Source: Jatrophihabitans endophyticus
GTDB taxonomy: Bacteria; Actinomycetota; Actinomycetes; Mycobacteriales; Jatrophihabitantaceae
Assembly: GCF_900129455.1 (NCBI RefSeq)
Contig: NZ_FQVU01000007.1
Coordinates: 1-64,000, forward strand
Reading direction: 5' to 3'
DNA length: 64,000 bases
Position 1 is the first letter of the stretch. Each line of letters starts with the position of its first letter. Positions 1-64,000 of the stretch are shown piece by piece. The position numbers were made by a program, and so were the translations under genes. Below the pieces are notes generated by a model, which was given only the letters and a program-made list of their open reading frames with translations, was not told the DNA's origin and did not search any database.

Positions 1-339
1 GTTCTCGGCTTTTTCGGTGGCTCGGCAGATGATGCGTTGGCTTTGGCAGGTGCTGCCGGCCACGGCTGGTAGACGGTCGCCGAGGTTGGTCAGTTGACGT
101 TCCGCGCTCGTCCCGCAGGTGACCGTCAACGAGTCCGAACGGCCGCTGGTCGCAGATCCAGCTCGTCTCGGCGAAGTGGCGTCGCGCCCTGCGACCCGGA
201 TGGACTGACCGGCGTTACATCCCGAGAACTTGTTCCCGTTGCACCGGTCTGCCGTAGCGGGGGAAGAGTAGACGATGCCGGTCGCGAAGAGCGCCCAGAT
301 GAGCGCTGGCACAAGCCATGCCCGAGTCGGTCGCGTCAT
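1..339 (-). CDS. Secreted protein of unknown function, C terminus beyond window edge
   Basis: This minus-strand frame opens at an ATG (first base 339) and stays open for 113 codons to the edge, so the C terminus is missing. Residues 1-30 look like a Sec signal peptide: basic start MTRPTR, a hydrophobic core ending in FATGIVY, and an Ala-x-Ala-like site at PATA before DRC. The mature part is polar and has five cysteines, which suggests disulfide bonding outside the cell. Its ATG overlaps the stop of the lipoprotein gene (ATGA), so the two are probably co-translated. No family recognised. Confidence 0.6.
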   Translation of the reverse strand, partial: MTRPTRAWLVPALIWALFATGIVYSSPATADRCNGNKFSGCNAGQSIRVAGRDATSPRRAGSATSGRSDSLTVTCGTSAERQLTNLGDRLPAVAGSTCQSQRIICRATEKAEN

Positions 340-995
340 TTCGTGATCACACGTCTCATGTCGCGGACTGCCCAATGGTCGGCCGTCCAACCCAGCCAGA
401 GGCGCCATCGGAGATTTCGGGAGGCGCCACCTCGGGACACGACTCGACCCGTCGAGTCGAGTGTCTTGACGGCCGCGGAGTCGAAGTAGACATCGACCAC
501 GGTGGATCCGGGGTGGCGATTGTCGTTCGCGACCAGTTTCCGACCGTGCAGCGCGATGCGTCCACCCTGAAAGTGCTGATGCCTACGCCGGGCCGTGTCG
601 ATGTCGTTCACGAAGTCGGTGCAGGTCGAGCAGGGAGTCAGGTAGCGCCCTGTCGTCAGCGTTGTGTCCGTGGTGGCGTAGCCCCAGTCCAGCGCCTGGA
701 ACCAGAACAACGCGAACTCGGTGGCGCCGGGTGGGGTGTGGGTCTTGGCGAGGGCGGACTCGGTGGGGGGTTTCTCGCCTGGGCGCACGTTGGGTCCGGT
801 GGTGGGCACGGTCGGGCTGGGGGTGGCGCTGCTGCTCGGGCGGGTCGTCGTGGTCGGCGCGGTCGGGGTCGTTCGCGTGACGGTTCGGCTCGGTGTCGGG
901 TCGCTGCCGTCGTCGGAGGTGCAGGCGGCAGCGGACAGCACGACCAGCGCCATCGCGACAATTGCCGCAAACCTCCTCCGATTCACGCCGAGCAT
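336..995 (-). CDS. DUF6318-like lipoprotein
   Basis: Predicted 219-residue exported lipoprotein. The N terminus carries basic residues (NRRR), a hydrophobic stretch and a lipobox-like LSAAACTS, so the cysteine should be lipidated and the protein anchored outside the membrane. A Thr/Pro/Ser-rich linker follows, then a compact domain containing FWFQALDWGYATTDT, a CSTC motif, and a Trp-rich end (LRWRLWLGWTADHWAV). This arrangement fits the actinobacterial DUF6318 family, which has no known function. An upstream in-frame ATG at 1043 is possible, but the start at 995 puts the signal peptide at the right distance. It is translationally coupled to the secreted protein gene that follows. Confidence 0.75.
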   Translation of the reverse strand: MLGVNRRRFAAIVAMALVVLSAAACTSDDGSDPTPSRTVTRTTPTAPTTTTRPSSSATPSPTVPTTGPNVRPGEKPPTESALAKTHTPPGATEFALFWFQALDWGYATTDTTLTTGRYLTPCSTCTDFVNDIDTARRRHQHFQGGRIALHGRKLVANDNRHPGSTVVDVYFDSAAVKTLDSTGRVVSRGGASRNLRWRLWLGWTADHWAVRDMRRVITK

Positions 996-1155
996 GCTGC
1001 CACGAAACCGCGCGGGATGGTCGGGTTGTCCACAGGCAGTCACGTTCGCACCGCCCGAACGGCGGGTTGTCCACAGCCCGCCGGCTCATGCGAGCGGGAG
1101 GACACCGCGCCGAGCTACGGTCCCCGGCCATGACACGGCTGCACGGGGGTGAACC

Positions 1156-1494
1156 ATGAGTCGGCACGACGAGTTGCGGGATCACGTCGCTCGGGAGGCG
1201 CGGGACCTCTTCGGAGCAGGTGACGTGGGGCTCTACGAATTCGTCGACGAGCTCAGGCAGTTCGATCGGCTGACGGACGGCGAGCGCACGGCGATCGCAC
1301 GCGAGGCGGTGGTCTCCCTGCTCGAGGAAGGCGCGTGTCGGCTGGTCTGGAAGGTCTGGGCCGACACGCACTACGAGGAACCGGCGCACCTCGCCGACAT
1401 CACCGACGTCGCGTGGCAGGTGCCCACCGAGAAGCCGTACCTCGCCCTGGAACCGGTGGGCGAGCAACCGGGAGCGAATGGAATGCGGTCATGA
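1156..1494 (+). CDS. Small soluble protein of unknown function
   Basis: Predicted 112-residue acidic, mostly helical protein (MSRHDELRDHVAREARDLF...). There is no signal peptide, membrane segment or recognisable catalytic motif. A GGGGGTGA stretch just upstream of the ATG can serve as ribosome binding site, and third codon positions are GC-rich, so it is likely a real gene. It stands alone between the divergent lipoprotein gene and the convergent imuB. Function not recognised. Confidence 0.55.
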   Translation: MSRHDELRDHVAREARDLFGAGDVGLYEFVDELRQFDRLTDGERTAIAREAVVSLLEEGACRLVWKVWADTHYEEPAHLADITDVAWQVPTEKPYLALEPVGEQPGANGMRS

Positions 1495-1579
1495 GGGGAG
1501 GCAGGCCGTTGACGCGGATCCGCGCATTCTGCCGTCCACGCATCAGGGCACCCGGCCGGTCGCGCGGTGATGCCGTGCG

Positions 1580-3154
1580 TCAGTCGTAGACGGCGTCGAC
1601 CTGCCAGCGAGGGGGTTCGCCGCTGCCGCTTGCCGGCATCGTCCCGGTGACGAGGTAGGCGCGGCCGTGAACGTCCACGACCTGGCAACGGACGACCCGT
1701 CGTGCGTCGTCGGGTGACCACCAGCGCTCGTCCACCGGCCAGGGGCCGGCCCACGACGTGACCGCCGCGAGGTCGCGCCCGGTGCCGAACAGGGCGGGCG
1801 GCGAGGGCATCGCGCCTCGCTCGGTGATCACCACCGGACGCCGCGCGGCGTCGAGCAGCTGCGCCGGCCGGGGTGGGTCGAGCAGCACCGACGGGGCGGG
1901 GGCCGGCAGCTGGCCGGGCCAGGGTTGCTCGGGCGAGCGCAGCGGCAACGGCTCGTCCCCCCACGGCACGAGACGGGTGCGCTGCCCGGGATCGCGGCCG
2001 CCCTCGAGCACCGGCGCCAGCACCGAGCCGTGGCCCAGCAGGGTCTGCACCCGGGCGAGGGCTCGGGCGGCCCGCTCGTCCTCGTCACCCTGCCCGCCCC
2101 ACAGCGCCTGCTGGTGGGTGCCGGTGGGGACGACCTCGATCGGCACGAGGACGACCCGGATCACCCCGCCGCTCGGCCGGTTGGTCCCGGACAGCCACCC
2201 CTCGAGCTGCCAGCGGGCGCGGTCGAGGACGTCGCTTACCCCCAGCACCCCGGCGTGACGCCAGCGGCGCACCGTCTCCTCGCCGTTCTCGCTCAGTGCC
2301 TGCAGCTCGAGGCAGGTGCAGGCCAGGCCGTGCGCGGCGAGGTCGGTGACGAACTGCTCGGCGACGCCGCGGGCGGAGAATGCGACGGTGTCGACGCGGT
2401 CGACCGGGGGTTCGAGATCGAGGGTGACCGTGAACTCGACGGGGGGACGGCGGCCGCTGACCGGGTGGTCGTCGGTGCCCAGTGCCTGCCGGTGTGCCCA
2501 GGCGCCGTCGGGCCCGAACCGGGCGAGGACGTCGCGGGCGGGCAGTGCGGCGAAGGCGCCCAGGGTGCGGACGCCCAGGCGGATGAGCAGGTCGACCAGC
2601 GGTGACGTGCCGGCGGGGGCGAGGGTCTCGATCGGCAGGTTCTCGAGGAACGCCGACGACTCGCCGGGCTCGATCACCATGCCGCGCCGCGCCGCCTGCT
2701 CGGCCGCGAACGCGCCGTCGGCGATGCCGATGAGGACGTCGGCCCCCTGCAGGGCGGGGATGTCGGCGACCCCGCGCGAGAGCGCGCGCAGCACCCCGGT
2801 CTCGCCGCCGAAGTAGCGGGTGGGGCCCCGGACGCCGATCGCGGCCAACCCGGGCCGGGTGATCTCGACGCCGGGGGCGATCGCCTCGAGCGCCGCCACC
2901 ACCGGTTCGAAGACCCGCGCCTCGGCGGCCTCGTCGCGGCCGAGCACCACGAGCTCGGGGCAGCGGCCCTGCGCCTCGCGCCGTCGTAGGCCGCGCCGCA
3001 CCCCCTGCTCGCGGGCCCGCTGCGAGCAGGCCACCACCCGGTTGGCGGTGACGACCGCGACGGGGTCGTCGGCCCCGCGACCGGCCTCGACCCGGGCGGT
3101 GGTGACCGGCCAGTCGGGGCACCAGATGCTGACCCGCCGGGTGTAGGTCGTCAT
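1580..3154 (-). CDS. imuB: ImuB-type Y-family polymerase homologue
   Basis: 524-residue Y-family polymerase-like protein that, in known systems, acts with ImuA/ImuA' and DnaE2 as a damage-induced mutasome. ImuB bridges the error-prone polymerase to the beta clamp and is not itself catalytic. Consistent with this, the place where active Y polymerases have an acidic DxD motif reads VSIWCPDWPV, and the palm motif is degenerate (GIADGAFAAEQAAR). The helix-hairpin-helix region (LIRLGVRTLGAFAALPARDV) is present. The start MTTYTRR at 3154 overlaps the imuA stop by 4 bp (ATGA), so the pair is one operon under the LexA box. No dnaE2 is in the window. Confidence 0.92.
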   Translation of the reverse strand: MTTYTRRVSIWCPDWPVTTARVEAGRGADDPVAVVTANRVVACSQRAREQGVRRGLRRREAQGRCPELVVLGRDEAAEARVFEPVVAALEAIAPGVEITRPGLAAIGVRGPTRYFGGETGVLRALSRGVADIPALQGADVLIGIADGAFAAEQAARRGMVIEPGESSAFLENLPIETLAPAGTSPLVDLLIRLGVRTLGAFAALPARDVLARFGPDGAWAHRQALGTDDHPVSGRRPPVEFTVTLDLEPPVDRVDTVAFSARGVAEQFVTDLAAHGLACTCLELQALSENGEETVRRWRHAGVLGVSDVLDRARWQLEGWLSGTNRPSGGVIRVVLVPIEVVPTGTHQQALWGGQGDEDERAARALARVQTLLGHGSVLAPVLEGGRDPGQRTRLVPWGDEPLPLRSPEQPWPGQLPAPAPSVLLDPPRPAQLLDAARRPVVITERGAMPSPPALFGTGRDLAAVTSWAGPWPVDERWWSPDDARRVVRCQVVDVHGRAYLVTGTMPASGSGEPPRWQVDAVYD

Positions 3155-3861
3155 CCGGCGAGCTCGACGACGGGGGCGAGCGGAACGCCCGAGACGGCCG
3201 GCGGTGCCTCGGCGACACCGCCGCCCGGCGCCGGCAGCCAGAGCTCGGCCGAGCGCGGGCGGGCGGACGCACCGCGACCGCCGGCGCTGACCTCGACCCG
3301 GCGACCGCGCAACCGGCCGGTGCCCGAGCCGATGCCCGACCAGACCCCCTCGCCGGCCTGCAGCCGGACGTCGGCCGCGGGCCACGCCGACCCCGCCGTC
3401 GACCCGGCGAGGAAGGGCATGAGCACCGCGTCCTTGCTGCGGGCGCGCGCGGCCAGCCGCCGTACGTCGCCGGGGACGAGGCCACGGCCGGCAGGCGGAC
3501 GGACGGCCACGACGTCGACGGCGTCGAGCAGGGCACCCACCGCCGTCGTCCACCCCGACCCGGCCGCGGGGACGAGCGCGAGCCGGCCGAGATCGACGCC
3601 GTACTCGCGCGCGGCCTCGGCGCTCACCCGCGGGAAACCGACCAGCGCGCACCACGCGCCGTCGGTCGACGCCGCGCCGAGCAGCGCGAACAGCAGCGAC
3701 AGCGAGCCGCCGACGCTGACCGTGCTGCCGCGGCGCAGCCCGTCGGGCAGAATCGTGCGCAGGGCCGGTGCGACCGGCAACGGGGGTGCGGTGCGGACGC
3801 CGACGTGCTGCCAGTCGACGACGGCGGTGCCGTCGGCGCGGCGGATGGCAACGTCCAGCAT
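3151..3861 (-). CDS. ImuA-like RecA-fold protein, imuB partner
   Basis: 236-residue protein upstream of imuB. The region LPDGLRRGSTVSVGGSLSLL resembles the RecA fold around the Walker A loop, but the canonical GxxxxGK[ST] is degenerate (SVGGSLSL), as in actinobacterial ImuA'. In characterised mutasomes this subunit supports ImuB and DnaE2 in translesion synthesis. The ATG at 3861 is only 10 bp from the LexA box, which should make expression SOS-controlled. Assignment rests on domain likeness plus the coupled imuB. Confidence 0.8.
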   Translation of the reverse strand: MLDVAIRRADGTAVVDWQHVGVRTAPPLPVAPALRTILPDGLRRGSTVSVGGSLSLLFALLGAASTDGAWCALVGFPRVSAEAAREYGVDLGRLALVPAAGSGWTTAVGALLDAVDVVAVRPPAGRGLVPGDVRRLAARARSKDAVLMPFLAGSTAGSAWPAADVRLQAGEGVWSGIGSGTGRLRGRRVEVSAGGRGASARPRSAELWLPAPGGGVAEAPPAVSGVPLAPVVELAG

Positions 3862-3871
3862 CAGTCAATCA

Positions 3872-3887
3872 TCGAACAGGCGTTCGA
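3872..3887. promoter_or_regulatory. LexA (SOS) box of imuA-imuB
   Basis: TCGAACAGGCGTTCGA is a perfect 6-4-6 palindrome matching the actinobacterial LexA consensus TCGAAC-N4-GTTCGA. It lies 10 bp upstream of the imuA start, so LexA bound there would block transcription initiation. The divergent htrA gene starts about 125 bp away on the other side. Confidence 0.93.
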
Positions 3888-4013
3888 TTGCGTCAATCGG
3901 CTCCGGCGTGTCGCGTAGCGTGCGTCCGGTATGCGAGCAGGCCCGAAGCTCACACAGGTTTCGCACGGCTACAGCTCAGTGAACGACTGGGTTGTGCGCG
4001 TTCAGTGGTGGAC

Positions 4014-5558
4014 ATGGCGATCAACGACGCGCAGTCCGGCTCCGACCAGAACCCCGAGCCCGACCGCACCACCCCGTTCTCCTCCCAGGGTTCTGGACCG
4101 CAGTCGGCGCCGTCGCCGAGCCCGTACCCGTCGCCCTACCCGTCGGCGCAGCCGCAGCAGCAGCCCGGGCACGGCTCGCCCTACCTCGGCAGCTACTCGA
4201 GCGAGTACCCCGGGCCGTACACGAACCCGTACGCCGACCCCTACGCCACCGAGTACCGCCCGCAGCCCGGCTACGGCGCGGTGGGCACGTACCCGCCGGC
4301 GGGGTCTCCGGCCCCGGCCGGCCGCTCGCCGCGGCGCAGGCGCGCGCTGGTCGGCGTGGGCGGTGCGGCGCTGGCCGCGGCACTCGTGCTCTCCGGCGTC
4401 GGAATCGGGCGCGCGACGACCGACGGCAGCGGCACGGTCGCCCAGCAGCCCGCGTTCGGCAACGGCAGCAGCAGCTCCGGGTCGGGCAGCACCGGCAGCG
4501 GCTCGGGCAGCGGCAACTCCGGCAACTCCGGCAACACCGGCCAGCTGCCCGGTCAGGGCGTCCTCCCCGGCGGCGGGCAGGGCAACAGCGGCAACGGCAA
4601 CAGCGGTAACGGCAACAGCTCGCAGGGCAGCGGGACGGCGGCGAGCGCGACGCAGCAGAAGGGCATCGTCACCATCACCTCGGTGCTCAAGTACGAGAAC
4701 GCCGAGAGCGCCGGCACCGGGATGATCCTCAGCTCCGACGGCGAGATCCTCACCAACAACCACGTCATCAGCGGTGCCACCAGCATCACGGTCACCGACG
4801 AGACGACCGGCCGCTCCTACAAGGCGGACGTCGTCGGCACCGACAAGAGCGACGACGTCGCGGTGATCAAGCTGCGCAACGCGTCCGGGCTGACCACCGC
4901 CCAGGTCGGCGACGCCTCGGACGTCTCGGCGCTGAAGGTCGGCGCCGCCGTCACCGGCGTCGGCAACGCCGGCGGCACCGGCTCGCTGACCGCGGCGAGC
5001 GGCAAGGTCACCGCGCTCGAACAGTCCATCACCGCCTCGGACGAGAGCGGCAGCGACTCGGAGAAGCTCACCGGCCTCATCAAGACCGACGCCGGCATCG
5101 TCTCCGGCGACTCGGGCGGCCCGCTGTACGACTCGTCCGGCGACGTCGTCGGCATCAACACCGCCGCGTCCTCGGGCAACGGCTCCGGCGCGACGTCCGA
5201 GGGCTACGCCATCCCGATCGACGACGCGCTCACGATCGCCCGGCAGATCGAGTCCGGCGTCGAGACCTCCTCGGTCCGCATCGGCCTGCCCGCCTTCATC
5301 GGCGTCGGGGTCACCGACTCCGCCTCCGGCGGCGCCGGCATCACCTCGGTCGTCGAGGGCGGTCCCGCCGCCGACGCCGGCATCACGTCGGGCTCGGTGA
5401 TCACCGAGGTGGGCGGCAAGTCCGTCACCAACGGCACCTCGCTGAAGAAGCGGCTGGCCGCCTACGACCCGGGGCAGCGCGTCGCCATCACCTGGACCGA
5501 CACGTCCGGCTCCAGCCACACCAAGACCGTCACCCTGACGAGCGGACCGGCCGACTGA
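4014..5558 (+). CDS. HtrA/DegP-type membrane-anchored serine protease with PDZ domain
   Basis: 514-residue trypsin-fold protease of the HtrA family, acting outside the membrane on misfolded or damaged proteins. Layout: residues 1-95 cytosolic, Pro/Tyr/Gln-rich; about 105-130 a single membrane segment (LVGVGGAALAAALVLSGVG); 140-215 a Gly/Ser/Asn linker; then the protease domain with His250 (TNNHV), Asp281 (DDVAVIK) and Ser367 (GDSGGPL). A C-terminal PDZ domain follows (from about 425). All three catalytic residues are present. In-frame GTGs lie just upstream (4005, 4008); ATG 4014 was taken as start though no strong ribosome binding site is visible. A hairpin follows the gene. Confidence 0.93.
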   Translation: MAINDAQSGSDQNPEPDRTTPFSSQGSGPQSAPSPSPYPSPYPSAQPQQQPGHGSPYLGSYSSEYPGPYTNPYADPYATEYRPQPGYGAVGTYPPAGSPAPAGRSPRRRRALVGVGGAALAAALVLSGVGIGRATTDGSGTVAQQPAFGNGSSSSGSGSTGSGSGSGNSGNSGNTGQLPGQGVLPGGGQGNSGNGNSGNGNSSQGSGTAASATQQKGIVTITSVLKYENAESAGTGMILSSDGEILTNNHVISGATSITVTDETTGRSYKADVVGTDKSDDVAVIKLRNASGLTTAQVGDASDVSALKVGAAVTGVGNAGGTGSLTAASGKVTALEQSITASDESGSDSEKLTGLIKTDAGIVSGDSGGPLYDSSGDVVGINTAASSGNGSGATSEGYAIPIDDALTIARQIESGVETSSVRIGLPAFIGVGVTDSASGGAGITSVVEGGPAADAGITSGSVITEVGGKSVTNGTSLKKRLAAYDPGQRVAITWTDTSGSSHTKTVTLTSGPAD

Positions 5559-5591
5559 CCTGCGACGGCAGCGACCGACCGCGCCCCCCAC

Positions 5592-5626
5592 ACGGCCCGG
5601 ACGAGACATGGTCTCGTCCGGGCCGT
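5592..5626 (+). terminator. Intrinsic hairpin terminator after htrA-like gene
   Basis: A perfect 16-bp stem (ACGGCCCGGACGAGAC against GTCTCGTCCGGGCCGT) with a 3-base loop lies 33 bp after the protease stop and 34 bp before the next gene on the same strand. A U-tract is lacking, as is common in GC-rich actinobacteria. Confidence 0.75.
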
Positions 5627-5660
5627 TCCGTCGTGCTCGCGCGGTCGGCAGACTGGCGCC

Positions 5661-6155
5661 ATGCGGCTGGCCCTGCTCTCGGACACGCACGCGCCGCGCC
5701 ACTGGAAGGCGTGTCCACCGGCCGTCGCCGCGCGCCTCGACGGTGTCGACGCCATCCTGCACGCGGGTGACGTCTGCACGGCCGCGACGCTGGACGAGCT
5801 GGCGCGGTTCGCGCCGGTCCACGCCGTTCGCGGCAACAACGACGGTCCGGACGTCGCGCGCTGGGGTGCCCCGGAGCGGTGCGAGCTCGACCTCGGTGGC
5901 CTCGCCGTCGCGATGGTGCACGACAGCGGTGCCCGGCAGGGCCGCGCGGCGCGGCTACGGCGGATGTTCCCTACCGCGGACCTCGTGGTCTTCGGCCACT
6001 CGCACATCCCGTGGGACGAGACGGTCGACGGGCAGCGGGCGATCAACCCCGGTTCGCCGACGGACAAGCGGCGCCAACCGCACGGGACGATGGGGCTGCT
6101 CGAGGTCGTCGACGGCCACATCGTCGACTACGAGCTGATCGAGGTGCGGCGATGA
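5661..6155 (+). CDS. YfcE/MJ0936-type metallophosphoesterase
   Basis: 164-residue calcineurin-like phosphoesterase with the full metal-ligand set in order: SDTH (DxH), HAGD (GD), RGNND (GNxD), a histidine at MVHDSG, and FGHSH (GHxH). The fold binds two metal ions and hydrolyses phosphomono- or diesters; the substrate cannot be told. Length is normal for the short YfcE-like subfamily. Its stop overlaps the next start (ATGA), suggesting co-translation with the hydrolase. Confidence 0.88.
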   Translation: MRLALLSDTHAPRHWKACPPAVAARLDGVDAILHAGDVCTAATLDELARFAPVHAVRGNNDGPDVARWGAPERCELDLGGLAVAMVHDSGARQGRAARLRRMFPTADLVVFGHSHIPWDETVDGQRAINPGSPTDKRRQPHGTMGLLEVVDGHIVDYELIEVRR

Positions 6156-6826
6156 CGACCTTCGTCCTGATCCCCGGTGCCGGTGGCGTCGCGCTGTACT
6201 GGCGCGAACTGGTCATCGAGCTCGAGTCGCGGGGTCACGTCGCGGTCGCGGTCGACATCCGGGAGGACGACCCGGCGCTGGGACTGCCCGAGTACGCCGC
6301 GCTGGTGGACGAGGCGATCGGTGCTCACCGTGACGTGGTCGTGGTCGCGCAGTCGATGGGCGGGTTCACGGCGCCGATGCTGGCGCGCCGAGAGGCGCTG
6401 GCCCGGATCGTCCTGCTCAACGCGATGATCCCGTTGCCCGGTGAGACGCCGGGCGAGTGGTGGGAGGCCACGGGCCAGCCGGACGCGCGGGCCACGGCCG
6501 ACGCCGCGGCCGGCCGCTCGGGCGAGTTCGACCTCGAGACGTACTTCCTGCACGACATCCCCGACGACGTGAAGGCCGCGATGGCCGGTGCTGACCGCGC
6601 TCCCGCCGACACCCCGTTCGGGCAACCGTGCACGTTCCAGGCCTGGCCGGCGGTGCCGACGCACGTGCTGGTGGGCGCCGACGACCGGTTCTTCCCGGCC
6701 GCCTTCCAGGTCCGCGTGGCGCGTGAGCGGCTGGGTGTCGAGGCCGACGTCCTGCCCGGCGGCCACCTGCTCGCGAAGAGCCGCCCGGCCGACCTGGCCG
6801 AGCGGCTCCTGACGTATCTGGCGTGA
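6152..6826 (+). CDS. Alpha/beta hydrolase
   Basis: 224-residue serine hydrolase of the small esterase type. Visible elements: oxyanion region LIPGAGGVALYWREL, nucleophile elbow AQSMGG (Ser in A-x-S-x-G), acid in VGADDRFF and histidine in PGGHLLA. No signal peptide, so cytosolic. The ATG at 6152 overlaps the phosphoesterase stop; an earlier in-frame start would run into that gene. Substrate unknown. Confidence 0.85.
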   Translation: MTTFVLIPGAGGVALYWRELVIELESRGHVAVAVDIREDDPALGLPEYAALVDEAIGAHRDVVVVAQSMGGFTAPMLARREALARIVLLNAMIPLPGETPGEWWEATGQPDARATADAAAGRSGEFDLETYFLHDIPDDVKAAMAGADRAPADTPFGQPCTFQAWPAVPTHVLVGADDRFFPAAFQVRVARERLGVEADVLPGGHLLAKSRPADLAERLLTYLA

Positions 6827-6835
6827 CGAGCGGGA

Positions 6836-7105
6836 TCAGGCGCGGCCCGACCCGTCCTCCGGGTCGACGGCGTGGGCGGCGTCCTCGTCGTCGATCCGCA
6901 CGCCGGCGAGCGGATCGCCCGCACCGGTGCCCTCGACGGTCGGCGCGGTGTCGGCCGGTGGCGCGTCGGTGGGCGGCGGGCCCTCGCCCGACGCGCGCGA
7001 CAGCGGCTGGATACGGTCCTCGGCCGCCTTGGCGTCCGGGTTGGCGAAGCTGTCCAGGCCCTCGTGCGGCTCGGCCGCGATGTCCTGGTCGGTCGGTTCA
7101 CTCAT
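6836..7105 (-). CDS. Small acidic, probably disordered protein
   Basis: 89-residue protein (MSEPTDQDIAAEPHEGLDS...) rich in Asp, Glu, Pro, Ala and Thr with almost no hydrophobic core, so it is probably intrinsically disordered. It ends 10 bp from the convergent hydrolase gene and is divergent from hrpA. The same strand remains open far upstream, but that continuation is antisense to hrpA and is not a gene. Function not recognised. Confidence 0.6.
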   Translation of the reverse strand: MSEPTDQDIAAEPHEGLDSFANPDAKAAEDRIQPLSRASGEGPPPTDAPPADTAPTVEGTGAGDPLAGVRIDDEDAAHAVDPEDGSGRA

Positions 7106-7156
7106 GCGATCCACGTACCCGAAATCGACCCGCGCGCACCGCCTATCCTGGGCGGA

Positions 7157-10100
7157 GTGTTCGCGCCCCCGTCCGTCGCCGAGCTGCGCGAGCGGCTGGA
7201 GGGGCTGACGATCCGCGACGCCGCGCGGCTGCGCCGCCGCCTCGACGGGTTGCGACGGCGGGACGACCCGCGGGCCCGGGCGCAGGTCACCGAGCAGATC
7301 GCGCGGGGCGAGGGGTTGATCGAGACACGGCGGTCGGCCGTCCCCGACATCCGCTACCCCGACCTGCCGGTCAGCGCGAAGCGCGACGACATCGCCACCG
7401 CGATCCGCGAGCACCAGGTGGTCGTCGTCGCCGGTGAGACCGGCTCGGGCAAGACGACGCAGCTGCCCAAGATCTGCCTCGACCTCGGTCGCGGCGTGCG
7501 CGGGACGATCGGCCACACCCAGCCGCGCCGCCTCGCCGCGCGCACCGTCGCCCAGCGCATCGCCGACGAGGTGGGCTCCCCGCTCGGCGACACCGTCGGC
7601 TACACCGTCCGCTTCACCGACGAGGTCAGCGACCGCACCCTCGTCAAGCTGATGACCGACGGCATCCTGCTCGCCGAGATGCAGCGCGACCGCCGGCTGC
7701 TGCGTTACGACACGCTCATCCTGGACGAGGCGCACGAGCGCAGCCTGAACATCGACTTCCTGCTGGGCTACCTCAAGCAGCTGCTGCCGCGGCGTCCCGA
7801 CCTCAAGGTCGTGGTCACGAGCGCGACCATCGAGCCCGAGCGGTTCGCCGCCCACTTCGCCCAGCCGGACGGCACGCCGGCGCCGATCGTCGAGGTGTCG
7901 GGCCGGACCTATCCGGTCGAGATCCGCTACCGACCGCTGGAGGTGCCGGTAGGGCGCACGGGCGACGCCGAGTCCGACGACGGCGCCGACGATCCGGACC
8001 ACGAGGTCGTCCGCATCGAGACGCGCGACCCCACCGAGGCCATCGTGGACGCGGTCGCCGAGCTCGAACGCGAGGCGCCCGGCGACGTCCTCGTGTTCCT
8101 GTCCGGCGAACGCGAGATCCGCGACACCGCCGATGCGCTGTCGGGGCTGCGCAACACCGAGGTGCTGCCGCTCTACGCGCGGCTCTCGACCGCCGAGCAG
8201 CAGAAGGTGTTCCAGCCGCACACCGGTCGCCGGGTGGTGCTCGCGACGAACGTCGCCGAGACGTCGTTGACCGTCCCGGGCATTCGGTACGTCGTCGACC
8301 CTGGCACCGCGCGCATCTCGCGCTACTCGCGGCGGACGAAGGTGCAGCGGCTGCCGATCGAGCCGGTGTCGCAGGCGTCGGCGGCGCAGCGGGCCGGGCG
8401 CTGCGGCCGCGTCGCCGACGGCATCTGCATCCGGCTCTACGCCGAGGACGACTTCGCCGCCCGGCCGCGCTACACCGACCCCGAGATCCTGCGGACGAAC
8501 CTGGCGTCGGTCATGCTGCAGATGGCGGCGCTGCAGCTCGGCGACGTCGCCGACTTCCCCTTCCTCGACCCGCCTGACAAGCGCAGCGTCCGCGACGGGG
8601 TGCAGCTGCTGCAGGAGCTCGGCGCCTTCGATGCGGCCGGTGCGATCACCGACGTCGGCCGTCGGCTCGCGCAGCTGCCGGTCGACCCGCGCATCGGCCG
8701 GATGATCCTCGCGGCCGACACCGAGGGGTGCGTCCGCGAGATGCTCGTCCTCGCGGCGGCGCTGTCGATCCCCGACCCGCGCGAACGCCCCGTCGACAGG
8801 GAGGATGCGGCGCGGCAGAAGCATGCCCGCTTCGCCGACGAGCACTCCGACTTCGTGTCGTTCCTCAACCTGTGGCACTACCTGCGCGAGCAGCGGCAGG
8901 AGCGGTCGGGCAACCAGTTCCGTCGGATGTGCCGAGAGGAGTTCCTGCACTACCTGCGCATCCGCGAGTGGCAGGATCTCGTCGGACAATTGCGCACGAT
9001 CGCGCGAAATCTCGACGTCGTAGAGTCGGACGAGCCGGCGCCCCCTGAACGCATCCATGCCGCTCTCCTCGCCGGGTTGTTGGGCCATGTCGGCGCCCGC
9101 GAGGGCGACAACCGCGACTACCTCGGCGCGCGCAACTCGCGCTTCGTGCTCGCGCCCGGATCGGTGCTGACGAAGCGGCCGCCGCGGTGGATCGTGGTCG
9201 CCGATCTCGTCGAGACGTCGCGGCTGTTCGGCCGTGTCGCGGCGCGCATCGACCCCGAGACCGTCGAGCGGGTCGCGGGCCCGCTGGTGCAGCGGACGTT
9301 CAGCGAGCCGCACTGGGACGCCAAGCGCGGCGCGGTCATGGCCTACGAGCGGGTCAACCTCTACGGTCTGCCGCTCGTCCCGCGTCGAAGAGTGGGGTAC
9401 TCGACGGTCGAACCGGACGTGGCCCGCGACCTGTTCGTGCGGCACGCCCTGGTCGAGGGCGACTGGACGACGCGGCACCACTTCTTCCGTGACAACGAGG
9501 CGCTGCGGGCCGAGCTCACCGAGCTGGAGGAGCGGGCCCGCCGCCGGGACCTGCTCGTCACCGACGACGAGATCCACGCCTGGTACGACGCCCGGGTGCC
9601 GGCGGAGGCGGTGTCGCAGCGGCACTTCGACGCGTGGTGGAAGAAGCAACGGCATCGGACGCCGGATCTGCTGACGATGACCCGCGACGACCTGCTGCGC
9701 CACGACGACGACGCACCCGAGACGCTCGAGACCTGGCGGGCCGGGGACCTCGCGCTGCCGGTGACCTATCGCTTCGAGCCCGGTGCGGCCGACGACGGCG
9801 TCACCGTGCACGTCCCCGTCGACGTGCTCGCCCGCCTCGGCGGCGAGGAGTTCGCGTGGCAGGTCCCTGCGCTGCGCGAGGAGCTGGTCGTCGCGCTGCT
9901 GCGCGGGCTTCCCAAGGAGCTGCGCCGCAACTTCGTCCCCGTGCCCGACACCGCGCGGGCGGTGCTCGCCGAGTTGCAGCCCGGGCAGGATCCGCTGCTG
10001 CCCGGACTGCAGCGCGAGCTGCAGCGACGCACCGGCGTGCTCGTCCCGCTCGAGGCGTTCGACGTGGACAAGGTGCCCGGCCACCTGCGGGTGTCGTTCG

Positions 10101-11080
10101 CCGTCGAGGACGCGACCGGGGACGTCGTCGCGCGCGGCAAGGACCTGACCGCGCTGCAGGAGGAGCTGGCCGCGCCGGTCCGCGCCGCGGTGGCCGCCGC
10201 CGTGGCTGGGGAGCTGGAGCGCGGCGGGCTCACCGCGTGGCCGGCCGACCTCGCCGAGCTGCCGCGCAGCGTCGAGCGCAGCAGTGGTGCCCACACCGTC
10301 CGCGGGTTCCCGGCGCTGGTGGACGAGGGGGGTTCGGTCGCGGTCCGCGTGTTCGCGACGGCGGCCGAGCAGGCGGCCGCGATGCGTCCCGGCGTCCGCC
10401 GGCTGCTGCGGCTCGCGACGTCCTCACCGGTGAAGGCCGTGGAGCGGACGATCGGCACGCGGTCACGGCTCGTCCTCGGCTCGAACCCCGACGGCTCGCT
10501 CGCCGCGCTGATCGACGACGCGGCCGACGCCGCCGTCGACTCGCTGGTCGCCGAGCCGGTGTGGACGCGTGACGGGTTCGAGCAGCTGCGCGCGACGGTG
10601 GCCGGGCAGCTCGTCGCGGTGACGGCGGACGTGGTGCGCCGCGTCGAGGCGGTGCTCGCCGCCGCCCACGAGGTGCGGCTCGCGCTGCCGGCCGACCCGC
10701 CGCGCACCCAGGCGGAGTCGATCGCGGACGTCCGCGAGCAGTTTCGGCGGCTGCTGCCCGTGGGCTTCGTGACCCGCATCGGCGCGGCGCACCTGGCCGA
10801 CGCCGCGCGCTACGTCACTGCGATCGGGCGGCGGCTCGAGATGCTGCCCCGCGACGTCGACACCGACCGGGGGAGGATGCTGCGCGTCCATGCCGTCCGC
10901 GACGCGTACGACGAGCTGGTACGGGCGCTGCCGCCGATCCGGGCGGCGGCCGAGGACGTCCGCGACATCGCCCGGCTGATCGAAGAGCTGCGGGTGAGCG
11001 TGTGGGCGCAGCAGCTGGGCACCCCCCGTCCGGTCAGCGAGAAGCGGATCTACCGCGCCATCGACGCGATCGAGTTGTAG
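7157..11080 (+). CDS. hrpA: ATP-dependent RNA helicase HrpA
   Basis: About 1307-residue DEAH-box helicase of the HrpA family, which in bacteria acts on mRNA and stalled ribosomes. Motif I GETGSGKTTQ at about residues 93-102; motif II DEAH at 190-193; motif III SAT in VVTSATIE; motif VI QRAGRCGR. Then the winged-helix, ratchet and OB regions, and a long C-terminal DUF3418-like part ending near EKRIYRAIDAIEL. Length matches the family (about 1300). GTG 7157 (VFAPPSVAELRERL) was chosen; a TATCCT hexamer 7 bp upstream of it could be the -10 of a leaderless transcript. Confidence 0.95.
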   Translation: MFAPPSVAELRERLEGLTIRDAARLRRRLDGLRRRDDPRARAQVTEQIARGEGLIETRRSAVPDIRYPDLPVSAKRDDIATAIREHQVVVVAGETGSGKTTQLPKICLDLGRGVRGTIGHTQPRRLAARTVAQRIADEVGSPLGDTVGYTVRFTDEVSDRTLVKLMTDGILLAEMQRDRRLLRYDTLILDEAHERSLNIDFLLGYLKQLLPRRPDLKVVVTSATIEPERFAAHFAQPDGTPAPIVEVSGRTYPVEIRYRPLEVPVGRTGDAESDDGADDPDHEVVRIETRDPTEAIVDAVAELEREAPGDVLVFLSGEREIRDTADALSGLRNTEVLPLYARLSTAEQQKVFQPHTGRRVVLATNVAETSLTVPGIRYVVDPGTARISRYSRRTKVQRLPIEPVSQASAAQRAGRCGRVADGICIRLYAEDDFAARPRYTDPEILRTNLASVMLQMAALQLGDVADFPFLDPPDKRSVRDGVQLLQELGAFDAAGAITDVGRRLAQLPVDPRIGRMILAADTEGCVREMLVLAAALSIPDPRERPVDREDAARQKHARFADEHSDFVSFLNLWHYLREQRQERSGNQFRRMCREEFLHYLRIREWQDLVGQLRTIARNLDVVESDEPAPPERIHAALLAGLLGHVGAREGDNRDYLGARNSRFVLAPGSVLTKRPPRWIVVADLVETSRLFGRVAARIDPETVERVAGPLVQRTFSEPHWDAKRGAVMAYERVNLYGLPLVPRRRVGYSTVEPDVARDLFVRHALVEGDWTTRHHFFRDNEALRAELTELEERARRRDLLVTDDEIHAWYDARVPAEAVSQRHFDAWWKKQRHRTPDLLTMTRDDLLRHDDDAPETLETWRAGDLALPVTYRFEPGAADDGVTVHVPVDVLARLGGEEFAWQVPALREELVVALLRGLPKELRRNFVPVPDTARAVLAELQPGQDPLLPGLQRELQRRTGVLVPLEAFDVDKVPGHLRVSFAVEDATGDVVARGKDLTALQEELAAPVRAAVAAAVAGELERGGLTAWPADLAELPRSVERSSGAHTVRGFPALVDEGGSVAVRVFATAAEQAAAMRPGVRRLLRLATSSPVKAVERTIGTRSRLVLGSNPDGSLAALIDDAADAAVDSLVAEPVWTRDGFEQLRATVAGQLVAVTADVVRRVEAVLAAAHEVRLALPADPPRTQAESIADVREQFRRLLPVGFVTRIGAAHLADAARYVTAIGRRLEMLPRDVDTDRGRMLRVHAVRDAYDELVRALPPIRAAAEDVRDIARLIEELRVSVWAQQLGTPRPVSEKRIYRAIDAIEL

Positions 11081-11171
11081 GAAGTCTTCGTCGGCTGTCG
11101 ATTCCGCGGCTGGCCGTTCGACGTCCGAGTGAGTCAGGGTGTAGGACCCGGGCCGAGCGAAGGAGAACGCG

Positions 11172-11591
11172 ATGCGCGTGATGGTGATCGTGAAGGCGAC
11201 CGAGAACAGCGAAGCCGGACACGTGGGCACCGAGGAGGAGTTCGACGCGATGGGCAAGTTCAACGTCGAGCTCGTCGCGGCCGGCGTCATGCTCGCCGGT
11301 GACGGGATCGCGCCCAGCTCGCGGGGCAAGCGCATCAGGTTCGCCGACAGGCAGACCACCGTCGTCGACGGCCCGTTCGCCGAGACCAAGGAGCTCGTCT
11401 CGGGGTACTGGATCTGGCAGGTCGGCTCCATGGACGAGGCGATGGAGTGGGCGCAGCGGGTGCCGTTCGTCGACGGCGAACTCGAGGTGCGCCCGATCAT
11501 GGAGATCGAGGACCTCGGCGAGAACTTCACCCCCGACATGCGCGTGCAGGAGCAGAAGCTGCGCAGTCGGATCGCCGACCAGGGGCAGTGA
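11172..11591 (+). CDS. YCII/DGPF-domain protein paired with an ECF sigma factor
   Basis: 139-residue YCII-related protein with the diagnostic DGPFAETKEL motif in the middle and a ferredoxin-like alpha/beta pattern. These proteins are small soluble factors usually encoded beside ECF42-type sigma factors; their biochemical role is not established. A good ribosome binding site (AAGGAGAA) lies 7 bp before the ATG. The stop overlaps the sigma factor start (GTGA), as in that conserved pair. Confidence 0.9.
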   Translation: MRVMVIVKATENSEAGHVGTEEEFDAMGKFNVELVAAGVMLAGDGIAPSSRGKRIRFADRQTTVVDGPFAETKELVSGYWIWQVGSMDEAMEWAQRVPFVDGELEVRPIMEIEDLGENFTPDMRVQEQKLRSRIADQGQ

Positions 11592-12853
11592 CGCAGGACG
11601 TCGCGTCTCGCGTCGCCGCCGTCTGGCGGATCGAGGCCGCGCGGGTCGTCGCGGGGCTGGCGCGCGTCGTCCACGAGGTGGGGTTGGCCGAGGATCTCGC
11701 GCAGGACGCACTGGTGGCCGCGCTGGAGCAGTGGCCGGCGTCGGGCGTGCCCGACAACCCCGCCGCGTGGCTGACCGCGGTGGCGCGGCGTCGCTACGTC
11801 GATTCGGTGCGGCGTGCCGTCACCTACGAACGCAAACTCGCCGAGATCGGTCACGAGCGGCAGGAGGTGGCCGACCCGATGGCCGACATCGACGTCGAGA
11901 CCACCGTCGCCGACGACGTGCTGCGGCTGATGTTCACCGCCTGCCATCCGGTGCTGGCGCCCGAGGCGCGGGTCGCGCTGACGCTGCGGATGGTCGGTGG
12001 GCTGACGACCGACGAGATCGCCCGCGCGTACCTCGTCCCCGTGCCGACGATGGCGGCGCGGATCACGCGGGCGAAGAAGGCGCTGCGCGCCGCGGGCGTG
12101 CCGTTCGAGGTGCCGTCCGGGCCGGAGCTCCCGTCGCGGCTCGCGTCGGTGCTCGAGGTGGTCTACCTCGTCTTCAACGAGGGGTACGCCGCGTCGTCCG
12201 GGGCGACGTGGACGCGGCCGGTCCTGTGCGAGGAGGCGATGCGGCTCGGCCGGATGCTGGCGGCGCTGGCCCCGCCCGAGCCGGAGGCCCACGGCCTCGT
12301 CGCGCTCATGGAGCTGCAGGCGTCCCGGCTGCGGGCGCGGGTCTCCGCGGCCGGGGAGCCGGTGCAGTTGCCCGACCAGGACCGTTCGCGCTGGGACCGC
12401 ACGCTCATCACCCACGCGCTCGCCGCTCTCGCGCGGGCCGAGTCGTTCGGTGGCGCGGGGCCGTACGTGCTGCAGGCGCAGATCGCCGCCTGCCACGCCC
12501 GCGCGGCCCGGGCCGAGGACACCGATTGGGCGCGCATCGCCGAGCGGTACGACGCGCTCGTCGAGGTGACCGGCTCGCCGGTCGTGGAGCTCAACCGTGC
12601 GGTCGCCGTCGCGATGGCCGGCGACCCCGCCGAGGCGCTCGCCATCGTGGACGACCTGATCGCCGAAGACCTCCCCGCTCTGCGCGGCTACCACCTCGTA
12701 CCGGCGGTGCGCGGCGACGTGCTCGCGAGGCTGGGGCACGCCGCCGACGCGGCCGCGGAGTTCCGGCGCGCCGCCGAGCTGTGCGATAACGAGCAGGAGC
12801 GCGCGGTGCTGCAGCGACGCGCCCGGGGGGATCACCCCGGCGGTGCCCGGTAG
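11588..12853 (+). CDS. ECF42-type RNA polymerase sigma factor with long C-terminal extension
   Basis: 421-residue extracytoplasmic-function sigma factor. Region 2 is at about residues 10-80 (LAQDALVAALEQWP, ARRRYVDSVRR), region 4 at about 110-165 (GLTTDEIARAYLVPVPTMAARITRAKKAL). A roughly 230-residue DUF6596/TPR-like extension follows, with FNEGYAAS, LMELQASRLRAR and ELNRAVAVAMAGDP. This extension together with the adjacent DGPF gene marks group ECF42, which has no classical anti-sigma factor. Its 3' end overlaps by 22 bp the displaced tail of the HNH gene on the other strand. Confidence 0.93.
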   Translation: MTQDVASRVAAVWRIEAARVVAGLARVVHEVGLAEDLAQDALVAALEQWPASGVPDNPAAWLTAVARRRYVDSVRRAVTYERKLAEIGHERQEVADPMADIDVETTVADDVLRLMFTACHPVLAPEARVALTLRMVGGLTTDEIARAYLVPVPTMAARITRAKKALRAAGVPFEVPSGPELPSRLASVLEVVYLVFNEGYAASSGATWTRPVLCEEAMRLGRMLAALAPPEPEAHGLVALMELQASRLRARVSAAGEPVQLPDQDRSRWDRTLITHALAALARAESFGGAGPYVLQAQIAACHARAARAEDTDWARIAERYDALVEVTGSPVVELNRAVAVAMAGDPAEALAIVDDLIAEDLPALRGYHLVPAVRGDVLARLGHAADAAAEFRRAAELCDNEQERAVLQRRARGDHPGGAR

Positions 12854-12924
12854 ACGTGACCGGTCCGGCTACGCCACACCAACCCGTCGGCCGGGTCGCC
12901 CGTGACCGTCCAGCCGGCCTCGTG
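12832..12924 (-). pseudogene. Displaced 3' end of the DUF222/HNH endonuclease gene
   Basis: On the minus strand, 29 codons running from EAGWTVTGD to VYRAPPG and a TGA encode the typical last segment of DUF222/HNH (REP13E12) proteins, which normally follows HHxLKH. The intact-looking HNH gene 4.7 kb away on the same strand (17590-18741) lacks exactly this segment and stops just after HHHLKH. Joining 12924 to 17605 restores one frame of about 408 codons. The fragment has no start of its own and is the remnant left when the element inserted. Confidence 0.88.
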
Positions 12925-12945
12925 CTTCACCATTCGTAGAGGTGC
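12905..12945. other. Left attachment-site junction of the element
   Basis: Chromosomal HNH sequence (to about 12924) meets element sequence here. The junction reads TGCTTCA (12923-12929) and the other end reads TGTTTCA (17606-17612), so 6 of 7 bases are shared. An ATTCG at 12932-12936 mirrors CGAAT at 17594-17598 when the ends are joined as a circle, with 7 bases on each side of a central TG. That makes TG (12923-12924) a plausible crossover dinucleotide. Exact bases are inferred. Confidence 0.6.
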
Positions 12946-13118
12946 CCTGTCGGGCCTCCCGATTGGCGGTGCGATGGGTGGCGTGTCGTGTCGCGCGCAG
13001 CGCGGCACGGCACTACTCCTCTTGATCTACCAACGAAACTGAGCGAACCTCCTAGCGGTGTCCACGGAGTCGGCCGGTGGCACAGTCGTGCTGAAGAGAC
13101 TTCCAGGGGGACGTGCAG

Positions 13119-14312
13119 GTGAGTGACACCAAACTTGAGCTGGCGGGCGGCCAGGACCAGGTCGGCGCAGCGAAGGAGTACTACTTCGCCCGTCTAGGAA
13201 CGCTCATGGTGACCAGGCCCAAACCTGAGTCTGCTGCTGTGGTCGCTGCCGCAATCGTTCAGAAGCTCAGTGAGGACTCGCGTATACCTGGAACTATTGA
13301 CGTCGAGGACATTGACGATTTTTGGAGTTCTTGGCGGGGAATGTTTCCCGCTAACAGCTCTGGCGCAAATACAGTACTGACCGGCGAAGATGGGTTTGCT
13401 TCAGTCGAATTCAGTGCGCCTATAGTTTTCACACTCCGCGTCGCAGTGCAACATCAACAATCTCACCATGGAACTGATCAGCCTCCTACAGATACTTACG
13501 CGGTGGCATGGGACGGACTGACGTTGTTGGTCGTGTGGAAGCAAAAGAGTCGCCACCTTCCGCTCTCCGGGGGTCACATAGCGGCGAAGGTGATCACCGA
13601 TGCGATCACCGCGGCTGGCTTTGGGTCCTATACGCAAGCATGCAGTCCTGGGTGTGACTATGTGTTCCTACATACGGCAATGGAGGTCTCGGCCGACGCT
13701 GCCTCTGAGAAGGCAGAGATCGAGCCAGCGGCCGGCGCCAGTAACAATCGCGTACGATTTACAATCGGATACGACGCTCGCGGAGAGCTCGAGGAAATGG
13801 CGCTTTTTGGCTTACTAAGTCTTCGTACGTCGAGCGGCCACTTCGCCGAGGTGAAGAACGTCGGTCGGCGCATTCTTGACATTCGCAATCAGATTCGCGC
13901 TGATTTAAGCCACCTGTTAGCGCACAACTATGCGTACGCCTCCGGACGCGCACTGTCGCCGGTCAAACGAATGAAGGCTGCGCGAGCGAACCGCGGCTGG
14001 CGTAAAGAGGGCCGCCAACTAATGGCGCGTCTTTGGCTAGCCATGTCTAACGTGGACTCGCTGACCGAGCGTTGGCTCGATAGTTTGCGAAGTCTGCAGG
14101 ACAGCAGATACGACATCGGGGAAATGTTCCTCTTCGGCTATGACATGCGCTCGGACATTAGTGAGATCGAGGCCATCGATCTGCAACGCGTAGTCGACGC
14201 AATGAACCAAGTCGCGTCGACCTTCGACTCGCGCGTATTAGCAGTGTCGACCTCGCTCGGCGCGTTGGGCGGCGCCGTCGCTGGTTCGGTCATCACCGTG
14301 GCGTCGCAGTAG
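13119..14312 (+). CDS. Element-borne protein of unknown function with hydrophobic C-terminal tail
   Basis: About 397 residues, first gene of the element and clearly more AT-rich than everything around it (codons such as TTA, ATA, TTT are frequent), a sign of foreign origin. No known domain is recognised. The N-terminal half looks alpha/beta; residues about 230-340 are helical with many Arg/Lys; the last about 20 residues (LGALGGAVAGSVITVA) are hydrophobic and could be a tail anchor. GTG 13119 (VSDTKLEL) is preferred over GTG 13113 because AGGGGGA at 13105-13111 is correctly spaced. It is the only obvious cargo gene, so an accessory or defence role is possible but unproven. Confidence 0.7.
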   Translation: MSDTKLELAGGQDQVGAAKEYYFARLGTLMVTRPKPESAAVVAAAIVQKLSEDSRIPGTIDVEDIDDFWSSWRGMFPANSSGANTVLTGEDGFASVEFSAPIVFTLRVAVQHQQSHHGTDQPPTDTYAVAWDGLTLLVVWKQKSRHLPLSGGHIAAKVITDAITAAGFGSYTQACSPGCDYVFLHTAMEVSADAASEKAEIEPAAGASNNRVRFTIGYDARGELEEMALFGLLSLRTSSGHFAEVKNVGRRILDIRNQIRADLSHLLAHNYAYASGRALSPVKRMKAARANRGWRKEGRQLMARLWLAMSNVDSLTERWLDSLRSLQDSRYDIGEMFLFGYDMRSDISEIEAIDLQRVVDAMNQVASTFDSRVLAVSTSLGALGGAVAGSVITVASQ

Positions 14313-14542
14313 GGCCCTTGGTCGTTGCGACACGGAGTTACACGACTGTAAGGTTGCCGCACTTGGCAAACCGGAGCGCAACCCGCAGGGCGGTCCGGGG
14401 GTAAGACCTCAATCCGCCGAGTGGACGATCCTCATCATGGTCTGCGGGTGGGTATTGCGCTGACACCCAGACGCGCACATAGAGCGATGGCGTAGCCGCC
14501 GAGGTCGATTCGATTCTGGATCGACGTCGGGGAGCGCTCGCA

Positions 14543-15337
14543 GTGTCCGCACAACCTTCACGGCAGCCGGTGGCTGTGGTGTCGTCGGCTGCGCGAGCTG
14601 TCCGTGCATCACAGCTCAGTTCTCGGTGGTCGGCTCGGCTTGTGGCTGGCGCGTTCGAGGCGGGTGGTGGGTTCGTCACGTCGCAGCCTGCGCGTGAACG
14701 CGCGCCTGGCGCCGGTGGAACGGTGCGAAGCGGTGAGGAAGGTGCACGGCGTGCGCGGCGTCAGGTACGGCACTACGTGGTGTCGAATCGCTGTGATCGC
14801 ATGTTGACGCTGACCTATCGCGGCAGCGGGAACCATGATCGCGACCTGTTGGTTGATCATCTGCACGACTTCTGGCGGACGCTGCGTGGCGAGGTCGGGG
14901 GGTCGTTCCCGTACTTGTGGGTGCCGGAGCTACATCCTGGCGGCCACGGGTGGCACGCGCACGCTGCGCTCGGGGCGTTCGTTCCGATCCGGACCGTTCG
15001 GGCGTGCTGGCCGCATGGCGACCGTATCGATCTTGCGCGTAAGGGCCGGGTCGGCCTGTCGGACGCTGCCGTGGTCGAGCGGGCAAGGATCGCGGCTCGA
15101 TACATCGGCAAGTACCTGGGCAAAGGGTTCGAGGAGTCGGCGCGGGCGCTGGGCCGTCATCGGTATGAGTGCGCGCAGGGCTTTCAGCCCGAGGTGGAAC
15201 GGTTCGAGGCCGCCACCCGTGACGAGCTTGTCGGCAGGCTCGACGCGCGGATGGGTGCGCACCCGCTGTTGCGGTCGTGGTTCTCGCTGCCCGGCGACGA
15301 GCGGCAGTCGTTCTGGCTGTCCTGGGCGGTGGCGTGA
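14543..15337 (+). CDS. Rolling-circle replication initiator (HUH endonuclease)
   Basis: 264-residue replication initiator that would nick the element origin and become covalently bound through tyrosine. Motif 1 is LTLTYRG, motif 2 the HUH pair His138 and His140 (GWHAHAAL), motif 3 Tyr187/Tyr191 in YIGKYLGK. This order is that of plasmid and actinobacterial element Rep proteins. The first ~75 residues are Arg/Ala/Gly-rich without motifs. GTG 14543 follows a GGGGAG ribosome site; a shorter start is possible. The next gene starts within its stop (TGATG). Confidence 0.85.
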   Translation: MSAQPSRQPVAVVSSAARAVRASQLSSRWSARLVAGAFEAGGGFVTSQPARERAPGAGGTVRSGEEGARRARRQVRHYVVSNRCDRMLTLTYRGSGNHDRDLLVDHLHDFWRTLRGEVGGSFPYLWVPELHPGGHGWHAHAALGAFVPIRTVRACWPHGDRIDLARKGRVGLSDAAVVERARIAARYIGKYLGKGFEESARALGRHRYECAQGFQPEVERFEAATRDELVGRLDARMGAHPLLRSWFSLPGDERQSFWLSWAVA

Positions 15338-15492
15338 TGGCCGAGCACGGGCTCACCCATGAGCAAATCGCTGCAGTGGTCACGGCGTCGCGGCACGCGC
15401 AGGGACTGCCGGAGCGGGTCGCCGATCCGGTGACGTTGCGGGCGGTAGCTGTGGTAATCGAGGGCGTACGGAACGAGCAGGGGGCGGCATGA
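15337..15492 (+). CDS. 51-residue element protein
   Basis: Small helical protein (MAEHGLTHEQIAAVVTASRHA...) whose ATG overlaps the Rep stop (TGATG) and whose stop overlaps the next start (ATGA), so it is part of one translationally coupled series. No known domain; the size and the LTHEQIAAVV helix would suit a small DNA-binding or excision factor, but this is a guess. Confidence 0.6.
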   Translation: MAEHGLTHEQIAAVVTASRHAQGLPERVADPVTLRAVAVVIEGVRNEQGAA

Positions 15493-15737
15493 CTGAACAG
15501 GTGCAGCGGCCGAGGCCGCATGCGAGGCGTGGGGTGCGGTTGAGTGATCTGGATCGGGCCCAGGTGTATCGGATCGGCTACGTGGTGCAGCGGCGTCGGT
15601 GGGAGGTGCTCGGTCCCGGCGGCTCCGGGGTGGCGGAGCGCGATGCCGCCGAGCCGGATGCGCCGGACGGCAAGCGCAGCGCGGCCGGCGCGCCGGCCGC
15701 AGGCCCGCGCCACGCTGCATCGGAGCCGGCGGGATGA
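15489..15737 (+). CDS. 82-residue basic element protein
   Basis: Starts inside the preceding stop (ATGA) and ends inside the next start. The first 45 residues are Arg-rich (RPRPHARRGVRLSDLDRAQ, YVVQRRRWEVLG); the rest is Ala/Gly/Pro-rich and probably disordered. Function unknown; the basic half could contact DNA. Confidence 0.55.
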   Translation: MTEQVQRPRPHARRGVRLSDLDRAQVYRIGYVVQRRRWEVLGPGGSGVAERDAAEPDAPDGKRSAAGAPAAGPRHAASEPAG

Positions 15738-15997
15738 ACAGGCAGCAACGGCGGACCGCAGCTCGCGCGGCCGCTCGGGCAGCCGGTCGTGTGCATGGGC
15801 TGGATTGCGGGTGTGCGCACCTCGCGGTTCGGGAGGCTGTCGGGCGTTGCGTCGAGTGCGGGGCAGCGTCGTCGATGGTGGTTCCCCCGATGCCGACGAG
15901 TCAGGGGGTCGGAGAGTCCTCGCCGCTGAGCTGGTCGTGTACGGCGTGCGGTGGCGAGGTCGAGGGCGTGGGCACCGTGGTCGACGTGTTGGCGTAG
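15734..15997 (+). CDS. 87-residue element protein with cysteine pairs
   Basis: Last of the coupled small genes. A basic N terminus (MNRQQRRTAARAAARAAG) is followed by cysteine groups DCGCAH, RCVECG and SCTACGG, which together look like zinc-ribbon metal sites. Such proteins often bind nucleic acid. No family recognised. Confidence 0.6.
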   Translation: MNRQQRRTAARAAARAAGRVHGLDCGCAHLAVREAVGRCVECGAASSMVVPPMPTSQGVGESSPLSWSCTACGGEVEGVGTVVDVLA

Positions 15998-16176
15998 AGC
16001 GCGTTGGGTCCGCCGCGCGCGGCCACTCCTGAGCCGCCGCCCCGATAGCTGCCAGGACCGGGCGTTCCGGCTCGTGTCAGGGGCCGGAGAGCGAGCTTGC
16101 GAGCGTGCCCTTGACGCGCGCCGGGTTGCCCGGACCGTGGGGTAGCGGGGCGGGGGCGGTACGTGACCCGGCAGCG

Positions 16177-17580
16177 TCAGACGCGCCAGACGATGCCGAT
16201 CCGGTCGGTGTCGAAGCCGCGTTGGCCGCGTCGCAGGACCGGGCTTATCGTCAGTTGCTCGAACACGGCAGTGATGACTGCTCGCCGCTGGTCGAGGGTC
16301 ATGGTGTCCCAGTCGCGGCGCAGTCTGATGCCTTGGCCGAGATAGCGGGACAGGTCGCGGTGGCCGTTGTCGGCGGCGAGCCGGTCGCGGTTGGCGGTGA
16401 TCCGTGCGGTGAGCTTCTTGGTCGCGGTGGTGAGCTGGGTTCTTGTGACCTCGCCGTCGGCGAAGGCTTCGGCCAGCTCGTCGAGGCGTTGCTCATCGGC
16501 GGCGAGCTGGTCGGTGAGGGTCGCGGTCTGAGTGGTGCCCTGTTCCAAGCTGCGGAGGCTCGCGGCGAGGTCGGGGCCGTCGAGCGCGGTCAGGGCCAGG
16601 TCGCGGGCGTAGTCCTCCATCGGTTCGGCTTTGATCGACACTCGTCCGCAGTTGTGGCCGATCTTGCGGCACTCGTAGGACGGGGTGTGTTCCTTCGGTC
16701 GCCCGGACATCGAACCGCCGCACGTCCCGCAGCGCAGCAATCCCCCGGAGAGCAGATAGCGACTCGGGGTCCGCAACGTGCGTCGTGCCGGGTCGTCGAG
16801 CAGGTGCCGGATGCGGGCGGTCTGCTCCCGGCTCAGGATCGGAGGCCACTCACCGAGGGCGACGATCTGTCCTTGGTACTCGCGCTGTGCGCTGAGCCGG
16901 GCACTGCGCAAGATCTGTCGCAGGCTTGCTGAGTACCAGGGCCCTCGTCCGGTGGCGGTGGGGACGTTGCGGTCGTTGAGTTCGCGGGTCAGGGCGGTCA
17001 GGCTCTCCCCAGCCAAGAGCCGGTCGGCGAACTCGCGGATGATTGCGGCCTCGTCCTCGCGAATGGTCATGTGGTCGCGTTCGTAGCCGTACTTGCGGTA
17101 GCCGCGGGTGTCGGGTCGGCCCTTCTCGGCGCGCTGTTTGTTCCCGGCCTTCATTCGCTCACTCATCCGCTCGCTCTCGCCGCGCGCGACTGCGCCGACG
17201 ATGCGGGCTGTCATCCGGCCTGAGGCATCCGACAAGTTCAGCGATCCCGCACGAACAGTCTGCACGGCGACGCGGTTGGCATCGCACAGGCTGATCAGGT
17301 CCTCGAGCTCGCGGGTTTGCCGGGTGAGCCGGTCGGTGTGATAACTCAGGATGCCGTCGCGCAGGCCCGTCTTGACGTCGTCGAACATGCGCCGGTACTC
17401 CGGACGCAGCTTGCCGCTGAAGGCCGACAGATCGTTGTCGATGTACTCGTCAACGACGGTCCAGCCAAGCTCTCGGGCCAGTCGTCGGCAATCATCGAGC
17501 TGTCGCTCTACGCCAAGCGCTTCGCCGGTGACGTCCTTCGAGATGCGCGCGTAGATCGCAGCGGCGCGGGGCATGTACAT
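16177..17580 (-). CDS. Large serine recombinase (integrase) of the element
   Basis: 467-residue serine integrase that would catalyse insertion and excision of the element. N-terminal resolvase domain with nucleophile Ser14 in IYARISKD and arginines in SYHTDRLTRQ and ARGESERMSER; recombinase domain about residues 165-260 (KYGYERD, ALTRELNDRNVPTATG); zinc ribbon with RCGTCGGSMSGRP and the downstream ECRKIGHNCG; then a coiled-coil region about 330-410. Its ATG lies 28 bp from the predicted crossover, the usual place. In the integrated state it is read in the same direction as, and 9 bp downstream of, the truncated HNH gene. Confidence 0.95.
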   Translation of the reverse strand: MYMPRAAAIYARISKDVTGEALGVERQLDDCRRLARELGWTVVDEYIDNDLSAFSGKLRPEYRRMFDDVKTGLRDGILSYHTDRLTRQTRELEDLISLCDANRVAVQTVRAGSLNLSDASGRMTARIVGAVARGESERMSERMKAGNKQRAEKGRPDTRGYRKYGYERDHMTIREDEAAIIREFADRLLAGESLTALTRELNDRNVPTATGRGPWYSASLRQILRSARLSAQREYQGQIVALGEWPPILSREQTARIRHLLDDPARRTLRTPSRYLLSGGLLRCGTCGGSMSGRPKEHTPSYECRKIGHNCGRVSIKAEPMEDYARDLALTALDGPDLAASLRSLEQGTTQTATLTDQLAADEQRLDELAEAFADGEVTRTQLTTATKKLTARITANRDRLAADNGHRDLSRYLGQGIRLRRDWDTMTLDQRRAVITAVFEQLTISPVLRRGQRGFDTDRIGIVWRV

Positions 17581-17587
17581 GATGGCA

Positions 17588-17630
17588 CTTTATCGAATCA
17601 ACTGATGTTTCAGGTGGTGGTGGCGGGAAC
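17588..17630. other. Right attachment-site junction of the element
   Basis: Element sequence ends at about 17607 and the HNH gene continues. TGTTTCA (17606-17612) matches TGCTTCA at the left junction (12923-12929) in 6 of 7 positions. The element supplies the codons for QLIR and the TAA that now end the HNH gene. CGAAT at 17594-17598 is the partner of ATTCG at the left end. Confidence 0.6.
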
Positions 17631-18741
17631 AAAGGCATTCCAGGTTGTCGGCGGTGGTCGTGCCGCCGTCCTCCCACGGAATCTGATGGTCGAGCTCGGT
17701 CCGTCGCGCCGGACGAGGGCACCGCGGGAAGCGGCAGGTGCGGTCGCGGGCCATGACGAACTCGGCGAGTGGAGCGGCGGGACGGTAGCGGCGGGAGCAG
17801 TCGACCAGCTGGCCGACCGGGTCGGTGAGCAGCCGCTGCCACGTGCCGGACGGGTCGGCGGCGATCGCCCGGGCGATCGAGGCGGGGAGCGGTCCGAAGC
17901 CGTCGAGCTCGGCCGGCTCGTCGTCCATTCCGAGCAGCGTGGTGGCCGCGACCGTGACCTGGACGGCCGGGCGACGCCCCTGCCATGCCGGCAGCGACGG
18001 GTCGGTGAGCTGCTGCGCGGCCAGCCCGACGAGCGCGTCGGCGCGGCGTTGGCCGGCGGTCCGTTCGTCACCGGCCACCCGCCGGCCGGCGACCCCGTTC
18101 AGCGCCGCGAGCAGTGACGCCGCGCCGTCGGCGGGCAGCAGCGCCCACAGCTCGGCCATCCCGTCGTTCGTCGGGGTGACGCAGACGCGGCGGTCGATCA
18201 TTGCCCGCTCGTGCCGCTCCTCGACGCCGGCGGCGTCGCACGACGCGACCGCGCGCCGCACCGACCGGCGGAACGCGGCGGGCGTCTGCTCGGCCGCACC
18301 CGACAGCACGCGTTGCTCGACCCGCGTGGCTATGCCGGCGTCGAGCAGCGAGACGGCGTCGACCAGCGCCTGCGCATGACGGCCTGTGATCGCGCCCGAC
18401 TCCAACATGGCGAGCGTGGCGGGCAGCCGGTCGACCAGCTCGGTGCCCACGTGAGCGCGCTCGGCGACGACCCCGGCCGACAGCCGTAGCGCGCAGCCGA
18501 TCTCGTCGAGCGCGAAACCCTTCTCACCGTCGGCAGCGACCGTGGCCGCGAACAGCCGGGCCTCCTGCGCGTCGATCCACGACCGCAGCCGCTGCAGCGC
18601 CACCAGCGCGTCTACCCGGCCGACCTCGGAGAGCTCGGGCACGTCGAACCCGCCGAACGGGGTCAGGAACCCGTCGAAGGGCGTGGCCTCGGCGGCCCAG
18701 GCGGCGAGGTCGTCCGCCGTCGCGACCACCGTTTCGATCAT
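17590..18741 (-). CDS. DUF222/HNH endonuclease (REP13E12 family), 3' end replaced by element
   Basis: 383 residues: DUF222 helical domain (about 1-300) and a C-terminal HNH nuclease domain with CRFPRCP, ELDHQIPWEDGG, ADNLECLC and HHHLKH. The protein then ends abruptly with QLIR supplied by the inserted element. The family normally continues about 30 residues in a Trp-rich tail, which lies at 12832-12924. The metal-binding HNH residues (DH, N, HH) are all retained, so the shortened protein might still be active. These genes are multicopy in actinobacteria; in M. tuberculosis the related REP13E12 repeats are targets of the phiRv1 serine integrase. Confidence 0.9.
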   Translation of the reverse strand: MIETVVATADDLAAWAAEATPFDGFLTPFGGFDVPELSEVGRVDALVALQRLRSWIDAQEARLFAATVAADGEKGFALDEIGCALRLSAGVVAERAHVGTELVDRLPATLAMLESGAITGRHAQALVDAVSLLDAGIATRVEQRVLSGAAEQTPAAFRRSVRRAVASCDAAGVEERHERAMIDRRVCVTPTNDGMAELWALLPADGAASLLAALNGVAGRRVAGDERTAGQRRADALVGLAAQQLTDPSLPAWQGRRPAVQVTVAATTLLGMDDEPAELDGFGPLPASIARAIAADPSGTWQRLLTDPVGQLVDCSRRYRPAAPLAEFVMARDRTCRFPRCPRPARRTELDHQIPWEDGGTTTADNLECLCSRHHHLKHQLIR

Positions 18742-18966
18742 GTGTTCGAGGCTAGCGAGGGGGTACGACAGTTCCGTCCTCAGCCGCAAGGGGTGCCACG
18801 AACGGCGCACGAATCTGTGGACGCGCCTGCTGGGCAGCGACGCCGCGCTGATCGGCGATCCACGCGACGAGGTCGGCCCGTCGTCGCGACGGTCGTGCGC
18901 CACGAAGGTTGACAGTGCCGGCGCGGTGCTGACAGGAGTCCCGTCGTGGCCGCCGGTGGCCGTGGC

Positions 18967-19305
18967 CTACACGTCCAGCAGAAGAGACAAGGTCTCGCGG
19001 ACCTCGCCGAGGATCACCGGCCCGACGTTCCCGGTCTGCTCGTGGATCCGCGCGGTCGCCACCGAGCGCACGTGCTGGCACTGCGCAGCCGAGCGCGCGC
19101 CGAGGCCGTTGCCGTCGTCGGGGTCGATGACCACCTCGGCCCCACTCGCCCTGATCGTTCGCGTGAGCGGGACGACCTGCACCACCGTGGGACCGCCACG
19201 CAGGACGCGTGCCGCGGTGACGACGACGGCCGGTCGGCGAAGCGCCGCCTCGTTGCCGGCAGGGATTCCCAGATCCAGTTCGACCACGTCACCCGGCGTC
19301 AGCAT
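18967..19305 (-). CDS. mazF: MazF/PemK-family toxin
   Basis: 112-residue endoribonuclease-type toxin of the MazF fold: MLTPGDVVELDLG start, RPAVVVTAARV, VQVVPLTRT, and the C-terminal SAAQCQHVRSVATARI. MazF toxins cleave RNA at short motifs when not bound by antitoxin. An alternative ATG at 19326 adds seven residues; 19305 was chosen because it matches the usual N terminus. It overlaps the antitoxin gene by 17 bp. Confidence 0.85.
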   Translation of the reverse strand: MLTPGDVVELDLGIPAGNEAALRRPAVVVTAARVLRGGPTVVQVVPLTRTIRASGAEVVIDPDDGNGLGARSAAQCQHVRSVATARIHEQTGNVGPVILGEVRETLSLLLDV

Positions 19306-19486
19306 CCAGCCAGGCCCTCTCGTCATCCGTCAGCTCCGTCGCGAGATCGCGGCCCATGGTGTCTTGTCGGAGAGCGCGGACCGCCCGGCTGACGGTCTGG
19401 TCGACGGTCTCGTGCCGCTCCGCGGCAAGGCGGGTGAGGCGGGCATGGGTCGCCCGGCTCACCCTGATCGTCGTCGTGTCCGGCAT
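19289..19486 (-). CDS. Ribbon-helix-helix antitoxin of the MazF pair
   Basis: 65-residue protein with a ribbon-helix-helix N terminus (TTTIRVSRATHARLTRLAAE) for DNA binding and an acidic C terminus (ELTDDERAWLDAD) that would occupy the toxin. Such antitoxins repress their own promoter; a palindrome lies 20 bp upstream. ATG 19486 has AGGG upstream; in-frame GTGs add up to three residues. Confidence 0.85.
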   Translation of the reverse strand: MPDTTTIRVSRATHARLTRLAAERHETVDQTVSRAVRALRQDTMGRDLATELTDDERAWLDADAG

Positions 19487-19506
19487 GACCACCACCCTAG
19501 ATCGTT

Positions 19507-19524
19507 GTAGACGATTTCATCTAC
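19507..19524. promoter_or_regulatory. Palindromic operator of the toxin-antitoxin pair
   Basis: GTAGACGATTTCATCTAC is an imperfect 18-bp dyad (14 of 18 positions symmetric, perfect outer GTAGA/TCTAC arms). It lies 20 bp upstream of the antitoxin start, with a TAGGGT -10-like hexamer between it and the gene. This is where an RHH antitoxin dimer pair would be expected to bind. Confidence 0.6.
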
Positions 19525-19611
19525 GGCATCGGCCGCGGTGTCAGCCGCGCCGAGACGCCGAGGCTGTGCCACCATCTGGTCCGCACCATCGCGGTCCTGG
19601 GAGGGGATGTC

Positions 19612-19995
19612 GTGGCCGGCCTGCTGACCCGATTCACCGACTTCGCCGCGAGCCCGCCGGTGTGGTCCCGCCTCCTCATCCTGCCGATCGGCGTGCTCGT
19701 CGTGGTCGAGCTGGGGTCGAAACGCGGCTGGCCGATGGGGGTCGTGGCCGCGATCGTGTACGGGATCATCGCCCTCGCGATGTGGTTCGACGCGAACGGG
19801 GCCTTCGGCGAGTGGTCCCGCCGGCATCCCGTCGCCGAAGGGCTGTTCCTCGGCCCGCTCGCCTTCTTGCTGCTCGCGTACGTCACCTCCTGGTCGCTCT
19901 GGACATGCCTGCTGGGCGGCGCGGCGGCAGCGTTGATCGGTGCCGGGTTCGGAGTCCGCCGCGCGCGATCCGACGGGAAACCGATCGACGCTTGA
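19612..19995 (+). CDS. Small integral membrane protein, unknown
   Basis: 127 residues with about four hydrophobic segments (near 18-36, 42-58, 77-93, 98-114) and a basic cytoplasmic end (RRARSDGKPIDA). No catalytic or transport motif. GTG 19612 is the likely start. It lies between the TA locus and the oxidoreductase, with no clear operon partner. Confidence 0.6.
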   Translation: MAGLLTRFTDFAASPPVWSRLLILPIGVLVVVELGSKRGWPMGVVAAIVYGIIALAMWFDANGAFGEWSRRHPVAEGLFLGPLAFLLLAYVTSWSLWTCLLGGAAAALIGAGFGVRRARSDGKPIDA

Positions 19996-20028
19996 CCTCA
20001 ACCGCGCTCGAACCCCTAGACAGGTGTC

Positions 20029-20967
20029 ATGCGCGTGATCGAGGTGTCCGAGTTCGGCGGTCCCGACGTCCTGACGGTGCGGGAACGACCCGACCCGGAA
20101 CCGGCGGCGGGCCAGGTACGCATCGACGTGGAGCTCGTCGAGATCATCCATCTCGACACGCAGTTGCGCTCCGGGTGGGGCCAGGCCTACTTCCCGATGC
20201 GACCACCGTGGGTGCCCGGCACGGGCGTCGCCGGCACGATCGCCGCGGTCGGTGACGGTGTGCCGACGGATCGCGTCGGCGAGCCCGTGATCGCCCGCAC
20301 CGGCAACGCCGGGGGATACGCCGAACGGGTGGCGGTCCCGCTGCACGACGTCTACGCGATGCCGAACGGTCTCGACCCGGCGGTCGCGACCGCGGCCCTG
20401 CACGACGGCGTCCTCGCGTTGTCGCAGCTCGCGCCCGTGCCGCTCGGCCGGAACACCCGCGTGCTGGTCACCGGCGCGGCCGGCGCGGTGGGGTACTGGT
20501 TCGTCCCGCTGGCGAAGCGGGCGGGCGCGACGGTGCTCGGTGCCGCGGGCGGCCCGCACAAGACCGCGGCCGTGGGCGAGCTGGGCGCCGATCAGGTCCT
20601 CGACTACGCCGCGGACGGTTGGACGCGCGACATCGCGCCCGTGGACGTCGTCCTCGACGGCGTGGGCGGTGACATCGGCCGGGCCGCGGCCGCACTGCTG
20701 CGCCCCGGCGGCCACCTCGGTGCCTATGGTGCGGCGAGCGGGAGCTTCGGTGGCGCGCCCGACCGTGACGACGTCGTGGTCCACGGCATCGACCGCGACG
20801 TGGTCGAGGCCGACCGCAGGGAGCTGACCGAGGCCGCGCTGCACCTGCTCGGGACGGGGGTCGTCCGCCCCCGGATCGGGCAACGCGTGCCCTTCGCCGA
20901 GGCCGCCCGTGCCCACGAGGCCATCGAGAGGCGCGCGATCGTCGGCAAGTCCGTCCTGGTGGTGTGA
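20029..20967 (+). CDS. Zinc-independent quinone oxidoreductase-like MDR dehydrogenase
   Basis: 312-residue medium-chain dehydrogenase/reductase of the NADPH:quinone oxidoreductase type. GroES-like N-terminal domain (about 1-115, VPGTGVAGTIAAVG), then a Rossmann domain with VTGAAGAVGYWFVPLAKRAG as cofactor loop and VLDGVGGDIG. The zinc-binding cysteines of alcohol dehydrogenases are absent. Substrate unknown. Followed by a hemerythrin-like gene on the same strand. Confidence 0.88.
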   Translation: MRVIEVSEFGGPDVLTVRERPDPEPAAGQVRIDVELVEIIHLDTQLRSGWGQAYFPMRPPWVPGTGVAGTIAAVGDGVPTDRVGEPVIARTGNAGGYAERVAVPLHDVYAMPNGLDPAVATAALHDGVLALSQLAPVPLGRNTRVLVTGAAGAVGYWFVPLAKRAGATVLGAAGGPHKTAAVGELGADQVLDYAADGWTRDIAPVDVVLDGVGGDIGRAAAALLRPGGHLGAYGAASGSFGGAPDRDDVVVHGIDRDVVEADRRELTEAALHLLGTGVVRPRIGQRVPFAEAARAHEAIERRAIVGKSVLVV

Positions 20968-21062
20968 GATCACACCGGCGACCCGTGCGCGTCGTGCCAC
21001 CCGGGTGGACGGCGCAAGATCGGGAGCGACAGCATGAACGTCCCCTCACCGGAGGTGATCGC

Positions 21063-21524
21063 ATGGAACCCGTCACGAACGCCGACACCGAGCTCGCCGC
21101 CGTCCGGGCGCGCCGCGCCGAACTGCGCGGAACCCTCGACTACGTGGAGATCACCCTGGCCGCCCCCGCGTACGGGCGCGCGGTCGTGTGGGGCGAGACC
21201 GTCCACGACGCCCTCGTCACGCTGGCCGGTGACTTCGCCGCCCACGTCGAGGTCACCGAGGGCCCGGGCGGCCTGCACCAGACGATCCTCACCGGCGACG
21301 TCCGGCTGACCCACGGCGTCGACCAGCTCACCGCCGAGCACCAGCAGCTCGCCGCCGAGATCGCCTCGCTGGTCGTCGACAGCGACGGCCCGGTCGGCAA
21401 GGAGCACGTCACCGAGCTGCGCGACCGCGCCACGGCCCTGCTCGCGCACCTGATCCGGCACCGGCAGCGCGGCGCCGACCTCGTCTATGAGGCGTACGAG
21501 ACCGACATCGGCGGCGCCGGCTGA
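21063..21524 (+). CDS. Hemerythrin-like (HHE) protein
   Basis: 153-residue helical protein with spaced His and acidic residues (FAAHVEVTEGPGGLH, RLTHGVDQLTAEHQQL, HLIRHRQRGADLVYEAY) and the ending AYETDIGG that is typical of actinobacterial hemerythrin-like proteins. These bind a di-iron site and sense or handle oxygen or NO. The start follows a strong ribosome site (GGAGGTGATC). The assignment rests on residue pattern only. Confidence 0.65.
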   Translation: MEPVTNADTELAAVRARRAELRGTLDYVEITLAAPAYGRAVVWGETVHDALVTLAGDFAAHVEVTEGPGGLHQTILTGDVRLTHGVDQLTAEHQQLAAEIASLVVDSDGPVGKEHVTELRDRATALLAHLIRHRQRGADLVYEAYETDIGGAG

Positions 21525-21552
21525 CGTCGTCCCGGCCGGCCGGCGTGCGGGC

Positions 21553-22044
21553 CTACTCGGCGAGCTCCTCGTCGAGGTCGACGGTGCGGGCGTGCACGCG
21601 GTCCGGGTGCAGGAAGACGAACCGCTTGTAGGCCCAGAAGCGGAAGATCGTGCCCAGCCCGATCGTGACGACGTTGACGACGAGCACCGTGGCGCTCTCG
21701 TGGTCGAAGTCCAGCGGGTACACGAACAGCGCGATGACGAGCAGCGAGAACGCCAGCGTGATCAGGTTGATGCCGAAGAAGTAGGCCGCCTCGCGGCCGA
21801 GCCCGGTCCGCGCGCGGTGCGAGAACGACAGGTGCCGGTTGCCGAAGTAGGCGAACGTCGTCGACACGGCCGTCGAGATCACCTTGGCCTTGAGCGCGCC
21901 CAAGGACGCGCACAGCGTGAACAAGCCGATGTCGAGGACGAACGCGACCGCGCCGATGACGCCGAACGCGGACAGTTCCTTGATCAGGATGCGCGCGGAC
22001 CCGCGAAGGCGATCGCGGAGGGAGGACGGGCGCAGGGTGGTCAT
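21553..22044 (-). CDS. GtrA-family membrane protein
   Basis: 163 residues with four membrane helices and the family signatures FGVIGAVAFVLDIGLFTL, YFGNRHLSF and FRFWAYKRFVF. GtrA-like proteins are thought to flip lipid-linked sugars for cell-wall polysaccharide or teichoic acid glycosylation. Divergent from purK. Confidence 0.9.
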   Translation of the reverse strand: MTTLRPSSLRDRLRGSARILIKELSAFGVIGAVAFVLDIGLFTLCASLGALKAKVISTAVSTTFAYFGNRHLSFSHRARTGLGREAAYFFGINLITLAFSLLVIALFVYPLDFDHESATVLVVNVVTIGLGTIFRFWAYKRFVFLHPDRVHARTVDLDEELAE

Positions 22045-22097
22045 CGGTTCCGCACCCTAGCCGCCCGACGACGCGAACGTGGTGGCTCGCCCAGCAG

Positions 22098-22132
22098 TTG
22101 CCCAGGCTGGGCGCTCGTTAGGCTGCTGACCG
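22098..22132 (+). promoter_or_regulatory. Probable leaderless promoter of purK
   Basis: TAGGCT (22119-22124) is a good actinobacterial -10 hexamer placed 7 bp before the purK GTG, so transcription would start at the start codon itself. A weak -35 candidate TTGCCC is at 22098-22103, with a rather short 15-bp spacer. There is no ribosome binding site upstream of the GTG, which agrees with a leaderless mRNA. Confidence 0.5.
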
Positions 22133-23292
22133 TGGACGAGCGCACCGGACTGCCCGTCGTCGGCATGGTCGGCGCGGGGCAACTGGCCCGCATGACGCAC
22201 CAGGCCGCGATCCCGCTGGGCCAGTCGGTCCGCCTGCTGGCCGACAGCGCGGACGACGGCGCAGCGCTCGTGGCGCGGGACGTCACCGTCGGCGACTACC
22301 GCGAGCTGGCCGACCTGCGCTCGTTCGCACACGGGTGCGACGCGGTCACCTTCGACCACGAGCACGTCCCCAACGCGCACATCGAGGCCCTCGAGGCCGA
22401 CGGCGTCAACGTGCAGCCGGGGTCCGCGGCGCTGCGCTTCGCGCAGGACAAGCTCGCCATGCGCGAGCGGCTCACCGCGCTCGGCGTGCCGTGCCCGGTC
22501 TGGGCGCCGATCACCACCGCCGAGAGCCTGCAGCGCTTCGGCGACGACGCCGGCTGGCCGATCGTGCTCAAGGCCGCGACCGGGGGGTACGACGGCAAGG
22601 GCGTCTGGGTCGTCGACTCGGTCGACGACGCCGCGGCGGTCCTGGCGTCGGGGACCCGGCTGCTGGCCGAGGAGAAGGTGGAGATCGTGCGCGAGCTCGC
22701 CGCGGACGTCGCCCGCTCGCCGTTCGGGCAGGGCGCCGCCTGGCCCGTCGTCGAGACGGTGCAGCGCGACGGCATCTGCGTCGAGGTCATCGCCCCCGCC
22801 CCCGAGCTCGACGACGACACCGGCGAGGCCGCGCAGGCCCTCGCGCTGCGCATCGCGCACGAGCTGGGGGTCACCGGCGTACTGGCCGTCGAGCTCTTCC
22901 TCACCGCGCGCGGTCTCGTCGTCAACGAGCTCGCGATGCGACCGCACAACTCCGCGCACTGGACGATCGAGGGCGCGCGGACGTCACAGTTCGAGCAGCA
23001 CCTGCGCGCCGTGCTCGACTACCCGCTCGGCACGCCCGACCCGACCGCCCGCTGGACGGTGATGGTCAACCTGCTCGGCGGCCCCGAGGACGTCGAGCCC
23101 AAGGGCATCGACGAGCGCGTCCATCACTTCATGGCGCACTGGCCCGACGTCAAGCTGCACCTGTACGGCAAGCAGTTCCGTCCCGGCCGCAAGGTCGGGC
23201 ACGTGACCGTCTGCGGTGACGACCTGACCGCGCTCCGCGAGCGGGCCGCGGCGGCGGCCGACTACCTGATGCACGGGGGACCGCATGACTGA
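22132..23292 (+). CDS. purK: N5-carboxyaminoimidazole ribonucleotide synthase PurK
   Basis: 386-residue ATP-grasp enzyme that carboxylates AIR with bicarbonate and ATP in purine synthesis. Visible: [11 protein letters not shown] at the N terminus, ATP-grasp region [28 protein letters not shown], and the substrate end [19 protein letters not shown] 22132 gives the family length. Overlaps purE by 8 bp. Confidence 0.96.
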
Positions 23293-23794
23293 CGTCGGCG
23301 TGATCATGGGTTCGGACTCGGACTTCGCGGTGATGGGGGCCGCCGCCGAGGCGCTGGCCGAGTTCGACGTCGCGCACGAGGTGCGGGTCGTCTCGGCCCA
23401 CCGCACCCCCCTGGGCATGACCGACTACGCGCAGCAGGCCGCCGGCCGCGGTCTCAAGGTGATCATCGCCGGCGCCGGGGGAGCGGCCCACCTGCCCGGC
23501 ATGGTCGCCTCGCTGACCACGCTGCCGGTCATCGGCGTCCCGGTGCCGCTGAAGTACCTCGACGGCATGGACTCGCTGCTCTCGATCGTGCAGATGCCCG
23601 CCGGCGTGCCCGTCGCGACGGTGTCCATCGGCGGGGCCCGGAACGCCGGACTGCTCGCCGTCCGCATCCTGGCCGCGCACGACCCGCGCCTCGCGCAGCG
23701 GATGACCGAGTTCCAGCACGATCTCGCGGCCGGCGCTGAGGCCAAGAACGAGGCGTTGCAACAGCGGCTGCCGACGGCCCCCGCATCAGGGTGA
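23285..23794 (+). CDS. purE: N5-CAIR mutase PurE
   Basis: 169-residue class I PurE that converts N5-CAIR to CAIR, the step after PurK. Signatures: [21 protein letters not shown] and [16 protein letters not shown], then [30 protein letters not shown] split over the active-site loop. The start ATG lies inside the purK 3' end, so the two are translationally coupled. Confidence 0.97.
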
Positions 23795-23877
23795 CGCTCG
23801 GGGTCCTCCCCGACGTCAGGACACAGTTACCGTCCGTACAGTGACCTGATGGGTGACCGGCAGCGAGCGGACGCAGC

Positions 23878-26532
23878 GTGACGTTGGGCGCACTACGCGA
23901 AAGACTGCGCTCGCGCACCGTACTGATCGTCCTGCTCGGCGTCGTGATCGCGGCCGGGTTGATCACCACCCTCGCGGTCACCGGCGCCGACCCGACCGTC
24001 CGCAGCCGGTCGCAGTTCGTCACGGGGACGCCCGAGCCCGACGGCACCGCCGTCCGCCTCGACACGACGCTCTACCTGCCCGAGACCACCCCGGCGCCGG
24101 CCGTCCTGCTGACCCAGGGCTTCGGCGGCGACAAGTCGGGCCTGCGCAGCGACGCCGAGCGGTTCGCCCGCTCGGGTTACGTCGTCCTGACCTACACCGC
24201 ACGCGGTTTCGGCAAGTCCGGCGGCAAGATCCACTTCGCGTCGCCGCGCTACGAGGTCGCCGACGCGAAACTGCTCGTCACCTACCTCTCGCAGCGCGAC
24301 GAGGTGAAGCGCAGCGGCGGCCAGGCGCAGATCGCCGCGGCCGGTTCGTCCTACGGCGGCGGGCTGTCACTGCTGCTCGCCGGTTACGACCCGCGGGTGA
24401 AGGCGGTCAGCGCCGACATCACCTGGAACGACCTCGAGCAGGCGTTCTTCCCTAACTTCGGCGGCACCGGGCCGGGCCCGTTCAAGAAGCTCTGGGTCGG
24501 CCAGCTCTTCGGCAACGGCTTCGGCGACCGGACGAGCGGCGGCCTGCAGGCCCTGCTAGGCGGCCGCCGCGAACCGACGGTGAGCGGGACGCCGACCTGC
24601 GGCCGGTTCGCCGCCGACGTCTGTCGCGCCTACCAGCAGTCGGCCGCCCGGGGCGCACCGACGGCGGCGCTGCGCACGCTGATGCGCGAGGCGAGCCCGG
24701 CGACGATCCTGTCGCGCATCAAGGCCCCGACCCAGCTGACGCAGGGCGAGCAGGACTCGCTGTTCCCGCTGAGCCAGGCCGACGCGAACGCCCGGGGCAT
24801 CGCCGCGACCGGGACGCCGGTGTCGGTGTCGTGGCGCGCCGGTGGGCACGACAACAGCGCCGCGGGGGGTTCGACCGCCGCCAACAACGCGATCTCGTGG
24901 TTCGGCAAGGTCTTCGCCGGTGACGACCTGCGCGGCGCGCAACCGTTCACCTACTCGCAGGACGACGGCGTCATCAGCGCCGAGACCGGTGACAGCGAGC
25001 GCTCGACGATGCGCGCGGCCGCGTACCCGACGCTCGCGTTCGGCAGCGGGAAGACCACCGGGTACGCGCTGACCGGGCGGCCGCAGACCGTCTCGTCGCC
25101 GGCGGGCGGCGTCCCCGCGGTCATCACGAGCATCCCCGGGCTGGGCGGCATCTCCGGCCGCTTCGACCGCGCGCTCGCGGTGCTGCCCTCCGCGCCGGGG
25201 CAGACCGCGCTGTTCAGCACGGCGACGATCGACAACGACACGACCGTCGTGGGCCGCTCGAACGTCCGCATCACCGTCACCGCGCGGAACTCGACCGACA
25301 CCGTGCTCTTCGCCGGGCTGCGCGACCTCGCCCCCGACGGCTCGTACACGCTGCCCTCGCAGCTCGTGTCGCCGCTGCGCGTCACCGGGCTCACCCCCGG
25401 GCAGCCGAAGACCGTCGACGTCGCCCTGCCGACCGTCGTCCAGCACGTGCTGCCCGGTCATCGGCTGGTGCTGTCGGTGAGCACGTCGGACTTCGCGTAC
25501 GCCGGCCCGGCCGAGCCGCGCAGCTACACCATCGGTCTCGCCGCCGAGGCCACCCCGTTGCGGGTCGCGTCCGGGGTGAAGGGCACCGAGGTGTCCGGCG
25601 GGTTCCCGCTCGGCTGGCTGTTCGCCGGCCTCGGCGCGTGCCTGCTCGTCGCCCTGCTCGTGGGAGCGGTGTTCCTGCGGCGCCGCCGGGTGCTGCGGCC
25701 GGACCCCGACCTCACCGACGTCCCGGTCAGCGTGCGCAACCTCGTCAAGGAGTACTCCGGCGGGTACCGCGCCGTGGACGACATCAGCTTCCGCGTCGAG
25801 AAGGGCCAGGTCGTCGGCCTGCTCGGCCCCAACGGCGCGGGCAAGACGACGGCGCTGCGCGTGCTCGTCGGCCTCATCACCCCGACCTCGGGTGAGCTGC
25901 ACGTCTTCGGCCAGCCCGTCGCGCCGGGCGCGCCGGTCCTGTCGCGGCTCGGCTCGTTCATCGAGGGCCCGGGCTTCCTGCCGCACCTGACCGGCCGGGA
26001 GAACCTGCGGCTCTACTGGGCCGCGACCGGGCGTCCCGACGACGAGGCCGAGTTCACCGTCGCGCTCGACATCGCCGGTCTCGGCGGCTCCATCGACCGC
26101 CGCGTCCGCACCTACAGCCAGGGCATGCGGCAGCGGCTCGGCATCGCGCAGGCCATGCTCGGCCTGCCCGAACTGCTCGTGCTCGACGAGCCGACCAACG
26201 GCCTCGACCCGCCGCAGATCGCCGAGATGCGTGAGGTCATGAAGCAGTACGCCGACACCGGACGGACGGTCGTGGTGTCGAGCCATCTGCTCTCCGAGGT
26301 CGAGCAGACCTGCACGCACGTGGTCGTCATGCACAAGGGCCGCGTGGTGTCGGCCGGGTCGGTCGACGAGATCTCGGGCACCGACGGGGCCCAGCTCGCC
26401 GTGGGCGACCCCGCCCGCGCCGCCGAGATCCTGGCCGCGGCCGGCGTCGACGCCGAGCTCGTGCCGGCCCGCCGCTCGCTCGAGGACGTGTTCCTCGAGC
26501 TCATCGGGGAAGAGGTGGACGTCAGTGGCTGA
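23878..26532 (+). CDS. Fusion: extracellular X-Pro-dipeptidase-like hydrolase, membrane helix and ABC ATPase
   Basis: 884 residues joining two enzymes. Residues 15-36 form a membrane segment (TVLIVLLGVVIAAGLITTLA). Residues about 45-395 are an alpha/beta hydrolase of the S15/CocE type with Ser158 in AGSSYGGG and a histidine in RAGGHDNS. About 400-565 is a jelly-roll PepX_C-like domain. About 579-600 is a second membrane helix. From 610 a complete ABC ATPase follows: Walker A GPNGAGKTT at about 650, signature YSQGMRQRLG, Walker B LLVLDEPTNGLD. The hydrolase would face outside and the ATPase inside. The permease gene overlaps the 3' end by 8 bp. Confidence 0.9.
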   Translation: MTLGALRERLRSRTVLIVLLGVVIAAGLITTLAVTGADPTVRSRSQFVTGTPEPDGTAVRLDTTLYLPETTPAPAVLLTQGFGGDKSGLRSDAERFARSGYVVLTYTARGFGKSGGKIHFASPRYEVADAKLLVTYLSQRDEVKRSGGQAQIAAAGSSYGGGLSLLLAGYDPRVKAVSADITWNDLEQAFFPNFGGTGPGPFKKLWVGQLFGNGFGDRTSGGLQALLGGRREPTVSGTPTCGRFAADVCRAYQQSAARGAPTAALRTLMREASPATILSRIKAPTQLTQGEQDSLFPLSQADANARGIAATGTPVSVSWRAGGHDNSAAGGSTAANNAISWFGKVFAGDDLRGAQPFTYSQDDGVISAETGDSERSTMRAAAYPTLAFGSGKTTGYALTGRPQTVSSPAGGVPAVITSIPGLGGISGRFDRALAVLPSAPGQTALFSTATIDNDTTVVGRSNVRITVTARNSTDTVLFAGLRDLAPDGSYTLPSQLVSPLRVTGLTPGQPKTVDVALPTVVQHVLPGHRLVLSVSTSDFAYAGPAEPRSYTIGLAAEATPLRVASGVKGTEVSGGFPLGWLFAGLGACLLVALLVGAVFLRRRRVLRPDPDLTDVPVSVRNLVKEYSGGYRAVDDISFRVEKGQVVGLLGPNGAGKTTALRVLVGLITPTSGELHVFGQPVAPGAPVLSRLGSFIEGPGFLPHLTGRENLRLYWAATGRPDDEAEFTVALDIAGLGGSIDRRVRTYSQGMRQRLGIAQAMLGLPELLVLDEPTNGLDPPQIAEMREVMKQYADTGRTVVVSSHLLSEVEQTCTHVVVMHKGRVVSAGSVDEISGTDGAQLAVGDPARAAEILAAAGVDAELVPARRSLEDVFLELIGEEVDVSG

Positions 26533-27508
26533 GCAGCCGACCGGCACCCAGCACGCCAACGGCCGCGCCGGGCTCGGCCGCGCCACCCGCACGACCGACC
26601 GGGAGCTGTCGAAGGTCGCGGCCACGCATCGCGGCGTGCACGACCGGCTCGCCGTGCTCGACCCCGACCGGCCGCACACCTACAACGCGCACCGCACGCT
26701 GCGGCTGCGGGTGGAGTTCGTGCGGCAGGTGAAGCGACGCCGGACGCAGGTGTCGTTCGGTCTGCTGCTCGTCCTGCCGATCATCATCGCCTGCGCCTTC
26801 CAGTTCGGCGGCGCGGCCGAGGCGGCATCGGACGGCGCGCCCGAGCTCGTCGGACTGGCGACGGCCGGCGGCTACAACTTCGCGCTGTTCACCGAGTTCG
26901 CGTCGGTGGGGTTCCTGCTCGTCGTCGTGGTCGCGTTGTTCGCGGGCGACACCGTGGCGAGCGAGGCCAGTTGGTCGTCGCTGCGCTACCTGCTCGCGCA
27001 GCCGGTGCCGCGGGCCCGGTTGCTGCGCCAGAAGCTCGCGGTGGCGGGCGTGATGACCGTGGCGGCGAACCTGGTGCTGCCGGTCTGGTCGTTCCTGGTC
27101 GGCGGCGTCTTCTTCGGCTTCGGGCCGGCGGTGTCCCCGCTGGGTGGGTCGTTCGGCGGCGGCGGGTCGTCCTGGCGCATGCTCGTCGCGGTCGGCTACA
27201 TCGTCGTCCAGCTGATGGGCATCGCCGCGCTGGCGTTCTTCCTCAGCGTCTGCGTCGACAACCCGCTCGGCGCGGTCGGCGGCGCGGTGATGCTGACCGT
27301 CATCTCGAACATCATCGACCAGATCACCGCGCTCGGCAGCCTGCGCAACTACCTGCTGGCGCACTGGGACTACTCGTGGGTCGACGTGTTGTCCTCGCCC
27401 GTCCGCTACGACGACATGATCCGCGGCACCGGCGTGGCGCTCGTCTACATCGCGGTGTTCCTCGGCCTCGCGTTCCTGCGCTTCGACCGCAAGGACATCA
27501 CGTCGTAG
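26525..27508 (+). CDS. ABC-2 type transporter permease
   Basis: 327-residue membrane protein, the transmembrane partner of the fused hydrolase-ATPase. A cytosolic N terminus of about 75 residues is followed by six hydrophobic segments, starting at VSFGLLLVLPIIIACAF and including SVGFLLVVVVALFAG and VALVYIAVFLGLAF. The GTG start lies inside the upstream gene, so it is coupled to it. Substrate unknown. Its last 11 bp overlap the convergent CGNR gene. Confidence 0.88.
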   Translation: MAEQPTGTQHANGRAGLGRATRTTDRELSKVAATHRGVHDRLAVLDPDRPHTYNAHRTLRLRVEFVRQVKRRRTQVSFGLLLVLPIIIACAFQFGGAAEAASDGAPELVGLATAGGYNFALFTEFASVGFLLVVVVALFAGDTVASEASWSSLRYLLAQPVPRARLLRQKLAVAGVMTVAANLVLPVWSFLVGGVFFGFGPAVSPLGGSFGGGGSSWRMLVAVGYIVVQLMGIAALAFFLSVCVDNPLGAVGGAVMLTVISNIIDQITALGSLRNYLLAHWDYSWVDVLSSPVRYDDMIRGTGVALVYIAVFLGLAFLRFDRKDITS

Positions 27509-28037
27509 CGCTCGACCGGCGAGCGCGGTAGGCCGCGACGTTGGCGCGGTTGCCGCACCCGAAGTCACAGAAGCGCCGCGAGCGGTTCTTCGACAGGTCG
27601 ACGAGCACGGACTCGCAGTCGTCTGACGCGCACACCCGCAGGCGGTCGAGCTCCTCCAGGCGGATGACGTCGACGAAGGCCATCGCGGCCTCGACCGCCA
27701 TGCGGTCGGCGAGCGGGGCGTCCGGGTCGGTGGCGTGGAGGTGGTAGCCCCACTCGTCGTGGGCGACGAGCTGCGGCAGTGCGTGCGACTCCCGCAGCAG
27801 GGTGTTGGTGATCGTCACCGCCTCGTCGACGTCGGCGTGCCAGACCGTGCGGAGCCGCGGCCGCAGCGCGCGGACCGCGTCGAGCTCGGACCGGCTGCGG
27901 CGGTGGGCGCCGGACCACCGCCAGCTCGTGACGAAGTCGGCCAGCTCGGCGACGCTGTCGAGACCGCCGTTCTCCTCGGTGTTGACCAGCGCGGCCGCCG
28001 CGGCGAGGGCCACCTCGGTGTCATGAGCGAAAAGCAT
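27498..28037 (-). CDS. CGNR zinc-finger (ABATE-domain) regulator
   Basis: 179-residue putative transcription regulator: N-terminal ABATE domain and a C-terminal CGNR zinc finger with VCASDDCESVLVDLSKNRS and CDFGCGNRANVAAYRARR. The cysteines CxxxxC and CxxxC are complete. It is divergent from the DMT exporter gene, a common arrangement for a regulator and its target. A strong ribosome site (AAGGAG) precedes ATG 28037. Confidence 0.92.
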   Translation of the reverse strand: MLFAHDTEVALAAAAALVNTEENGGLDSVAELADFVTSWRWSGAHRRSRSELDAVRALRPRLRTVWHADVDEAVTITNTLLRESHALPQLVAHDEWGYHLHATDPDAPLADRMAVEAAMAFVDVIRLEELDRLRVCASDDCESVLVDLSKNRSRRFCDFGCGNRANVAAYRARRSSATT

Positions 28038-28104
28038 CTTGACTCCTTACCGGGCCGGTCGATAGCGTCACGACCGAAATCACTTTAGACCCTTACGGTG
28101 GAGG

Positions 28105-29079
28105 ATGACCGTGGCGCTGCGCGGCAGATCGGTCGGGCTCGGGCTGGCGGTCGTCTCGGCCGCGACGTTCGGCACGTCGGGCTCGTTCGCCGATTCGCTC
28201 ATGGCGTCGGGCTGGACGCCGGGCGGCGCGGTGACCGTCCGCATCGGACTGGCCGCGCTGGCGTTGACGGTCCCCGCACTGTTCGTGCTGCGGGGGCGCT
28301 GGCGGTCGCTGCGCACGGGCGCCGCCGACGTGGCCGCGTACGGGCTGGTCGCCCTCGCCGGCTGCCAGCTGTTCTTCTTCAACGCCGTCGAGCACCTGTC
28401 GGTCGGCGTCGCGCTGCTGCTCGAGTACTCGGGGACGCTGTTCGTCGTGCTGTGGCTCTGGCTGCGCCACGGGCAGCGGCCGTCGCGGTTGACCGTGGCG
28501 GGCGGGCTGATCGCGATCGTCGGCCTGGTGCTGGTGCTCGACCTCACCGGTCCGCAGCGCGTCGATCTCGTCGGCGTTCTCTGGGGTCTCGGCGCCGCCG
28601 CCGGCCTCGCGACGTACTTCGTCGTCTCGTCGCACAGCGACGCGCAGCTGCATCCCGTCGCCATGGCGTGGGCCGGCTGCGTCCTCGGCTTCACGGCGCT
28701 CGCGGTGTTCGCACTCGTCGGCCTGATCCCGTTCGAGACGAGGGCCGCCGACGTCGACCTCGGGGGAGCCCGGCTCAGCTGGCTCGTCCCGGCCCTCGGG
28801 GTGGCGTTGGTGGCGACCGTCGCCGCGTACACGACCGGCATCGCCGCGGCGCGCCGGCTCGGGGCCAAGGTGGCGTCGTTCGTCGGGCTGGCCGAGGTGC
28901 TCTTCGCCATCCTGTTCGCCTGGCTGCTGCTCGACCAGCAACCGTCGGTGCTGCAGCTGATCGGTGGTCTCGTGGTGCTCGCCGGGATCGCGCTGGTCCG
29001 CGTCGACGAGCGCGACGGGGCGACCGGCGACGACGCGGCACTCGAGATCCCGCTCGCCGGGGCATCATCGTCGGGGTGA
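28105..29079 (+). CDS. EamA/DMT-family transporter
   Basis: 324-residue member of the drug/metabolite transporter superfamily with ten hydrophobic segments in two EamA repeats (first near 10-140, second near 150-295). Family members export amino acids or other metabolites; the substrate is not evident. Probably controlled by the divergent CGNR regulator. Its stop overlaps the acVLRF1 start (GTGA). Confidence 0.9.
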   Translation: MTVALRGRSVGLGLAVVSAATFGTSGSFADSLMASGWTPGGAVTVRIGLAALALTVPALFVLRGRWRSLRTGAADVAAYGLVALAGCQLFFFNAVEHLSVGVALLLEYSGTLFVVLWLWLRHGQRPSRLTVAGGLIAIVGLVLVLDLTGPQRVDLVGVLWGLGAAAGLATYFVVSSHSDAQLHPVAMAWAGCVLGFTALAVFALVGLIPFETRAADVDLGGARLSWLVPALGVALVATVAAYTTGIAAARRLGAKVASFVGLAEVLFAILFAWLLLDQQPSVLQLIGGLVVLAGIALVRVDERDGATGDDAALEIPLAGASSSG

Positions 29080-29699
29080 CCTCACCCCCGGCCGATGCGC
29101 GACGTGTGACCGTCGCCCCCGAGCGGCTCGAACGCTGGCTGACCGGCTTCCGCGAGCGGCACGGCGAGACCGAGGAGACGGTGGGCCCGGACCGGGTCGA
29201 GCTCGTCGGGGCCGACGGCGACCGCGCCTGGCTCGACGTACCGTTCCCGCCCCTCGTGGGTGACACCGTCGGCGATCTGGTCGCCCACGCCACGCGATCG
29301 AGGCGCGTCGGGGTCCTGCTCGTGCGACGCGGCGGGTATGCGGCGGGCGTCTTCGACGGCACGGCGCTGATCTCGTCCAAGGTGGGGTCGAGCTACGTCC
29401 AGGGCGGGACGAAGGCGGGCGGCTGGTCACAGCAGCGCTACGCGCGGCGACGGGCGAACCAGGCGGAGGCGGCCTTCGCGACCGCGGCGGACGGCGCCGC
29501 CGGGGTGCTGGCCGGCGCCGCGCTGGAGGCCGTCGTCGCCGGGGGCGACCGCGAGGCCGTCCGGGCCGTGCTCGCCGACCGCCGGCTCGCCCACCTCGAC
29601 CCGACCGGCCCCTGGCTCGAGGTCAAGGATCCGCGGCGGCGGGTGCTCGAGGCGACGCCCGAACAATTCCGCGCCGTGCGGATCAGCCTCGTCCCCTGA
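29076..29699 (+). CDS. acVLRF1-type peptidyl-tRNA hydrolase/release factor
   Basis: 207-residue protein of the actinobacterial VLRF1 group, related to eukaryotic Vms1/ANKZF1, which releases nascent chains from stalled 50S-peptidyl-tRNA. The release loop is visible at about residues 112-122 (GGTKAGGWSQQRYARRR), with the key Gln in the same position as the GxxQ-type motif of the family. GTG 29076 overlaps the exporter stop. It would act in ribosome-associated quality control. Confidence 0.88.
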   Translation: MTSPPADARRVTVAPERLERWLTGFRERHGETEETVGPDRVELVGADGDRAWLDVPFPPLVGDTVGDLVAHATRSRRVGVLLVRRGGYAAGVFDGTALISSKVGSSYVQGGTKAGGWSQQRYARRRANQAEAAFATAADGAAGVLAGAALEAVVAGGDREAVRAVLADRRLAHLDPTGPWLEVKDPRRRVLEATPEQFRAVRISLVP

Positions 29700-29774
29700 C
29701 GCCTTCCTCGGCGAGTTGGTCGAAAAACCGGGCTCGGTTGCCACCAACTCGCCGAGGAAGGCGGGGGTCAGGGG
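29693..29774. terminator. Long bidirectional hairpin between convergent genes
   Basis: A perfect 20-bp inner stem (29701-29720 with 29743-29762, 22-base loop) is extended by an 8-bp outer stem, CCCCTGAC (29693-29700) with GTCAGGGG (29767-29774), separated by a 4-base bulge. The outer arms contain the TGA stops of both convergent genes, so each transcript would end in the same structure. Likely a shared terminator. Confidence 0.75.
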
Positions 29775-31090
29775 CGGCCGAGCGCGCGGTACTGCCAGCC
29801 CGCCTGCCGCCACTGCACCGGGTCGAGGACGTTGCGGCCGTCGACGATCTTGCGCTGGGCGACGAGCTTGCCGACCACACCCGGGTGCATGAACTTGAAC
29901 TCGTCCCACTCGGTGAGCAGGAAGACGATGTCGGCGCCGTCGAGGGCGTCCTCGAGCGAGGTCGCGTAGTTGAGCTCCGGCTGCTTCGCGCGCGCCGTCT
30001 CGATGGCCTGCGGGTCGTAGATCATCACCTGGCCCTCGCGGCGGCCGATGGCGGCGGCGACGTCGAGGGCGGGGGAGTCGCGGATGTCGTCGGAGTTCGG
30101 CTTGAAGGCGGCGCCCAGGGCCGCGACCTTCGCGCCGCGGTAGGAGCCGTCCAGGAGGTCGAGACCGAGGTCGACGGTCCGCGCCCGGCGCCGCTGGTTG
30201 ATGCTGTCGACCTCGTGCAGGAACGACACCGCCTGGTCGACGCCCAGCTCGCCGGCCCGGGCGATGAAGGCTCGGATGTCCTTGGGCAGGCAGCCGCCGC
30301 CGAAGCCGAGACCGGCGTTGAGGAACTTGCGGCCGATACGGGCGTCGTGGCCGATCGCCTCGGCCAGCTGCGTCACGTCGGCACCGGTGGTCTCGCAGAT
30401 CTCGGCCATTGCGTTGATGAACGAGATCTTGGTGGCGAGGAACGAGTTGGCCGCCACCTTGACGAGCTCCGCGGTCGCGAAGTCGGTGACGACGACCGGC
30501 GTGCCGGCCTTGATCACCGGCTCGAAGGCCGAACGGATGGTCTTCTCGGCCCAGTCGCTGTGGACGCCGAGGACGAGCCGGTCCGGACGCAGCGTGTCCT
30601 GCACCGCGAACCCCTCGCGCAGGAACTCCGGGTTCCAGGCGAGCTCGACCTCCTTGTTCGGGGCGAGGTCCTGCAGCAGGGCCTCCATGCGTACCGCGGT
30701 CCCGGCGGGGACGGTCGACTTGCCCACCACCAGGGCCCTGCGGTCCAAGTGCGGGGCCAGCGAACGGAACGCGGCCTCGACATAGGTCAGGTCGGCGGCC
30801 AGCTCGCCCGGTCGCTGCGGGGTGCCGACGCAGACGAAGTGGACGTCCGCGAACTCGGCGACCTCGGCGTAGTCGGTCGTGAAGCGCAACCGCCCGCCGT
30901 TGACGTGCTTCTCCAACAGCTCGGGCAGCTCGGGCTCGAAGAAGGGCACCTTCCCGGCGCGGAGCAGATCGATCTTCGCCTGGTCGACGTCGAGGCCGAT
31001 CACCTCGTAGCCGAGCTCGACCATGCTCACCGCATGGGTCGCGCCGAGGTATCCCGTCCCGATGACCGAGAGCTTGGGCAGTTCGCTCAT
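29768..31090 (-). CDS. UDP-glucose 6-dehydrogenase
   Basis: 440-residue enzyme oxidising UDP-glucose to UDP-glucuronate with two NAD+. N-terminal Rossmann loop VIGTGYLGATHAVSM; VCVGTPQRPGELAADL; central KVAANSFLATKISFINAMAE split around the hinge; catalytic cysteine in GFGGGCLPKD; C-terminal AFKPNSDDIRDSPALDV. All expected residues are present. Product feeds polysaccharide synthesis; divergent from pgi. Confidence 0.95.
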   Translation of the reverse strand: MSELPKLSVIGTGYLGATHAVSMVELGYEVIGLDVDQAKIDLLRAGKVPFFEPELPELLEKHVNGGRLRFTTDYAEVAEFADVHFVCVGTPQRPGELAADLTYVEAAFRSLAPHLDRRALVVGKSTVPAGTAVRMEALLQDLAPNKEVELAWNPEFLREGFAVQDTLRPDRLVLGVHSDWAEKTIRSAFEPVIKAGTPVVVTDFATAELVKVAANSFLATKISFINAMAEICETTGADVTQLAEAIGHDARIGRKFLNAGLGFGGGCLPKDIRAFIARAGELGVDQAVSFLHEVDSINQRRRARTVDLGLDLLDGSYRGAKVAALGAAFKPNSDDIRDSPALDVAAAIGRREGQVMIYDPQAIETARAKQPELNYATSLEDALDGADIVFLLTEWDEFKFMHPGVVGKLVAQRKIVDGRNVLDPVQWRQAGWQYRALGRP

Positions 31091-31164
31091 GAACCCAGGC
31101 TAACCGGCCGTCATCGACCGTTCGGGCCGGTCTGGTACGCATTCGGTATGGGCATCCTCACGCC

Positions 31165-32823
31165 ATGGCACGTCACATGACCACTCCCGCTCCGTTGACC
31201 GAACGACCCGCCTGGGCCGCGCTACGGGCCCATCACGCCGAGGTGGGCGGCCGCCACCTGCGCGAGCTGTTCGCCGACGATCCGGACCGGGGGACCCGGC
31301 TCACCCTGGAGGCCGCGGGCATCTACCTCGACTACTCCAAGAACCGGATCACCGACGAGACCCTCCGGCTGCTGCTGCAGCTCGCCGAGGAGTCCGGGCT
31401 GCGCGAGCGCATCGATGCGATGTTCGCCGGCGAGAAGATCAACACCACCGAGGACCGTGCGGTGCTGCACGTCGCGCTGCGCGCCCCGTCCGGTACGCGC
31501 ATCACGGTCGACGGCGTCGACGTCGTCCCCGCCGTGCACGAGGTGCTCGGTCGGATGGCCGAGTTCGCCGAGCGCATCCGCTCCGGTCGCTGGATCGGGC
31601 ACACCGGCAAGCCCATCCGCACCATCGTCAACATCGGTATCGGGGGTTCCGACCTCGGTCCGGTCATGGCGTACGAGGCGCTGCGGCACTACTCCCACCG
31701 CGACCTCACGTTCCGCTTCGTGTCGAACGTCGACGGCACCGACTTCGCCGAGGCCACCCGCGACCTCGACCCCGCCGAGACGCTGTTCATCGTGTCGTCC
31801 AAGACCTTCACCACCCTCGAGACGATGACGAACGCGCAGACCGCTCGCGACTGGCTGCTCGACGCGCTCGGCGACCGGTCCGCGGTGGCGAAGCACTTCG
31901 CCGCGGTGTCGACCAACGCCGACGCCGTCAGCGAGTTCGGCATCGACGTCATGAACATGTTCGGCTTCTGGGACTGGGTCGGCGGCCGGTACTCGATGGA
32001 CTCCGCGATCGGGCTGTCGACGATGATCGCCATCGGGCCGGACGCGTTCGGCGAGCTGCTCGCGGGCTTCCACGAGCTGGACGAGCACTTCCGCACCGCC
32101 CCGTTCGAGGCCAACCTGCCGGTGCTGCTCGGCCTGCTCACCGTCTGGTACGCGGACTTCTTCGATGCGCAGACGCAGGCCGTGCTGCCCTACGACCAGT
32201 ACCTCAAGCGGTTCCCGGCCTACCTGCAGCAGCTGACGATGGAGTCCAACGGCAAGCACGTCACCCTGGCCGGCGAGACCGTCGACTACGCCACCGGCCC
32301 GGTGTACTGGGGGGAGCCGGGGACGAACGGCCAGCACAGCTTCTACCAGCTCATCCACCAGGGCACGCTGCTCATCCCGGTGGACTTCCTCGGCTTCGCG
32401 CAGTCGCTCAACCCGCTGGGCGAGCACCACGACCTGCTCACCGCCAACGTCTTCGCTCAGGGCGAGGCGTTGGCGTTCGGCAAGACCGCCGAGCAGGTGC
32501 GCGACGAGGGCACCGACGCCGACCTCGTCCCCCATCGCGTGTTCGAGGGCAACCGGCCGTCCAACACGCTGCTGCTCGACCGGCTGACGCCCCACGCGCT
32601 CGGTACGCTCGTCGCTCTCTACGAGCACAGCGTGTTCACGCAGGGGACCATCTGGTCGGTGAACAGTTTCGACCAGTGGGGTGTCGAGCTGGGCAAGGTG
32701 CTCGCCAAGAAGGTGGCCGGCGAGCTGTCGGCCGCCGACGACCCCGACCTCGCGCACGACAGCTCCACCAACGCCCTGATCACCCGTTACCGCGCCGCGC
32801 GCCGGTCCGCCAAGGAGTCCTGA
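31165..32823 (+). CDS. pgi: Glucose-6-phosphate isomerase
   Basis: 552-residue isomerase for glucose-6-phosphate and fructose-6-phosphate. Signatures: [26 protein letters not shown], catalytic Glu in MESNGKHV, His in [11 protein letters not shown], and Lys in [15 protein letters not shown]. Start taken at ATG 31165; ATG 31177 ([11 protein letters not shown]) is an equally good choice. Followed after 1 bp by the short 6-phosphogluconate dehydrogenase gene, linking glycolysis entry to the pentose phosphate route. Confidence 0.97.
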
Positions 32824-32824
32824 C

Positions 32825-33844
<1,020 letters not shown>

Positions 33845-33850
33845 GCCGCC

Positions 33851-33896
33851 GAGCGCGGTGGGTTGTGCCCGTCGGCGGGCGCAACCCACCGCGCTC
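33851..33896. terminator. Bidirectional hairpin between the two 6PGDH genes
   Basis: A 21-bp stem with one G-T pair (33851-33871 with 33876-33896) and a TCGG tetraloop, starting 6 bp after the short gnd stop and ending 3 bp before the stop of the convergent long-form gene. A strong shared terminator. Confidence 0.8.
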
Positions 33897-33899
33897 CGG

Positions 33900-35342
33900 T
33901 CAGGCGTCGTGCTGCAGCGCGTCGCCGGCCCACTCGATGTGGAACATGCCGTCGCGGTCGATGCGGCGATAGGTGTGGGCGCCGAAGTTGTCACGCAGGC
34001 CCTGGATGAGGGCGGCCGGCAGCCGTTCGCGACGCAGCCCGTCGAAGTAGGACAGCGACGAGGCGAAGGCCGGGACCGGAATGCCCGCGAGCGAGGCCTG
34101 CGAGACCACCTGGCGCCAGGCGTCCAGCCCGTTGCGGACCGCGTCGGCGAAGTAGGGCGCCACGAGCAGGCTGGGCAGGTCGGGGTCGTCGGTGTAGGCG
34201 TCGTGGATGCGATCGAGGAACCGGGCCCGGATGATGCAGCCGCCCCGCCAGATCATCGCCATGGCACCGGGGTCGACGTCCCAGTCGTACTCGACGCTGC
34301 CGGCCTTGATCTGGTCGAAGCCCTGTGCGTAGGCGACCACCTTCGAGGCGTAGAGCGCCAGCCGGACGTTCTCGATGTACTCGTCGCGGTCGGACGCGTC
34401 GAGTTCGCCGGTCTCGGTGCCGAACGCGTCCCGGGCGGGCCCGCGCTGCTCGGCGTGCGACGACAGGGCACGGGCGAAGGTGGCCTCGGCGATGCCGGTG
34501 ATGGGCACGCCGAGATCGAGCGCGCTCTGCACCGTCCACCGGCCGGTGCCCTTCTGCTCGGCCTGGTCCACGACGACGTCGACGAACGGCGTGCCCGTGT
34601 CGGCGTCTTCCTGGGCCAGCACGACCGCGGTGATCTCGATGAGGAAGCTCTCGAGGTCGCCCTCGTTCCAGGTACGGAAGATGTCGGCGATCTCGGCCGG
34701 CGTCGCGCCCAGGCCTTCGCGCAGCAAGTCGTAGGCCTCGGCGATCAACTGCATGTCGGCGTACTCGATGCCGTTGTGCACCATCTTGACGAAGTGCCCG
34801 GCGCCGTCCGGCCCGACGTGGACGCAACACGGCTCGCCGTCGACCTCGGCGGCGATGGAGCGGAAGATCGGCCCGAGCCGGTCCCACGCGTGCCGCGAGC
34901 CGCCGGGCATGATCGACGGCCCGTTCAGCGCGCCCTCCTCGCCGCCGGAGACGCCGCAGCCGACGAAGTGGATGCCCTTGTCGCTGAGCTGCTGCTCCCG
35001 GCGCCGGGTGTCGGCGTAGTGCGCGTTGCCGCAGTCGACGATGATGTCGCCCTCGTCGAGCAGCGGGACGAGCTCATCGATGACGGCATCGGTCGGAGCG
35101 CCGGCCTTGACCATGACGATGATCGCGCGGGGCTGCTCGATCGAGGCGACGAAGTCCTCGAGCCGCTCGGAGGGGACGAAGGTGCCCTCGTCGCCGTGCT
35201 CGGCCACCAGCGACTCGGTACGGGCATGGGTGCGGTTGTGCAGCGCGACGGTGTGCCCGTTGCGGGCCAGGTTGCGGGCCAGGTTGCGGCCCATCACCGC
35301 GAGGCCGGTGACGCCGATCGTGGCTGATGGTTCGGTGCTCAT
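33900..35342 (-). CDS. gndA: NADP-dependent 6-phosphogluconate dehydrogenase, long form
   Basis: 480-residue decarboxylating 6PGDH of the classical dimeric type. GVTGLAVMGRNLARNLARNG loop, VDCGNAHYADT, GVSGGEEGALNGPSIMPGG, and catalytic [13 protein letters not shown]. Long C-terminal helical domain with EGDLESFLIEITA and the tail region AHTYRRIDRDGMFHIEW. ATG 35342 matches the family; an upstream in-frame ATG at 35411 adds a non-conserved stretch. It makes ribulose-5-phosphate and NADPH. Confidence 0.95.
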   Translation of the reverse strand: MSTEPSATIGVTGLAVMGRNLARNLARNGHTVALHNRTHARTESLVAEHGDEGTFVPSERLEDFVASIEQPRAIIVMVKAGAPTDAVIDELVPLLDEGDIIVDCGNAHYADTRRREQQLSDKGIHFVGCGVSGGEEGALNGPSIMPGGSRHAWDRLGPIFRSIAAEVDGEPCCVHVGPDGAGHFVKMVHNGIEYADMQLIAEAYDLLREGLGATPAEIADIFRTWNEGDLESFLIEITAVVLAQEDADTGTPFVDVVVDQAEQKGTGRWTVQSALDLGVPITGIAEATFARALSSHAEQRGPARDAFGTETGELDASDRDEYIENVRLALYASKVVAYAQGFDQIKAGSVEYDWDVDPGAMAMIWRGGCIIRARFLDRIHDAYTDDPDLPSLLVAPYFADAVRNGLDAWRQVVSQASLAGIPVPAFASSLSYFDGLRRERLPAALIQGLRDNFGAHTYRRIDRDGMFHIEWAGDALQHDA

Positions 35343-35502
35343 GAGACCAACGTAATCGGGCCGAAAAGCGAACCGAGCCCCGGCGGTTGCTGGCGCCGAG
35401 GGCCGTCTCACGCTAATCTCACGTCTGCGCGGGGAGCGTCAGTGGCCGGCTGCGGGACGCCGGTCGATTCCGAGAGGTTCGGCCCCCGCCCATGAGCTAC
35501 TC

Positions 35503-36972
35503 ATGACCGCCCGCGTCTACCCCACGATCGCGGCCGCCGTGAAGGCCGCGAAACGCACCGCCGTCGCGCCGCTGGCCTGGGACCCGGTCGACCACCTCCT
35601 GTCGCGCTTCTCCTTCGGCTCGACCACGTCGTCGCGCTCGTACGTCACCAAGCGCGGCCCCGACGCCTGGTACGACCTGATGGTCTCGCGGGCCCGCAGC
35701 TACCCCGGCTACTCCGGCCACCCGGCCGTCGCCGCCCAGGGGCCGCTCCTGGGCATGACCCCCTACGACCTGCGGCAGTGGCTCAAGAGCAACAACCGCG
35801 AGTACGGCTGGGACGCGATGGACCAGCTCACCCGCGTCACGCTGGGGCTGCAGGCCTGGAGCGGGTCGCAGCTCGCCGAGGTGCTGGTCGACTTCTTCAG
35901 CAACCACCTCAACGTGCCGAACCACAACGGCGACGTCTGGGTCACCCGCCACGCCTACGACCGCGACGTCGTCCGCAAGTACGCGACCGGCTCGTTCACC
36001 AACATGCTGCTCGCCTCGTCCAAGCACCCGGCGATGCTGACCTACCTGAGCCTCAAGGACTCGACCAAGGGTGCGGTCAACGAGAACTACGGCCGCGAGC
36101 TGCTCGAACTGCACACGGTGGGGCTGCGCTACAGCGAGAACGACGTCAAGAACGCCGCACGCCTGCTCACCGGACGGACGCTGACCAACAGCTTCCACTA
36201 CGTCTTCGACGACTACGTGCATCCCACCGGCAAGGTGACGGTGCTGGGCTTCACCCACGCCAACAGCAACGCGGCGGCGGGGGAGAAGGCGGGCGACGAC
36301 CTGCTGCGCTACCTCGCGTCGCACCCGTACACGGCGCAGAACCTCGCCCGCAAGATGTGCGTCCGCTTCGTCTCGGACTCGCCGTCGACCGACCTCGTCA
36401 ACGCCGTGGCCAAGGCCTATCTCGACGGCCGGACGCAGATCCTGCCGATGGTGTCGACGATCCTGCGTTCGGTCGAGTTCTGGCAGAGCCGCGGCAAGAA
36501 GGTGCGCCGCCCCGCCGAGAACCTGCTCGCGACCGTGCGTGTGCTGGGCATCGGCGCGAGCAGCTGGAAGGACGCGCTCAACACGCTGACCTGGGTCAGC
36601 GGCGGCATGGGCCATACGCCGCTGGAGTGGGCGGCCCCCAACGGCTACCCGGACGTCGCGGCCGCCTGGCGCTCGCCCGGCGCGCTGCTCAAGACGTGGG
36701 AGCAGCACGTGGCGCTCACCGGCGGCTGGTGGGGCGGCCTGACCAAGCCCGACGTCGCCGCGCTCTACGGCGACGCGAAGACCAGCGGCGAGGCCATCGC
36801 CGCAATGGCCAAGCGGCTCACCGGCACGACGTGGACGGCCGACCACCTCGCCGCCGTGCAGACGGTCGCCGGCGAGCCCGCCGCGACCGCGATCGGCCGG
36901 TCGCGCCTCAGCTGGCTCGGCTACTACGTCGCCGCCGTCATCCTCGACGGCCCCCACCACGCGCTGCGTTGA
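35503..36972 (+). CDS. DUF1800 protein
   Basis: 489 residues of the DUF1800 family: early HLLSRFSFG motif, NHLNVPNHNGDVWVTRH, NYGRELLELHTVG and AARLLTGRTL. The family has no established function and is almost always paired with DUF1501, as here (14 bp apart). No signal peptide is seen at this start, although the DUF1501 partner has a Tat signal; the pair may be exported as a complex. No alternative upstream start adds a signal. Confidence 0.88.
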   Translation: MTARVYPTIAAAVKAAKRTAVAPLAWDPVDHLLSRFSFGSTTSSRSYVTKRGPDAWYDLMVSRARSYPGYSGHPAVAAQGPLLGMTPYDLRQWLKSNNREYGWDAMDQLTRVTLGLQAWSGSQLAEVLVDFFSNHLNVPNHNGDVWVTRHAYDRDVVRKYATGSFTNMLLASSKHPAMLTYLSLKDSTKGAVNENYGRELLELHTVGLRYSENDVKNAARLLTGRTLTNSFHYVFDDYVHPTGKVTVLGFTHANSNAAAGEKAGDDLLRYLASHPYTAQNLARKMCVRFVSDSPSTDLVNAVAKAYLDGRTQILPMVSTILRSVEFWQSRGKKVRRPAENLLATVRVLGIGASSWKDALNTLTWVSGGMGHTPLEWAAPNGYPDVAAAWRSPGALLKTWEQHVALTGGWWGGLTKPDVAALYGDAKTSGEAIAAMAKRLTGTTWTADHLAAVQTVAGEPAATAIGRSRLSWLGYYVAAVILDGPHHALR

Positions 36973-36986
36973 GAACGGACGACCCG

Positions 36987-38297
36987 ATGCACACCGAGAA
37001 CGCCTTCGAGAGCACGATCCGCGCGCACGCCGATCGCGTCGGCGCGCAACTCTGCGCGCAGGACGACGCGTGGGGTACCGGTGGCTGGACCCGGCGCCGG
37101 TTCCTCGCCGGCGTGGGCATGGCCGGCGTCGCCGCCATGGGCACGCAGCTGGCGACCACGCGCGCGGCGTACGCCGCCACGCCGTCGACGTCCGATCGCA
37201 CGCTGATCGTGATCTTCATGCGCGGCGCGGCGGACGGCCTGCGCATCGTCCAGCCCAACACCGCCGACCTGGGGCTGGACTACCTCAAGCAGGTCCGATC
37301 CGGGCTGACGCTGGGCGACGCCAACCTCGTCGGGTTGTCGGGCGGCTGGGGCCTGAACGCCAAGCTCAAGCCGCTCTACGACCAGCTGTGGGCGACCGGC
37401 GAGCTGGCGTTCGTGCCCGGCTGCTCGCAGGGCGGCATCTCGCGCAGTCACTTCCAGGCCCAGCAGTGGCTGGAGAAGGGGGGATCGGACACGTCGTCGA
37501 CCGGCTGGCTCGAGCGCACTCTCGAGGCGCTGGGCCCCGGCACGACGTTCCGGGCGGTCGCCGAGGGCTCGGCGCGGCCGGTCGCGCTGGCCGGAGCGGA
37601 GCCGTCGCTGACCATGAACGCGATCGGCGACTTCAAGTTCCCCGGCGGGGACTCGCTCGCTCCGACGGCGCAGCAGGCCCTGCTCTCGCTCTACCGCGGC
37701 GTCGGCGGGCCGCTCGGCGCCGACGTCCCCACCACGATCTCGGCGCTGTCCACGGCCGACACCATCCGGGCCCAGGCGGCGACGAGCGTGACCTACCCGA
37801 GCGGTTCCTTCGGCACCCAGCTGAAGAACCTCGCCCAGATCCTGCGGGCCGAGGTCGGCATGCAGGTCGCCACGGTGGACGTCGGCGGGTGGGACACCCA
37901 CACCGACGAGGTCGGCGACCTGGACAACAACCTCGACTACACCGCGCGGACGCTCAAGGCCTTCATGGACGACCTCGGCGTCGAGCGGCGTAAGCGCGTC
38001 ACCGTCGCCGTCATGACGGAGTTCGGGCGTCGGGTGGCGATGAACGCCAGCGGCGGCACCGACCACGGCCACGGCAGCCTGATGTGGCTGCTCGGCGGCG
38101 GCCTGGCGGGTAGTGGCGTCTACGGCAAGTGGACGCCGCTCGCGGCGAACACGCTGGACTCCGGCGATGTGCCGGGCGTGAACAACCCCTTCGACGTGCT
38201 CGGCGAGCTCGTGCAGAAACGCCTCAACGTGGGATCGCTGTCCGACGTCTTCGTGGGCTACCAGCCCAACCAGCTGGGCGTCGCGACGGCGGGCTGA
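36987..38297 (+). CDS. DUF1501 protein with Tat signal
   Basis: 436 residues. A twin-arginine signal (TRRRFLAGVGMAGVAAMG, about residues 33-50) ends in RAAYA, so export in folded form is expected. The mature part has the DUF1501 sequence: FMRGAADGLRIVQP, CSQGGISRSHFQAQQWLEKG, WDTHTDEVGDLDNNL and MTEFGRRV, with histidines and aspartates resembling the sulfatase/alkaline phosphatase fold. Biochemical role unknown. Partner of the DUF1800 gene. Confidence 0.9.
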   Translation: MHTENAFESTIRAHADRVGAQLCAQDDAWGTGGWTRRRFLAGVGMAGVAAMGTQLATTRAAYAATPSTSDRTLIVIFMRGAADGLRIVQPNTADLGLDYLKQVRSGLTLGDANLVGLSGGWGLNAKLKPLYDQLWATGELAFVPGCSQGGISRSHFQAQQWLEKGGSDTSSTGWLERTLEALGPGTTFRAVAEGSARPVALAGAEPSLTMNAIGDFKFPGGDSLAPTAQQALLSLYRGVGGPLGADVPTTISALSTADTIRAQAATSVTYPSGSFGTQLKNLAQILRAEVGMQVATVDVGGWDTHTDEVGDLDNNLDYTARTLKAFMDDLGVERRKRVTVAVMTEFGRRVAMNASGGTDHGHGSLMWLLGGGLAGSGVYGKWTPLAANTLDSGDVPGVNNPFDVLGELVQKRLNVGSLSDVFVGYQPNQLGVATAG

Positions 38298-38318
38298 CGG
38301 CGTCACTACCGTAGGGGC

Positions 38319-39569
38319 ATGCCCCCTATCGAGAACGCGAGCGTGGCGATCGTCGGCGGCCGGGTGGTCGTCGGCGACGGCACCGTCCACGAATCCGGGA
38401 CGGTCCTCGTGACCGACAGCGTGATCGCCGCGGTGGGCGTCGACGTCACGGTGCCCGACGGCGTCGAGACCGTCGACGCGTCCGGGCGGTGGGTGCTACC
38501 GGGCTTCGTGGAGGCGCACGGCCACGTCGGCATCGACGAGGAGGCGCAGGGCTGGGCGGGCGACGACACCAACGAGATGACCGACCCCAACGGGGCGCGC
38601 TTCCGTGCGATCGACGCCATCAACCCCGCCGACATCGGCTTTCGCGACGCGCTGTCGGGCGGGGTCACGTCGGTGGTGGTGAAGCCCGGCAGCGGCAACC
38701 CGATCGGTGGGCAGACCGTCGCGATCAAGACGTGGGGCCGCATCGTCGACGAGATGGTGATGAAGGCGCCGGCGTCGGTGAAGAGCGCGCTCGGCGAGAA
38801 CCCCAAACGCGTCTACGGCGACCGCAAGCAGCTGCCCTCGACCCGGCAGGGCGTGGCGGCCGTGATCCGCGAGGCGTTCCTCAAGGCGCAGGACTACCGG
38901 CGGCGACGGGACGCGGCCGCCGAGGAGGGCAAGCCGTTCGACCGCGACCCCACCGGCGAGGTGCTGGTGCGGGTGCTCGACGGCGAGCTGCCGTGGAGCC
39001 AGCACACCCATCGTGCCGACGACATCGCCACCGCGATCCGCCTCGCCGACGAGTTCGGGTACCGGCTGATCGTCAACCACGCCACCGAGGGCTTCCTGCT
39101 CGCCGACGTGCTGGCCGATCGGGACATCCCGTGCGTCGTCGGGCCGCTGTTCACCACGCGCTCCAAGGTCGAGCTCCGGGAGCGCACCATCGCCAACCCC
39201 GGCCGGCTCGCGAACGCCGGCGTGCGGGTCGCGATCACCACCGACCACCCGGTCGTGCCGATCCATTTCCTCGTCCACCAGGCGACGCTGGCGGTGAAGG
39301 AGGGCATGACCCGCGACGACGCGCTCCGTGCGATCACCGTCAACCCGGCGCAGATCATGGGTCTCGACGACCGGGTCGGCTCGCTGCGCCCCGGTCTGGA
39401 CGGCGACGTCGTGATCTGGGACGGCGACCCGCTCGACGTCATGAGCCGCGCGCTGCGGGTGTTCGTGCGGGGCGTCGACGTCTACGAGTGGCGCGCCGAC
39501 GGCAGCGGCGAGGGCGTCACCGCGAGTCCGTACTCGTTCCCGCCAGCAGCTCACCGAGCTGGCCGTTGA
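38319..39569 (+). CDS. Amidohydrolase (imidazolonepropionase-like)
   Basis: 416-residue metal-dependent hydrolase. First strand motif EAHGHVG (HxH), second-shell VNHAT (His) and TTDHP (Asp); C-terminal NPAQIMGLDDRVGSLRPGLDGDVVIWDGDP with the composite beta-sandwich typical of the family. Cytosolic. Substrate not evident; related actinobacterial proteins are annotated as imidazolonepropionase-like or dipeptidase-like. Its 3' end overlaps 53 bp of the convergent esterase gene. Confidence 0.85.
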   Translation: MPPIENASVAIVGGRVVVGDGTVHESGTVLVTDSVIAAVGVDVTVPDGVETVDASGRWVLPGFVEAHGHVGIDEEAQGWAGDDTNEMTDPNGARFRAIDAINPADIGFRDALSGGVTSVVVKPGSGNPIGGQTVAIKTWGRIVDEMVMKAPASVKSALGENPKRVYGDRKQLPSTRQGVAAVIREAFLKAQDYRRRRDAAAEEGKPFDRDPTGEVLVRVLDGELPWSQHTHRADDIATAIRLADEFGYRLIVNHATEGFLLADVLADRDIPCVVGPLFTTRSKVELRERTIANPGRLANAGVRVAITTDHPVVPIHFLVHQATLAVKEGMTRDDALRAITVNPAQIMGLDDRVGSLRPGLDGDVVIWDGDPLDVMSRALRVFVRGVDVYEWRADGSGEGVTASPYSFPPAAHRAGR

Positions 39570-40494
39570 TCCAGGTCGTCGCGGCGTCGGCGCCGCTGCT
39601 GAACGTCTCCATGCCGTAGAAGCCGTGGATCAGTCCGGGGAAGCGGCGGGCCCGGACCGGGACGCCGGCAGCCGTGAGCGCCTCGGCGTAGCGGTCGCCC
39701 TCGTCGCGCAGCGGGTCGAACTCGGCGGTGGCGACGACGGCCGGCGCGATGCCGGCCAGGCTGTCCGCGAGCAGCGGCGACACCCGCGGGTCGGCCGCCA
39801 ACGCGGCCGCTCGCTCGTCGTCGGGGCCGGCCGAGGCCAGGTACTGCGCGGCGAACCAGTGCATGTCGTCGAGCGTGAGGAAGTAGCCGGCGCCGTTCTC
39901 GGTCCGTGACGAGTAGTCGCCGAGCATGTCGACGGCCGGGTAGACGAGCAGCTGCGCGGCGAGGGCGATGCCGTCACGGTGGGCGAGCTGCGCGCAGACC
40001 GCGGCGAGGTTGCCGCCGGCGCTGTCACCCCCGACGACGAGCCGGTCCTCGTCGTCGCCGTAGTCGTCGACGTGGTCGGCCACCCAGCGCAGCGCTGCGT
40101 AGCTGGTGTCGAGCGCGGCCGGGAAGGGCTGCTCGGGGGCGAGGGGGTAGTCGACGCTGACGACGACCGCGCCGGTGTCGCGACACAGCCGGCGGCACAC
40201 GTTCTCGTGGGTGTCGAGGTCGCCGATGACGAAGCCGCCGCCGTGGAAGTAGACGACGGTCGGCCGGGTGGCGCGGCCGTCGGCCTCGGGCCGGTAGACG
40301 CGCACCGGGATGCCGTCGCCGATCGTCCCCGGCGTCACCGAGGCCACCGGCACGAGCGAGGCGGGGTCGCGCAGGTCGACCATCAACGTGCGAAGGCCGG
40401 CTCGCGCCTGGTCCGGCGTGCCCTGGGAGATCGGCGGGTTCCCGGCGGCCTCCATCATCTGCAGCAGGCCGGCGATCTGGGGGTCGAGTGGCAT
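39517..40494 (-). CDS. HSL-family alpha/beta hydrolase (esterase/lipase)
   Basis: 325-residue hormone-sensitive-lipase-type esterase. Oxyanion motif YFHGGGFVIGD, nucleophile GGDSAGGNLA, Asp in ATAEFDPLRDEGD and His in IHGFYG. The full triad is present, length is normal, and there is no signal peptide. Substrates are usually short acyl esters. Confidence 0.93.
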   Translation of the reverse strand: MPLDPQIAGLLQMMEAAGNPPISQGTPDQARAGLRTLMVDLRDPASLVPVASVTPGTIGDGIPVRVYRPEADGRATRPTVVYFHGGGFVIGDLDTHENVCRRLCRDTGAVVVSVDYPLAPEQPFPAALDTSYAALRWVADHVDDYGDDEDRLVVGGDSAGGNLAAVCAQLAHRDGIALAAQLLVYPAVDMLGDYSSRTENGAGYFLTLDDMHWFAAQYLASAGPDDERAAALAADPRVSPLLADSLAGIAPAVVATAEFDPLRDEGDRYAEALTAAGVPVRARRFPGLIHGFYGMETFSSGADAATTWINGQLGELLAGTSTDSR

Positions 40495-40522
40495 GCCGCG
40501 ATCCTGGCACGCGCGGACGGGC

Positions 40523-40981
40523 TCAGCGCGCCAGGGGGCGGAACCACCGGCTGCTCGCGGGCAGCACGAGCAGCGCGATGACGGCCGCGTCCAGGACGAG
40601 ACCGACGATCTCGAGCAGTCGTGCCAACCCGAGCTGCGGTCGGGTCATCGTCGACAGGGTCAGCACGACGCCGAGGCCGGCGAGACCCCAGGTGGCGAGC
40701 CGGGCCCAGTTGCGCCCCTGCGTCACGTGACGGGTGAGGACGGGGAAGAGGACCAGGACGGCGACGTAGCCGAGCGCCGTCACGGTCATGGCGGTGGTCA
40801 CGCTGGCGTCGCTCGGCGGTGGGGTGGCGTCGCGCAGCCGCCGCCGCACGTCGTCGAGTCGGACCAGGAAGACGACGAGCGAGATCGCGCTGACCGCGGC
40901 GGTGGCGATCATCAGCCGGGCGGCCGTCACGACCGCGTGCGGCCGGACGACGGGCGCGGCCGGGGCAGCGGTCTCCATCAT
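40523..40981 (-). CDS. Four-helix membrane protein, unknown
   Basis: 152 residues with four hydrophobic segments (about 20-42, 68-86, 100-118, 122-142) and basic cytosolic loops. AAGGGGG lies 5 bp upstream of ATG 40981. No recognised family. It lies between the esterase gene (same strand) and the divergent Nudix gene. Confidence 0.65.
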   Translation of the reverse strand: MMETAAPAAPVVRPHAVVTAARLMIATAAVSAISLVVFLVRLDDVRRRLRDATPPPSDASVTTAMTVTALGYVAVLVLFPVLTRHVTQGRNWARLATWGLAGLGVVLTLSTMTRPQLGLARLLEIVGLVLDAAVIALLVLPASSRWFRPLAR

Positions 40982-41031
40982 GGCGACCCCCTTCGTCACC
41001 TCCGACGGTACGGTGCCCGACACTGGAAACC

Positions 41032-41568
41032 GTGGATGTCGACCTCGAATCGCGGCCGCGTCGCGCTCGTGCCACCGTGCGGGTGCTGCTCGTGGACGAC
41101 CGGGAACGGCTGCTGCTGATGCACGACAGCGACCAGGGGCTGCCGCGCGAGCACCCCGGTTTCTCCTGGTGGATGACACCGGGCGGCGGCATCGACCCCG
41201 GCGAGGACGTCGTGGCCGCCGCGGTCCGCGAGCTGCGCGAGGAGACCGGGCTCGTCGTGACCGCGGCCGACGTCCGCGGACCGGTGGCGAGTGTGCGGGT
41301 CGTGCACGGCTACAGCGACAAGGTGATCGACTCGCACGACACCTACGTGCTCGTCCGCGCCGCCGCCTTCGACGTCGACACCGCCGGCTTCACCGCCGAC
41401 GAGCAGCAGACCGTGCTCGGGCAGCACTGGTGGACGCGCGCCGAGCTCGACGCGACGGCCGAGACGGTCTGGCCGGGCAACCTCGCCGAGCTCTGGGACG
41501 CCGCCGGCGATCCCAGGCGCTGGCCCCTCGGCCTGCCCGCGGTCGAGGAGTCCAGCGTCCCGGCCTGA
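41032..41568 (+). CDS. Nudix hydrolase
   Basis: 178-residue Nudix enzyme, hydrolysing a nucleoside diphosphate linked to another group. The Nudix box is complete: GGGIDPGEDVVAAAVREL followed by REETGL. Substrate not evident. GTG 41032 (VDVDLESRP) is the start; the gene ends 3 bp from the convergent glyA stop. Confidence 0.92.
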   Translation: MDVDLESRPRRARATVRVLLVDDRERLLLMHDSDQGLPREHPGFSWWMTPGGGIDPGEDVVAAAVRELREETGLVVTAADVRGPVASVRVVHGYSDKVIDSHDTYVLVRAAAFDVDTAGFTADEQQTVLGQHWWTRAELDATAETVWPGNLAELWDAAGDPRRWPLGLPAVEESSVPA

Positions 41569-41571
41569 CGG

Positions 41572-43020
41572 TCAGCCGAGGTCGAGACCGGGGTAGAGCG
41601 GGTTCGCGGCGAGCAGCTCGTCGGCGGCGGTGTGGGTCTTCTCGGCCACCCCGTCGGCGATGGTGTACTTCGCCTTGGACGACCCGCCGCTGGCGGCGGC
41701 GGTCGGGGCCGTCGCGGTGAGGACGTCGACGATGAGCTCGGCGACGCGGTCGAACTCGGCCGTGCCGAACCCGCGCGAGGTCAGCGCGGGCGTGCCGATG
41801 CGCACGCCCGACGTGTACCAGGCGCCGTTGGGGTCCCGGGGGATCGCGTTGCGGTTCGTGACGATGCCGGAGTCCAGCAGTGCGGACTCGGCCTGCCGGC
41901 CGGTGATGCCGAAGCCGGAGACGTCCAGCAGCACGAGGTGGTTCTCGGTGCCGCCGGTGACGAGCCGCACGCCGCGGCGGGACAGCCCCTCGGCCAGCGC
42001 GACGGCGTTGTCGGCGACGTCCTGGGCGTGGGCGCGGAAGGAGTCCTGACGCGCCTCGGCGAGGGCGACCGCCTTCGCAGCCATGACGTGACCGAGCGGG
42101 CCGCCCAGCACCATCGGGCAGCCGCGGTCGACCGAGTCGGCGAACTCCGGCTGGCACAGCACCATGCCCCCGCGCGGGCCGCGGAGCGACTTGTGGGTGG
42201 TGGTCGTGACGACGTGGGCGTGCGGCACCGGGTCGAAGTCGCCGGTGAACACCTTGCCGGCGACGAGACCGGCGAAGTGCGCCATGTCGACCATCAACAC
42301 GGCGCCGACCTCGTCGGCGATCTCGCGCATGGTGGCGAAATTGACTTTGCGCGGATACGCGGAATATCCGGCGATGAGGACGAGCGGCTTGAACTCGCGC
42401 GCGGTCGCGCGGACGGCGTCGTAGTCGAGCAGGCCGGTCTCGGGATCGGTGCCGTAGGACGACTGCTCGAACATCTTGCCGCTGATGTTGGGCCGGAAAC
42501 CGTGGGTGAGGTGCCCGCCGGCATCGAGTGACATGCCCAGCGCGCGCTGGTTGCCCATGGCGCGGCGCAGCTGCTGCCAGTCGTCCTCGGTGAGGTCGTT
42601 GACGTGCTTGGCGCCGGCCTCGGCGAGCGCGGGCGACTCGATGCGCTGCGCGAGGATCGCCCAGAAGGCGACGAGGTTCGCGTCGATGCCCGAGTGCGGC
42701 TGCACGTATGCGTGCGATGCGCCGAACAGCGCCTTCGCGTGCTCGGCCGCCGCCTGCTCGACGGTGTCGATGTTCTGGCAGGCGGCGTAGAACCGGTGGC
42801 CCACGGTGCCCTCGGCGTACTTGTCCGAGAGCCAGGTGCCCATCGTCAGCAGCGTGGCGGGCGACGCGTAGTTCTCGCTGGCGATCAGCTTCAGCGACGC
42901 GCGCTGGTCGGCCAGCTCGCCGCGAATCGCGCCCGCGACCGTCGGCTCGACCGACTCGATCACCTGCAGCGCGGCCTGGTACGCGGACGACGCGGTGGCG
43001 GCGTCGAAGGGCAGTGACAT
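41572..43020 (-). CDS. glyA: Serine hydroxymethyltransferase
   Basis: 482-residue PLP enzyme interconverting serine and glycine with tetrahydrofolate. PLP lysine in [14 protein letters not shown]; substrate motifs [32 protein letters not shown] and [13 protein letters not shown]. An insertion near residues 125-185 ([17 protein letters not shown]...) distinguishes this long actinobacterial form from the 420-residue E. coli enzyme. A ZTP riboswitch lies in the 5' leader. Confidence 0.95.
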
Positions 43021-43045
43021 GAGGGCCTCCGTCGGTCGTCTCGGT

Positions 43046-43125
43046 GAGCCCAGGCGCGCGGCGGTGGTGCGCGAGCCGCTCCCCGGTGGTCGGATCCACC
43101 TGCGAAGCGCCAGTCACGGCTCGCG
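43046..43125 (-). ncRNA. ZTP (pfl) riboswitch in the glyA leader
   Basis: Reading the minus strand, the conserved pfl elements occur in order: CGTGACTGGCG, then AGGTGGA, then ACCACCGGGGAGC, a variable GC-rich stem, and CGCCTGGGC (43048-43055 on the plus strand), 26 bp before the glyA ATG. These are the core motifs of the ZTP/ZMP riboswitch, known to switch on glyA and other folate or purine genes when 10-formyl-THF is short. A TAGGGT -10 hexamer at 43130-43135 places the RNA start just upstream. Confidence 0.88.
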
Positions 43126-43272
43126 GCTCACCCTAGCGGACCGTGCCCGTGGGCCGCGGGCGACGGCCGCCGCCGCGTCCCTGCCGCCTTCCACCGTCAC
43201 GGCTCGTTACGACGGCAGCGTCGGCTCACCTCCCCCTCGACCACCGGCCGTCCACGGGATGTCGCACGGGGC

Positions 43273-43316
43273 GTGTGCAGACTGCACACGGGCCGTATAC
43301 GGGCCGCACACGGGCT
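43273..43316. promoter_or_regulatory. Palindrome followed by three 11-bp tandem repeats
   Basis: GTGTGCAG-A-CTGCACAC (43273-43289) is a perfect 8-1-8 palindrome. It runs into three direct copies with an 11-bp period: GCACACGGGCC, GTATACGGGCC, GCACACGGGCT (43284-43316). An 11-bp period puts repeats on one face of the helix, as in cooperative operator sites. It lies between the glyA leader and the decayed gene at 43340; what it controls is not clear. Confidence 0.45.
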
Positions 43317-43339
43317 GTCCTACGCGGCGCGGGGGCGCC

Positions 43340-43750
43340 ATGATGGCGAGGTGGGCGCAGACCTCCCCGACGAGGTGCTCGCGGCCCTGGCCGGGGTCGG
43401 GCACCGCGGAGACGCTGCTGCGGCTGCAGCGCTTCTACGACGCGCTGGCCGGGGCGGACCACGGCTTGCGCACCCCGCGCATCCGCGAGGTCCTGGTCGC
43501 GGACGACCGCGTGGTGAGCGTGGAGGACAGGCTGGCGGGCCGGCCGCTGCGCGCAGGCATGGACGACCGTGAGCACGTGCTGCGCGAGGCCGACGTCGAG
43601 GCGGTGACGACCGTGCTCGCCGGCCTGGCGCGGGTCACGCCCGACGTCGTGACGCCGGACCTGCCGCTCCTTCCCGGCGAGCCGGCGCTGCCCCACGGTG
43701 CGGCGTTCGGCACCGCGCTCGCCGACGTCCGCGACGGACTGGGGATGTGA
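43340..43750 (+). pseudogene. Decayed phosphotransferase-like N-terminal fragment (frameshifted)
   Basis: Two reading frames each carry part of a coherent protein. From GTG 43351 the frame gives VGADLPDEVLAALAGVG; near 43400 the sense passes to another frame with TAETLLRLQRFYDALAG, TPRIREVLVADDRVVSVEDR and PDLPLLPGEPALPHG, ending at 43750. The wording resembles the N-terminal part of aminoglycoside-phosphotransferase-fold proteins, but no catalytic HxD or DxD motif follows. A frameshift plus 3' deletion is the simplest reading. A short intact unknown gene starting at 43340 cannot be excluded. Confidence 0.4.
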
Positions 43751-43771
43751 CAGGCGCGGATGTGACGCCGG

Positions 43772-44638
43772 TCAGGACACGAGGTCACCCGGTCGGGACA
43801 CGAGGTCACGCAGCGACGTCGCATCGGCGCCGCCGAGGTCGCGCACGGCGGTCGTGACGTCGGCGAGGAACCCCTCGCGGACCGAACGGCCGAACGAGAC
43901 GACCAGCTCGACCACCGGCTGCGGCAGGCCGACGCCCGCCAGCGTCTCGGCGTACGCCGCGTCGTCGAGGTCGGTGACCCCGACCTGCGTGCCCGACACC
44001 TCGCTCGCGAGGCCGGCGAGCCCCTCGGCCGTCCATGCCTCGGGTCCGGTGACGTCGTGGACGACGTCGCCGGTGTCGGACACGAGCGCGCCGACGGCGG
44101 CGGCCGCGCAGTCGGCACGGGTGACGAAGGCGGCGCGGCCGGCGCCGTAGTTGGTGACGAACGAGCCGTGCGCCGCGGCCTGCCGCACCGCGTCGACCTG
44201 CATGTCGGCGTAGAGGTTGTTGCGCAGCATCGACCAGCCGAGGCCGCTGGCACGCAGGTACTCCTCGGTCGCCGCGTGGTCCGGCACGACGCCGGCCGGG
44301 TTGTCGGCGGTGGGGCGGGGCAGCGAGGTGTAGGCGATGCGCTCGACCCCGGCGGCCACGGCCGCGTCGATCGCCGCCCGGTGGTGCGCGACGCGCTCGC
44401 CGATGGCGTCGGTCGAGACGAGGAGCAGCCGGTCCACCCCCGCGAAGGCATCGGCCAACGTCTCGGGGCGGGTGAAGTCGGCGGCCCGCACGGTGGCGCC
44501 GCGGTCGGCGAACTGCGCGAGCTTGGCCGGATCGCGGCTGAGCAGGACGACGTCGCTCGCGTCGACCCGCTGCAGCAGCCGCTCGGCGGCGAGGTGGCCG
44601 AGCTGTCCGGAGGCGCCGGTGACGGCGTAGGTGGTCAT
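43772..44638 (-). CDS. NmrA-like NAD(P)-binding SDR oxidoreductase
   Basis: 288 residues of the atypical SDR (NmrA/QOR2-like) type: TTYAVTGASGQLGHLAAERLL cofactor loop split at the first strand, LLLVSTDA, and GWSMLRNNLYADM. The classical YxxxK catalytic pair is absent, as in the family, whose members reduce quinones or sense NADP(H). ATG 44638 sits well from GGGAG; the in-frame ATG at 44644 is possible. Divergent from an Rrf2 regulator. Confidence 0.88.
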   Translation of the reverse strand: MTTYAVTGASGQLGHLAAERLLQRVDASDVVLLSRDPAKLAQFADRGATVRAADFTRPETLADAFAGVDRLLLVSTDAIGERVAHHRAAIDAAVAAGVERIAYTSLPRPTADNPAGVVPDHAATEEYLRASGLGWSMLRNNLYADMQVDAVRQAAAHGSFVTNYGAGRAAFVTRADCAAAAVGALVSDTGDVVHDVTGPEAWTAEGLAGLASEVSGTQVGVTDLDDAAYAETLAGVGLPQPVVELVVSFGRSVREGFLADVTTAVRDLGGADATSLRDLVSRPGDLVS

Positions 44639-44660
44639 GTGCACGCTCCCTAATGCAACT

Positions 44661-44700
44661 GTTTCGGTTACGGATCAAACCGTAGCCGTATCGGTTGCGA
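44661..44700. promoter_or_regulatory. Operator candidate between Rrf2 and NmrA-like genes
   Basis: GGTTACGG-ATCAAA-CCGTAGCC (44666-44687) is an inverted repeat with 7 of 8 arm positions matching. It is flanked by related half-sites, TTTCGGTTACGG and GTATCGGTTGCG. The block is the only AT-richer stretch in the divergent promoter region and would suit binding by the adjacent Rrf2 regulator. Confidence 0.5.
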
Positions 44701-44717
44701 TAAGGCAAGATGGTGGC

Positions 44718-45173
44718 GTGGCCGGCCGAGCGAACACGCAGTTCTCCGTCGCCGCGCACGCGCTCGTCTACCTCGCGGGTGCGGGCGGGGGCTTCGGCGC
44801 GCACGCCCGTCCGGTGAGCTCGGACGAGCTGGCGCAGAGCGTGAACGTCAATCCCGTCCACCTGCGCCGCGTGCTCGGCCCGTTGCGTGAGGCCGGGCTG
44901 CTGCGCTCGCGCCCCGGCGCGCGCGGTGGCTGGGAGCTCGCGCGGGCCGCCGAGCACATCCGTCTCGACGAGGTGTGGGAAGTCGTCGTCACCGGGGCGT
45001 TGGTCGCCACCCACGGGCCGAACCCGTCGTGCCCGATCGGCCGGCAGGTGCACGGGCTGCTCGGCGACATCGAGGACGACATGGCGCAGGCCGTCCGCGC
45101 CGCCCTGCACCGCCGCACCGTCGCCGAGCTGGTCCGCCGGGTGAGTGACGAGATCCCCGCCGACCGGGGCTGA
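44718..45173 (+). CDS. Rrf2-family transcription regulator
   Basis: 151 residues with winged-helix elements NTQFSVAAHALVYLAG, SSDELAQSVNVNPVHLRRVL and AGLLRSRPGARGGWEL, typical of Rrf2. Only one cysteine remains in the region where IscR/NsrR have three (NPSCPIG), so it probably lacks an Fe-S cluster and senses something else, like YwnA-type members. Divergent from an NmrA-like oxidoreductase, its likely target. GTG 44718 is the first in-frame start consistent with the family N terminus. Confidence 0.88.
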   Translation: MAGRANTQFSVAAHALVYLAGAGGGFGAHARPVSSDELAQSVNVNPVHLRRVLGPLREAGLLRSRPGARGGWELARAAEHIRLDEVWEVVVTGALVATHGPNPSCPIGRQVHGLLGDIEDDMAQAVRAALHRRTVAELVRRVSDEIPADRG

Positions 45174-45205
45174 GAAATTTAGTCGGGCGTCCTAGTATCG
45201 CGGGC

Positions 45206-46369
45206 ATGGCCTCCGCGACCTCCGACTTCGACCAGTACCGGCTCACCGAGGAGCAGCAGTTGCTGCGTAAGTCGGTGCGCGAGCTGGCCGAGGACCGCAT
45301 CGCGCCGCGGGCGGCCGAGATCGACGAGACCGGCGAGTTCCCGTACGACGTGCGTGACGCGCTCGTCCGTGCCGGCTTCCACGCCGTCCACGTGCCCGAG
45401 GAGTACGGCGGCATGGGCGCGGACGCGCTGAGCGCCTGCATCGTGGTCGAGGAGGTCGCCCGGGTCTGCGCCTCGTCCTCGCTCATCCCGGCGGTGAACA
45501 AGCTCGGGTCGCAGCCGGTGATCCTGTCCGGCTCCGAGGAACTCAAGGCGCAGGTGCTGCCGCCGCTGGCGTCGGGCGAGGCCATGTTCAGCTACGCGCT
45601 GTCCGAGCGTGAGGCCGGGTCGGACGCGGCGTCGATGCGCACCCGCGCGGTGCGCGACGGCGAGCACTGGGTGCTCAACGGCACCAAGGCGTGGATCAGC
45701 AACGCCGGCGTCTCGAGCTGGTACACCGTCATGGCCGTCACCGAGCCCGGCAAGGGCCCCAAGGGCATCTCGGCGTTCGTCGTCCACCAGGACGACCCCG
45801 GGTTCTCGGTCGGCCCCAAGGAGCGCAAGCTCGGCATCAAGGGCAGCCCCACCTGCGAGATCCACTTCGAGGACTGCACCATCCCGGCCGATCGCATCGT
45901 CGGTGAACCGGGTACCGGCTTCAAGACCGCCCTGCGCACGCTGGACCACACCCGCCTCGCGATCGGCGCGCAGGCGCTCGGGATCGCGCAGGGGGCCTTC
46001 GACCAGGCCGTCGGCTACATCAAGGAGCGGCGGCAGTTCGGTCAGGCCATCGCCGACTTCCAGGGCGTCCAGTTCATGGTCGCCGACATGGGCATGCGCA
46101 TCGAGGCCGCCCGCCAGCTCGTCTACGCCGCCGCGGCGCGCGCCGAGCGCGAGGAGCCGGGCCTGACGTTCAGCTCGTCCGCGGCCAAGGTGTTCGCCTC
46201 CGACACCGCGATGTCGGTGACCGTCGACGCCGTCCAGCTCTTCGGCGGTGCGGGATTTACGAAGGACTTCCCGGTCGAGCGGATGATGCGCGACGCGAAG
46301 ATCACCCAGATCTACGAGGGCACCAACCAGATCAACCGCATGGTGATGGCGCGCCAGCTGCTGAAGTAG
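45206..46369 (+). CDS. Acyl-CoA dehydrogenase
   Basis: 387-residue FAD enzyme for the first oxidation of acyl-CoA beta-oxidation. FAD-binding YALSEREAGSDAASM and WISNAGVSSWYTVMA; catalytic Glu in ITQIYEGTNQINR; C-terminal RRQFGQAIADFQGVQF and QLFGGAGFTKDFPVERMMRD. Length is normal and all key residues are present. Chain-length preference cannot be read. Ends at a hairpin shared with the convergent export operon. Confidence 0.95.
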   Translation: MASATSDFDQYRLTEEQQLLRKSVRELAEDRIAPRAAEIDETGEFPYDVRDALVRAGFHAVHVPEEYGGMGADALSACIVVEEVARVCASSSLIPAVNKLGSQPVILSGSEELKAQVLPPLASGEAMFSYALSEREAGSDAASMRTRAVRDGEHWVLNGTKAWISNAGVSSWYTVMAVTEPGKGPKGISAFVVHQDDPGFSVGPKERKLGIKGSPTCEIHFEDCTIPADRIVGEPGTGFKTALRTLDHTRLAIGAQALGIAQGAFDQAVGYIKERRQFGQAIADFQGVQFMVADMGMRIEAARQLVYAAAARAEREEPGLTFSSSAAKVFASDTAMSVTVDAVQLFGGAGFTKDFPVERMMRDAKITQIYEGTNQINRMVMARQLLK

Positions 46370-46387
46370 GGCGATACGTGGGGAGGC

Positions 46388-46426
46388 GGTGACGGCGGCG
46401 TCCCCCGCGGATCCGCCGCCGTCACC
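46388..46426. terminator. Hairpin between acyl-CoA dehydrogenase and export operon
   Basis: A perfect 13-bp stem, GGTGACGGCGGCG (46388-46400) with CGCCGCCGTCACC (46414-46426), 13-base loop, placed between two convergent stops (46369 and 46438). Probably terminates both transcripts. Confidence 0.7.
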
Positions 46427-46437
46427 ACATCCTCAGG

Positions 46438-48525
46438 TCAGCGGCCGGGCGGGCCGCCGCCGAAGCCGCCGCCGCCCCCGCTGCCGCCACCGTTGGAGCC
46501 GGTCAGGCCGCCGAGCGTGCTGCTGCCGCCGCGCCGGGTGGAGCTGGTGCTGCTGCTCGAGGGCACCGCGGCCGAGATCTCGGCGAGCACGACCTCGTCG
46601 CCGGCGGCGAGACCCGAGGTGACCTGCGCGCGTTCGGTGCCGACGAGTCCGACCTGCACCGTCTTGGTGGAGACGGTCTTGCCGTTGCGCACCTGCACCG
46701 TGCTCGCCCGCGACGTCGTGTGCAGCGCCGAGACGGGGACGGTGAGGACCTTGCTCGCGGTGCCGACGTCGATCGAGACGCCGGCGCCCATCCCGTCGTA
46801 GAGCGCGGCGTAGCGCCGCGTGAGCGTGACGGTGACCGGGTAGGTGGCCGACGAGCCGCTGCTGCTCGACGTGTTCGTCGCGCCGATGTAGCTGACCTTC
46901 GCCGGCACCGGAGCGGTGCGCCCGTCGACCGTGACCGCCGCCGACTGGCCGACCTTCACCAGGTCGATGTCGGCGATCGCGACGTCCACCGTGACCGCGA
47001 GCGTCCCGCGGCCCACCACCGTGATCGTGCTGCTGCTCGACGACGCCGAGACGGTGTCGCCCTTCGCGACGTCGACGGCGGCGACCGTGCCGCCCACCGA
47101 CGACGTCAGGGTGGCGTGGCCGACCGCCTGCTTCGCGACCGCGAGGGCGGCCTGCTTCGCGTCGACCGTCTTCACGTCGGCGGCGATGCGCTCCGCGGTC
47201 ACGGTCGTGCCGGACGAGGACCCGGACGAGGACCCGGACGACGAGCCGGAGCCCGACGACGAACCGGAGGTCGAGCCCGACGCCGACCCGGACGTCGTCC
47301 CCGAGCCCGTCGAACCGCCGGTCGTGGGTGTCGTCCCGCCGCTGCGCGAGCCGCCCGTCGAACCGCCCGTCGAACCGCTCGACGAACCGCCCGTCGAACC
47401 GGTGCCGGTCGAGCCGGTGCCGCCGGAGGTGGAGCCGGTGCCGCTCTTCACGAGCGCGGTGACGGCCTTGGTGAGCGTGGCGAGCGCGCTGCTCAGCGAG
47501 GTGGCGGCCTTGTCCAGCGCCTTCTGCCCGCTGCCCACGGCACTCACCGCGTCCTGGCAGGCGTCGGTGTCGACGGTCGCGGTCCGGGCGATCTCGACGC
47601 GGTAGGTCGTGCCGGCGGTCAGGCCGGCGAACGAGTAGCTGCCGCCGGCGCTCGGGCGCTGCGGGTTGGCCGAGGTCGTCTCGGCGAGGTCGCCGGACTT
47701 CGTCCGCAGCGTCACCGCGGACGCCGAGCTCACCTGCCCGCTCACCGTGCCGTCGTCGCCCGCGGTCGCGGTGACCGTCGTCGGACTCGACTCGGCCGAC
47801 GCCGCGCAGGAGTCGACGAGGTCGTCGACGGCGTCGTCCTGCGCGGCGAGTGCCTTGTCCAGCGCCTGTTGCGCGCTGATCACGGCCTGCTGCGCCGAGG
47901 TGACGGCACTGCCGGCCGACGACGACGACGTCGTGGGCGTCCGGGCCGCGACGAGCCGCACCGCCGCCACCGCGTCGGTGTCGAGCGCGGTGGTGCTGAC
48001 GGCGTTGGCGCTCGTCGTGCCGCCCGTCGTGCCGGTGCCGGTGCCGGTGCCGGTGCCGGTGCTGCCGGTGCCGGACGTGGAGCTGGCGCCCGAGCCGCCG
48101 GTGCTCGTCGACACCGTGGTGCCGTTGGCCTGTGCCTCGCGGTCGGTGGCCAGCTGCTCCTTCGCCTGCGCGACGGCGGTCCTGGCGTCGTCCACCGCCG
48201 CCTCGAGGTCGTCCGGATCGAGGGTGGCGACGGTCTGGCCCGCCGTGACGGTGTCCCCGACGGCCACGCGGACGGCGGCGACGGTGCCCGCCGAGGCGAA
48301 CGCGAGCGTGGCGGTGTCCTTGGCCGTGAGGGTGCCGTCCGCGTCCACGGTCTGCTCGACGTCGGCACGGGTCACCGTGGCGACGCGGTAGCTCGGGCCG
48401 TCGTCGCCGGACATCGCCCAGGCGGTCCCCGCGCCGGCCGCGACGACGGCGAGCGCGGCCACCCCGGCGACGGTCCGGCGCCGACGTCGCTGCCGGCGGC
48501 GCCGGGCCGGCGCGCGATCAGCCAT
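46438..48525 (-). CDS. Second HlyD/RND-type adaptor with very long low-complexity inserts
   Basis: 695-residue membrane-fusion adaptor. Membrane segment about 16-37 after a very basic stretch (RRRRQRRRRRTVAG); first lipoyl half with VAAVRVAVGDTVTAGQTVATLDPDDL; second half SSVGGTVAAVDVAKGDTV; then beta-barrel and membrane-proximal domains (YPVTVTLTRRYAALYDGMGAG). Ser/Gly/Thr stretches separate the halves, including five tandem GCCGGT hexamers at DNA level. Gly-rich C terminus (GGGFGGGPPGR). It is unusual as the second adaptor of one operon; starts inside the upstream lipoprotein gene. Confidence 0.85.
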   Translation of the reverse strand: MADRAPARRRRQRRRRRTVAGVAALAVVAAGAGTAWAMSGDDGPSYRVATVTRADVEQTVDADGTLTAKDTATLAFASAGTVAAVRVAVGDTVTAGQTVATLDPDDLEAAVDDARTAVAQAKEQLATDREAQANGTTVSTSTGGSGASSTSGTGSTGTGTGTGTGTTGGTTSANAVSTTALDTDAVAAVRLVAARTPTTSSSSAGSAVTSAQQAVISAQQALDKALAAQDDAVDDLVDSCAASAESSPTTVTATAGDDGTVSGQVSSASAVTLRTKSGDLAETTSANPQRPSAGGSYSFAGLTAGTTYRVEIARTATVDTDACQDAVSAVGSGQKALDKAATSLSSALATLTKAVTALVKSGTGSTSGGTGSTGTGSTGGSSSGSTGGSTGGSRSGGTTPTTGGSTGSGTTSGSASGSTSGSSSGSGSSSGSSSGSSSGTTVTAERIAADVKTVDAKQAALAVAKQAVGHATLTSSVGGTVAAVDVAKGDTVSASSSSSTITVVGRGTLAVTVDVAIADIDLVKVGQSAAVTVDGRTAPVPAKVSYIGATNTSSSSGSSATYPVTVTLTRRYAALYDGMGAGVSIDVGTASKVLTVPVSALHTTSRASTVQVRNGKTVSTKTVQVGLVGTERAQVTSGLAAGDEVVLAEISAAVPSSSSTSSTRRGGSSTLGGLTGSNGGGSGGGGGFGGGPPGR
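48031..48060. repeat. Five tandem GCCGGT hexamers
   Basis: Five perfect copies inside the adaptor gene encode an alternating Thr-Gly tract on the minus strand. Because the unit is 6 bp, copy-number slippage would change linker length without breaking the frame. Confidence 0.85.
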
Positions 48526-49516
48526 TGCCGTTGCCCGTCGACGAGGCGACGCCGTTGCGGGGGCCGCCACCCTGGCCGGCGAGTGCCGTGGTGCACGAGC
48601 CGCTGACCTTGCTGCTCAGCGCGATCGCCCGCGCGGTGACCGCGCCGGAGGAGTTGGTCGAGCCCTGCACGACCGCGCAGGTGCCGACCTTGGCCGACTT
48701 CGCCGTCGTCGTCACGGTGCGGGTGTACTTCGTGGCCGAGGTGACGGTGATCGTCCCCGTCGAGGTCGCGGAGCTCGCCGAGCTCGACCCCGAGCCGGCC
48801 GGGCGGGCCGTCACCGCGACGGTGATGGTCGAGCCCGACACCTTCGTGACCTTGCCGGCCACGATCGCGCCGCGCTGGCCGCCCTGTCGGCCGCCCTGCC
48901 CCCCGGGCATCCCGCTGGGCGCGCCACCGCTGGGCATGCCGCTCGGCCGGGCGCCGCCGCTCGGGGCGCCGCCACCGTTCGGCGCGCCGCCCTGCTGCCC
49001 GCCGGGAGCGCCGCCGCCGAAGCCGCCGACGCTGCACGTGCCGTTCGTGGCCTTCGTGATGCGCACCGTGGTGGCGGTGACGGCGGTCGCCGCCGAGCCC
49101 GCCGAACCCGACGAGCCCGACGAGCTCGCCGCCGCGCCGACGACGCACGAGCCGACGGTGACGTCGGCGAGCGTGCCCGACCGCTGCACGGTGAAGGTCG
49201 TCTTGGCCGTGTAGGTCACCGCGGACTGGCTGCTGGAGCTCTGGACCTGCAGGGTCTTGCCGCTGACCTGCGCGATCTCGCCGGACGCCGCGGCCCCCGG
49301 CCCGCCGTTGCCGCCACCGTTGCCGGTTCCGTTGCCGCCCCCGTTGCCCGCGGCGGCCGAGCCGGATGCGGCGTTGCCGGCGGGGCTGGCGTTGCCGGTG
49401 CCGCCGTCCGAGCCGCTGGAGCAGGCGGCCAGCGCGACGGTGAGCGCGCAGCCGCCGGCCAGGGCGGCGACGACGGTCCCGCGGCGGCGGGACGGAACGG
49501 ACGGGAGGTGCTTCAT
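48518..49516 (-). CDS. DUF5666-type lipoprotein of the export operon
   Basis: 332 residues. Signal with lipobox LTVALAACSS, so the cysteine is lipidated and the protein sits outside the membrane. Two DUF5666-like beta repeats follow: GEIAQVSGKTLQVQ...TADVTVGSC-type near 80-140 and GKVTKVSGSTITVAV near 215-300, each ending in a cysteine (VGSCVVG, VGTCAVV). A Gly/Gln/Pro-rich linker lies between. Function unknown; position between permease and adaptor suggests a part of the exporter or its cargo carrier. Confidence 0.8.
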   Translation of the reverse strand: MKHLPSVPSRRRGTVVAALAGGCALTVALAACSSGSDGGTGNASPAGNAASGSAAAGNGGGNGTGNGGGNGGPGAAASGEIAQVSGKTLQVQSSSSQSAVTYTAKTTFTVQRSGTLADVTVGSCVVGAAASSSGSSGSAGSAATAVTATTVRITKATNGTCSVGGFGGGAPGGQQGGAPNGGGAPSGGARPSGMPSGGAPSGMPGGQGGRQGGQRGAIVAGKVTKVSGSTITVAVTARPAGSGSSSASSATSTGTITVTSATKYTRTVTTTAKSAKVGTCAVVQGSTNSSGAVTARAIALSSKVSGSCTTALAGQGGGPRNGVASSTGNGNG

Positions 49517-49566
49517 CACAGGTGTCCTTCGTGAGGTCGGTGCTGGGGTCGGGTGGGCGGAACGGG

Positions 49567-50799
49567 TCATTCGCTGCGCAGCGCGTCGATCGGCGCGAGC
49601 CGCGCAGCGCGGCTCGCGGGGTACACGCCGAAGACGAGGCCGATCGCGACGGCGACGCCGATCGCGACGGCGATCGCGGTCGAGGAGACCGTGATCTCGT
49701 TGGAGATGAAGTGCGGGATCACGTGGGCGCCGCCGATACCGAGGGCGGCCCCGGCCAGCCCGCCGACCAGCCCCAGCGTCGACGCCTCGACGAGGAACTG
49801 GCGCCGGATGAGCAGCGGGGTCGCGCCGAGCGCCTTGCGCAGCCCGATCTCGCGGGTCCGCTCGGACACCGACACCAACATGATGTTCATGACGCCGATG
49901 CCGCCGACGAGCAGCGACAGCGCGGCGATCCCGCCGAGCAGGATGGTGAGCGTGCCGCTGACCGAGGTCGCGGTCGACAGCAGCGAGTCCTGCGTCGTGA
50001 TGGTGAAGTCGGCCGACGAGGAGTCGGTGATCGAGTGGCGGGCGAGCAGGATCGCGTCGACCTCCTGGTAGGCGGCCGAGATGGTGTCGTTGGACGTCGC
50101 CGCGATGTAGACGTTGGACAACGAGCTGCGCGAGGAGCTGGTCGAGAGCCGCTGCACCTGTGTCGACAGCGGCACGACGGCGGTGTCGTCGAGGTTGCTC
50201 GACGAGTCCGAGCCCGCGGCCGCGAGCACGCCCTTGACCGTGAACGTGATGCCGCTGATCGTCACCTGCTGCCCGACCGGGTTGAGGCCGCTGAACAGCT
50301 CCTGCGCGGTCGACGAGCCGAGCACGATCGAGGTGGCCGCGTCGTCCTCGTCCTTGGCCGTGAGGAACGTCCCGGACGACAGGTGCCGCGCGCGGACGGT
50401 GAGCCAGGACGGCGTGGTGCCCACGACGGTCGTCGTCCAGTTGGTGCTGCCGTAGTCGATCTCGACCGACGAGCTCTGCGTCGGGGCCACGGCGCGGACG
50501 TCGGGCGCCGCGGACTTCGACCCCAGTGCTGCGGCGTCGCCGACGGTCAGTGTGGCGGCCGAGCCGAACCCGCTGCGCACGCCCGACGAGCTGGTGGTGC
50601 TGCCCGGTGAGACGATGAGCAGGTTGCTGCCGAGTGCGTTGATCTCGCTGCTGACCGACGACTTCGTCCCCTCGCCCAGCCCCACGGACAACACGACCGT
50701 CGCGATGCCGATGAGGATGCCGAGCACGGTGAGGCCGGAGCGCAGCCGGTGCGCGCGCACCGCCGCGAGGCCGGTGCGGATCGTCTCGCCCCAGTTCAT
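49567..50799 (-). CDS. MacB/FtsX-type ABC transporter permease
   Basis: 410-residue permease with MacB topology: a first helix ([22 protein letters not shown]), a large extracellular MacB-PCD domain of about 220 residues, and three C-terminal helices ([54 protein letters not shown]). Family loop [15 protein letters not shown] is present. Starts 4 bp inside the ATPase gene. Confidence 0.93.
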
Positions 50800-51503
50800 G
50801 CCGGCACCTCGACGGCCTCGGGCACCACGAGCCCGTCGCGGACCCGGACGACGCGTTGCGACCGTTCGGCGACCTCGGCGTCGTGGGTGATGAGCACGAT
50901 CGTCCGGCCGGCCGCGCAGAGCTCGTCGAAGAGCGCGAGGACGTCCTCGGTCGCGTGCGAGTCGAGATTGCCGGTCGGCTCGTCGGCCAGGATCATCGCG
51001 GGCTCGGTGACGAGGGCCCGGGCGACGGCCACGCGCTGCTGCTGGCCGCCGGACAGCTCGCCCGGGCGGTGGTCGAGGCGTTCGGCGAGCCCGACGCGGC
51101 CGAGCGCGGCGGCGGCGCGCTCGCGGCGCTCGTCGCGGGGGACGCCGGCGTAGGACAGCGGCAGCTCGACGTTGCGCAGCGCGGTGAACGCGGGCAGCAG
51201 GTGGAACTGCTGGAACACGAAGCCGATGCGGCGGTTGCGGATCTCGGCGAGGTCGTCGTCGTCGAGTCCGCCGACGTCCTCGCCGGCGAGGCGGTACTCG
51301 CCGCTGGTCGCGACGTCCAGGCAGCCGAGCACGTGCATCAGCGTCGACTTGCCCGAGCCGGAGGGGCCGATGATGGCGACGTACTCGCCCTCGGGGATGT
51401 CGAGCGAGACGCCGCGCAGCGCCTCGACCTCGAGCAGCCCGCTGCGGTAGACCTTGCGCACGTCGCGCAGCGAGATGATCGGCTCGACCGCCGGTGCGCT
51501 CAT
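50796..51503 (-). CDS. MacB-type ABC transporter ATPase
   Basis: 235-residue nucleotide-binding subunit. Walker [11 protein letters not shown]-loop [14 protein letters not shown], signature [15 protein letters not shown], Walker [15 protein letters not shown]-loop ITHDAE. All motifs intact. It overlaps both its neighbours by 4 bp, so adaptor, ATPase and permease are one translational unit. Confidence 0.96.
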
Positions 51504-52921
51504 CGCGAGCCGCCCTGCTGGCCGCCGCCGAAACCGCCGCCGGGCATCCCGCCGCCGCCACCGCCGGGGAAGCCACCCTGCTGGCCGCCCTGCTGGCCCT
51601 GCTGGCCGTACCCGTTCTGGGTGTTGCTCCCACTGCGTGATCCGGCGGTCGAGCCGCGGCCACCGGCGCCGGTGATCGTCTGGACGTAGACGCGGTCGCT
51701 GGTGGTGAGCCCGGAGGTGATCTGCGTGGTGCCACTGGACGCGAGCCCGGTCGTGACCGTCCGCTTCGTCTTCTTGCCGTTGCTCGCGACGTACACGTAC
51801 TTGGTGGAGCCGTCGGTGCGGATGGCGGTCGTCGGGACGGTCGTGACGTTCGTGGCCTGCTTGTAGACGATGGCGAGCGTCGCCGACGCCCCGTCGTGCA
51901 GCCCGGACGGCGAGCCGGTCACCGCGATCTCCACGGGGTAGCTCGCCGAGCTCGACGAACTGCCCGAGGAGCTCGACGAGCCCGAGGACAGCACGGACAC
52001 CGACGTGACCGTCCCGAACACGGTGCCGGAGACGTTGTCGGTGGTGACCTGCACCTGGTCGCCCTTGTGGACGAGGCCCACCTCGGTGTCGTCGAGGGTG
52101 GCCGAGACCGTCCACTTCTTCAGGCCGCTGACCACGAAGTCGCCCGACGACGAGGACGACGTCGAGCTGTCGCCGGTGCCGGACTGGCCGCTCGACCCGC
52201 CGGCGGACGAGCCCGAGGAGCCCGACGAGCCCGACGAGGAGTCCGACGAGGTGGTGGTGGCGGACGTGCCCGAGCCGGAGGCCTGGTCGCCCTTGTCGAC
52301 GTTCACCTCGGCGACGGTCCCGCTGATCGGCGAGCGGAGGGTGGCGGCCGCGAGGTCGTCCTTGGCGGTGGCGACGCCCTGCTTCGCGCTCGTCACCGCC
52401 GCCTCGTCGGCGGCGAGCTGCGCGTCGCTGGTGTCGCTGTCGTCCTCGGCGGTGGCGAGGGTCGACCTCGCCTCGGCGAGCGTCGCCCGGGCCTGCGCGA
52501 GATCCGAGCGCAGCGAGACCGTGTCGATGGTGCCGAGCACCTGTCCCTTCGTCACCTTGTCGCCCTGGGAGACCCGCACCGAGGTGATCTCGGCCGCCGA
52601 GGAGAAGCTGACGTCGGTGGTGTCGGCCGCGGCGAGGGTGCCGGTGGTCGACACCGAGGCCTGCACCGTCCCGGTCGACGGGCTCACCAGCCGGGTCGTC
52701 ACCGTGGCCTGCGCGGCGTCGGTGTCGTCGTCACCGCCGGCGGTGAGCAGGGCGACCCCGGTGGCCGTGCCGGCCACGACGACCACGACCACCGCGGTGA
52801 GCCACGGCTTGGCGGTGAGCACGCGCAGCGCGCGGCGGCGACGCGACGGTGCCGCGTCCGCGGTGGGGGAGGTGTTCTCGAGGTCCGCGGGCGGCGCGGC
52901 GGCAGGTGTCTCTACGGTCAC
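51500..52921 (-). CDS. First HlyD/RND-type efflux adaptor
   Basis: 473-residue periplasmic-type adaptor opening the export operon. Membrane anchor about 38-60 (PWLTAVVVVVVAGTATGVALL); lipoyl halves ITSVRVSQGDKVTKGQVLGT and SPISGTVAEVNVDKGDQ flanking a coiled hairpin; then barrel domain. Ser/Gly-rich linkers and a Gly/Gln-rich C terminus (GGQQGGFPGGGGGGMPGGG), like its paralogue at the other end of the operon. GTG 52921 is the start. Confidence 0.9.
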   Translation of the reverse strand: MTVETPAAAPPADLENTSPTADAAPSRRRRALRVLTAKPWLTAVVVVVVAGTATGVALLTAGGDDDTDAAQATVTTRLVSPSTGTVQASVSTTGTLAAADTTDVSFSSAAEITSVRVSQGDKVTKGQVLGTIDTVSLRSDLAQARATLAEARSTLATAEDDSDTSDAQLAADEAAVTSAKQGVATAKDDLAAATLRSPISGTVAEVNVDKGDQASGSGTSATTTSSDSSSGSSGSSGSSAGGSSGQSGTGDSSTSSSSSGDFVVSGLKKWTVSATLDDTEVGLVHKGDQVQVTTDNVSGTVFGTVTSVSVLSSGSSSSSGSSSSSASYPVEIAVTGSPSGLHDGASATLAIVYKQATNVTTVPTTAIRTDGSTKYVYVASNGKKTKRTVTTGLASSGTTQITSGLTTSDRVYVQTITGAGGRGSTAGSRSGSNTQNGYGQQGQQGGQQGGFPGGGGGGMPGGGFGGGQQGGSR

Positions 52922-53016
52922 CGCGACACGATCGCGGATCGGTCCTCAGCCCGCCGTCACGAGATCGTCAAGGATTCGTCAAGCTCGCATGTGCCCCTGC
53001 TCTGCGGGGCGGGGCG

Positions 53017-53235
53017 TCAGTCGCGGCCGGCGCCGACGAGGGTGCGCCAGACCACCGGGTCCGGGCCGGGCGAGGGCGCGTGCCGGCGTAGTGGTCGGCG
53101 TAGTGGTCGGCGGCGTGCCGGCCGCTCGCGCACCACCCGGGTGCGGTTCGACTCGAACACGTGGTCGCTGTAGCGCACGAGCAGCGCCATGGCGGCGGCG
53201 GTCGCCGCCACGACGATCACGAGCCCGAGCATCAC
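53017..53235 (-). CDS. Small single-pass membrane protein
   Basis: 72 residues: one N-terminal hydrophobic segment (MLGLVIVVAATAAAMALLV) and a very basic cytosolic tail (RERPARRRPLRRPLRRH). No family recognised. It is downstream of and same-strand as the photolyase gene (33 bp). Confidence 0.5.
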   Translation of the reverse strand: MMLGLVIVVAATAAAMALLVRYSDHVFESNRTRVVRERPARRRPLRRPLRRHAPSPGPDPVVWRTLVGAGRD

Positions 53236-53268
53236 GCCCCCCGACGGTCCAGGCCCCCCGTGGCCGGA

Positions 53269-54615
53269 TCAGCTCCGGATCCTGCCATAGCGATCGAGCG
53301 CCACGCGCCGTTCCTCGGCGTGGTCGACGAGGCGTGTCGGGTAGTCGTCGGGCAGCCCGTCGGGCAGGTCCCACGGCTGGTGCACCGCCTTGCCCGACAC
53401 GCCGCGCAGCTCGGGGACCCAGCGACGCACGTAGTCGCCGGACGGGTCGAACTTGAGCCCCTGCGTGACCGGGTTGAAGACCCGGAAGAACGGCGCGGCA
53501 TCGGTGCCGGTACCGGCCGTCCACTGCCAGCCGTGCTGGTTGGAGGCGAGGTCGCCGTCGACGAGGTGCCGCATGAAGTGACGCGCGCCGTGCTGCCACT
53601 CGATGTGGAGGTCCTTGACGAGGAACGACGCCACGATCATCCGCACCCGGTTGTGCATCCACCCCTCGCCCAGCAGCTGTCGCATGCCGGCGTCGACGAT
53701 GGGGAAGCCGGTGCGCCCCTCACGCCAGGCGTCGAAGGCATCCGTGTCGGCCCGCGCGTACTTCATCTTCGCGAACTCCGGCAGGTAGTACTCGCGCGCC
53801 GACTCGGGGAAGTGATGCAGGATCGCGCCGTAGAAGTCGCGCCAGGCGAGCTCCTTGCGGTAGGTGTCGTCGCCGTCGCCGAGGTCGGCCAGCAGCGTCC
53901 GCGGGTGGATGCAGCCGTACTTGAGATAGACCGACATGTGCGACGTGCGGTCGAGGTCGGGCCGGTTGCGGTCGTCGTCGTAACGGCGCAGCAGGCCCTT
54001 GTCGCGGTACGCCTTCCAGGCCTTGCGGGCGGCGGCCTCGCCGGCCTCGGGCAGGTCGAGGTCGGCCGGCAGCCGCGGGTCCTGCGGGATGTCCACCGAG
54101 TCCGCGCCGGAGTGCCAGTCGACCCGGCAGGTGATCGTGGCCGCCGGCGCGCGCCAGCCGTGCTCGAGCCAGGCCCGGTAGAACGGCGAGTAGACCTTGT
54201 AGGGCTGGCCGTCGTCCTTGCGGATGCGTCCGGGAGCGATCGCGTACGGCGAGCCGGTGCGCACGAGCGGCACGTCGCCCAGGGCGTCCTCGACCCGGGC
54301 GTCGCGCTGCGAGCCGTACGGTCCGAAGTCGGCTGCCACGTGGACGGCGCCCGCCCCGGTCTCGCGCACGACCTTCGGTACGGCGTTGACCGGGTCGCCC
54401 CGGCGCACGACGAGCTCGCCGCCGTGCTCGCGCAGCTCGGCGTCCAGCGCACGCAGCGCCCGGTACAGGAACGCGACACGGGGGGCGCCGGCCGGTTTGA
54501 GCAGGGTGTGGTCGAGGACGAACAGGGCGACGACGGGGCCGTCCTTCGCCGCCTCATGCAGCGCCGGGTTGTCGCGCAGCCGCAGGTCTCGTCGGAACCA
54601 GAGCACGGAGGTCAC
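53269..54615 (-). CDS. phr: Deoxyribodipyrimidine photolyase
   Basis: 448-residue light-dependent CPD photolyase. N-terminal photolyase domain VLWFRRDLRLRDNPAL; FAD domain with KELAWRDFYGAILHHFP, GFPIVDAGMRQL, GWMHNRVRMIVASFLVKDL, and NQHGWQWTAGTGTDAAPFFR split over the FAD pocket; the Trp chain is visible. GTG 54615 (VTSVLWFRR) is preferred; upstream in-frame ATGs (54636, 54669) add residues not conserved in the family, and the latter collides with the divergent gene start. Confidence 0.95.
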   Translation of the reverse strand: MTSVLWFRRDLRLRDNPALHEAAKDGPVVALFVLDHTLLKPAGAPRVAFLYRALRALDAELREHGGELVVRRGDPVNAVPKVVRETGAGAVHVAADFGPYGSQRDARVEDALGDVPLVRTGSPYAIAPGRIRKDDGQPYKVYSPFYRAWLEHGWRAPAATITCRVDWHSGADSVDIPQDPRLPADLDLPEAGEAAARKAWKAYRDKGLLRRYDDDRNRPDLDRTSHMSVYLKYGCIHPRTLLADLGDGDDTYRKELAWRDFYGAILHHFPESAREYYLPEFAKMKYARADTDAFDAWREGRTGFPIVDAGMRQLLGEGWMHNRVRMIVASFLVKDLHIEWQHGARHFMRHLVDGDLASNQHGWQWTAGTGTDAAPFFRVFNPVTQGLKFDPSGDYVRRWVPELRGVSGKAVHQPWDLPDGLPDDYPTRLVDHAEERRVALDRYGRIRS

Positions 54616-54667
54616 ATCGCGCAGCGTCCCCGTGAGCATCTCTCGGTAATCGGGAAGGAAGACCAGC

Positions 54668-55099
54668 ATGAGCGAGCGCGAATCCGATGATCTCTACGAG
54701 GGCGTGGTCGTCGACCGCGACCAGGCCGACCCCTCCGACACGCTGACCGGTGACAACACCGAGGACCCGCTGGACGCGGGCTACTCGCCGCCGGAGCGCG
54801 CGCAGAAGTCGTGGCGTGGCGAGACCGCGGAGGAGGCGCTGGAGGGGGAGTCCCTCGACGCCAAGCTGGCCGAGGAGGAGCCGGACGTGAGCGAGGCCGA
54901 CCTGGACCGTGCGGACGAGGCCGAGCGCACCGGCCGGCTGGTGGCCCCCGACGAGGGCGCGCACCCGGACGAGGAGAAGGACGAGGTCGCCACGGACGTC
55001 GGGCGCGCGGGGTACGCCGCCAGCGCCGAGGAGGCCGCGATGCACGCCGCGGACGAGGCCGCCCCGCCGGCCCACACCGACGGTCCCGAGACGGTCTGA
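54668..55099 (+). CDS. DUF5709 protein
   Basis: 143-residue acidic, largely disordered protein with the DUF5709 pattern ([40 protein letters not shown]). Common in actinobacteria; function unknown. Divergent from the photolyase gene, starting 53 bp from it, after an AAGGAAG ribosome site. Confidence 0.85.
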
Positions 55100-55102
55100 G
55101 CA

Positions 55103-55741
55103 GTGCGACTGACCAAGTACACCCACGCCTGCCTGCGTCTCGACGACGGCGACCGCACCCTCGTCGTCGACCCGGGCGCGTTCAGCGAGATCGCGGCGGC
55201 GCTCGACGGCGCCGACGCCGTGCTCGTCACCCACGACCACGTGGACCATCTCGACGTGGAGCAGCTGCGTGCCGCCGCCGAGCGGGACCCGCGACTGCGG
55301 ATCTGGGGTCCGGCCTCGGTGGCCGACCAGCTCGGTCTCGGCGAGCAGGTGGTGGCGGTCGAGCCGGGTCACGCGTTCGATGCCGCGGGCTTCTCGATCC
55401 GGACCTTCGGCGGCCAGCACGCGGTGATCCACCCGTCCATCCCGGTCATCCCGAACCTCGGCTACCTGATCGACGACCGCGTGTACCACCCGGGCGACTC
55501 GTTCGCGGTGCCGACGGCGGCGGTCGAGTATCTCTTCGCGCCGACGCACGCGCCCTGGTCCAAGATCGGCGAGGTCATCGACTTCGTGGTCGCGGTCCGG
55601 GCGCCGCGGGTGTCGAACCTGCACGACAGCCTGCTCACCGACGTCGGCCGCACCATGGTCGAGGGTCACGTGACCCGCATCGGCGCGGAGTACGGCAGCG
55701 AGTTCACCCACCTTGCGCCGGCCGAGACGGTCGACGTGTGA
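55103..55741 (+). CDS. Metallo-beta-lactamase-fold hydrolase (UlaG-like)
   Basis: 212 residues with the zinc motif THDHVDHLD (HxHxDH), an early Asp in VVDPG, and later GGQHAVIH and YHPGDS ligands. Short UlaG-like form, probably a cytosolic hydrolase. GTG 55103 follows the DUF5709 stop by 3 bp and its own stop overlaps the dipeptidase start. Confidence 0.9.
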
Positions 55742-56823
55742 GCGAGCACCAGCTGATCGTCGACGGGCACAACGACCTGCCGTGGGCGATGCGCCAGCTC
55801 AACGGCTACGACCTCGACGCCTACCCGGTCGACGTTGTGCAGACGGCCACGCACACCGATCTCGTGCGGTTGCGCGACGGTGGTGTCGGCGCCCAGTTCT
55901 GGTCGGTCTACGTGCCCACCCGCTTCGGTGCCGGCAGCGTCACGGGCACGTTGGAGCAGATCGACTTCGTGCTGCGCATGATCGCGCGATATCCGGATCG
56001 GCTCGCGCTCGCGCTGACCGCGGCCGACGTCGACGCTGCGTGGTCGACCGGGCGCATCGCGTCGCTGCTCGGGGCCGAAGGCGGTCACTCGATCGACTCG
56101 TCCCTCGCAGTGCTGCGGACGCTGCACGCGCTGGGGGTGCGCTACCTGACGCTGACGCACAACGACAACGTGCCGTGGGCCGACTCGGCCACCGATGTCC
56201 CCGCGGTCGGCGGTCTGTCGGACTTCGGTCGTGACGTCGTGCGCGAGATGAACCGATTGGGCATGCTCGTCGACCTCTCGCACGTCGCGCCGACCACGAT
56301 GCGCGACGCGCTGGCGGTCACGTCGGTGCCCGTGATCTTCAGCCACTCGTCCGCCCGGGCCGTCACCGATCACGTCCGCAACGTCCCGGACGACGTGCTG
56401 GGCTCGCTCGCCGGCAACGGCGGGGTGTGCATGGTGACGTTCGTGCCGTCGTTCGTGTCGACGGCCTGCCACGAGTGGGAGTCCGCCGTGGTCGCCGACA
56501 TGGCCGAGCGCGGCGAGGACCGCCGCGACCTGGCCGCCCGGGATCTCGCCGCCGCCCGGCGGGCGGCCACCGACCCACCGCCGGTCGCCACCGTCGCCGA
56601 CGTCGCCGACCACGTCGAGCACGTCCGCGAGGTCGCCGGGGTCGCCCACGTCGGGCTCGGCGGCGACTTCGACGGCTGCGACGCGTTGCCCGAGGGCCTC
56701 GGCGACGTCTCCACCTACCCGGCCCTGCTGGCCGAGCTGCGCGACCGCCGCTGGTCCGAGGACGACCTCGCCGCGCTCACGCACCGCAACGTGTTGCGCA
56801 CCATGCGCGACGCCGGCCTCTGA
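55738..56823 (+). CDS. Membrane dipeptidase-family zinc peptidase
   Basis: 361-residue renal-dipeptidase-type (M19) enzyme. Metal ligands in order: DGHNDLPW (HxD), Glu in LLGAEGGHS, His in VDLSHVA and FSHSSARA, Asp in GLGGDFDG. It cleaves dipeptides, often with a D-residue. No signal peptide. GTG 55738 lies within the preceding stop, so the two hydrolases are coupled. Confidence 0.93.
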
Positions 56824-56907
56824 CGGCGCGCCGGCCCCGCCCGGGGGATCGCATGTAGCTGCGCCGAAACACGAGCGCCCGCGGCGATACGTGGAATTGT
56901 TCCGACG

Positions 56908-56923
56908 GTAACCACTCGCGAAC
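56908..56923. promoter_or_regulatory. Possible GlnR-like site upstream of the Nit1-type operon
   Basis: GTAAC-N6-CGAAC resembles the actinobacterial GlnR box (GTnAC-N6-GAAAC): the first half is perfect, the second matches 3 of 5. It lies 23 bp before the first gene of the operon. In mycobacteria homologous genes respond to nitrogen limitation, which makes the site plausible but not proven. Confidence 0.3.
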
Positions 56924-56946
56924 CCCGCGGCCGTTGACTCGTCGGC

Positions 56947-57771
56947 ATGCGGGGAACGATCGCGGACGGGCATCGCCATCTGGGCGTCCTGCCGTCGCAC
57001 CCGTTCTACGGCGGGCCGGCGGTCAGTCCCGACACCACCGCCCGGGCCACCGTCGCCGAGCTGCTGGCCGACCTCGACCGCGAGGGCACCGACCGCTGCC
57101 TCGTCCTGCCCAACTACGGCGTCCCCGACGTCGGCGAGACGTTCGCGCTCAACGAGCTGGTGGTCGAGGCCGCGGGGCGCGACGACCGCGTCCGGGCCGG
57201 GCTGTACGTCTCGCCCCGGCCGCAGGACGCCGAGCTCAACGCCACGGCGCTCACGCTGGCCGGCGAACCGGGCGTGCGCGCGTTGAAGACCACGTTCCTG
57301 CTCGGCGGCTCGGCCACCGACGACGCGTGCCGGCCACAGCTCGACACGATCTTCGCCGCCGCCCGCGAGCACGACCTGACCGTGCACGTGCACACCTCGC
57401 CCGGTGCCGCGTCCGACATCGACCAGGTCGGCACGCTCGTCGAGCGCTACGCCGACGACGTCCGCATCCATCTGGTGCACCTCGGCGGCGGGATGAGCGG
57501 GCACATCAAGCTGATCGGCGGCCGCTTCTTCGACTGGATCGCCGCCGGCAAGCAGGTCTACACCGACACCAGCTGGGCGATCGGCTTCGCGCCGCGCTGG
57601 CTGGCGCGCGAGATCGACGCGCGCGGCATCGGCGCCGACCGCGTCCTGTTCGCCTCGGACGAGCCGTGGGGCGACTGGGTCGGCGAGCACGCCCGGCTCG
57701 CCGCGGCCGCCGGCGACGGCGAGCTGGGTCGACGCGTGTTCGCCGACAACTTCGCCGCGCTCTACGACTGA
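56947..57771 (+). CDS. Amidohydrolase_2-type hydrolase, first gene of Nit1-type operon
   Basis: 274-residue TIM-barrel metal hydrolase: first-strand DGHRHLG (HxH), VHVHTSPG (His), VHLGGGMSGH (His) and FASDEPWG (Asp). Members hydrolyse or decarboxylate small ring or amide substrates. It precedes the MSMEG_0572-like gene by 33 bp and reads in the same direction as the other cluster genes, so it probably belongs to the pathway. Confidence 0.85.
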   Translation: MRGTIADGHRHLGVLPSHPFYGGPAVSPDTTARATVAELLADLDREGTDRCLVLPNYGVPDVGETFALNELVVEAAGRDDRVRAGLYVSPRPQDAELNATALTLAGEPGVRALKTTFLLGGSATDDACRPQLDTIFAAAREHDLTVHVHTSPGAASDIDQVGTLVERYADDVRIHLVHLGGGMSGHIKLIGGRFFDWIAAGKQVYTDTSWAIGFAPRWLAREIDARGIGADRVLFASDEPWGDWVGEHARLAAAAGDGELGRRVFADNFAALYD

Positions 57772-57804
57772 CCGCCCGATCCCCACCACCGAAGGAGACA
57801 ACCC

Positions 57805-58329
57805 GTGACCGAGACCGCCGACCAGATCGTCGAGAACAGCAAACTGAGCCTGGAGGAGATCCCCCACCCGTCGCTGCCCAAGGGATCGAGCCTCTACGGC
57901 TCGACCAAGATCTTCCCGGACTACCAGGCGAGCGAGGGGCAGGCCTGGTTCGGCCTCGTGCACGCGATCGCGCACGAGTCGTCGGTCAGCTTCGTGGCGA
58001 TCCTGCAGGCGACGCGGGCACTGCGGAAGGGTTTCGAGTCGGCGCTGTACTTCTACGGCCCCGGCTCGATCAACTGCAACGCCAACCGTGGCTTCCCGAC
58101 CACGGGCGACGACGCCTTCCCCGGCGAGAACAACATGAACAACGCGCTGGCGACGTTCATCGCCGAGGGCGGCACCGTCTACTGCTGCCGCTTCGGCATG
58201 GCGTTGCACGGGATGCGCGAGGAGGACCTGATCGAGGGCGTCATCCCGGCGCACCCCCTCGACGTCCAGGACGCGGTGATCCACTACGCGAACAAGGGCG
58301 CCATCATCCAGTCCAACTTCATGGTCTGA
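57805..58329 (+). CDS. MSMEG_0572/Sll0783-family protein
   Basis: 174 residues, closely following the family pattern: KIFPDYQASEGQAWFGLVHA, GFESALYFYGPGSINC, FPGENNMNN and a single-cysteine-pair region VYCCRFGMALHG. The fold resembles DsrE-type proteins. It is induced by nitrogen starvation in characterised relatives; its reaction is not known. GTG 57805 follows a good ribosome site (AAGGAG). Marker gene of the Nit1-type cluster. Confidence 0.93.
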   Translation: MTETADQIVENSKLSLEEIPHPSLPKGSSLYGSTKIFPDYQASEGQAWFGLVHAIAHESSVSFVAILQATRALRKGFESALYFYGPGSINCNANRGFPTTGDDAFPGENNMNNALATFIAEGGTVYCCRFGMALHGMREEDLIEGVIPAHPLDVQDAVIHYANKGAIIQSNFMV

Positions 58330-58332
58330 GCC

Positions 58333-59391
58333 GTGACGAGCACCAGCCTGCGGGCCGACCTCGCCGTGCACGGCGTGGCGGTGGACGCTCCCGTCCGCCG
58401 CCGCGCCGGCGCGGGGCCGTCCGACGACGGTCACGTGCTCCTCGGCGGGGTCGGTGCGGCGCTGCCCATCGTCCCGACGAGCAAGTACCGCGTCCGCGGC
58501 GGCCGGCTGCTGCTCGAGGGCGCGGACCTCGGACTCGACGTCGCCCCGGTCGCGCGGCCGCGCTTCTACGACCTCGAGACCGCCGACGGCGTCCCCTACG
58601 AGAAGATCGCGCGGCTGCACGGCCGCGACGTCCTCGCCACGACGGTGGTGCAGACCTGCATCCGCTACGGCGAGGACGAGCGCTGCCGGTTCTGCGCGAT
58701 CGAGGAGTCCCTGCGGCAGGGGTCGACCACCGCGGTCAAGACCCCGGCGCAGCTGGCCGAGGTCGCCGCGGCGGCCGTCCGGCTCGACGGCGTCACGCAG
58801 ATGCTGATGACGACCGGCACGTCGGCCGGGCGCGATCGCGGCGCGCGCCACCTCGCCCGCTGTGTCGCCGCGGTGACCGCCGCCGTGCCGGGGCTGCCCG
58901 TGCAGGTGCAGCTCGAACCGCCGGCCGACCTCGCCGTGCTCACCGAGCTGCGCGACGCCGGCGCGGTGAGCATCGGCATCCACGTCGAGTCGATGGACGA
59001 CGACGTGCGCCGTCGCTGGATGCCGGGCAAGGGCTCGGTGCCGATGGCGGAGTACCGCGACGCGTGGCGCGAGGCCGTCCGCGTCTTCGGACGCAACCAG
59101 GTGTCGACCTATCTCATCGTCGGGCTCGGCGAGGAGCCCGACGACCTCGTCGCCGGGGCGGCGGAGCTGATCGACATGGGCGTGTACCCGTTCGTCGTGC
59201 CGTACCGGCCGATCGCGGGGACGCTCGCCACCGAGGTCGACCGCGCCACGGCGCCACCGTCGTGGCTGGTGGCCGAGGTGTCGTCACGCGTGGGTGACCT
59301 CCTGTCGGCGGCCGGCATGCGCGGTGCGGACCAGAAGGCGGGCTGCGCAGCCTGCGGTGCCTGCAGCGCGCTCTCGACGGCGGGCGGGTGA
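58333..59391 (+). CDS. MSMEG_0568-family radical SAM enzyme
   Basis: 352-residue radical SAM protein. The cluster-binding cysteines are Cys109, Cys118 and Cys121, that is C-x8-C-x2-C (TCIRYGEDERCRFC) instead of the usual C-x3-C-x2-C. A second cysteine group at the C terminus (GCAACGACSAL) could hold another Fe-S cluster. Barrel motifs MLMTTGTSAGRDRGA and STYLIVGLGEEPDD follow. It would generate a 5'-deoxyadenosyl radical for a step in the cluster pathway. Starts 3 bp after the previous stop and overlaps the next start (GTGA). Confidence 0.92.
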   Translation: MTSTSLRADLAVHGVAVDAPVRRRAGAGPSDDGHVLLGGVGAALPIVPTSKYRVRGGRLLLEGADLGLDVAPVARPRFYDLETADGVPYEKIARLHGRDVLATTVVQTCIRYGEDERCRFCAIEESLRQGSTTAVKTPAQLAEVAAAAVRLDGVTQMLMTTGTSAGRDRGARHLARCVAAVTAAVPGLPVQVQLEPPADLAVLTELRDAGAVSIGIHVESMDDDVRRRWMPGKGSVPMAEYRDAWREAVRVFGRNQVSTYLIVGLGEEPDDLVAGAAELIDMGVYPFVVPYRPIAGTLATEVDRATAPPSWLVAEVSSRVGDLLSAAGMRGADQKAGCAACGACSALSTAGG

Positions 59392-60803
59392 GCCCGGTGG
59401 CCGACGTGCTCGGCTCGGTGCTCATCGGCGCCGTCGCGACGCCGCTGCGGGACTGGACGGTCGAGGTCGCCGACGACGCCGCGGGCCTGGCCGCCTACCA
59501 CCGGCTGCGGCACGACGTGTTCGTCGCCGAACAGGGGCTGTTCGCCGGCAGCGACCGCGACGACGTGGACGACGACCCGCGCACGGTCGTGCTCGTCGCA
59601 CGCACGAGCAGCGGTGACGTGCTCGGTGGCGTGCGGATCGGCCCGGTCGTCGAACCGGACGTCGGATGGTGGCACGGCGGTCGCCTCGCGGTCCGTCCGG
59701 ACGCGCGTCGCACCGCCGGGCTGGGCGGTGCGCTCGTCCGCGCCGCGTGCGCCCACGCCGAGCGGCTGGGGGCGCTGCGCTTCGAGGCGACCGTGCAGGC
59801 GGCCAACGTCGCGCTGTTCCTGCGCCTCGGCTGGCGACCGGTGGGTGACGTCGCCGTCGCGGGGCACCCGCACGTCGCGATGCGCTGGCCCGTCGACCGG
59901 TTCGCCGCGCAGGCCCGCGCCACGAAGGGCGCGCTCGGCGCGCTGCTCGCCGGGCTGCACCTGGGCGGACCGGGCTTCGTCGGCGACGACGGCGCGCCGG
60001 TACCCGGCACGGACGTCGTCGCCGCGTGCGACGCCATCGTCCCGTCGCTCGTCGAACGCGACCCCGCCTGGGCGGGCTGGTGCGGCGTGCTCGTGAACGT
60101 CAACGACCTCGCCGCGATGGGGGCCGAGCCGCTCGGCCTGCTCGACGCCGTCGGCGCCCGCGACGCCTCGTTCGCCGCGCGGGTGATCTCGGGCCTGCGG
60201 GCCGCGGCCACGGCGTGGGACGTCCCGGTGCTCGGCGGCCACACCCAGTTCGGCGTCCCGGCCGCGCTGTCGGTGACGGCCCTCGGACGTGCCGCGCAGC
60301 CCGTCCCCGCCGGTGGCGGTCGGGCCGGTGACGTCGTGAGCCTGACGGCCGACCTCGGCGGCGGCTGGCGTCCCGGTCACACCGGACGGCAGTGGGACTC
60401 GACCAGCATCCGCCGCACTCCGGAGCTGCGGGCGATGGGCGGCATGGTCGCGCGGACGGCGCCGGCGGCGGCGAAGGACGTCAGCATGGCCGGCGTCGTC
60501 GGCACCCTCGGCATGCTCGCGGAGGCGAGCGGCTGCGGCGCCGTGCTCGACGTCGCGGCGGTACCCACCCCGGCCGGGGCCACGACGGCGGACTGGCTCG
60601 GCTGCTTCCCCGGCTTCGCCATGCTCACCGCCGACGGCACCGACCGTCCGGTGGCCGATGCGGGACCCGCGGTCAGCGCTGCCTGCGGCGAGCTGGTTCC
60701 CGGGGCCGGCGTCGCACTGCGCTGGCCGGACGGCGCCGTCACCACGGCGGTGCCAGCCAGTGTCACCGGGCTCGGTCCGGCCGACGGAAGGACGCAGCCG
60801 TGA
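59388..60803 (+). CDS. MSMEG_0567/Sll0787-family GNAT-AIR synthase fusion
   Basis: 471 residues in two domains. Residues about 20-165: GNAT acetyltransferase fold (HRLRHDVFVAEQGLF, GGRLAVRPDARRTAGLGGAL, AANVALFLRLGWRPVG). Residues about 180-465: AIR synthase/PurM-like ATP-binding domain (VNVNDLAAMGAEPLGLLDAV, LGGHTQFGVPAALSVTALG, AKDVSMAGVVGTLGMLAEAS). In some bacteria these are separate genes; here they are fused. Likely activates or acylates a pathway intermediate with ATP. GTGA overlap on both sides. Confidence 0.92.
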   Translation: MSPVADVLGSVLIGAVATPLRDWTVEVADDAAGLAAYHRLRHDVFVAEQGLFAGSDRDDVDDDPRTVVLVARTSSGDVLGGVRIGPVVEPDVGWWHGGRLAVRPDARRTAGLGGALVRAACAHAERLGALRFEATVQAANVALFLRLGWRPVGDVAVAGHPHVAMRWPVDRFAAQARATKGALGALLAGLHLGGPGFVGDDGAPVPGTDVVAACDAIVPSLVERDPAWAGWCGVLVNVNDLAAMGAEPLGLLDAVGARDASFAARVISGLRAAATAWDVPVLGGHTQFGVPAALSVTALGRAAQPVPAGGGRAGDVVSLTADLGGGWRPGHTGRQWDSTSIRRTPELRAMGGMVARTAPAAAKDVSMAGVVGTLGMLAEASGCGAVLDVAAVPTPAGATTADWLGCFPGFAMLTADGTDRPVADAGPAVSAACGELVPGAGVALRWPDGAVTTAVPASVTGLGPADGRTQP

Positions 60804-61645
60804 GCAGGATGACGGTGGCCGCGGTGGCGGCGAATTTCGGGCGGGATCTCGACGACTCCTTTGCGCGGATCAGCGCAATACTCACCGAGGCTCGGGAACG
60901 CGGGGCGCGGCTCGTCGTCCTGCCGGAGGCGACCCTCGGCGGGTACCTCGCCAACCTCGACGGTGCCGGCGCGGTCTCGCTGCCGCCGGCGCTGGACGTC
61001 CACGGCCCCGAGGTCGCGCGGCTCGCGGCGCTGGCCGGTGATCTGGTCGTCACCGCTGGCCTCTGCGAGGCCGCCGGCGGCGAGCGCTACAACACCGCGG
61101 TCGCGGTCAGCGGGGACGGCGTGCTGGGCGTGCACCGCAAGGTCCACCAACCGCTCGGCGAAGGGGCGTCCTACGCCGCGGGCGACCGGTTCCGGGCCTT
61201 CGACACCCCGATCGGCCGGCTCGGCATGATGATCTGTTACGACAAGGCCTTCCCCGAGGCCGCCCGCGCCCTCGCGCTGGACGGTGCCGACGTCGTGGCC
61301 TGCATGTCGGCGTGGCCCGCGGCGCGCACGCACGCCGCGCCCGATCTCGCCGCCGACCGGTGGACCCGCCGCTTCGACCTGTTCGACCGCGCGCGGGCCC
61401 TCGAGAACCAGGTGCTGTGGGTGTCGGCGAACCAGGCCGGCACGTTCGGCGACCTGCGCTTCGTCGCCAGCGCGAAGATCGTCGACGTGGGCGGCGACGT
61501 GCTCGCGACGACCGGTACCGCTGCGGGCGTCGCGTACGCCGACGTGGACCTCGCCGACATGCTCGGCGGCGCGCGCAACGGCGGCATGTGTCACCTACGC
61601 GACCGGCGCACCGACGCCTACGCCCTCGCAGCGGTGGGGGCGTGA
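60800..61645 (+). CDS. Nitrilase-superfamily carbon-nitrogen hydrolase, catalytically complete
   Basis: 281-residue nitrilase/amidase-fold enzyme. The catalytic triad is intact: Glu43 (LPEATLGGY), Lys114 (VHRKVHQP) and Cys146 (MMICYDKAFPEAAR). A further conserved Glu is in GEGASYAAGD. GTG 60800 overlaps the previous stop (GTGA); ATG 60809 is an alternative. In Nit1C clusters the nitrilase is tied to nitrile or cyanide nitrogen use. The second paralogue encoded after the flavoprotein has the same length and numbering but lacks this Cys and Glu. Confidence 0.95.
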   Translation: MSRMTVAAVAANFGRDLDDSFARISAILTEARERGARLVVLPEATLGGYLANLDGAGAVSLPPALDVHGPEVARLAALAGDLVVTAGLCEAAGGERYNTAVAVSGDGVLGVHRKVHQPLGEGASYAAGDRFRAFDTPIGRLGMMICYDKAFPEAARALALDGADVVACMSAWPAARTHAAPDLAADRWTRRFDLFDRARALENQVLWVSANQAGTFGDLRFVASAKIVDVGGDVLATTGTAAGVAYADVDLADMLGGARNGGMCHLRDRRTDAYALAAVGA

Positions 61646-62904
61646 TGCGCGCCCCCGAGCGACGCGACGTCGTCGTCGTGGGCGGTGGACAGGCCGGCCT
61701 CGCGGTCAGCTGGTACCTGACGCGCAGCGGGATCGACCATGTCGTGCTCGAACGCGACACGCGCATGCACAGCTGGGCCGACGCCCGCTGGGACTCGTTC
61801 TGCCTCGTGACGCCGAACTGGCAGTGCCGGCTGCCCGGCCACCACTACGACGGTCCGGAGCCCGAGGGCTTCATGGTCGGCAAGGAGATCGTCGACTGGC
61901 TCGACGGCTGGCTGACGACGTTCACCCCGCCGCTGCGCGAGCACACCGCCGTCGGCTCCGTACGCCCGGCCGAGGACGGCGCCGGGTTCGATGTCGAGAC
62001 GTCGGGCGGGCGCATCCGGGCCGCGCGGGTCGTCGTCGCGACGGGCGGCTACCACCTGCCCCGCGTGCCGCGGCTGGCCGAGCGCCTGCCCGAGGACGTC
62101 GAGCAGGTGCACTCGTCGCGCTACCGCAGCCCCGACTCGCTGCCCGCCGGGCCGGTGCTCGTCGTCGGCACCGGCCAGTCGGGTGCGCAGATCGCCGAGG
62201 ACCTGCTGCTCGCGGGCCGCGACGTCCACCTCGCCGTCGGCAACGCGCCCCGCTTCGCGCGCCGCTACCGGGGTCGCGACGTCATCTCCTGGATGCACGA
62301 CACCGGGCACTACGACAAGCCGGTCACCGACAAGCCGCCGGCGGAGCGCACCGAGGACCGCACGAACCACTACGTGACCGGTCGCGACGGTGGTCGCGAC
62401 ATCGACCTGCGTTCCTTCGCGCGGCAGGGGATGACGCTGCACGGCCGGCTCCGCGAGGTCGGCGGAGGTGACCTGGTGTTCGACGGTGACCTCGAACGCA
62501 ACCTCGACGCCGCGGACGACGTCTACAACGGCATCAACGCGCTCATCGACGCGCACATCGCCGCCCGCGGTCTGTCGGTGCCCGAGCCCCCGAGTCGTTA
62601 CGAGCCGGTGTGGCGCCCCTACGGCTACCGCGGCTCGCGGCTGCGGGCGGCCGAGCTGGCCGCGGTGGTGTGGGCGACCGGTTTCACGCGCGACTACCGG
62701 TGGCTGCACGCTCCCGTGTTCGACGGCGCCGGCCACCCGCAGCACGTCCGTGGCGTCACGCCGGTGCCCGGCCTGTTCTTCGTCGGGCTGCCGTGGTTGC
62801 ACACCTGGGGCTCCGGGCGGTTCGCGGGCATCGAGCGCGACGCCGCGCACGTCGCGGCCGCGCTCGGCGCCGCGGTGCCCGCCACCCCGGTCGCCGCCGA
62901 CTGA
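61645..62904 (+). CDS. MSMEG_0569-family flavin-dependent oxidoreductase
   Basis: 419 residues with two dinucleotide-binding loops: FAD at VVVVGGGQAGLAVSWYL (about 8-24) and NAD(P)H at VLVVGTGQSGAQIAEDLL (about 170-187), plus the linking WATGFTRDY motif. This is the flavin monooxygenase-like layout. Probably oxidises a nitrogen-containing intermediate of the cluster. The ATG overlaps the nitrilase stop (TGATG), and its own stop overlaps the next gene the same way. Confidence 0.93.
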   Translation: MRAPERRDVVVVGGGQAGLAVSWYLTRSGIDHVVLERDTRMHSWADARWDSFCLVTPNWQCRLPGHHYDGPEPEGFMVGKEIVDWLDGWLTTFTPPLREHTAVGSVRPAEDGAGFDVETSGGRIRAARVVVATGGYHLPRVPRLAERLPEDVEQVHSSRYRSPDSLPAGPVLVVGTGQSGAQIAEDLLLAGRDVHLAVGNAPRFARRYRGRDVISWMHDTGHYDKPVTDKPPAERTEDRTNHYVTGRDGGRDIDLRSFARQGMTLHGRLREVGGGDLVFDGDLERNLDAADDVYNGINALIDAHIAARGLSVPEPPSRYEPVWRPYGYRGSRLRAAELAAVVWATGFTRDYRWLHAPVFDGAGHPQHVRGVTPVPGLFFVGLPWLHTWGSGRFAGIERDAAHVAAALGAAVPATPVAAD

Positions 62905-63734
62905 TGGCGGCACTGCGCATCGCGGCCGCGTCGGCGCACTTCGGCCGCGACCTGCCCCGTTCGCTCGAACGCATCGGGTCGGTCGTGGCGGCCGCCCGCC
63001 GGGTCGGCGTGTCGCTGCTGGTGCTGCCCGACGCCGCCCTCGGCGGCTACCTGGCCGACCTGCGCTCGCCCGATCCGGACGCGCTGCCGCCCGCGCTGGA
63101 TCCCGACGCGGACGAATTCGCGCAGATCCGCGCGATGGCGGGCGACCTGGTCGTCTGCCTCGGGTACTCCGAGCGCGCGGACGGCCGGCTGTGGAACTCG
63201 GCGGTGTGCCTGACCGGCGACGGTGTCCTCGGTCGCTACCGCAAGGTGCACCAGCCGCCCGGCGAGGCCCTGGTCTACGCCGCCGGCGACCGCATCGCGG
63301 CGTTCGACACCCCGGTCGGCCGGCTCGGCATGCTCATCGACTACGACAAGACGTTCCCGGAGGCCGCGCGCACGTTGGCCCTGGACGGTGCCCGGGTCGT
63401 CGCGTGCCTGTGCGCGTGGCCGGCCAGCCTGACCCAGCGGGCACCGCGGCTCACGCAGGACCGGCAGTCGCGGCTGTTCGACCTCTACGACTGCGCCCGC
63501 GCCGCGGAGAACCAGGTCGTGTGGGTGGCGGCGAACCAGACGGGCACGATGGGCGGCCTGCGCTTCCTCGGCCAGTCCAAGGTCGTGGGCCCGGGTGGCG
63601 AGGTGCTGGCGCGGACGTGGGCGAAGGCCGGTCTCGCCGTCGCCGAGGTCGACGTCGACGCCGAGGTCGAGCGGGCGCGGCTGGTGCTGCACCACCTGCG
63701 GGAACGCCGTCCCGACCTCTACGCGGAGAAGTAG
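62904..63734 (+). CDS. Nitrilase-fold paralogue lacking the catalytic cysteine
   Basis: 276 residues, clearly homologous to the nitrilase encoded at 60800-61645 along its whole length and with identical spacing of the active-site positions. Lys114 (RYRKVHQP) is kept, but the nucleophile Cys146 is Asp (GMLIDYDKTFPEAAR) and the base Glu43 is also Asp (LPDAALGGY). The codons read GAC at both sites, so this is not a single-base ambiguity. The surrounding fold is well conserved (HQPPGEALVYAAGD, NQTGTMGGLRFLG), so it is under selection rather than decaying. It may be a non-catalytic subunit of the sister enzyme or have different chemistry. Overlaps the flavoprotein stop (TGATG). Confidence 0.93.
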   Translation: MAALRIAAASAHFGRDLPRSLERIGSVVAAARRVGVSLLVLPDAALGGYLADLRSPDPDALPPALDPDADEFAQIRAMAGDLVVCLGYSERADGRLWNSAVCLTGDGVLGRYRKVHQPPGEALVYAAGDRIAAFDTPVGRLGMLIDYDKTFPEAARTLALDGARVVACLCAWPASLTQRAPRLTQDRQSRLFDLYDCARAAENQVVWVAANQTGTMGGLRFLGQSKVVGPGGEVLARTWAKAGLAVAEVDVDAEVERARLVLHHLRERRPDLYAEK

Positions 63735-63739
63735 CCGCG

Positions 63740-64000
63740 GTGCGCATCGCGCTGCTCACCTACTCCACCCGCCCGCGCGGTGGGGTCGTGCACACCCTCG
63801 CGCTCGCGGAGGCCCTGGTCGAGCTCGGTCACGACGTCGACGTGTGGTCGCTCGCGCGGGGCGGGGACGCCGGCTTCTTCCGGCCGGTCGATCCCGCGGT
63901 GGGGGTGCGGCTCGTGCCCTTCCCCGAGGTCGAGGGCGAGTCGGTGGGGACGCGCATCCTGCGGTCGATCGACGTGCTGGGCACCGCCTTCGCGGCGGTG
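63740..64000 (+). CDS. MSMEG_0565-family glycosyltransferase, N terminus only
   Basis: The first 87 codons of a GT4-type glycosyltransferase: VRIALLTYSTRPRGGVVHTL, LAEALVELGHDVDVW, then VGVRLVPFPEVEGESVG and on to the window edge without a stop. The Gly-Gly-Val-His loop binds the nucleotide sugar. GTG 63740 lies 5 bp after the previous stop. Glycosyltransferases of this family end Nit1-type operons in actinobacteria. Confidence 0.85.
   Translation, partial: MRIALLTYSTRPRGGVVHTLALAEALVELGHDVDVWSLARGGDAGFFRPVDPAVGVRLVPFPEVEGESVGTRILRSIDVLGTAFAAV

Follow-up and report, generated by a model that had tools for sequence, protein, structure and literature searches.

A conserved single-chain fusion of a predicted surface serine hydrolase with an ABC ATPase, accompanied by an ABC-2 permease

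A gene in the 64,000-nucleotide stretch of Jatrophihabitans endophyticus DNA analyzed here (the window) encodes, in one frame of 884 codons (GTG start, 884 amino acids), a transmembrane helix, an S15 hydrolase domain, a PepX_C domain, a second transmembrane helix, and a complete ABC ATPase (Table 1). The frame, its domains, both active sites, and the permease gene that accompanies it are conserved across families. We propose, with moderate confidence, that the two genes encode an ABC-2 (type V) exporter, in which a surface hydrolase borne by the ATPase acts on the departing cargo.

RESULTS

One frame encodes a hydrolase and an ABC ATPase

The initial annotation had described a single polypeptide joining an S15 hydrolase (Ser158) to an ABC ATPase (Walker A near residue 650), with two membrane helices framing the hydrolase and a permease gene following with an 8-bp overlap, and each of these points was recovered. 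Pfam assigns the domains listed in Table 1; the S15 domain scores 64.1 bits against a cut-off of 23 and the permease scores 44.2 bits against a cut-off of 27.2 (PF12679). Ser158 lies in the motif GSSYGG and belongs to a probable Ser-Asp-His triad with Asp293 and His324, which was assigned by alignment rather than structure. Walker A reads GPNGAGKT, and the signature, Walker B, and H-loop are also present, making the ATPase complete. The two helices are the hydropathy peaks of the window protein, and the permease frame overlaps the fused frame by 8 bp. When residues 1 to 800 are divided into eight blocks of 100 codons, GC content at codon position 3 is between 0.93 and 1.00 in every block, and this uniformity across the junction gives no sign of a frame change there. 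The PepX_C domain, the Cys241/Cys249 pair, and the glutamate at the Q-loop place are additions to the initial annotation.

Table 1. Features of the fused gene and its permease partner (positions in the window; counts refer to the aligned fused proteins)
Feature	Position	Strand	Evidence and conservation
Fused gene, TM1-S15-PepX_C-TM2-ABC ATPase	23878..26532	+	ORF, Pfam; frame unbroken in relatives
TM helix 1, residues 15-33	23920..23976	+	Hydropathy; found in 77/79
Peptidase_S15 alpha/beta-hydrolase domain, residues 55-296	24040..24765	+	Pfam PF02129, 2.2e-17
Nucleophile Ser158	24349..24351	+	79/79; role from family motif
Cys241 and Cys249, likely disulfide, predicted outer face	24598..24624	+	77/79 each; putative disulfide
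Probable catalytic Asp293	24754..24756	+	78/79
Probable catalytic His324	24847..24849	+	77/79
PepX_C beta domain, residues 440-548	25195..25521	+	Pfam PF08530, 1.7e-15
TM helix 2, residues 582-600, basic stretch after	25621..25677	+	Hydropathy; found in 79/79
ABC ATPase core, residues 634-774	25777..26199	+	Pfam PF00005 (ABC_tran), 2.1e-29
Walker A, residues 650-657; signature, residues 746-753; Walker B, residues 766-772 (ABC ATPase)
Glu696, at the Q-loop Gln place	25963..25965	+	78/79
H-loop His803, just past the ABC core	26284..26286	+	79/79
ABC-2 permease, 327 aa	26525..27508	+	Pfam PF12679 (ABC2_membrane_2), 1.9e-11; follows 77/79 fused loci

The hydrolase is predicted to lie outside the cell

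From the sequence, we predict that the chain crosses the membrane twice, so that the hydrolase faces the exterior and the ATPase the cytosol. The placement of the hydrolase is based on the charge pattern at both helices, the cysteine pair, and the N terminus of a standalone hydrolase relative from the same genome (L003), which by eye resembles a signal peptide. The C-terminal side of the second helix is the more positive in 74 of the 79 fused proteins and the N-terminal side of the first helix in 77 of 77, although for some of these proteins the stretch scored ahead of the first helix may be partly untranslated. A weak extra hydropathy peak (1.61 to 1.87) occurs inside the hydrolase in five of the 57 relatives collected first. 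A single-sequence fold (mean pLDDT of 37.2) played no part in the topology call. At the level of sequence, the picture drawn in the initial annotation, of a surface enzyme tethered to a pump motor with its permease adjacent, is well supported.

The fusion recurs in related genomes and is almost always intact

How often the fusion occurs, and with which permease, had been raised in the initial annotation; the partner is an ABC-2 permease. By hand count, a strong orthologue (E value of 4.3e-97 or better) is present in 86 of 121 genomes sampled from the organism's own order, and 85 of the 86 orthologues have one unbroken frame. For 77 of them, the listed match covers hydrolase and ATPase in one frame, and one frame was seen in the locus DNA of eight more (G436, G428, G419, G448, G460, G412, G490, and G496). 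The listed match counts one stop in G447, G459, G439, and the contig-edge copy of G483, presumably the gene's own end. In the remaining orthologue, that of G478, the coding sequence is split immediately past the second helix into two overlapping frames, one for the hydrolase and one for the ATPase, which may reflect a sequencing error or a true break; this copy (L109/L156) belongs to a 3.4-Mb genome. Outside the 86, the 74% complete genome G425 has a copy with several frame breaks. Apart from these two copies, we found no relatives with adjacent separate genes. A strong orthologue is absent from 34 of the 121 genomes, including two of 15 from the organism's own family (G477 and G489).

Of 396 genomes sampled from the phylum, 24 carry the whole fusion in one unbroken frame by hand count, the source genome of the window included; in genus g8, 10 of 11 genomes do so. 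In one further genome (G326), the last part of the fusion sits at a contig end, and a hydrolase frame sits at a different contig end. A scan of genome contigs returned seven loci, whose matches fall, among the listed residues, within the ATPase only, and showed no fused relative. Among the 5,000 best records of a plasmid collection, query coverage reaches 80% or more in two alone, those of Tsukamurella tyrosinosolvens and Nonomuraea gerenzanensis. The Tsukamurella gene, EL451_RS08105, is a single CDS over both halves, annotated as an alpha/beta fold hydrolase; the gene after it, EL451_RS08110, is annotated as an ABC transporter permease and overlaps it by 4 bp. The annotated start at this locus (L160:7920-10295) is about 55 codons inside an open frame (7755-10292), and the annotated protein may therefore lack the first helix. 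The Nonomuraea fusion was matched in two pieces (46.5% identity) and is unannotated there. Literature searches restricted to open-licence papers gave no description of the fusion among the matches listed, and it may be described outside that scope.

Both active sites are conserved, and two copies have lost parts of both

Across an alignment of 79 fused sequences (57 collected first and 22 added), identity to the window protein is 39 to 61%, with a median of 47%. Mean column conservation is 0.61 in the S15 domain, 0.51 in PepX_C, and 0.77 in the ATPase. The three triad residues are kept nearly throughout (Table 1), as are those of the ATPase (Lys656, Asp770, Glu771, and His803 in 79/79; signature Ser747 in 77/79). 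The two cysteines are replaced together in L026 and L030, both of genus g8, as expected of a disulfide. A glutamate at the Q-loop place also occurs in 8 of 12 unfused ATPases, a set that excludes L044 (a terminal fragment of a fused gene), and it is thus not specific to the fusion.

His324 and Ser747 are lost in the same two of the 79 rows, G450 (L121) and G486 (L162) of genus g273. In both, the signature serine is replaced by glycine and the threonine after Walker B by methionine, and Ser158 is kept; G450 additionally lacks Asp293. This joint loss, from one lineage, hints at coupling between hydrolase and ATPase.

The fused gene and the permease gene appear to form a module

The permease gene adjoins the fused gene in 77 of 79 loci, and the other two loci (L081 and L100) are at contig ends. 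Within the organism's own family, PurK/PurE and one or more of UGD, GPI, and Gnd flank the module in five of six regions; the stretch examined in the sixth (L133) has PurK and PurE but none of the other three. These surroundings are shared synteny. Because the neighbors change outside the family, the gene pair seems to be a module complete in itself. In the 24 regions (window included), the most common non-core neighbor clusters outside the family synteny are an MFS-scanned gene (6), UvrB (6), and a metallo-beta-lactamase fold (5). The ten neighbors scanned gave no clear hint of a substrate, and none of them was recognized as a gene for resistance or peptide biosynthesis. At L143, a prolyl-oligopeptidase-type (S9) gene (8941-10878) adjoins the fused gene, and a gene near the fusion in another family (L142:4609-6567) is similar to it by BLAST cluster.

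The fused hydrolases form one group

In a hydrolase tree built with a quick method, the fused copies form one group separate from 19 standalone S15 sequences, and only the frame-broken copy of G478 is nested among them. Read most simply, the tree suggests a single ancient fusion event. At 15 standalone S15 loci (L110-L119 and L122-L126), no permease of this kind is nearby in the stretches available, some of which end at contig ends; other ABC frames are near two of them (L111 and L119).

In the ATPase tree, three unfused sequences (L045-L047) stand beside deep fused lineages. Their loci have an ATPase and a permease and no recognizable hydrolase of this kind nearby (for L149, about 1 kb upstream only). 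They may be ancestral or may have lost the hydrolase secondarily, and the tree fits both. A further sequence (L048), on a long branch, is placed inside the fused group, at an unsure position. At its locus (L048/L152, genome G288), relatives of the ATPase and of the permease share one 607-amino-acid frame, which is a different fusion within the same kind of pump.

Comparison with known systems

In NCBIfam, the ATPase matches best the subfamilies of lantibiotic protection (TIGR03740) and daunorubicin resistance (drrA), both far below cut-off (179.4 bits against 309.75 and 171.5 bits against 312.45, respectively). Among solved structures, ABCA lipid transporters are the best matches to the ATPase, and the solved chains nearest to the hydrolase, 8yzo and 8yzn, are both named Lipase; no solved relative of the permease was found at an E value of 0.1. 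The LanF, BcrA, and DrrA ATPases belong to the nearest NCBIfam subfamilies and resemble the fused protein in having glutamate at the Q-loop place and a separate ABC-2 permease. The fused protein differs from them in its scores far under the cut-offs, its one permease gene, and the surface hydrolase predicted on its ATPase. With S15/CocE-type secreted hydrolases, it shares the S15 and PepX_C domains, and the genome itself has a standalone relative (L003). The standalone relatives inspected, in contrast, lack the second helix, the ATPase, and the permease, and the fused hydrolases group apart from them.

C39 peptidase-containing transporters (PCATs) also join a peptidase-type enzyme to an ABC ATPase, but their enzyme is a cysteine peptidase in the cytosol, and they have a transmembrane domain of their own. 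The fused protein has no C39 match among Pfam families at an E value of 0.001, and its enzyme, unlike theirs, is predicted to lie outside. Among known systems with an ATPase subunit that reaches outside by a transmembrane helix, the closest is TagGH, a type V exporter of wall teichoic acid (PMC11466899). There, the TagH ATPase is joined via a transmembrane helix to an outer domain, an architecture that hydropathy and charge also predict for the fused protein. The TagH domain is C-terminal, SH3b-like, and non-enzymatic, and is attached by one added helix, whereas the outer domain of the fused protein would be an N-terminal S15/PepX_C serine hydrolase between two helices.

DISCUSSION

We hypothesize that the two genes encode an ABC-2 (type V) exporter whose ATPase subunit bears its own surface enzyme. 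Each ATPase chain would start in the cytosol, cross the membrane, fold its S15/PepX_C part outside, recross, and end as the ATPase. Two fused chains and two permeases would probably assemble, placing two hydrolases above the exit. As in other members of the ABC-2 family, ATP hydrolysis would presumably expel the substrate from the cell or the membrane, and the hydrolase would cleave an ester or amide in the leaving substrate, a form of export-coupled processing. Hydrolysis and transport could thus be coupled, as the initial annotation suggested, with a peptide or an ester as the putative substrate. A stronger version, in which the outer hydrolase and the inner ATPase control each other via the two helices so that export and cleavage of a metabolite, lipid, or peptide occur in one cycle, is possible and we advance it only tentatively.

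In support of the exporter hypothesis are the domains and the 8-bp gene overlap, the fusion unbroken in 85 of 86 order orthologues, the conservation of both active sites, the permease at 77 of 79 loci, the predicted outside placement, the joint loss of hydrolase and ATPase residues, and the single group that the fused copies form in the hydrolase tree. Against it, the hydrolase-free ATPase-permease relatives (L045-L047) indicate that the core pump can do without the hydrolase, the system is missing from 34 of the 121 genomes of the order, and G450 and G486 retain the fusion although their triad is broken. Decay of both sites together is confined to one lineage, 5 of 57 relatives have the weak extra hydropathy peak in the hydrolase, and the neighbors give no clue to the substrate.

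That an assembly or frameshift artefact merged two genes is scarcely credible. Chance long open frames do occur in high-GC genomes, and the halves of the G478 copy lie in two overlapping frames; against this, an unbroken frame is shared by 85 of the 86 orthologues from the order and by 24 of the 396 genomes from the phylum, the 79 aligned proteins are 39 to 61% identical to the window protein, the coding signal is even over residues 1 to 800, and EL451_RS08105 is annotated as one CDS. The initial annotation had named a frameshift joining two genes, or separate genes in most relatives, as findings that would speak against a true fusion. The unbroken orthologues and the even codon-position GC refute the frameshift as a general explanation, and a split is found in G478 alone, with several breaks in G425. 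The fusion could instead be a plain tether, which fixes the ratio of hydrolase beside pump for stability or co-expression, without functional coupling. The 15 standalone hydrolase loci without this permease nearby fit such an arrangement, as do the unfused pumps, but we judge it unlikely, given that all but one of the 86 order orthologues retain the fusion, that both active sites are conserved, and that the two rows losing the histidine are the two with an altered ABC signature.

Systems of the LanF/BcrA type are thought to pull antibiotics from the membrane. The module could similarly be a self-protection pump that extracts membrane-inserted peptide or lipid antibiotics, which are then destroyed by the surface hydrolase; its substrate would arrive from outside, unlike cytosolic cargo. 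The best NCBIfam matches, TIGR03740 and drrA, point in this direction, and so does the glutamate at the Q-loop place, present in 78 of 79 fused proteins. This feature of LanF-type ATPases, the E loop, is reported for lantibiotic immunity ATPases in the title of Okuda et al. 2010, as cited in PMC7038271. Yet both NCBIfam scores are far under their cut-offs, the glutamate is too common in unfused relatives (8/12) to be specific, and the scanned neighbors include no recognized resistance or peptide biosynthesis genes, and we regard self-protection as a rather doubtful alternative to the export-coupled processing that we favor.

The one named copy that is annotated is called just an alpha/beta fold hydrolase, and a transporter of this kind may therefore be overlooked. 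With an outer enzyme predicted on the motor of an inner pump, coupling between export and surface chemistry through one chain becomes testable.
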